Of a DNA stretch of 24,231 bases, positions 1-24,231 are shown piece after piece (within the stretch, counting starts at the first letter, position 1; each line of letters opens with the position of its first letter). The position numbers and the translations under genes were made by a program. The stretch is from a virus, in the IMG/VR virus record IMGVR_UViG_3300009008_000247, positions 1-24,231 of that record; one strand, 5' to 3'. Under the pieces are notes generated by a model. That model ran no database searches. It was not told where the DNA came from and was given only the letters and a program-made list of their open reading frames with translations.

Positions 1-122
1 AATCCTCTTGGTACTTCATTGTGGTATTCTACAAACTCATCAACAGTTGCATCAATATCTGCACCGTCAATAGTTGTACCTGCACTAAACTGAGACTTAG
101 TTACTTTTCTATTTGATGCCAT
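1..122 (-). CDS. Probable tail fibre/tail protein, N-terminal 40 residues only
   Basis: Truncated by the left window edge. The minus strand opens with ATG at 120-122 and stays open to base 1. It encodes about 40 residues beginning MASNRKVTKSQFS, followed by GTTIDGADIDATVDEF. The start shares its A with the TAA stop of the upstream gene (TAATG), so the two are translationally coupled. A short polar N-terminus of this kind, placed last after the tail hub gene, resembles the virion-anchoring end of podovirus tail fibre or appendage proteins. This is inferred from position and general look only; the body of the protein is outside the window. Confidence 0.6.
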   Translation of the reverse strand, partial: MASNRKVTKSQFSAGTTIDGADIDATVDEFVEYHNEVPRG

Positions 123-652
123 TAAGTTGTTTCTCCGAACGTTGCTGTAATACCTGCATGGGCTACTGTAGATTTTCTAGAGCAGCCAATAATAAAGGCT
201 GTGCCTGAATTAAGTACGCTTCCTACATCCTGAAATAAGCATCCAATAAAGTGTGCGTTAGATCCTACCTGTACAGTAATGGCATTAGTAAATACACAAT
301 TTTGAAAGATAGCTGTTGCATTATTTAATATATGTACAGTTCCTTGGAATCTAGCATTTTCAATTCTAGAATCTAGTGTTAGTTCTGCTGCAGTACTTAG
401 AGAGTCTGTTCTAGTAGATTTGAATATCACATCTCCAGTACCACTAATGTTTGTATCTGGTTTTGTTATAACTAAAGCTGAATATTCTCCATCAGTTAAT
501 GCAACTACATTATTAGAGATTTTAACTTCAGCACTAGAGATTGAATCATTAGAATTAATCTGATTATTTTGTGCTGCAGCTTCTTCCTGATTTGAATAGA
601 ATAGATCATTGAAAAAATCTAGAGGATCGGAACCTTTGTTTATAATATCCAT
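122..652 (-). CDS. Small beta-helix-like virion protein (176 aa), function unknown
   Basis: After a polar, Asn/Gln-rich N-terminus (residues 1-45) the protein has about four imperfect repeats of about 19-20 residues between roughly 85 and 170. Examples are FQNCVFTNAITV, FIGCLFQDVGSV and FIIGCSRKS. Regular turns with Cys, Asn and Phe at matching places are typical of right-handed parallel beta-helix folds seen in phage fibres, tailspikes and decoration proteins. The start overlaps the stop of the 990-residue tail gene by one base (TAATG) and its own stop overlaps the next gene in the same way, so it belongs to the tail operon. No enzymatic motif is visible. A minor appendage or head/tail fibre component is the likely role; the exact one is unknown. 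Confidence 0.6.
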   Translation of the reverse strand: MDIINKGSDPLDFFNDLFYSNQEEAAAQNNQINSNDSISSAEVKISNNVVALTDGEYSALVITKPDTNISGTGDVIFKSTRTDSLSTAAELTLDSRIENARFQGTVHILNNATAIFQNCVFTNAITVQVGSNAHFIGCLFQDVGSVLNSGTAFIIGCSRKSTVAHAGITATFGETT

Positions 653-3624
653 TAGTGTCCCTTCCTCCTCCGTCCACCAGAGACTTTACGAATTGCTGCC
701 TTTGCTGAACGTATTACTAATTCCTCAGCTTTGTTTAGAACATATCCAAAGAACATCCATGTGAACCATGCTCCTTTAGTAGAATTTGAATCAGCCAATT
801 CTCCAAACTGTTTATCATCTACTAAAACGTTTCCAGTTACTTGACCAACATCTCCCCACAATAAATTAGGATCATCAAATACTTGATAACGCATAACCTG
901 AGTTGTGTCTCGTACCTTTGTTCGAATACTGTTTTGAGTAATAGTAGTATCTAAAGGTGAAGATTCTGTTATACCTGATGGGTTACCTCCTGATGGACGA
1001 AAGTCAATTGCCTGACCATTCCATCGTCTGTTGTCAGAAGAAACTACACTATTAAAAAGTCTAGGTCTACTGTACGTAGCACCTCCTGTGCCCCATCCAT
1101 TATCGATTTCATTAGTTGCTGTACCCTTTGATTTAAGTTGGGTAAATATTCCTCTAGCTTTCTTTTGTCCAGGGGTTTCTAGACCAATTGGTGCTGATGC
1201 ATAGCACCAGTCAACTGCCTGAGCTTTCTTGTCTTTGGTAGGACGATCTGCTTCTGCTAAAGAACTGAAATTGAATACCCAGTTATTTGATTTATAATAA
1301 CGAGTAGCACCTATAGGTATGGTACCATAAGCATCATAATATAGATACCCCTCTACAGTGTGAATATTCATCTTACTAACAGAATTTGCAGGTAGTAATT
1401 TTCTGAATGGAATATAGAATAGTAAGGTGCGGTTGTAAGGATTTAATGGTAGACACCCTTCATGTTGGGGATCCCCTGGATTTCCTAGTAATGTCTCTGC
1501 ATATCCCCATTGATTCCAGAAGTGTTGCATTCCATATGTATTAGCTAAGTTGGCTGTATGTGCTGACCAATCAATACTAATTTCAGCAAGAGTTGCAGTA
1601 TATGTTGCCTGAGCACCAGCAACTGCAGGGAAATTGGCAGTTGCATAACTTGCACCACTTCCATATCGTTCCATAGGAGTAGGAGCAAACAGTGATACAA
1701 CAGTATCACCACCTGCGTTAAGTGCTGATACTGGTCCCCAATTTAGACTGTCAAATTGGAAATTAATTTTAAGAGCTTTTGGAGTATAAAGCCATGGCTG
1801 AGTACTAGCTCCTGATCCTGCCCCCAGTGCTGTCTTTGCATAAACAGGTACTAGAACATCAGCCACATCTGCCTCGAATCCGCTAGTTCTGCTTTTTGGT
1901 AGAAATATTGGTTCTCCTATATAAAGATCCCATTCGGAGTTGGCATCTAAGGTACCAATTGCTGCATTGTTAACAGTAAGTCCTTGAAAATCCCACTCAC
2001 CAATTCCATATCGATAATCTTCTTCTTCTTCTGATCGATCGATTCCTCCTCCTCTTCCATACTGTGTAATATAGTAACTCTTAAAAGTCTGATTTCTATT
2101 AATATCTTGTTGGTAAAATCCTGGTGGAGCAACGATTGAAGGAATCCATGTAGAAGATTGGTCAGTAGTAATTTTTAATGTATCATCTGTACCAATAGCA
2201 TACATCTCTGTGGGGCTACAAACTATTTGATCACATGTCATATTCTCTCTAATACCAACTGCAGGTCTTTGTGTGCCTCCATCATCTTCATAATAAGCTG
2301 CAGAATCATATGACCATAGGGACCATTCTCCATTGGAAGAGAGGCATAATGTAATCCTCTCTTCAGGAACAGTTAACAGAACTAATCTAAGCTTAGGGTA
2401 GTAGGTTATTGAGGAGTTCTCAGGCTTATAACTTACTTGAACCTTGGGTTGATTAGCAGTTGCAGAACTAACTCCTGCATGATTACCAATATGAAAATAG
2501 GCTAATGGATTAGTTAGGTAGGTTTCAAAGAATGGATCGATAGGAGAGGAAACTTTTTTAATATCCATGTTTCCTGCATATTGATAAACTCCATTAGCAT
2601 CAGCCCATATGACTGTGTTTTCATATTTTGTAATTGTTTTTACACCAGAACACCCAATGGTTTCTGATATTTTTAATAGACGACCAGAAACCAGAAGCTG
2701 ATCAGCAAACGTAAACAGAAAAGTTTCTAGTTCAGTAAAGATTAGGAGTGTATTGTTTACCTCCTGAATTGCAGTAACGTCAAACTCACTATTAATATTA
2801 ACAGCATTTCCAACAATCACACATCCAGGTTTATTGAGTGGATCAGAAAAGAAAACTGATTTGTCTGATATAAAAGCTAGTCTTCCTAGAACTAAGCCTA
2901 ATGCCTTAATAGGTTCTGGAAATTCATCATAGTATGTATACACCCCTTCATGAGATGGATTATCACTAAGAACTAATCTTTTAACTAGAGTATTTTCTGA
3001 ATATATGTGAGGTGCGTCTACAGAAGAAAGGGCTTTACATCTGTTTCCTCTAAACATTGCGGGTCTATAATAAAAAACTCCTATAGTCTCAGATGCAAAG
3101 AAGAGTGTATCATTAAACTCTACAAAACTTATTCCTTCACTTTCCTGACCTATTCTAACTACTGGCTTGGCATATGCACTAGCTCCTTCATAGTGTCCAT
3201 GAAGAATTGGTAGCCTCTTACTATTGGGTTCTGTACTCTGTAGTAACAGTTCTTCCCAATGGTCGTTTGTAGTAATATCATAAATTTGAACTGAGTAGGT
3301 ATAGACTCTTTCTGCATTTTTATCATTAGCTAAGTTTGTCCATGCTAAAGTTTCGAAAACAGAAACGATCTGTTCATGACCAAATCTAGTATTAATATAC
3401 TGAGAACCTAGATGCTGTGTTAGTCCCTCTACTGTTGTAGTTATTCTTGGTGTGTATGTAAGTTTGCTTAAGGTAGTATCAAATTCTCCAAGTACTCCGA
3501 ATCCTTTACGTACTTGCCAATGCCCATCATACCAAAGCATATTTTGACAAAATGATTCTGAGTTAGAAGGGGCTGCTAGAATTCCCTTTCCAATAACTTC
3601 TACTTCAGGGGAAGGTTGAGCCAT
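652..3624 (-). CDS. Tail hub / DNA-stabilisation-like protein (990 aa)
   Basis: Large beta-rich protein directly after the head-tail adaptor gene, the place of the tail tube or nozzle protein in podoviruses. The N-terminus (VIGKGILAAPSNS) leads into repeated beta segments. Examples are ISFVEFNDTLFFAS (about 165-178), GRLAFISDKSVFFSDPLNKP (about 247-266), NTLLIFTELETFLFTF (about 291-306) and VIWADANGVYQYAG (about 338-351). The SDPLNP-like signature and blade-like repeats recall P22 gp10-type stabilisation proteins and T7-type nozzle proteins. The C-terminus ends in a basic run, GGRRRKGH. ATG overlaps the adaptor stop by one base (TAATG). The family call rests on gene order and pattern, not on a search; long-tail host-recognition roles cannot be excluded. 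Confidence 0.6.
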   Translation of the reverse strand: MAQPSPEVEVIGKGILAAPSNSESFCQNMLWYDGHWQVRKGFGVLGEFDTTLSKLTYTPRITTTVEGLTQHLGSQYINTRFGHEQIVSVFETLAWTNLANDKNAERVYTYSVQIYDITTNDHWEELLLQSTEPNSKRLPILHGHYEGASAYAKPVVRIGQESEGISFVEFNDTLFFASETIGVFYYRPAMFRGNRCKALSSVDAPHIYSENTLVKRLVLSDNPSHEGVYTYYDEFPEPIKALGLVLGRLAFISDKSVFFSDPLNKPGCVIVGNAVNINSEFDVTAIQEVNNTLLIFTELETFLFTFADQLLVSGRLLKISETIGCSGVKTITKYENTVIWADANGVYQYAGNMDIKKVSSPIDPFFETYLTNPLAYFHIGNHAGVSSATANQPKVQVSYKPENSSITYYPKLRLVLLTVPEERITLCLSSNGEWSLWSYDSAAYYEDDGGTQRPAVGIRENMTCDQIVCSPTEMYAIGTDDTLKITTDQSSTWIPSIVAPPGFYQQDINRNQTFKSYYITQYGRGGGIDRSEEEEDYRYGIGEWDFQGLTVNNAAIGTLDANSEWDLYIGEPIFLPKSRTSGFEADVADVLVPVYAKTALGAGSGASTQPWLYTPKALKINFQFDSLNWGPVSALNAGGDTVVSLFAPTPMERYGSGASYATANFPAVAGAQATYTATLAEISIDWSAHTANLANTYGMQHFWNQWGYAETLLGNPGDPQHEGCLPLNPYNRTLLFYIPFRKLLPANSVSKMNIHTVEGYLYYDAYGTIPIGATRYYKSNNWVFNFSSLAEADRPTKDKKAQAVDWCYASAPIGLETPGQKKARGIFTQLKSKGTATNEIDNGWGTGGATYSRPRLFNSVVSSDNRRWNGQAIDFRPSGGNPSGITESSPLDTTITQNSIRTKVRDTTQVMRYQVFDDPNLLWGDVGQVTGNVLVDDKQFGELADSNSTKGAWFTWMFFGYVLNKAEELVIRSAKAAIRKVSGGRRRKGH

Positions 3625-4415
3625 TAAAAGATCTCCGCTGGATCAGCATTATAATGTACATGACTAACTGCACCAAAAGATCTCTGCATGAGATATTCTC
3701 TTAGCTCTGTTTTTCTTTCATTTAATCTTTTTGTTATCTGTGGGCTAGAAGCAGCATCAGCTATAGCATATTGTGCATATGCAAATAGTGGGATCATATC
3801 ATGCCACTGTTGCATATCATCATCAATAACAACATTGATAATTACTCCTGCAGCAGTGAGCCATGACTGTCCAGGCTGACCAGCAGGTACACCAACTGCT
3901 GTGTTTAGTGTTAAGCCAATTTCTTGTTCATAGTTATAAAGCACCACTAATGAGGCAGATTGGTCAGTTGCAAATGTTAAGCTGCTACCACCCCACTGTA
4001 CGGTATTCTGTCTCCCGTTAGGGTGCACAGCATTCAAATTGTTAACAATGTCATACTGCATTACTGGATTTTGATTAGCTGCATTCTGTGAATAGATAGC
4101 CACTAATCTTGTCATACGTCCCAGTTCATCAAAGTTACCAGCCGCATTAATAGTATTAGGATTTGGTCCTAGTATTGATGGAGTACCTACTGCAGTAGCA
4201 ACAGCCCCTGCTTGAGATAAATCATATCTTCTAGCATTAGCCAAAGTAATAACAGTACCACGAAGCCTTACATATGGATTGACCTCATCAATAAAAGCTA
4301 AGAACTGAGCATATCCTAACTTACAATAAAGAGCTACATCTGCTGTAGATAAGAAACTCTCATCTGGTTCATCACAATATGTTCTGAATAAAGACGCTAC
4401 TTCCTGTGTATTCAT
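3624..4415 (-). CDS. Head-tail adaptor / connector-like protein (263 aa)
   Basis: Sits between the portal and the large tail protein, the usual position of the adaptor ring that extends the portal (P22 gp4-like or T7 gp11-like). The N-terminal about 45 residues are helical (LFRTYCDEPDESFLSTAD, then YCKLGYAQFLAFIDEV). A beta-rich middle has an LRGTVITL strand and an Asn-rich loop. A C-terminal helical stretch follows (PLFAYAQYAIADAASSPQI and LNERKTELREYLMQR). This helix-beta-helix plan fits adaptor proteins. It is joined by TAATG overlaps to both the portal gene and the tail gene, consistent with stoichiometric co-expression. No catalytic motif is seen. Assignment comes mainly from synteny. 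Confidence 0.6.
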   Translation of the reverse strand: MNTQEVASLFRTYCDEPDESFLSTADVALYCKLGYAQFLAFIDEVNPYVRLRGTVITLANARRYDLSQAGAVATAVGTPSILGPNPNTINAAGNFDELGRMTRLVAIYSQNAANQNPVMQYDIVNNLNAVHPNGRQNTVQWGGSSLTFATDQSASLVVLYNYEQEIGLTLNTAVGVPAGQPGQSWLTAAGVIINVVIDDDMQQWHDMIPLFAYAQYAIADAASSPQITKRLNERKTELREYLMQRSFGAVSHVHYNADPAEIF

Positions 4416-6349
4416 TACCCCATACCTCCTGGTTTGTTAGATATTAAGGCTTCGCTTCTACGAGCCAATTGTTCCTCTGCCCTTGCAAAGTCATGACTAG
4501 TTCCCTTGGCTGCAGCAATTGCATCTGTCTGTTGCATTTGTGCTGTACCAGAAGATTGTCCCATAACTTCACCAATTGCCTCTGCAGAACCAATCTTTGG
4601 TGGCACATCTCTTGGGAAGACACGATCATGTGCAGCTTGTTTTTCTGGATCAACTGGTTCTCCACCAGTCTCTAGGGCAACATAAATATCTCTAATGTAG
4701 TTTTGTGTTTCTTCATCTAGAGCATAATAATCTGCTTGTCTCATAAAGCTACCAAAGACTTCTTTGAATACTTGTAAATTATCTGTTCTGAATATTTCAA
4801 TCTCAAAGCCTCTAGTTGCAGCCTCTAGAAGTTCATTAGCATGAGCCATATCCTCCATACGTTCAACAACATATTTATTTCCTGTCTTATAAGACAATTC
4901 TTTAAGAGCTTCTTCTGGTGGCAATAGTTTTAGTTCATAAAGCTGAAGAATCTTAGCATCTCTGTCTTGTGCCTCAGATCTAAACAAAGACCCTGTTTCA
5001 ATAAAGACTTCAGGATCTTCCACATAATCTGCATTTGTAACTTGTTTGAAGATTAGCTTTCCTAGTCCATCCATCATTCGGATCATCTTATCTTCTTTAT
5101 AATAATGTTTCATTAGTCTGATAACATCTCTAGCTACTCCCCTCATAGTCTCCTCAATTCTTAATTGAGTTACCTGTAGCTGACTCATGTCCTGTTCTGC
5201 AAGGGTTTGCATTGCTTTACCAGAAGTAATACCAACTGCCCTCTTACCTAGACTTGTAGAGTGAATTCCTGATACATCCATCATCTCAGACTGAAGACGT
5301 GTAATATTATCAAAGACATGAGAGGGTAGAGCGGCTGCACCTATCTGCTGAGGTGTACCACCTGCAGCATTATAATATACCTTTTCCCCTGCTCTATTTG
5401 TAATTGCATTTGGATTAACTCCTGACGTTTTAGGAATCAACCACTTAGGGTTTGACATTAGTTCAATGTTCTGTAGAACTTGGCTTCTAGATTTATTATA
5501 AAGCCATTGCATATCAATAAGAGGAGCTAGTAATCCAACTCCCCATAATTTTCCTGGTACCTCTGTATACCTCATAATCTTGATAGGAATTTCTATTAAT
5601 GGATTTGTACCTTTATAAAGATATTCACTTCCTAAACAAAATGCATGTTTACCATCTCTCCAATAGATCTCATAAATCTCTAGTCTATTGGCAGGGACTT
5701 GTTCTAAACTGGCTTGACCAGGACGTGATGAAGGATTGAGGCTATCTGAAGCCTCTTCAATAAATTTCTTAGACTTTGGAAACTGTTTAATTAGTTCCCA
5801 TCGTTTTACGTGTCTTCGTATAGCAATCCAATCTGATTCATCTGGACTATCAACATAAGGTTCAAATACTATATCATAAGGACTAATGACCTCAGTCGAT
5901 ACAGTATCTAATTCTGCATCATAATAAGAATGTAGTGCAGCCGTACCTGTAGTAAGAAGCCAGGAAAAAGCTTTAGTTAGCTTTCCTTTGAGATCTTGTT
6001 GATTCCAATAATATTTAAGAGCTAATTCTGTAGCCTGAGCTTTAAGAATATCATCTGTCAAAGCTGTTGCAGGAGTAACTGCAACTGATGGATATTCTGT
6101 TGATAATTTTGAAAGAAGATTTCTATAAATATTTATAAGAAGATTAACTGTAATCTTCCATGCTGGTCCTTGTGTACCCTGAGAAGCTACATTGGTTCTA
6201 CTAGTAGTATCATATTGAACCCATTGCCGACCTTCTAGAAATAATAAAGCCAAGTCCCAGACCTTTCTTTCGGTCGTTTTACGATAATCTGAAGTATCGA
6301 CTAATTGTTTGAAGTCTGCTGGGAAGCCTTCCAATTCTTTCTTTGCCAT
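4415..6349 (-). CDS. Portal protein (644 aa, P22-type)
   Basis: Dodecameric portal through which DNA enters and leaves the head. The length of 644 residues is in the range of podovirus portals. Early helical segments (TTERKVWDLALLFLEGRQWV) are followed by WKITVNLLINIYRNLLSKL. These resemble the start of P22-like portals, where substrate residues of the form N-R..R precede a beta-rich wing. A wing-like region contains ISPYDIVFEPYVDSPDESDW (about 155-174). Long helical stem and crown segments follow (RLQSEMMDVSGIHSTSLGKR onward). The C-terminal about 100 residues are Gln/Ala-rich and probably form the barrel. It begins two bases after the preceding stop and ends in a TAATG overlap with the adaptor gene. 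Position between capsid and adaptor genes supports the call. Confidence 0.8.
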   Translation of the reverse strand: MAKKELEGFPADFKQLVDTSDYRKTTERKVWDLALLFLEGRQWVQYDTTSRTNVASQGTQGPAWKITVNLLINIYRNLLSKLSTEYPSVAVTPATALTDDILKAQATELALKYYWNQQDLKGKLTKAFSWLLTTGTAALHSYYDAELDTVSTEVISPYDIVFEPYVDSPDESDWIAIRRHVKRWELIKQFPKSKKFIEEASDSLNPSSRPGQASLEQVPANRLEIYEIYWRDGKHAFCLGSEYLYKGTNPLIEIPIKIMRYTEVPGKLWGVGLLAPLIDMQWLYNKSRSQVLQNIELMSNPKWLIPKTSGVNPNAITNRAGEKVYYNAAGGTPQQIGAAALPSHVFDNITRLQSEMMDVSGIHSTSLGKRAVGITSGKAMQTLAEQDMSQLQVTQLRIEETMRGVARDVIRLMKHYYKEDKMIRMMDGLGKLIFKQVTNADYVEDPEVFIETGSLFRSEAQDRDAKILQLYELKLLPPEEALKELSYKTGNKYVVERMEDMAHANELLEAATRGFEIEIFRTDNLQVFKEVFGSFMRQADYYALDEETQNYIRDIYVALETGGEPVDPEKQAAHDRVFPRDVPPKIGSAEAIGEVMGQSSGTAQMQQTDAIAAAKGTSHDFARAEEQLARRSEALISNKPGGMG

Positions 6350-6351
6350 AA

Positions 6352-6843
6352 TTATGAAGTCCTTTTCTTACGAGCGGCAGGAAGATCTTCATAAGCTTTT
6401 TTCTTTGCAGCCTCTGCTGCTTCTCTTCCACCTTGTTCATATTTCATGTATTCGTCCATTTCGTCTGCAGTCATTCCCTCCATACCAACTGCTCCGTACT
6501 TAGCTGCAAGTTGTTGTGCCGCTGCAGACTTAGCACCTTTGACACCAGAATATGCTGTACCTGCCTGTAAAGCACCACCAGCAATCTTTCCTGCATCTCC
6601 TTCTTCTACACCCTCTCTAATACTCTCTGAAGCCCCTTTTGCAGCCATACCTGTACCAAGGGCTGCTAATCCTGCACCCCATGTTACTGGACCACCAGCT
6701 AGGGTTGCAGCAACAGTACCAGCACCTACAAGAGCATCAAATGTATCTCCCCAACCCCAGGCATCTGGATCTTCTGGAGGAGGTGCCTGAGCCTCTTCTA
6801 ATTTAACTTTAGATTTTTTTAGTTTTTTGGCATATGCACTCAT
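6352..6843 (-). CDS. Ala/Gly-rich protein between capsid and portal genes (163 aa)
   Basis: Unrecognised. A basic N-terminus (YAKKLKKSKVKLEEAQAPPP) is followed by a Gly/Ala-rich, mildly hydrophobic core at about residues 30-95 (VGAGTVAATLAGG, WGAGLAALGTGMAAK). The C-terminus is charged and helical (AEAAKKKAYEDLPAARKKRT). Such low-complexity amphipathic cores occur in ejected internal virion proteins and in membrane-active peptides, but nothing here is diagnostic. The ATG at 6843 overlaps the upstream stop as TGATG with GGAGGAG just before it. A GTG three bases earlier (6846) is an alternative start. The position among morphogenesis genes suggests a virion component or assembly factor. Confidence 0.55.
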   Translation of the reverse strand: MSAYAKKLKKSKVKLEEAQAPPPEDPDAWGWGDTFDALVGAGTVAATLAGGPVTWGAGLAALGTGMAAKGASESIREGVEEGDAGKIAGGALQAGTAYSGVKGAKSAAAQQLAAKYGAVGMEGMTADEMDEYMKYEQGGREAAEAAKKKAYEDLPAARKKRTS

Positions 6844-7025
6844 CACTCTCCTCCTATATATTCATCATCTAGTACACTTTGAAGAGGTGTGTTCCATGAC
6901 CTCACTAATTCTCGTTTATCATCCCATTCTTGACGTTTAATAGCTATCATGATCCACATATAGAAGATGCTTTGTAGGCATAAAAAACTAGCTAGTATGA
7001 CCAAAATAATGAGTAATACGTTCAT
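6843..7025 (-). CDS. Small single-span membrane protein (60 aa)
   Basis: One strongly hydrophobic N-terminal helix (MNVLLIILVILASFLC, continuing to about residue 28) is followed by a charged tail (KRQEWDDKRELVRSW). It is an inner-membrane protein of unknown role; a holin-like or virion membrane peptide is possible. The start is uncertain. The ATG at 7025 gives a clean signal-anchor N-terminus but has no evident ribosome site. A TTG at 7067 has AGGAG three bases upstream (overlapping the capsid stop codon) and would add 14 residues read straight through the 7037-7060 hairpin. The stop overlaps the next gene (TGATG). Confidence 0.5.
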   Translation of the reverse strand: MNVLLIILVILASFLCLQSIFYMWIMIAIKRQEWDDKRELVRSWNTPLQSVLDDEYIGGE

Positions 7026-7036
7026 ATATGAGGAAT

Positions 7037-7060
7037 GCCCTGCCCCCGAAGGGGCAGAGC
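7037..7060 (-). promoter_or_regulatory. cUUCGg-tetraloop hairpin after the capsid gene
   Basis: In minus-strand RNA, bases 7060-7037 form a 10-pair stem closed by a C(UUCG)G tetraloop, 13 bases after the capsid stop codon. Base 7039/7058 pairs as G-U in the minus-strand RNA but would be a C-A mismatch in plus-strand RNA, so the structure belongs to the minus transcript. There is no U-run after it, so it is not a classical terminator. An mRNA 3'-stabilising or processing hairpin, or a partial attenuator between capsid and portal genes, is inferred. Confidence 0.7.
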
Positions 7061-7073
7061 AAACCAAATTCTC

Positions 7074-8504
7074 CTAAAGAGTAAGTCCTGTAATAAGACC
7101 ATTAGCATTAGGTCGTACACAAACAACGTTGTAGTACCATTTGTAGAAACCATCGAAGGCATCAGCACCAACCACACGGCTGAGAGTGTTACCATCTTCG
7201 TCTGCAAATCGACCCTTCTCTAGCTCAAGCATCTTCCAAGTCTTAGTTGAAAGAGCAATGCAGAGTCCGTTATCAACGTGACGTGACGTTTTAACAGGAA
7301 TTCCTGCGAAAGCAAATCCGCTGAATCCACCATCACCAGTTGCAGGTCCAGTCTTTACGTCCTGTACCATAGCTCCTGCTGCACCAACACCCATGACACC
7401 CTGAAGCATTGCTGCTAATCGAGTTCTTTGGAGTGGATTAACCAGAAGTACATCAGGTCGTTCATCAGAAGACAACGTGATACGATCAAGAAGCTGCTGA
7501 AGAATAGCAAGACTAATCTGTACACGGGCTGGAGTGGTACCAGCAGCACCACCAGTCGTTGTAACCTGTGAAAGACAATTGGAAGTACCTGCACCATCAG
7601 AACACTGCATTGGAATAGCAGTACCAGTGTTGGTAGATCGATCTAGACCGAACCACGCTCCACCCTGGTTTGCTAATGCACCAACACCTGAAAGACCTAG
7701 GTTGCCATAGATTCCAACAGGTTCAGAGCCATTCGTAGCGAACGGAGCAGCAGCAGTGGGGTTAACCACAACTGCAAGTGGAATTCCATTCCCTGCCGCA
7801 TCCACTGGGAAACCAGCACCAGCAGCAGCACCAGAAACATTAACAGTACCAGCAGTTGCACCAGCAGTTAGAGTAGCTCCACCTGCAAATGAATCATATG
7901 CTGTGGCACCACCACCACCAGTATCAGTACCAAGAGGTACCAAATCAACATGGTTTGCACCACCAGCAGCGATAACTAAAGCTAGTTTAGCAGCATCCCC
8001 ATCAAAGATGAGGTCACCAAGTCCACCAGGGACACCAGCATTAGTATCTGCATAGGTAATGAAGCCAATGCACTGTCCACCAGAAACCGCAGTACGGTTG
8101 CTGTTGTTTTTAACATCAGTGACCAGACGAGTCATTTCTGAATCGACCCAACCAACAAATGAGTTTGCTCCACCTTTACCAGCCGCAGCCATTGCAGGAC
8201 CTGTAATACGGAATACACCGTAGAGGAACTGCGCTGTAGCAGTAAGGTTGGCATATACCTGTTGCGGCTGACCCGCAGGTACAGGTACGGCAGCAGCACC
8301 TGGAAGGGCTGCACCTTCGGCAGCCCAAGCTACCTGTGTGTTACGTCCAACATGAACGGGAATGATTACTTGTCGTCCATTCCAATCGACTGAAGCCTTC
8401 TCGAACATATCGCAAACAAGAGTCTCTTCGTTAAGCTGATCTTGAATAGGTCCGAGATAGTACTCCTTTAGAATACTGGCAAATCCAGCAAGGTTCTGTG
8501 CCAT
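7074..8504 (-). CDS. Major capsid protein (476 aa, HK97-fold type)
   Basis: Follows the scaffold-like gene and precedes the portal, as expected for the shell protein. The N-terminal arm (FASILKEYYLGPIQDQLNEE) and the strand WNGRQVIIPVHVGRNTQVAW resemble the start of HK97-fold capsid proteins. LYGVFRITGPAM and a following long helix with DSEMTRLVTDVKNN suggest the spine helix. SSDERPDVLLVNPLQRTRLA at about 345-370 looks like the axial domain. FAFAGIPVKTSRHVDNGLCI and the final MLELEKGRFAD segment complete it. Residues about 160-300 are Gly/Ala/Thr-rich and look like an inserted surface domain. AAGGAG precedes the ATG. The gene is visibly richer in G+C than its neighbours, which fits very high expression. 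Hairpins lie on both sides. Confidence 0.8.
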   Translation of the reverse strand: MAQNLAGFASILKEYYLGPIQDQLNEETLVCDMFEKASVDWNGRQVIIPVHVGRNTQVAWAAEGAALPGAAAVPVPAGQPQQVYANLTATAQFLYGVFRITGPAMAAAGKGGANSFVGWVDSEMTRLVTDVKNNSNRTAVSGGQCIGFITYADTNAGVPGGLGDLIFDGDAAKLALVIAAGGANHVDLVPLGTDTGGGGATAYDSFAGGATLTAGATAGTVNVSGAAAGAGFPVDAAGNGIPLAVVVNPTAAAPFATNGSEPVGIYGNLGLSGVGALANQGGAWFGLDRSTNTGTAIPMQCSDGAGTSNCLSQVTTTGGAAGTTPARVQISLAILQQLLDRITLSSDERPDVLLVNPLQRTRLAAMLQGVMGVGAAGAMVQDVKTGPATGDGGFSGFAFAGIPVKTSRHVDNGLCIALSTKTWKMLELEKGRFADEDGNTLSRVVGADAFDGFYKWYYNVVCVRPNANGLITGLTL

Positions 8505-8526
8505 TTTATTTTCTCCTTATGTTATT

Positions 8527-8543
8527 GTTTATATGTTATAAAC
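8527..8543 (-). repeat. 7-bp inverted repeat between scaffold and capsid genes
   Basis: Arms 8527-8533 (gtttata) and 8537-8543 (tataaac) are perfect complements around a 3-base spacer. It lies between the scaffold stop (8553) and the capsid ribosome site. It could be an AT-rich mRNA hairpin or an operator-like palindrome. The minus strand here also contains TATAAC, a -10-like hexamer, but without a convincing -35. Confidence 0.4.
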
Positions 8544-8552
8544 GGCATTTAG

Positions 8553-9416
8553 TTATCTAAAGGGATTATCCTTTTTGAGCAGATCCCTTAAAGAAGCACT
8601 TGCCTCTTTAATACTTGAAGGACGCTTATCGGGTTTTGACGTAACTTTTGCAGGAGACGTACCAACAGATCTAGGTCTAGGTGGAGCTTCAGGAGCAGGA
8701 TCAGTTTTAGAAACTGTCTGTCCTTCAGAAAACCTAGCAATAGCCTGTTCTTCGATACCTGATATAAAGCTGTGATAATCACCAGCGACTTGCGTCATAT
8801 CCACGTTGGGATCTTTGATGACAGCCTGAAGTAAAAATTGTTCTGGAACACCAGGATATTGCTCTTTGATCGCTACAAGCTCTGCCTTAAGAGCTTTCTC
8901 TTCTTGGGCAACTTCGAACTTGTATAGACGTTCATCTAAGCCTTTATACTTTCCCTGCCAATCTGGGGCATGGGTTTCAGTATCTTCAGCCAAGAAATCA
9001 TCGAGCCAACTTTTCTCTTCTACTTGAGTTTGTTGAACGGGGGTTTGCGTTCTAGACTGTTCTAGGTTGGCAAGTTTTTGTTCGAGTGAGGATAGCTGAG
9101 CTTTGTAACCCTCTACTTCACTACGAAATTTATTCCTACCATCTAGGACATTCTTAAAACGAGAGTAGGGAACATTATGTCCCCTGGGCTTAGGAGGACT
9201 ATCATCAGTCTCCTCGGCTGAGGTATCAACCTCTACACGTTCTTCATTCTCTGTTTCAATCTTAACGGATTTCTCTAATTTTACGTCTTCCACCTCTCCA
9301 CCACTTTCTGTGCCAGTGGTGGCATCCACTCTGAGGGTATCTGACGGAGGCTCGACCACCTGATGAAGCGATGAGGCTGCTTCAGCTAGTTTTGCCCTTT
9401 GCTCATTGTCAAGCAT
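8553..9416 (-). CDS. Scaffolding-like protein (287 aa)
   Basis: Directly upstream of the capsid gene and dominated by charged, helical, disordered-looking sequence, as in phage scaffolds. The N-terminal about 85 residues are very acidic (EVEDVKLEKSVKIETENEER). A VPYSRFKNVLDGRNKF segment leads into a coiled coil (YKAQLSSLEQKLANLEQSRT, about 103-122) and a further helical part (about 150-190). The C-terminus is Pro/Lys-rich and ends in a short basic helix (IKEASASLRDLLKKDNPFR), the kind of end that contacts the coat protein in P22-type scaffolds. An AAAAGGAG ribosome site precedes ATG. Assignment is by position and composition; no protease domain is visible. Confidence 0.7.
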   Translation of the reverse strand: MLDNEQRAKLAEAASSLHQVVEPPSDTLRVDATTGTESGGEVEDVKLEKSVKIETENEERVEVDTSAEETDDSPPKPRGHNVPYSRFKNVLDGRNKFRSEVEGYKAQLSSLEQKLANLEQSRTQTPVQQTQVEEKSWLDDFLAEDTETHAPDWQGKYKGLDERLYKFEVAQEEKALKAELVAIKEQYPGVPEQFLLQAVIKDPNVDMTQVAGDYHSFISGIEEQAIARFSEGQTVSKTDPAPEAPPRPRSVGTSPAKVTSKPDKRPSSIKEASASLRDLLKKDNPFR

Positions 9417-9471
9417 AGTAAACTCCTTTTACGTCGATTGACGGGTTAACAGGGTTTTGAAGTCCCAGAAC

Positions 9472-11058
9472 TTATAGACTGTTTAGAGGAGAGGAGCCAA
9501 CGGGGGATTCTTTCCCGTCGTAAAAATTTCCCTTCTCCTTTGAATATAAATTGCCAGTTTGCTTTTCCCATTGCAGGATCTCTCTGATGCCTGATGGTCT
9601 TTGTGCTTTCTGGACTTCTTCCTCATAGTCAGCAACTTGGTCTAAACCTACAAGAGCTAACCCTAATGCAAACACAAGGTCATCGTGTTTTCCTTTATCT
9701 GCTTCAGGTCGACCTTTCTCGTTATATACGAAAGTGTTCATCTCTGTCTTGATCCGAGGGCAGACAGGATCAAGGTGTTGTTTAGAAACCCACTGGTGCA
9801 ATCTCGAAAGGAGGATCGGACGAGACTGCTGAGTTGTAGAGAAGCCTAACTGTTCAGACCAACGATTAGAGATCTTATCATACTTCGTGCGACGATACAT
9901 ATGGACATAACCATCGTCACGAAGGTTCTCGATAATCGCTAAACCATAACTGTTAGATTCTACAACGACCAGTGGATTAAACTTTTTAAGTCCCACCAAG
10001 ACTTGTTGTGTAAAGTCTCGAAGTGGAACCCTATCATAAAATGTGGCAACTACTTTTGATTTCTCTCTATCTGTAATATCGAGAATCACCACTGCACTAA
10101 AATCACCAGTAGGGCTACCAGAAGCAGTGTCAACACCTGCAAGGTAAGTTCGATATTTTTTAGGATCCTCATACCATTGCCATCCTATCCTTTCTATTTT
10201 GTTAGCTACTTGGTAAGTAATTGGGAAAAACTTTTGACCTGAAGTAATAAATGCAACCTCAGCATTTATCGGATACTCCTGATTAAAGGTATTAATATTG
10301 TTAAGGCACTTGCCCCTAAGTGTATCTGCAAACCAATTTGCTTTTTTAGGGGGCAGTTCATAATCCTCAATGTACTTTTTCTCAGACTCTGTAAAGCGTA
10401 TTTTTTTCCTAGAAGAGTACTCTTTACCATCTAACCACGATATAAATAGTTTGCCAAATCCATTTTCATCATTCCAAATATCCATGGCATCATTAATACC
10501 ATTAGCTGTTGTCTCTAGGATAATCTCAGCATTAGGGGTAGCTGTCTGAAACACTGCCTGAATAGCTGAAGTAATATCATCATAAAAAGCAAACTCTGAC
10601 AGATGCAGACTGTTGTACGTTGAACCACGAAAGCTATTACTAGAAGCTGAACCTACCTTGATGTACCCTCCATGAAAGAAGACTAGTTCATTAACATTGG
10701 CTGCTTCAGTCTTGAATTGCAGGAACTTGGGTAGGTTGCTATAGTATCTTTTATAAATTTCAAAGATTGTCTTAGCTGCATCCCTTGTGTGTGCAATAAC
10801 TGCAACCTTATGATTAGGGGTAAACAGACACTTATGAAACAACCTAGCTGCTATGATGGTTGTCAGACCTAACTGACGAGCCTTCAGTACATAGAGCCAT
10901 GGGTTCTCAGTTAAGGTATATAAAAACCTTTGTTGGGCTGTATTCGGTTGTAAAGGAACGAGCTTACCATTCTTATCTACTATCTTTAGATATTTTTTAC
11001 AGAAGTATTCAAAGTCATCACGACACTTGGCTATTTCTTTTTGTGTTCTACTGTTCAT
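9472..11058 (-). CDS. terL: Terminase large subunit (528 aa): packaging ATPase and nuclease
   Basis: Pumps DNA through the portal and cuts concatemers. The N-terminal ATPase shows a Walker A-like KARQLGLTT (59-67, the R/Q-type P-loop common in TerL), Walker B plus catalytic glutamate in LHLSEFAF (151-158, E155) and the coupling motif LETTAN (181-186). The C-terminal RNase H-like nuclease has its acidic triad in AGVDTASG (D310), VVVESNSYG (E367) and KHDDLVFALG (D459/D460). The length is normal for the family. No clear ribosome site is visible before ATG 11058, and the 104-base leader shows no convincing promoter. Downstream come the scaffold, capsid and portal genes. Confidence 0.95.
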   Translation of the reverse strand: MNSRTQKEIAKCRDDFEYFCKKYLKIVDKNGKLVPLQPNTAQQRFLYTLTENPWLYVLKARQLGLTTIIAARLFHKCLFTPNHKVAVIAHTRDAAKTIFEIYKRYYSNLPKFLQFKTEAANVNELVFFHGGYIKVGSASSNSFRGSTYNSLHLSEFAFYDDITSAIQAVFQTATPNAEIILETTANGINDAMDIWNDENGFGKLFISWLDGKEYSSRKKIRFTESEKKYIEDYELPPKKANWFADTLRGKCLNNINTFNQEYPINAEVAFITSGQKFFPITYQVANKIERIGWQWYEDPKKYRTYLAGVDTASGSPTGDFSAVVILDITDREKSKVVATFYDRVPLRDFTQQVLVGLKKFNPLVVVESNSYGLAIIENLRDDGYVHMYRRTKYDKISNRWSEQLGFSTTQQSRPILLSRLHQWVSKQHLDPVCPRIKTEMNTFVYNEKGRPEADKGKHDDLVFALGLALVGLDQVADYEEEVQKAQRPSGIREILQWEKQTGNLYSKEKGNFYDGKESPVGSSPLNSL

Positions 11059-11162
11059 AAAATTTAGTTACTAAAAATTGGGTGCGTATTAAAAGTACCA
11101 TATCTACTTTATTTTGATGTACACAATACTACTTTTATTCTGAGGGATATTATGTATGTCTA

Positions 11163-11486
11163 TCATATGTCTATAACAATCACACCACGTTCTGTGTGTC
11201 CCTCTGTGTCATCATCATTACTTATCATATGGTAACCATCCTGTTCATTCATTGGATGATTCTGAGGGACATATAAGTAGTTACAAAGAACCTCTGGTAC
11301 TGAATACTGGGGACAACTAATAGTTGTGGCTGAGGAAGTAGTTATCTTTTCTATCTTATCTATCTTATCTTTATTTAGTTTAGCCGTGATATAATCTGAA
11401 GACTCTGAAAGAGGCTGAGGATTATAGCGGCTTTTTATAATGTATAGTAGATTGTAGAGATTAAATAGATTAGTCTTCTTCATCAT
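11163..11486 (-). CDS. Hypothetical protein (107 aa)
   Basis: Unrecognised. It starts with two Met codons (ATGATG at 11481-11486) inside the last codons of the upstream 89-residue gene, overlapping by 17 bases, with AGGAACAG just before. The N-terminus is basic and helical (LFNLYNLLYIIKSRYNP). The middle is Lys/Ile/Asp-rich (KLNKDKIDKIEKITTSS) and the C-terminus acidic with a short hydrophobic end (GVIVIDI). No motif, signal peptide or transmembrane span is evident. Its place between the possible small terminase and the large terminase suggests a packaging-linked or host-directed accessory role, but this is position only. Confidence 0.5.
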   Translation of the reverse strand: MMKKTNLFNLYNLLYIIKSRYNPQPLSESSDYITAKLNKDKIDKIEKITTSSATTISCPQYSVPEVLCNYLYVPQNHPMNEQDGYHMISNDDDTEGHTERGVIVIDI

Positions 11487-11739
11487 CTGTTCCTAGTATT
11501 TCAAGTAAGTCAGCCTCATAGTCTGAAACTGAATCCTGTCTATTAATATCTGATAATAGTTTTAATGCTTCCAACTTAACCCTACTACGATTAGCATATG
11601 GTTTATTGGGGTCATCTGTAGGGGTATCTAAAATAAGCTGTAATATTAAAGCTTTCAAATCTGAAGAAGCTACGTCTACTGATGGTAAAGCATTGATTAA
11701 ATCGATTAAACTTAGTTTGTTTGTTGGTTTCTTAGGCAT
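11470..11739 (-). CDS. Possible small terminase subunit-like protein (89 aa)
   Basis: Compact helical protein with the order NKLSLIDLINALPS, ALILQLILDTPTDDPNKPY, NRSRVKLEALKLLSDINRQ and an acidic tail LLEILGTDDEED. The segment SRVKLEALKLLSDI resembles the RxxALKLLADI helices found in small terminase and HTH-type packaging proteins, and the gene is one gene upstream of terL. It is short for a complete small terminase, so a different DNA-binding or hypothetical protein is equally possible. AAGGGAAGGA lies about 11 bases before ATG. Its upstream region carries the 11-bp direct repeats at 11786-11816. Confidence 0.45.
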   Translation of the reverse strand: MPKKPTNKLSLIDLINALPSVDVASSDLKALILQLILDTPTDDPNKPYANRSRVKLEALKLLSDINRQDSVSDYEADLLEILGTDDEED

Positions 11740-11763
11740 AAACTATAAAATCCTTCCCTTAGA

Positions 11764-11816
11764 AGTGATATACACTAACATAACTGGGGGGATATACAAA
11801 AAAGAGGGGGGATATA
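11764..11816. promoter_or_regulatory. Candidate operator: palindrome plus two 11-bp direct repeats
   Basis: Two identical 11-mers, ggggggatata, lie at 11786-11796 and 11806-11816, so they repeat exactly every 20 bp (about two helical turns). Nearby, 11764-11776 reads agtgatatacact, a palindrome with agtg/cact arms. All lie in the leader of the 11470-11739 gene, in a 109-base gap. The spacing suggests a site for a protein binding one DNA face. No convincing sigma-70 promoter was found beside it. Confidence 0.4.
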
Positions 11817-11848
11817 ATAAGTAGGGTAGTATTTGCTGTCTATAAGCA

Positions 11849-11959
11849 TTACATATGTAAACTGATTACCCATAGCAATATGTAAAGAATAAGGGCTGTA
11901 AGGGCTATTACTCCACCAAAGCAGCAAAGGTAAAGTAGTAGTTGTTTTAACAGTGTCAT
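11849..11959 (-). CDS. Very small membrane peptide (36 aa)
   Basis: The ATG at 11957-11959 overlaps the TGA stop of the upstream zinc-ribbon gene (ATGA), the main reason to accept this short frame. The product is nearly all hydrophobic (LLLYLCCFGGVIALTALILY and on to the end), so it is one transmembrane helix with a short Lys/Gln start. No independent ribosome site is visible, so translation would depend on coupling. Function unknown; small phage membrane peptides can be holin-like, regulatory or exclusion factors. Confidence 0.4.
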   Translation of the reverse strand: MTLLKQLLLYLCCFGGVIALTALILYILLWVISLHM

Positions 11960-12135
11960 TTGTTAATCTTTTTTCTTATACTATCTACAAATCTTTGCAC
12001 TGCTTCTCTCTCTAACCTCTGTCCTTCCCTGATAGAACATATCTTACATAGTTTATTATTCTTTTCTGCCCTCTGGTAACTTAGCTTATTTGTATAAGTT
12101 ATTTGTTTGCTACACAGAGGGCAGTTCCTCTTCAA
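11956..12135 (-). CDS. Small zinc-ribbon protein (59 aa, TTG start)
   Basis: The frame begins with TTG at 12133-12135, overlapping the upstream stop as TTGA, with AGGTGG six bases before. It encodes KRNCPLCSKQITYTNKLSY, then KNNKLCKICSIREG and a basic helical tail (QRFVDSIRKKINK). Two CxxC pairs (residues 5/8 and 30/33) about 22 residues apart form a zinc-binding unit. The pattern resembles the zinc-ribbon that starts many phage HNH endonucleases, here without the nuclease domain. Its stop overlaps the next ATG (ATGA). A nucleic-acid-binding role is likely but not proven. Confidence 0.5.
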   Translation of the reverse strand: MKRNCPLCSKQITYTNKLSYQRAEKNNKLCKICSIREGQRLEREAVQRFVDSIRKKINK

Positions 12136-12461
12136 TGAATACCACCTACATATTCTTTTAGTTCTGCTTCGTAGTCTGTTAGTGACTGTTCATAGTCTAC
12201 ATAGCTTCTATGTGTATCTGTACCTATAGTCTGAACAACATCTAAGTCAAAACCTAACAAACTATACTCAAAGCCCATACACTGAGCGTAATCACATAGG
12301 TTATCTACATCCTCTGTATAATAAGTTTCTATATCATCTCCATTCTCACATAAGTCTGTGTCTATCTCTATTACTACATTAGTTGGCAGTAGAGTTAGTT
12401 GTTCCTCTGTTATACTGTAAGGGTCATAGTCCCACTGAATATTAGTTACATAGATTTTCAT
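12132..12461 (-). CDS. Acidic hypothetical protein (109 aa)
   Basis: Strongly acidic, with Asp and Glu far outnumbering Lys and Arg. It begins MKIYVTNIQWDYDPYS, continues LLPTNVVIEIDTDLCENGDD and has a helix-like DNLCDYAQCMGFEYSLLGFD. Small acidic phage proteins starting with a WDxD segment and a 'LP..V.I.ID' strand are common in tailed-phage genomes; their function is generally unknown. ATG overlaps the stop of the upstream 50-residue gene by one base (TAATG). It is the third gene of the block under the promoter at 12880-12908. DNA mimicry is conceivable from charge alone but there is no direct support. Confidence 0.6.
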   Translation of the reverse strand: MKIYVTNIQWDYDPYSITEEQLTLLPTNVVIEIDTDLCENGDDIETYYTEDVDNLCDYAQCMGFEYSLLGFDLDVVQTIGTDTHRSYVDYEQSLTDYEAELKEYVGGIH

Positions 12462-12613
12462 TATTCTTTTTTTCTATCCTCGCATTTATTTCTCCACTCA
12501 TAGTATGCATCCCAATCCTTTTGTGCATAACATTTAGTTGGGTCTATTCGATATTTATCCAATGGGTCATAACAGTAATCAGGTTCTTTAGGTTTCTCTT
12601 CATAGTCACTCAT
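12461..12613 (-). CDS. Small charged hypothetical protein (50 aa)
   Basis: ATG at 12611-12613 overlaps the TAA of the upstream gene (TAATG) and its own TAA overlaps the next ATG in the same way, with GGAAGG upstream. This double coupling makes the short frame credible. The product is polar and aromatic (YCYDPLDKYRIDP, WDAYYEWRNKCEDRKKE) with three Cys and no recognisable domain. Function unknown. Confidence 0.55.
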   Translation of the reverse strand: MSDYEEKPKEPDYCYDPLDKYRIDPTKCYAQKDWDAYYEWRNKCEDRKKE

Positions 12614-12834
12614 TATACTACCTTCCAATCATCGTTCAATGGATTGTCATCATACGTAGAGAAAGGAACTTTTACATTACCTTGAAGAAGGTCTTCCTGA
12701 TGGTCATAAGCTGCATCAATCATACAGTCTACAAACTTTCTCCAATCCTCTTCGTCCTTTACTTCTCTACCCATAATGTGCTCAAACGTTTCCTCTGTTA
12801 GTTCGAAACGAATCTCTGCTTCATACTCATACAT
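12613..12834 (-). CDS. Acidic hypothetical protein (73 aa)
   Basis: First gene after the promoter at 12880-12908, with a good AAGGAG ribosome site. Compact alpha/beta-looking product: a strand-like YEYEAEIRFELTEETFEHIM, a helix WRKFVDCMIDAAYDH and an acidic end (DDNPLNDDWKVV). It is net negative, like its two downstream neighbours. No known family is recognised. A position at the head of an operon under a strong host-type promoter suggests early or constitutive expression. Confidence 0.6.
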   Translation of the reverse strand: MYEYEAEIRFELTEETFEHIMGREVKDEEDWRKFVDCMIDAAYDHQEDLLQGNVKVPFSTYDDNPLNDDWKVV

Positions 12835-12879
12835 TATCTATCTCCTTGTTGGTGTCCATTTCCAACTTTCCATATATAT

Positions 12880-12908
12880 ACTATAACATCATTCTTCTAG
12901 TTTGTAAA
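12880..12908 (-). promoter_or_regulatory. Sigma-70-type promoter
   Basis: On the minus strand, TTTACA (12903-12908) is followed after exactly 17 bases by TATAGT (12880-12885); each hexamer is one base from consensus. Very AT-rich sequence lies just upstream of the -35 (12909-12935), as in UP elements. The start would be near 12873, about 40 bases before the 12834 ATG. It drives the acidic-protein block and possibly the terminase and head genes. Confidence 0.75.
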
Positions 12909-12932
12909 GGAATATATCATATATTTGTATAT

Positions 12933-13505
12933 TTATTTGGTGTGTAGTAAAAAGTTCTCATCAAAGTAAGAGCGTATGTCACTTAGTTTATCCCTCAGTT
13001 TATTATACCCTAAGCCCTCTACTTTTAATAGGTCTGCCTTACTAATATTTCCTGAAAGATATAGAGCGTATGATTCTCCCCATTTATCTGAGATAAAAGA
13101 TAGTAAGTCTCTGCCTATCAGTATATGTTCAGGAGTTATTGCGTTCTTTCTAACATACCAACCACACAAACTCTCTGGTACTTCTTCAGTTATCTGTTGT
13201 AGTTCATCTTCAATAGCAATCTGTATCATTTCATCTCTAACAAATCTATTCAATGTGAACCATAAGAATGTTGGATTAATCACTATTGGTTTACCTTCAT
13301 TCTTTTCTATCAGCAATCTTTCTATTAAGTAACCAACCATATCATCAAAGGAATGATGCTCTTGAATAATCTGTAACAAACCTTTTACACTATTACTTTT
13401 GTTACCTATGGCTAACGTTATTCTTTTTATACATTCTGGATGGGAACACAACACAGACGTAGAATGTATCTGATATTTCTTACCGTGTCTATCACAGTTC
13501 TTCAC
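12933..13505 (-). CDS. Possible divergent sigma factor / transcription regulator (190 aa)
   Basis: The N-terminus carries a possible metal site (C4, H7, C20, C25). A helical central part, FDDMVGYLIERLL (53-65) and FLWFTLNRFVRDEM (80-93), looks like the acidic-aromatic helices of sigma region 2. The C-terminal part, LLSFISDKWGESYALYLSG then ISKADLLKVEGLGYNKLRDK (to about 173) and LSDIRSYF, looks like a helix-turn-helix of region-4 type. This is a faint pattern match, not an established assignment; another DNA-binding regulator is possible. GTG start at 13505 overlaps the upstream gene by 14 bases with AAGGA upstream. It is the last gene before the 12880-12908 promoter, a fitting place for a switch protein. 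Confidence 0.45.
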   Translation of the reverse strand: MKNCDRHGKKYQIHSTSVLCSHPECIKRITLAIGNKSNSVKGLLQIIQEHHSFDDMVGYLIERLLIEKNEGKPIVINPTFLWFTLNRFVRDEMIQIAIEDELQQITEEVPESLCGWYVRKNAITPEHILIGRDLLSFISDKWGESYALYLSGNISKADLLKVEGLGYNKLRDKLSDIRSYFDENFLLHTK

Positions 13506-14073
13506 TAATACAGTATTCCTTTAGCACCCTACTTCGTTCTTTCTTAGGGGTCTGTTCGTGTAAAGTAACGTGAAGGTTAGTGACAAACAATGTCATCTCT
13601 TTAGCAAACTCTGTTACTGACCAATGGTTTAGTCTCTTTGCTTTATGTAAATCTTTAGTAAGTCTGGTAAGTCTACTGTTTGCTTCGTTACATATACGTC
13701 TAACTGACCTATGTTTCAGGTTCATAGTAGCATCTGAGTAGGGCTGTAAACAATGCCGAATAGTATCTAACTCCTGAAGAAAGATGAAGTGTGTTCCTTT
13801 GACTGCATCTAACTTCTTCTTCTGACTATTAAAGTTATCTGACTTAGCTGTTTCTTTATCAAAGAATACTAGAAAGATAGAGTTCATAGCATTACTACAT
13901 TGGACAATACATTCTTTATACAATGCCTCTACCAATTCTTTAGGCATCATAGTAGTTTTCTTTAGATACTTTCTTTTCTTTTTCTTGGGCTTTGCTAATA
14001 CTACTGCACCTACATCAGCTAATGCTTCTTCTACTAAAGCATCTCCTTCTGCACCTTTTATTTCTTCACTCAT
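13492..14073 (-). CDS. Basic helical hypothetical protein (193 aa)
   Basis: The frame is open further upstream to 14136, but ATG 14073 is preferred. It has AAGGAG nine bases before it and an 8-base overlap with the previous stop (ATGAGTGA). The N-terminus is acidic/Ala-rich. A basic patch KPKKKKRKYLKK (about 28-39) could bind nucleic acid. The rest is helical (MPKELVEALYKECIVQCSNA, KLDAVKGTHFIFLQELDTIR, CNEANSRLTRLTKDLHKAKR). No family is recognised. It lies in the small-gene block leading to the sigma-like gene, so a role in early takeover or regulation is plausible. Confidence 0.6.
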   Translation of the reverse strand: MSEEIKGAEGDALVEEALADVGAVVLAKPKKKKRKYLKKTTMMPKELVEALYKECIVQCSNAMNSIFLVFFDKETAKSDNFNSQKKKLDAVKGTHFIFLQELDTIRHCLQPYSDATMNLKHRSVRRICNEANSRLTRLTKDLHKAKRLNHWSVTEFAKEMTLFVTNLHVTLHEQTPKKERSRVLKEYCISEEL

Positions 14074-14422
14074 TCTTATCATCTCCTTCCTTAGTGATAG
14101 CTTCAATGGCTTTCTTAAGAATCTTTTCTTTAGCATTTAACTTTTCCTTTAACTCTAAGATTGCTTCTATTGGATCTAGATTAAAAGTATTACATACAGC
14201 TTTGTAAGATCTGAGGGAAGCTTCATATTTTTTAGAGCCATTAAAGAATGTAATCAAGAAATGTTCTGGTACATCTACAGTTTCCATTGTCTCTTCCTGA
14301 TAGTAACCTCTAATCATATTCGAATTTAGTTTAGACTTCCACTCTACATCTGGAAAAGCTTTTCTTAGTTGAACTAATATCTTACCCATTTTATATCCGT
14401 CATCAGATAAAGCTGCAGCCAT
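14066..14422 (-). CDS. Hypothetical protein (118 aa)
   Basis: Coupled to its upstream neighbour by TAATG. The N-terminal half is mixed (KMGKILVQLRKAFPDVEWKS), then VDVPEHFLITFFNGSKKYEA. The C-terminal third is a Lys/Glu-rich helix (LELKEKLNAKEKILKKAIEA), likely a coiled coil. The overall sequence does not match a family I can name. It overlaps the following gene by 8 bases. Confidence 0.55.
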   Translation of the reverse strand: MAAALSDDGYKMGKILVQLRKAFPDVEWKSKLNSNMIRGYYQEETMETVDVPEHFLITFFNGSKKYEASLRSYKAVCNTFNLDPIEAILELKEKLNAKEKILKKAIEAITKEGDDKNE

Positions 14423-14661
14423 TACTCTCCTCCTGTATAATCAAATCTATCTATTGTGTCGTCTTCCTCATCCTCTTTTGTTTCGTGAGGAAATACAATA
14501 AAAGAAAGTTTATATTCCAAATGACTAACTCTTTTTTTTAGATTATCATAATTGGTTTCTAAATCTAATATTCTCTCCAACAATTCATTGGCTTGTTCCA
14601 TAACCTGAAACCTTAGATCATTTAGCTTCGGACCTAACGAACCTTTCAAGTGTTCTTTCAT
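14422..14661 (-). CDS. Small coiled-coil protein (79 aa)
   Basis: A heptad-like helix spans about residues 17-52 (ANELLERILDLETNYDNLKK, then RVSHLEYKLSF), followed by an acidic tail (ETKEDEEDDTIDRFD). A dimeric adaptor or regulator is likely, function unknown. With ATG 14661 it overlaps the upstream gene by 44 bases. An internal ATG at 14604 has AAGG nine bases before it and removes the overlap, so the true product may be 60 residues. Its stop forms TAATG with the next gene. Confidence 0.5.
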   Translation of the reverse strand: MKEHLKGSLGPKLNDLRFQVMEQANELLERILDLETNYDNLKKRVSHLEYKLSFIVFPHETKEDEEDDTIDRFDYTGGE

Positions 14662-14887
14662 TTTTATTTACTTTCCTTAATATGTAATCAGGGAAAATCA
14701 GAAGCTGTTCTCCAATCAACAACTGAAATAGTATACCCTTTACTGAACTATCTATCTTCTTAACCACTAATCCTAATGTGTCTGGAGGAAGATGCTTATA
14801 AGAGTTTTTACCTGTCTTAGAAGTTAGTCTCTTAATGGTAACTAAATCTCCTACTCTTATTTTATTTTCTGTACTGTACTTGCTCAT
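14618..14887 (-). CDS. SH3/KOW-like small beta protein (89 aa)
   Basis: Reads like a small beta-barrel: IRVGDLVTIKRL, a turn, then TLGLVVKKIDSSVKGILFQL, then LIGEQLLIFPDYILRKV. The V-G-D-x-V start followed by a 'G-x-V' strand is typical of SH3-like/KOW barrels that bind nucleic acid or protein. The C-terminus is basic. ATG overlaps the end of the upstream gene by 26 bases; no strong ribosome site is seen. The fold suggestion is from pattern only. Confidence 0.5.
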   Translation of the reverse strand: MSKYSTENKIRVGDLVTIKRLTSKTGKNSYKHLPPDTLGLVVKKIDSSVKGILFQLLIGEQLLIFPDYILRKVNKNERTLERFVRSEAK

Positions 14888-15104
14888 AATTAAACTTAAC
14901 TATATTAGTAGCTCCACCCAGTAATGAATGACTTTCTCTCAGTAATCCAAACAAAGTAGCTTCAATAATTTCGTGTCTAGTTAATCCAGTTTCTTTCTGA
15001 AGACCAACAAGAAAATCCTCCACAGTATCTAAGTATGTTATAGGCTTCGACTCTGACACCGTAGGTGGCTGAGGAGAAGCTTTCTTTTTAGTTTTATTTT
15101 TCAA
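14862..15104 (-). CDS. Possible ribbon-helix-helix DNA-binding protein (80 aa, TTG start)
   Basis: After a basic, Pro-rich N-terminus (KNKTKKKASPQPPT) comes PITYLDTVEDFLVGLQKET, then GLTRHEIIEATLFGLLRES. A short strand, helix, 'TGLTRHEII' turn and second helix make the arrangement of CopG/Arc-type repressors. It starts the small-gene operon, where an autorepressor is common. The TTG start is decided by an excellent AAAGGAGG seven bases upstream (15112-15119). Weak-to-moderate fold evidence; another small helical regulator is possible. Confidence 0.5.
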   Translation of the reverse strand: MKNKTKKKASPQPPTVSESKPITYLDTVEDFLVGLQKETGLTRHEIIEATLFGLLRESHSLLGGATNIVKFNYEQVQYRK

Positions 15105-15111
15105 TTATCTA

Positions 15112-15119
15112 CCTCCTTT
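15112..15119 (-). promoter_or_regulatory. Strong ribosome site fixing the TTG start at 15104
   Basis: Minus strand AAAGGAGG followed by seven bases (TAGATAA) and TTG. The near-perfect anti-16S match explains use of the weak start codon. Confidence 0.75.
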
Positions 15120-15178
15120 AGTAAGTAGTATCTTAAGTATTTATTCAATTTTATAAGTTACTTTTATTTTATAACCGT

Positions 15179-15209
15179 CGAAGACTCTGAACGTAGTGAA
15201 GAGTCTGAG
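15179..15209. repeat. Inverted repeat with tandem G-A junctions
   Basis: Arms agactct (15182-15188) and agagtct (15200-15206) are perfect complements around gaacgtagtga. In plus-strand RNA an inner ac/gt pair and an outer c/g pair are each separated from the 7-bp stem by GA opposite GA, which can form sheared tandem G-A pairs. It lies about 75 bases before the TTG of the minus operon. It may be an RNA element, an operator or a host-like interspersed repeat. Confidence 0.5.
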
Positions 15210-15308
15210 GGTTTGTATATATAATATCACACTTTATCTAATTTAGTTAATAGTAATAGATTGTCTGATCAGTAGTCCAACAGAAAACCCCCCCAGTTGA
15301 ATGCTCAC

Positions 15309-15357
15309 TGCTGATTCATATCGGAGAATGATGGGTTCAAATCACATCCTCAAACCA
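15309..15357 (+). other. tRNA 3'-half-like segment; possible attachment-site remnant
   Basis: Bases 15331-15347 read as a tRNA T-arm: atggg, loop ttcaaat, cacat, four of five pairs plus the conserved TTCAA. It is followed by a 7-base acceptor-like strand and A-CCA ending at 15357. A small hairpin (ctgat/atcgg, 15311-15324) sits where an anticodon arm would be, but its loop is only 4 bases. No matching 5' half (D-arm, acceptor 5' strand) is present. A 3' tRNA fragment is typical of a phage attP core; chance resemblance remains possible. Confidence 0.3.
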
Positions 15358-15614
15358 GAAAAGAAAACTGCTGTTACACAGCCGTTGCTGCAACAGTCTA
15401 AGATGGGGGTATCTGCTCATAACATTCATCACCTAACAGAAGTCTTAGGATACAGCAACTCATTGTCCCGTATCGTTTATCACATAAGGTGATTACTGTT
15501 CGGTCATTGACTACGTAAGATCTAGACTATTTGTCCAGTCATATATAACTATACCACAACCACAGAATTTGTTCAATGTTTTTTTAATATATTTCAAAAA
15601 GAATAAATATACCT

Positions 15615-15642
15615 TTAACATTATTTAGTTTTATGGTATACT
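15615..15642 (+). promoter_or_regulatory. Sigma-70-type promoter of the plus-strand island
   Basis: TTAACA (15615-15620), a 16-base spacer, then TATACT (15637-15642); each hexamer is one base from consensus. Start expected near 15649, with a short leader to the ribosome site TAAGGAG (15665-15671) and ATG 15677. It reads against all flanking genes. Confidence 0.65.
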
Positions 15643-15676
15643 TATATATATAAGGACAATAACTTAAGGAGTAAAT

Positions 15677-15871
15677 ATGTCTAACACAAAAAAAACTGGT
15701 AGTTATTTAGCAACTATAGTGATGATTGAGAATGAAATAAAAAGAGGAATGCTATTGCTTGAAAGAATACAAAAGGATCTGAATGAATTAAAGATAGCAA
15801 TGGCAGCGAATGTGCCTATTGATGATGTTGATACTGATAGGTGGGCACTATTAGAAAGGAAGTACAGATGA
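15677..15871 (+). CDS. Small helical protein of the plus-strand island (64 aa)
   Basis: First gene after the plus promoter with TAAGGAG five bases before ATG. Mostly helical (SYLATIVMIENEIKRGMLLL, ERIQKDLNELKIAMA), probably a coiled coil, ending DRWALLERKYR. No family recognised. Its TGA overlaps the next ATG (ATGA at 15868-15871), so it is co-translated with the GIY-YIG gene and may be its partner or just a leader gene. Confidence 0.6.
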   Translation: MSNTKKTGSYLATIVMIENEIKRGMLLLERIQKDLNELKIAMAANVPIDDVDTDRWALLERKYR

Positions 15872-16548
15872 AGAGATTTAACATTAAAGTACCTGTATTA
15901 GATTATGCAGGGAAAGCAACAGGAGAAACTTATATGAAGAATTTTACTGAAGAAGAATTAAAAGAAAGGAATAAGAACTTACCCTCAGATATGAAAGGCT
16001 GTAAGAAGTGTCATCAGGTTCTACCAATTATAGATTTTGGTAGTGACGTTCGTCAGCCTGATGCTCTCAATAGATATTGTAAGCCGTGTCATCGTAAGAA
16101 TTGTTCAAAGGCTAGATCTAAAAGAAAGAAACCAGCAGTGTATCAGTTGTTCTTTACTGATGGCAGCACCTACATTGGTTCCACTACTCAGAACTTTAAC
16201 GATAGGTTAGCAGTTCATAGGGCTAAGGTCGCTAAGAATATACATACCAATAAACTATTTAATTACTATGAACCTGAAGATATTACAGGTCGTGTTCTTA
16301 TGTTTATTGATAAGGAGCGAGATCTCCGTATGAATGAATATGCTTTGATTAAACATTTCAAATCTGTTTACGGAGCTAAGTGTCTTAATTTTGTAACCTA
16401 TAAGGAGGTAGACTGTGAAGTCGAAAGATCACAAATCGAGGTCAATGGAATCTTGGATGAAAATGGAGGAGAGGTTTGTAATGGAGTTGGACAAACGAAA
16501 GAAGTGGAATTGGAAGTCGAAGATAGAGGTGACGGAGTTCTTTTATGA
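15868..16548 (+). CDS. GIY-YIG endonuclease-like protein with zinc-ribbon (226 aa)
   Basis: A zinc-binding region, CKKCHQVLPIIDF (C45, C48) and RYCKPCHRKNC (C71, C74), precedes the nuclease domain at about 90-176. The GIY-like strand is VYQLFF (91-96) and the YIG motif is TYIGST (101-106). NDRLAVH carries the conserved Arg (R113), NEYALIKHF the metal-binding Glu (E157) and LNF the late Asn (N174). Such genes are usually mobile homing endonucleases cutting DNA. ATG 15868 is preferred over GTG 15841 because of AAAGGAA upstream and the ATGA overlap. Residues from about 177 on look non-conserved and coincide with another frame (16415-16624). Free-standing, not inside an intron. Confidence 0.75.
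   Translation: MKRFNIKVPVLDYAGKATGETYMKNFTEEELKERNKNLPSDMKGCKKCHQVLPIIDFGSDVRQPDALNRYCKPCHRKNCSKARSKRKKPAVYQLFFTDGSTYIGSTTQNFNDRLAVHRAKVAKNIHTNKLFNYYEPEDITGRVLMFIDKERDLRMNEYALIKHFKSVYGAKCLNFVTYKEVDCEVERSQIEVNGILDENGGEVCNGVGQTKEVELEVEDRGDGVLL
16401..16408 (+). promoter_or_regulatory. Ideal internal ribosome site before GTG 16415
   Basis: TAAGGAGG followed by six bases (tagact) and GTG, inside the GIY-YIG reading frame. It is the best plus-strand ribosome site in the window and supports an out-of-frame gene. Confidence 0.6.
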
Positions 16549-16624
16549 TACTCCAGCTAGGTTAGTAATTAATTTGATGCCACCTAAAAAGAAAAGGAAT
16601 GAAACTTTAGTCTGTTCAGTTTAG
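16415..16624 (+). CDS. Out-of-frame overlapping basic protein (69 aa, GTG start)
   Basis: Begins within the 3' part of the GIY-YIG gene, in another frame, and runs 76 bases past its stop. Support comes from the TAAGGAGG at 16401-16408 with ideal spacing, and from a stop that meets the opposing 16621-16773 gene tail to tail (4 shared bases). The product is Lys/Trp-rich (ELDKRKKWNWKSKIEVTEFF), then YDTPARLVINLMPPKKKRN. Later Met codons (16445, 16457, 16463) are alternative starts. No family is recognised. Either overprinting created a new gene, or the GIY-YIG tail is a read-on into an older gene. Confidence 0.5.
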   Translation: MKSKDHKSRSMESWMKMEERFVMELDKRKKWNWKSKIEVTEFFYDTPARLVINLMPPKKKRNETLVCSV

Positions 16625-16773
16625 ACTACATCAATCTTAACAACATAAAACTCAATACCTCTGGCATCTTCTATAGTTTTTAGTAGATGTTCCTCACAGG
16701 TATTGAGTTTTTGTTTTGGTGACTGGACTATAAATCTTACAACGTCAGTGCATTGCGGTATGTTACATGTCAT
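16621..16773 (-). CDS. Small zinc-finger-like protein (50 aa)
   Basis: ATG at 16771-16773 overlaps the TGA of the upstream 82-residue gene (ATGA). Sequence features: MTCNIPQCTDVVRFIVQSP, then LNTCEEHLLKTIEDARG and a hydrophobic beta end (IEFYVVKIDVV). C3, C8, C26 and H29 (CxxxxC ... CxxH) form a probable zinc site. The plan resembles the many small phage proteins with CxxC...CxxH around a beta strand, of unknown role. A 14-bp inverted repeat lies inside the coding sequence and serves as terminator for the opposite strand. Last gene of the right-hand minus block. Confidence 0.6.
   Translation of the reverse strand: MTCNIPQCTDVVRFIVQSPKQKLNTCEEHLLKTIEDARGIEFYVVKIDVV
16647..16717 (+). terminator. 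Intrinsic terminator of the plus-strand island
   Basis: Arms 16647-16660 and 16698-16711 are a perfect 14-bp inverted repeat. An inner stem (catct 16665-16669 with agatg 16685-16689, extended by cta/tag) makes a long imperfect hairpin, ended by tttttgtttt on the plus strand. It lies 23 bases after the stop at 16624 and inside the opposing gene 16621-16773. Confidence 0.75.
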
Positions 16774-17018
16774 TTCAAATACTTATCAATTATATCTGAT
16801 GTGATTTCATTTAGTTTCTCAATCATTTGTACAGCCATTACTAACTGCACCATATCTTTTGTTGATAAACTATTTCCACAGCCATCCATAGGTTGTCCAG
16901 ATTGGGTAGGTTTTGTACCCTCTATGGGACTTTCTTTAGATGCAGGTTGATTACCTTGGGCTAACCCTCGGGGCTGACCTATAGGCATAAAATTAGATGA
17001 TACTGGATCTATTTTCAT
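16770..17018 (-). CDS. Hypothetical protein (82 aa)
   Basis: The N-terminal half is Pro/Gln/Gly-rich and probably disordered (NFMPIGQPRGLAQGNQPASK). The C-terminal half is helical (TKDMVQLVMAVQMIEKLNEI, TSDIIDKYLK). Linked by TAATG to the upstream gene and by ATGA to the downstream one. No family recognised; a small virion or assembly protein is plausible from its neighbours. Confidence 0.55.
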   Translation of the reverse strand: MKIDPVSSNFMPIGQPRGLAQGNQPASKESPIEGTKPTQSGQPMDGCGNSLSTKDMVQLVMAVQMIEKLNEITSDIIDKYLK

Positions 17019-17404
17019 TAGGTTCTGGTACCGTAGTCTCCGAGACTTTCATCTCTACGGGCTGCTTCTGATTGAGACTTAGTAGCTTCTGCTCCTGTCT
17101 CCATACCTAAAGCTTCATCTTCTCGGGCTGAATAACCCTGTTTCTTAGATTCTTTAGTGTGGGCTTTCTTAAGTTGCTTGTGGTATTTCTTACCCTCAGC
17201 AGTCTTTGGATCCCAGTCTTCCACTAAGACTGTTACCTCTTCATAGAATTCATTTTCAATTGGTACCGCTGCAGCCATAGCCTCATCAACAGTTAGACTC
17301 TCATCCTCTAAAGGTAATGTAGCCTCAATATCTTCTTCGGGCATTCCTTCCAGAAGTACCACCATCTCATCTCTTTTCTCTTTGTCTGTTAGACCTTTAG
17401 CCAT
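17018..17404 (-). CDS. Acidic hypothetical protein with C-terminal repeat (128 aa)
   Basis: Charged and helical: LTDKEKRDEMVVLLEGMPEE, an acidic stretch with ATLPLEDESLTVDEAMAAA, then a basic HKQLKKAHTKESKKQG. Near the C-terminus two related segments occur, AREDEALGMETG and ARRDESLGDYGTR, about 22 residues apart, a small internal duplication. AAGGAG precedes ATG after a 39-base gap. Function unknown. Confidence 0.55.
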   Translation of the reverse strand: MAKGLTDKEKRDEMVVLLEGMPEEDIEATLPLEDESLTVDEAMAAAVPIENEFYEEVTVLVEDWDPKTAEGKKYHKQLKKAHTKESKKQGYSAREDEALGMETGAEATKSQSEAARRDESLGDYGTRT

Positions 17405-17443
17405 TTTATTTCTCCTTGTTTGTAATAGTAATGGACTTACTAA

Positions 17444-18040
17444 TCATTTTACTTTATCTATTGTTTGCATTTTCACTCTAAATTGAGTTTCATCAATGTC
17501 TTTAACATAATCAATCTCATTCTGAAGACCTTCGATTGAGTTTTCATAAAACCGTATATCATTTAACATGTTTCGTAGCTCTTGTTCTGTGAAGGGTGGG
17601 TTGCCTAATCTATCTATTGTATCTTCTAAGAGCTTACTGTGTTCATACATAGTTTCTTCGAAGTCCTCTATGACTGCATCTCTATAGTCGGCTGAGTCTT
17701 TTGTATAACCCTTCAGCATATCCATATGTTCTTGAGGGTCCATCCCTCCAACCGCATACTCAAAGGCTGCAGCATCAGCCTCACTAACCTCTTCCTCATA
17801 GCCTAACCACTTTGCCTCTGAAGCTTTATGTCTAGCTAATTCTTCTGGACTAACCTTATGTTTAGTAGTCTGTGTTTTCTTCTTTGGTTTGTAATGAAAA
17901 GACATTATCTTTTCTCCAGTCTCAGGATTTATAGTAGTACCACCCATGATACCACCAGTCCATTCCTCTACACCATACTCTTCTTTTATTTGTCTAGCTG
18001 CTTCTGCTTTAGGGTCAACTGATTCTTTAGGCTTTGCCAT
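17444..18040 (-). CDS. Charged helical hypothetical protein (198 aa)
   Basis: The N-terminus is Lys/Glu-rich (KPKESVDPKAEAARQIKEEY). A glycine-containing hairpin follows (GGIMGGTTINPETGEKIMSF), then a basic linker and a mostly helical C-terminal half (YEHSKLLEDTIDRLGNPPFT, IEGLQNEIDYVKDIDETQF) that may form a coiled coil. No known domain. The start lies inside the 3' end of the 50-residue gene 18027-18179, with GAGGGAAG upstream. It belongs to the right-hand block near virion genes, so an internal head or assembly protein is possible. Confidence 0.55.
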   Translation of the reverse strand: MAKPKESVDPKAEAARQIKEEYGVEEWTGGIMGGTTINPETGEKIMSFHYKPKKKTQTTKHKVSPEELARHKASEAKWLGYEEEVSEADAAAFEYAVGGMDPQEHMDMLKGYTKDSADYRDAVIEDFEETMYEHSKLLEDTIDRLGNPPFTEQELRNMLNDIRFYENSIEGLQNEIDYVKDIDETQFRVKMQTIDKVK

Positions 18041-18179
18041 ACTTCTTCCCTCTTTTCTTTGAGATATTAATAGCAGCTTCCTGTCTTAGAGCAGCCGCTC
18101 TACTAGGATGCTTACCTAATTTCTCACCAGTCTTCTTAGATACGAGACTATACTCTCCCTTTTTAATCTTCTTTATCAT
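18027..18179 (-). CDS. Small basic protein (50 aa)
   Basis: ATG at 18177-18179 overlaps the end of the lipoprotein gene by 17 bases, and the stop overlaps the start of the 198-residue gene. The product is highly basic: MIKKIKKGEYSLVSKKTGEK, then LGKHPSRAAALRQEAA and a KKRGKK end. 'Y-x-V-x-S-K-K-T-G-x-x-L-G-x-x-x-S-x-x-x-A' is a pattern I associate with tiny phage proteins often encoded among structural genes; their role is unknown. Confidence 0.55.
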   Translation of the reverse strand: MIKKIKKGEYSLVSKKTGEKLGKHPSRAAALRQEAAINISKKRGKKYGKA

Positions 18180-18510
18180 CTTCTGGATCTCCTAAACATC
18201 CTGCATCTAATCCAATGCAGCCATCACAGAATGAAATCATACATGTCTGTGACCATCTCATATTACAGCACTCAGTTCTAGTATACTTTTCACAGACAGG
18301 ATAAGATAAGTAGTGAAACAAATCAAATTGATCACAATCCATATCCTGAACGATATTAATCTCTACTGTTGGTACTTCAACTTCAATAGGTTCTGTCTCT
18401 ACTTGGATAGTACAGCCCTCTAAGAGCCACCCCATTGCAACCAGAGACAGAACCAAAATGATATTGAGTATCTGTAATCTAATTAATGATCTGTTATCTA
18501 ATAGTTTCAC
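18163..18510 (-). CDS. Cysteine-rich predicted lipoprotein (115 aa)
   Basis: Residues 1-33 form a lipoprotein signal: basic start, hydrophobic stretch NIILVLSLVAMGWLLEGC, with LLEGC as lipobox-like site (Cys33 would be lipidated). A Val/Glu-rich linker (VETEPIEVEVPTVEI) leads to a domain with about nine Cys, including MDCDQF, YPVCEKYTRTECCNM and SFCDGCIGLDAGC. That suggests a disulphide-bonded periplasmic or outer-membrane domain. GTG start overlaps the previous TAG (TAGTG). Possible roles are o-spanin, superinfection exclusion or envelope remodelling. The many Cys are unusual for an o-spanin, and no i-spanin partner is obvious nearby. Confidence 0.6.
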   Translation of the reverse strand: MKLLDNRSLIRLQILNIILVLSLVAMGWLLEGCTIQVETEPIEVEVPTVEINIVQDMDCDQFDLFHYLSYPVCEKYTRTECCNMRWSQTCMISFCDGCIGLDAGCLGDPEDDKED

Positions 18511-18848
18511 TAGTCAAAGTACAGTATACAGGCAGGGGTACCTAGATATGTAATTGGTCCTGTACTGCCATTTACTGGCAAAAAGTGGTGTACACCTGCT
18601 GCAGCTATGAGCTTAAGTCCTGCTGCAGCAATAGCAGCATCACCCGCTGGTTCAGTAGTTAGAAATACATCAGTACTATTAGCACAAACTAATACCCCTG
18701 TACAACCTGCTACTGCATCAGCACCACCTGCTGCAGCGGTAATTGCTGTCCACAAACTGGCATATGCTGCGGCTGCAGCGAGTAGTACTACCGTCGTTCT
18801 TCCATTTACTATTGGGTTGTTAGCCCATTGTCTTTCTCCTAATCCCAT
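18510..18848 (-). CDS. Alanine-rich possible virion decoration protein (112 aa)
   Basis: Begins MGLGERQWANNPIVNGRTT, followed by an alanine-rich body (LLAAAAAYASLWTAITAAAG and GDAAIAAAGLKLIAAAGVHH) and a beta-like end (LPVNGSTGPITYLGTPACIL). Small Ala/Gly/Thr-rich proteins with such an end often sit on phage heads or tails. AAGGAG precedes ATG. G+C content is raised compared with neighbours, like the capsid gene, fitting high expression. The assignment is only suggestive. Confidence 0.5.
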   Translation of the reverse strand: MGLGERQWANNPIVNGRTTVVLLAAAAAYASLWTAITAAAGGADAVAGCTGVLVCANSTDVFLTTEPAGDAAIAAAGLKLIAAAGVHHFLPVNGSTGPITYLGTPACILYFD

Positions 18849-18872
18849 CTTTATTCTCCTTTTAGTAATTAA

Positions 18873-19172
18873 TTAAGATGTTTCTTCTTCTAATTCTTCT
18901 TCTATCTCGTCTTTGTCTGTTGCAATTATAATATTAATTGCTGCACCATGTTTAGGATGTTGCTTAGATTCTGCATACCATGGTGGTCTGTGTCTTTGTT
19001 CGGGAAGTAAACCTCTACTTTTTAAGAATTCTAAAAGCATCTCTTCTAGTTTTTGTTCCCTAATTATTTCTTGTCTTCTTTCCTCAAACCTTTTTCGTGC
19101 CTCGTAGTGCTCATCTTCAGCCTGAGAAAATTTCTTCCACTCTTCTTGTTCTTTTCTAGTAAGTTTACTCAT
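18873..19172 (-). CDS. Highly charged coiled-coil protein (99 aa)
   Basis: ATG 19172 is chosen because it overlaps the upstream TGA (ATGA); the frame extends to 19187 but has no better start. The sequence is a long charged helix: LTRKEQEEWKKFSQAEDEHY, then ARKRFEERRQEIIREQKLEE. A polar Pro/His segment and an acidic tail (DKDEIEEELEEETS) follow. Placed right after the holin-like gene; a spanin-like or regulatory function is possible, but there is no membrane anchor. Function unknown. Confidence 0.55.
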   Translation of the reverse strand: MSKLTRKEQEEWKKFSQAEDEHYEARKRFEERRQEIIREQKLEEMLLEFLKSRGLLPEQRHRPPWYAESKQHPKHGAAINIIIATDKDEIEEELEEETS

Positions 19173-19354
19173 CTTCCATGTCTCCATTTTGTTGCAATGT
19201 CTACGGCAGCTTGGCTACCAATGTAGACTAAGGCTATAGCAGTCCAGTCTTCTGAGGCTAAGTTACCTGTAACTACAAATAAACTAGTGGCTGTAAGGAA
19301 TACGAACAGCTTACGACTAAACCACTTAGTTATTCCTGTGTCTACATATCCCAC
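19169..19354 (-). CDS. Holin-like two-helix membrane protein (61 aa)
   Basis: Two hydrophobic segments, LFVFLTATSLFVVTG (about 16-30) and WTAIALVYIGSQAAVDI (about 37-53), are separated by a short acidic turn and flanked by basic ends (WFSRK and KWRHGR). Size and topology fit small holins. GTG start overlaps the stop of the 1151-residue gene (TAGTG). No endolysin is adjacent in this window, so the lysis role is an inference from topology. Confidence 0.5.
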   Translation of the reverse strand: MGYVDTGITKWFSRKLFVFLTATSLFVVTGNLASEDWTAIALVYIGSQAAVDIATKWRHGR

Positions 19355-22300
19355 TACTTAATCCCCATTAACTCAAGAGCTTCTGCCATAGCTTCTTCAT
19401 CTGATAAAAGAATTCTTTGTTCTGTTGGTTTACCCATAACTGCACCACTACCAAACTCTTCTGTTACTTCATAGCCTGATCTTTCTGCCATAGACTTAGC
19501 AGCAGCGGCATCTGCTAATAACTTTTCACTTCTTGTAGTGCCAAATGGTACAGGCTTATCTTCTGCATATCTTTGTGCTAAAGCCGCAGGGTCTGTTTCA
19601 ACAATACCTCCCACACCCATACCAATACCAGGATATATTGCAGGTCCAAATTCTTGTATTGCTTGTGCTGCTTCTTTCCAGTCACCACTTTCTATAAGAG
19701 ATTTTATAAAATCAGGTATCATGATAGCAGCACCTGCTGGACCCATAGTTCTTCCTAAGCCTTTCAACGCTCCTTCACCTGCTACTGGTCTATGTATTCC
19801 TGTTGGCTTAGTGGTATATCTTTTTCCACCAACTAATCTAGGATAGGTTTCAATTGTAGCACCTTTGGGAATTGGTGCACCTACACCTGTTCCTGGTGGT
19901 GGTGGAGGTAAACGTTTAGTTCCTTTTGGTGGTGGTGGTAGACGAGGAGTTCCTTTTGGTCTAGGTGGAGGAAGATCCTGACCTTTACCTCCTGGTAGTG
20001 CCACGAACTGTCCTCTTCTTCTTAATGCCTCTTCTTCCATAGCCTGTAGGTTTCTCATCCACAAAGGTGGATCATCTGGACCACCAGCTAACCACTCTAA
20101 TTGTTGAGGTGCTCGTCCTGTAGCCTGAGCAGCAGTATCTTCAATTGCTTGTACGAATTCCGCAATTAATCTAGGATCTGCTTGAGGGTTATCTGCTCTT
20201 ACTAGTCTCATAATTTCTTCTAATGTTCGATGCATGTATGCATTATCTGTTGGTCCATACGCAGGACCGATAAGCCGACGTAGATATTCAGGAGCATTGC
20301 CCATTCCTTTAAGATTAAATGTTGATCTTTTTGCTTGTCCCACACTTCTAGCAGCCCTTCTCGATGCTCTTTCTACTCTTCTTTCTGCACCAGTCTTACT
20401 ACCTTCAAAGTCTTCACCCTCTAGTTTACCTCCTCTAACCATCTGTCTTCTTTTGGCATCTTTAGCAGCCTGAATAATTCTTTCTTGTTCTTTTACTCTA
20501 CGTGCTTCTTCAGGTGTTAGAGGATCATCCGCAATTGTACCTTCTTCTCTGGGTAGAACTCTTCTTCTTGCATCCTCTGCCTTAAGCTCCAATATGTCTT
20601 CTTCAGTAAGTGTAGGAAATTTTGTACCTAAGACTGGTGGTCCTGATGCCACCTCTTGCACGTCTGTCCAATCACCATGAAGCCTTCCTGATGCACCCTG
20701 AAGCCATGATGGAATTTCTACAGCACCTCTTTCACTCTTCAACAGTCGTAGAATTCTTGCTTTTATTCTTTTAATATTAGTATCTGCCAACTTAATATCT
20801 TCACCACGTCCACTCATCGTAGCTTTGGCTGCTTCAGTTCTAGCTAACTCTTCTCTGAGATCACCAATCTTTTTAGCTGTTTCAGTTTCCCTTCCAGTTA
20901 CGGCTGAGACTCTAGATCTCTTCTGTTTACCTATTCTTGCTTTCTCTGCTATATCATACTCATCTACTAGTAGTGCCATATCAAGTTGTTTTACAGCCAC
21001 TCTAGTGGCTGGGTCTGGATCATTAGCAAATGTTTCAATTATTTCTTTAAGTTCAAAAGAGTCTCTATTATTCAAAGACTTCCAAACTTTAACTAGTTCT
21101 TTAAGCTCTGCCTTACTGGGGGATCTTCCATTGACAGCCTGAAATACTTTAACAAATACTGACTTCTTAGGTGCCCTGCCTTTGGTTTTAATTATATGAC
21201 CAACAGTCTTAGGCTTGTCTTCTATAGGTGGACCACCAAGACCTGGACTTTCTGGAGGATCATCTACCAGACTGACCGTTATCCCTTCTCTCATTGGATG
21301 ACCTTCAGGTAACCTAGCCCTAAGTGCATCCTCCTCATCAAAAGTTAGATCTACCATTTCACCAGTAGCTAAGTCTTGTCTTTGCAGCGTCTCAAGTTGT
21401 TGTTCAATATGCCTTACCATCAATCCAAATGCTTGTTTCTCTGCTGGAAGGTTGTCAGGATCATAGCCTTGTGCTCTTAATCTAGCTCTTTCTTGATTAT
21501 TATAGATTCTTCTTTCACGTTCCTGTTGAGTAATACCTTTTTCATTTGGATCTAGATCTCCCTTCCCTAGTACTGGTGGTCCTCCTGTAGATGGAATCTG
21601 AGGTGGGTCATCAATTATAGAAACCCCTTCCAGTTCTGCTAACTCTTCTGGTGTAGGCATTAGTCTAGGTACGTCCCTTGATCCCCATTCAGGTACTGGT
21701 GGTTCTGGGATAACATCCTTTGGTGGCTTACCTCCTGGTGGTATACCCCCTGCTATAGCTAATCCTCCTACTGCCTCTTGTTCCTCCTCATCTAAGAGGG
21801 GTAACGCAGCAGCAATCAGAATGCCCAGTATACCCTTAGTAATCTTCTTTGGTAGTTTGATACCTAAAGACTTTGCAGCCCTCTTTAGACGTTCTAACTC
21901 AGCCCCTACAGGGGGAGCTTTAGGAATGAATCCAACTACACGGGCTTCAGGATGACCCGTCATTCCTGGCTTCCGCATAGGTCTTTCAATAATACCTTGT
22001 TCTGTAAGTCTAGTCTCTGCAGCCATTATATTTTCTAATGCTCCCAACTCTCTAGCTTCTGCAGGAGTGCTATCAAAAACTGTTACCAGATCACTTAAAA
22101 CTTCAGGAGTATACTTAGGATCTTTTAAGATTCCTTCTACATACATGTTGGCATTTAGAATATTCTCAAACCAAAGCTTTCTCTTTTCTAATCTATCTGG
22201 TCCACTCTTCTCATATGACTCTGCCAATTGTTTACTAGGAGAATAAAATCTACCGTCACGCAAATCAAACAGTTCCCCAAGTACTCTCTTAGAAGTCTGC

Positions 22301-22809
22301 ATATAAATAGCATCATACTCCTTGCCCATGATTATTCGGATCTGATCTTCATAGAATGTAAAAGCAGGGTCTGCTCTTAGTGAGGCAACACCATAGCCCA
22401 TTACAAATCTAGTTGCTTTTGCTCTTAGATTACCACTAGTTGCTAAGTCATCAATAATCTGAAATACAGAAGCATGTTGTCCTTTTTTACCTCTAGTAAG
22501 AATTAAAACATTTTCTGGAATAATTCCTAGATCTGATAACTTCTGTTCAGAAACTCCCCCTGCAGTACCTCTATACATCATAGTATCAGGAGTAAGGGGC
22601 TTGGGCTTAAAGGGTTCGTTAGCTTGGATTGCCATGGTTACAAAGTTATTGATGTAGTCATGATAATGAGCTAACTGTTCTCCTGGCAGATCTAGAAGTT
22701 TATAGTAAAGGCTCGAAGCCTTATCAGACCACACCTCTGAAAAGGCAGGATTTTCTACAATGTCTAGTAGTTTCTCTAGAGTCCTATGATATTTGGGATC
22801 TGAAGGCAT
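19354..22809 (-). CDS. Giant proline-linker protein, probable virion/internal protein (1151 aa)
   Basis: Largest gene in the window. Residues 1-320 are mainly helical (FTFYEDQIRIIMGKEYDAIY). A hydrophobic helix, GILGILIAAALPLL (326-339), could contact membranes. Related proline linkers follow: VSIIDDPPQIPSTGGPPVLG (396-415), VSLVDDPPESPGLGGPPIED (512-531) and a shorter ASGPPVLGTK (721-730), separating charged helical blocks. Residues 946-974 carry a 10-residue LPPPxPKGTxR repeat. The C-terminal part has hydrophobic Gly/Ala stretches (GPAGAAIMIPDF, YPGIGMGVGGIV). This modular, elongated make-up fits an ejected internal virion protein, but no lytic domain is seen. TAATG joins it to the upstream gene. 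Confidence 0.6.
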   Translation of the reverse strand: MPSDPKYHRTLEKLLDIVENPAFSEVWSDKASSLYYKLLDLPGEQLAHYHDYINNFVTMAIQANEPFKPKPLTPDTMMYRGTAGGVSEQKLSDLGIIPENVLILTRGKKGQHASVFQIIDDLATSGNLRAKATRFVMGYGVASLRADPAFTFYEDQIRIIMGKEYDAIYMQTSKRVLGELFDLRDGRFYSPSKQLAESYEKSGPDRLEKRKLWFENILNANMYVEGILKDPKYTPEVLSDLVTVFDSTPAEARELGALENIMAAETRLTEQGIIERPMRKPGMTGHPEARVVGFIPKAPPVGAELERLKRAAKSLGIKLPKKITKGILGILIAAALPLLDEEEQEAVGGLAIAGGIPPGGKPPKDVIPEPPVPEWGSRDVPRLMPTPEELAELEGVSIIDDPPQIPSTGGPPVLGKGDLDPNEKGITQQERERRIYNNQERARLRAQGYDPDNLPAEKQAFGLMVRHIEQQLETLQRQDLATGEMVDLTFDEEDALRARLPEGHPMREGITVSLVDDPPESPGLGGPPIEDKPKTVGHIIKTKGRAPKKSVFVKVFQAVNGRSPSKAELKELVKVWKSLNNRDSFELKEIIETFANDPDPATRVAVKQLDMALLVDEYDIAEKARIGKQKRSRVSAVTGRETETAKKIGDLREELARTEAAKATMSGRGEDIKLADTNIKRIKARILRLLKSERGAVEIPSWLQGASGRLHGDWTDVQEVASGPPVLGTKFPTLTEEDILELKAEDARRRVLPREEGTIADDPLTPEEARRVKEQERIIQAAKDAKRRQMVRGGKLEGEDFEGSKTGAERRVERASRRAARSVGQAKRSTFNLKGMGNAPEYLRRLIGPAYGPTDNAYMHRTLEEIMRLVRADNPQADPRLIAEFVQAIEDTAAQATGRAPQQLEWLAGGPDDPPLWMRNLQAMEEEALRRRGQFVALPGGKGQDLPPPRPKGTPRLPPPPKGTKRLPPPPPGTGVGAPIPKGATIETYPRLVGGKRYTTKPTGIHRPVAGEGALKGLGRTMGPAGAAIMIPDFIKSLIESGDWKEAAQAIQEFGPAIYPGIGMGVGGIVETDPAALAQRYAEDKPVPFGTTRSEKLLADAAAAKSMAERSGYEVTEEFGSGAVMGKPTEQRILLSDEEAMAEALELMGIK

Positions 22810-23024
22810 TATTTATTTGCCATCCTTTCTAGTCTAAATGTAATAGTTTCTAACTTAATAGCTGTTAGTTCTAGTCTATGCACAACCTGTTTTATTTCTG
22901 AAACGTCAGCCTCTAAGTTTTCTAGCCTCAGTTCTGTTGAAGCCTTTATATATCCAATAGAGGAAGCCCATGTAATAGCTATAACCATAAGGGCTAATGC
23001 ATGTTTTCTTAACCATTCACTCAT
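22809..23024 (-). CDS. Membrane-anchored coiled-coil protein (71 aa)
   Basis: The N-terminal transmembrane helix (HALALMVIAITWASSIGYI, about 8-26) is followed by a heptad-repeat helix (LRLENLEADVSEIKQVVHRL, LTAIKLETITFRLERM). This is the layout of small phage membrane anchors such as Rz-like i-spanins, though the domain is short for an i-spanin. Starts in an ATGA overlap with the protease gene and ends in TAATG with the giant gene. It could tether the protease or act in lysis; unproven. Confidence 0.55.
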   Translation of the reverse strand: MSEWLRKHALALMVIAITWASSIGYIKASTELRLENLEADVSEIKQVVHRLELTAIKLETITFRLERMANK

Positions 23025-23713
23025 TTTTCAATTCCTTCAATTATTTTTTCAATTGCATTGTAGTGTGGTGAATATGAAACAAAAGGAAACTTATGGTTTA
23101 CTGACATGATCATTCCAACCATCTCTCCTTGATTGTCAAATATTGGAGAACCTGAACTGCCACCAACGGCTGGGATTGTAAAAATCATTGCATATGACTT
23201 AAAGCCTGAGTATCTTCCCTCTAAAATAGGAACATAATTTTTAGCAGCTATTCCTGCTGGGGCTGCTATATTATAAAACTTTTCTCCATATGATGGTCCT
23301 GAGCTTCTTAAGACGATTGGTGTCTGTCCTAATCTTTGTGTAACCATAATACATAAATCATTTTCTGCATCTAAACTGTGTACTGTAGCCTTAAATGTTA
23401 TGCCATTCGAATCTAAGATTGAGTATACAACTGACATATTTTCAACACCCAGTTGTGTTTTAGCATAGTCTATATCACACACATGACCTGCAGTTAGGAT
23501 ATAAGTTTTAGCTAGTAAGGTACCATGTTTTACAATTGATCCACTAGCACTAGAAGCTTTCTCTGTTATAATACATTGTTCTTCTGAGCAGTGCTTAAGC
23601 GTAAAGTCTGCTGTAATTTTAACAAATGCTTTACGAGGTATTTCTACACCCCCACAACCAATTAGATTCATTATAAAGAATAGAGCAATAATTGCTGTGA
23701 CTAGGTGACGCAT
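23021..23713 (-). CDS. Trypsin-like serine protease, predicted lipoprotein (230 aa)
   Basis: Signal peptide with lipobox-like end: MRHLVTAIIALFFIMNLIGC, Cys20 followed by GG. The mature domain has the chymotrypsin/trypsin-fold triad: His77 in ILTAGHVC, Asp119 in AENDLCIMV and Ser187 in GGSSGSPIFD (GxSGxP with Ser in the oxyanion motif). Several Cys (42, 47, 79, 121) may form disulphides, fitting an exported protein. It would cleave proteins in the periplasm or at the outer membrane. The four-base gap to the upstream gene and ATGA overlap with the next place it within the operon. An exported lipoprotein protease is unusual for a phage; prohead proteases are cytoplasmic and of other folds, so that role is unlikely. 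Confidence 0.85.
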   Translation of the reverse strand: MRHLVTAIIALFFIMNLIGCGGVEIPRKAFVKITADFTLKHCSEEQCIITEKASSASGSIVKHGTLLAKTYILTAGHVCDIDYAKTQLGVENMSVVYSILDSNGITFKATVHSLDAENDLCIMVTQRLGQTPIVLRSSGPSYGEKFYNIAAPAGIAAKNYVPILEGRYSGFKSYAMIFTIPAVGGSSGSPIFDNQGEMVGMIMSVNHKFPFVSYSPHYNAIEKIIEGIEK

Positions 23714-23717
23714 GGGC

Positions 23718-24231
23718 TTACTTCCCCTTCCCCTTTCTCTTTATTTGTTTTACAAGTTTCTGATATACCTCATCGAAGTGAAGCTTTTCTAACATAATTT
23801 CTCCCTCAACGATCTTATCAAGCTCGACAATACGAGCATTAATATTCTCTCTATCTTGTCCTGTAAGAGAGACAGCAGGATCATCTAACATTTCTCGAAG
23901 GTCACCAGTTAAAGAAGCTTTCCATTCTTTCTCTTTATTTCTCCAATACCACTTAGCTCTAGTACCTACATCCTGTGGCTTAAAGCCTATACCTGTCATA
24001 CGTCGCATACCCCACTTAATTAAACTTTCTTGTGGTGCACCTATTTCATTCTCTGCCCATTTTCTAGTAGTGAATGCTCTAGACTTTTCTGGAAATAAAG
24101 CAGCCATTCCAACCTCTAGACTTCTAGCTGCTGTACCCCCCATAACTGCAGTTGCAACGGTTTGAAATAACCGAGCCTTATTGACTGTCTTACCTGATCG
24201 TTCAGCTTCTTTAAGAGCTATAGCAGCATCC
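23718..24231 (-). CDS. C-terminal part of a larger protein, probably virion (171 aa visible)
   Basis: The frame is open from the right edge (base 24230) to a TAA at 23718, so the gene is truncated and the ATG at 24143 is internal. Visible sequence: an Ala-rich helix (DAAIALKEAERSGKTVNKAR), AARSLEVGMAALFPEKSRAF, a Trp/Lys-rich stretch (RAKWYWRNKEKEWKAS), an acidic helix and a strongly basic end (LVKQIKRKGKGK). No domain recognised. It is helical and Ala-rich, like ends of internal virion proteins, and the next gene downstream is the protease after four bases. Confidence 0.6.
   Translation of the reverse strand, partial: DAAIALKEAERSGKTVNKARLFQTVATAVMGGTAARSLEVGMAALFPEKSRAFTTRKWAENEIGAPQESLIKWGMRRMTGIGFKPQDVGTRAKWYWRNKEKEWKASLTGDLREMLDDPAVSLTGQDRENINARIVELDKIVEGEIMLEKLHFDEVYQKLVKQIKRKGKGK

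Follow-up and report, generated by a model that had tools for sequence, protein, structure and literature searches.

The window analysed here, a stretch of 24,231 nucleotides from an uncultivated, probably marine phage, encodes a serine protease of the trypsin fold that carries the signal of a lipoprotein. We consider it rather probable that this protein is a late-acting envelope protease anchored at the outer membrane, and we conjecture, with more doubt than confidence, that its specific role is the cleavage of the host envelope to assist lysis and release.

The protease gene lies at 23021-23713 on the minus strand, starts with ATG and specifies 230 residues with a Trypsin_2, HtrA-like protease domain. 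The protein scored 58.2 bits against the Pfam Trypsin_2 profile (PF13365; gathering cut-off 27.6, E=2e-15) and, with a score above the cut-off and an intact His-Asp-Ser triad, it belongs to this family. The catalytic codons were confirmed directly in the window sequence and assigned to His77 (TAGHVC, 23483-23485), Asp119 (NDLC, 23357-23359) and Ser187 (GGSSGSP, 23153-23155), all on the minus strand, as are two cysteines placed two residues after the His and the Asp respectively, Cys79 (23477-23479) and Cys121 (23351-23353). The triad and both cysteines are invariant in all 76 distinct sequences of the family. Since the triad is preserved in 76 of 76 homologues at 26-60% identity, the observation is not due to chance and the gene is a real coding sequence. 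The full triad including Ser187, on which the original prediction was based, was therefore located, and the homologues in phage genomes have kept it. A second cysteine pair, C42/C47, occurs in 71 of the 76 sequences, and the proposed disulfides C79-C121 and C42-C47 probably stabilise the enzyme.

The N-terminus of the protease, MRHLVTAIIALFFIMNLIGC, consists of a charged n-region followed by a hydrophobic helix and by the lipobox L-I-G-C20, the sequence pattern of a type II signal peptide (residues 1-19) with Cys20 as the lipid-attachment site (23654-23713, minus strand). In the AlphaFold2 model the hydrophobic helix covers residues 2-17. A pattern search recognised a lipobox in at least 66 of the 76 distinct members and inspection by eye added a few more, corresponding to about 90% of the family. 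The residue at position +2 is Gly in the window, which thus lacks the inner-membrane Asp signal, and is A, S, V, G or similar among the lipobox-bearing members, Asp being found in none. As this residue is never Asp, the Lol rule predicts sorting to the outer membrane, and anchoring there with the enzyme facing the periplasm is the expected default location. The domain match and the LIGC20 lipobox are in good agreement with the earlier proposal of a phage-encoded, exported lipoprotein protease; of the two sites then considered, periplasm or surface, the former corresponds to the default prediction and surface exposure is not indicated. Coat processing at release, another role put forward at that time, is unlikely for an exported lipoprotein, and a function as virion-processing or prohead protease was ruled out by the type II signal peptide and the unrelated fold.

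The AlphaFold2 model, calculated with 16 homologues as alignment, showed a mean pLDDT of 92. When it was compared with the PDB by Foldseek, the protease domains of HtrA1, DegS and DegP occupied the top ranks with TM values of 0.61-0.68 over the query, identifying the chymotrypsin-like protease domain of the HtrA/Deg group (S1C). A profile search of PDB sequences agreed in returning HtrA proteases as best matches, and a single-sequence search gave V8 protease (E=0.0012). No PDZ domain was found by Pfam or in the secondary structure of the model, the protein terminating at residue 230 just past the protease domain, and for this reason the enzyme was not classified as an HtrA protein. The residue preceding the nucleophile is Ser186, where trypsin has Asp194, which serves zymogen activation in that enzyme. 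Because a PDZ sensor is missing and Ser186 replaces Asp194, knowledge of the fold suggests that the protease is likely active as made, without a trypsin-type zymogen switch.

The family was extended from one relative by an alignment-led search that returned 18 loci and by a second round that yielded 308 encoding contigs, 80 of which were kept. Relatives are thus encoded by at least 308 IMG/VR contigs, a figure obtained with a scan that is guided by short peptide patterns and may overlook divergent copies. All 16 aligned members matched PHROG 9683, annotated as "protease". When four members and a consensus were compared with GenBank and isolated phages by tblastn, no match was obtained, for the consensus even at E=10, a result that excludes close relatives only, since a profile search of isolated phages still reached remote matches in Rhizobium phages AF3 and P10VF. 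The view that this is not a standard phage part therefore holds for isolates as far as tblastn is concerned, and has to be corrected in that PHROG 9683 exists and AF3/P10VF encode a remote HtrA-like enzyme. Literature searches retrieved no description of this protease family. Among about 85,000 GTDB genomes two contigs were matched and only one of them, phage-like, holds a close homologue; the other match, a planctomycete ORF of 743 residues, is a different kind of trypsin and was discarded. The genuine copy is located on a contig of a Methylococcaceae metagenome-assembled genome (L106), which is probably a phage contig, as its neighbouring genes match those of a viral contig (L029). In 274 genomes of the same class this copy scored 1.7e-45, and all others reached 3.7e-15 at best, for the most part in ORFs of HtrA length. 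A host-derived gene residing in a prophage was rejected for now, the L106 contig being phage-like and the remaining bacterial matches weak and mostly HtrA-length. Since isolates and GTDB yielded no close non-phage copy and the class genomes otherwise gave weak, mostly HtrA-length matches, the family appears essentially viral as far as the searched data reach. PADLOC matches to the anti-phage defence proteins LmuA and RT-Protease_XI were weak and spanned just the common trypsin fold, and a defence function was dismissed. Four loci (L058, L070, L083 and L084) contain the protease gene twice, and in the three where the intervening space is covered two short minus-strand genes lie between the copies.

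The window and two further contigs covering the region, L002 and L012, represent short-tailed phages of about 35 kb with a P22/SU10-like portal. Directly upstream of the protease, separated by a 4-nt gap, is a large virion-type gene for a protein of about 1350 residues, whose C-terminal part occupies 23718-24231 on the minus strand, continues beyond the window and shares 83% and 57% identity with the C-termini in L002 and L012. Downstream follows a gene for a 71-residue protein (22809-23024, minus strand), whose start shares 4 bases (ATGA) with the end of the protease gene, so that the two are translationally coupled. The protein is predicted to have an N-terminal transmembrane helix and a periplasmic coiled coil, weakly resembles Rz-like spanins (phrog_739, E=0.0044) and is 50-52% identical in L002 and L012, the latter copy matching families of unknown function only. 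The 4-nt gap upstream and the ATGA overlap downstream suggest that the protease is very probably co-transcribed with both genes, within a same-strand run of virion genes joined by 4-nt junctions, and no excess of sigma-70-like promoters was seen around this part of the window. The order of the three genes is kept in L002 and L012, which bears out the synteny with the 71-residue membrane protein that had been suggested as a check; searches with this protein and with the C-terminus of the large one found no group members beyond these two. The 71-residue protein is confined to the three contigs and is absent from the protease loci of T4-type phages.

In a maximum-likelihood tree the window, L002 and L012 grouped together (100/100) inside the T4-type family, as sister to L014/L015/L016 (99/86; L014 entered as its second copy, L033). 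Because the trio nests within this family, the simplest reading of the sequences is a single transfer of the gene from a T4-type phage to the short-tailed lineage, which would imply shared hosts. The L002 copy shows a deletion of about 29 nt (L002:6141-6180) with a frameshift between residues ~57 and 69, which is either a genuine loss or an assembly error.

Other genes of these phages were also recorded. A second predicted lipoprotein of 115 residues (18163-18510, minus strand; LLEGC), with many conserved cysteines and no family match, is kept in L002 and L012. A protein of 61 residues with one transmembrane segment (19169-19354, minus strand), present in all three contigs at 59-65 residues, has a holin-like look and no PHROG or Pfam match. 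A gene resembling endonuclease VII and homing endonucleases (15841-16548, plus strand; phrog_1035, 1.8e-9) is oriented opposite to the virion genes. Terminase, portal, capsid and large virion-type genes are present in two relatives of 34.5 kb (G001 and G008; L110-L113), where we noticed no recognisable genes for replication or lysis; the majority of their genes have no family match.

A different arrangement was found in most relatives, which come from phages of the T4 superfamily: of 17 contigs that were tested, 12 encode T4 gp23, most of the larger contigs among them. The protease gene of about 57 out of 79 loci is isolated in its orientation, with its neighbours on the other strand, and diverges from a PhoH-like gene (phrog_2765, 1e-116); a ClpP-like protease gene is often close by. 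This company, together with the nearest folds being HtrA proteases, might indicate envelope quality control, a stripped-down DegP/HtrA that would act as a proteostasis helper, clearing misfolded periplasmic proteins so that the host envelope stays functional during heavy late synthesis. We regard this as rather unlikely, however, since the PDZ domains that give HtrA its substrate selection and regulation are absent, the enzyme is predicted to be lipid-anchored, and its profile is distinct from that of host HtrA, as seen in the values reported above for the bacterial genomes.

In the 80 nt ahead of the protease, CTANTTA is present for 42 of the 57 phoH-divergent copies, as compared with 12% of other genes and with 4.9 of 57 after dinucleotide shuffling. 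Of 10 contigs, 9 have it before the scaffold gene resembling gp22, its frequency being 0-5% for most other gene families, and it is also found ahead of phoH and of a tubulin-like gene. We conclude that CTANTTA is a promoter-like operon-head motif common to the protease and a late gene, and perhaps not strictly late, because phoH and the tubulin-like gene carry it too. In many loci the start codon follows after just about 11 nt, and a nearly leaderless mRNA would result. At operon heads of T4-type contigs, for example upstream of gp22 in L114-L122, the promoter-like motif is CTATTTAT/CTAGTTAT, which differs from the T4 late promoter TATAAATA. A forward TATAAATA considered as late promoter of the protease was rejected, as its reading on the other strand is part of CTATTTATA, belonging to phoH. 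The tubulin/TubZ-like GTPase gene lies near the protease at L049:8096-9247 and in nine further loci, and CTANTTA heads 8 of these 10.

Other neighbours varied among loci. A small ORF of 60-106 residues stands head-to-head with the protease on the phoH side in 25 of the 57 T4-type loci (including L034, L036, L039, L050, L051, L062, L069, L074, L085 and L097). These ORFs mostly bear a signal or lipobox, and several of their families have a common C-terminal strand motif like YTMQVILYDxxGKxKExLTLKP; their product is a possible partner, inhibitor or substrate of the protease. The substrate might then be a phage-made exported partner, either these proteins or the 71-residue protein, with no important host substrate. 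The export signals and common motif of many small ORFs, and the translational coupling in the window, are consistent with this idea, but 32 of the 57 loci have no such neighbour and the partners vary among phage groups, making it very unlikely in our opinion.

An exported SLT lytic transglycosylase gene (PF01464; 7.6e-25 and 3.7e-18 for the two tested) lies within about 5 kb of the protease in eight loci (L042, L044, L049, L056, L067, L075, L076 and L093), adjoining it in L042; CTANTTA was not found before the SLT genes of these protease-bearing relatives. In two loci a gene on the same strand directly downstream of the protease (L049:5918-6550 and L067:5999-6631) encodes a TonB-like protein with a transmembrane segment, a Pro/Lys-rich stretch and a TonB_C match (6.7e-22).

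These two TonB-like genes might hint at TonB-dependent receptors, and thus at receptor inactivation, in which the lipoprotein would clip the phage receptor at its periplasmic plug or barrel, causing exclusion of superinfecting phage or aiding release, in that receptor bound to debris could no longer capture virions. There is precedent for phage lipoproteins that act on receptors from the periplasmic side, T5 Llp among them (PMC9586334); the place of action would be the same, the means proteolysis. Llp and Cor, however, are small and non-enzymatic, late-type transcription would come late for stopping secondary infection, and a single enzyme family is found across very divergent phages whose receptors would differ; we therefore consider this unlikely. 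Receptor removal, lysis aid and envelope-stress roles are not separated by sequence, and the late-type transcription speaks for functions late in infection rather than for early exclusion.

According to our preferred reading, late envelope remodelling, the protease would be exported by Sec, lipidated at Cys20 and anchored in the outer membrane of the host on its periplasmic side, where it would be active without a switch, having neither PDZ sensor nor zymogen mechanism. Its synthesis would be late in both phage types: in the window's phage the gene is part of the virion/late operon, and the T4-superfamily relatives would transcribe it from a promoter-like motif of its own that scaffold gene 22 also has. 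Late cleavage of host envelope proteins would then remodel or weaken the outer membrane, so that release is made easier. Late remodelling is favoured over quality control and receptor inactivation by timing, anchor, the transmembrane/coiled-coil neighbour and the nearby SLT genes, none of them decisive. A lysis cassette is at most putative, because none of the genes in the window's phage group could be recognised as endolysin, holin or spanin; moreover, the spanin resemblance of the 71-residue protein is very weak and limited to three contigs, and the SLT genes lack CTANTTA. The apparently disrupted copy of L002, one of three close relatives, also speaks against the preferred reading.

A bolder and quite improbable version is that the late-acting lipid-anchored protease cuts proteins linking the outer membrane to the wall, replacing or assisting spanins in many uncultivated marine phages, the gene having moved between unrelated phage types sharing hosts. 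If true, this would be a degradative third route across the outer membrane. The known phage routes across the outer membrane, those of spanins, do not involve an enzyme. A widespread family of catalytically intact, presumably lipid-anchored proteases, found in our searches among environmental phages alone and located behind promoter-like signals that virion genes share, suggests that marine phages commonly remodel the host envelope by enzymatic means, a step so far unstudied; the protease offers a gene, a catalytic residue and a lipidation site on which this may be tested.

Compared with known systems, the protease shares with HtrA/DegP/DegS (MEROPS S1C) the chymotrypsin-like fold, the triad order and the periplasmic setting; it differs in the missing PDZ, in the predicted lipid anchor instead of a transmembrane or soluble form, in the V8-like GxSGSP where HtrA has GNSGG, and in the invariant H+2/D+2 cysteines of its family. 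The V8/glutamyl endopeptidases (S1B) provide the best single-sequence PDB match and the same GxSGSP active-site motif, whereas V8, a secreted Gram-positive enzyme with no lipid anchor, has low identity to the window protease. PHROG 9683 and the HtrA-like protein of phages AF3/P10VF (Pootjesviridae) are likewise phage-encoded Trypsin_2 proteins, and in AF3 the gene again stands by itself, its neighbours being on the other strand, but the AF3 protein lacks the lipobox and the HVC/DxC cysteines and matches the family profile at only 3.4e-4. Two-component Rz/Rz1 spanins may resemble the present pair in that a late gene for an outer-membrane lipoprotein overlaps a transmembrane/coiled-coil gene; spanins, however, use a topological, not degradative, route through the outer membrane (PMC6139136), and the 71-residue partner is short. 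The window lipoprotein, being an enzyme, was not classified as a spanin, and does not correspond to a non-enzymatic fusogenic o-spanin in a holin/endolysin cassette, no endolysin or holin being recognised nearby. T5 Llp and Cor are likewise phage lipoproteins at the periplasmic face of the outer membrane, where Llp blocks its receptor by binding (PMC9586334); Llp is small, acts by binding only and has no catalytic domain, in contrast to the 230 residues and catalytic domain of the window protein. The protease is thus a phage-confined form of the HtrA-like trypsin fold, predicted to be lipid-anchored and distinct from spanins and Llp.
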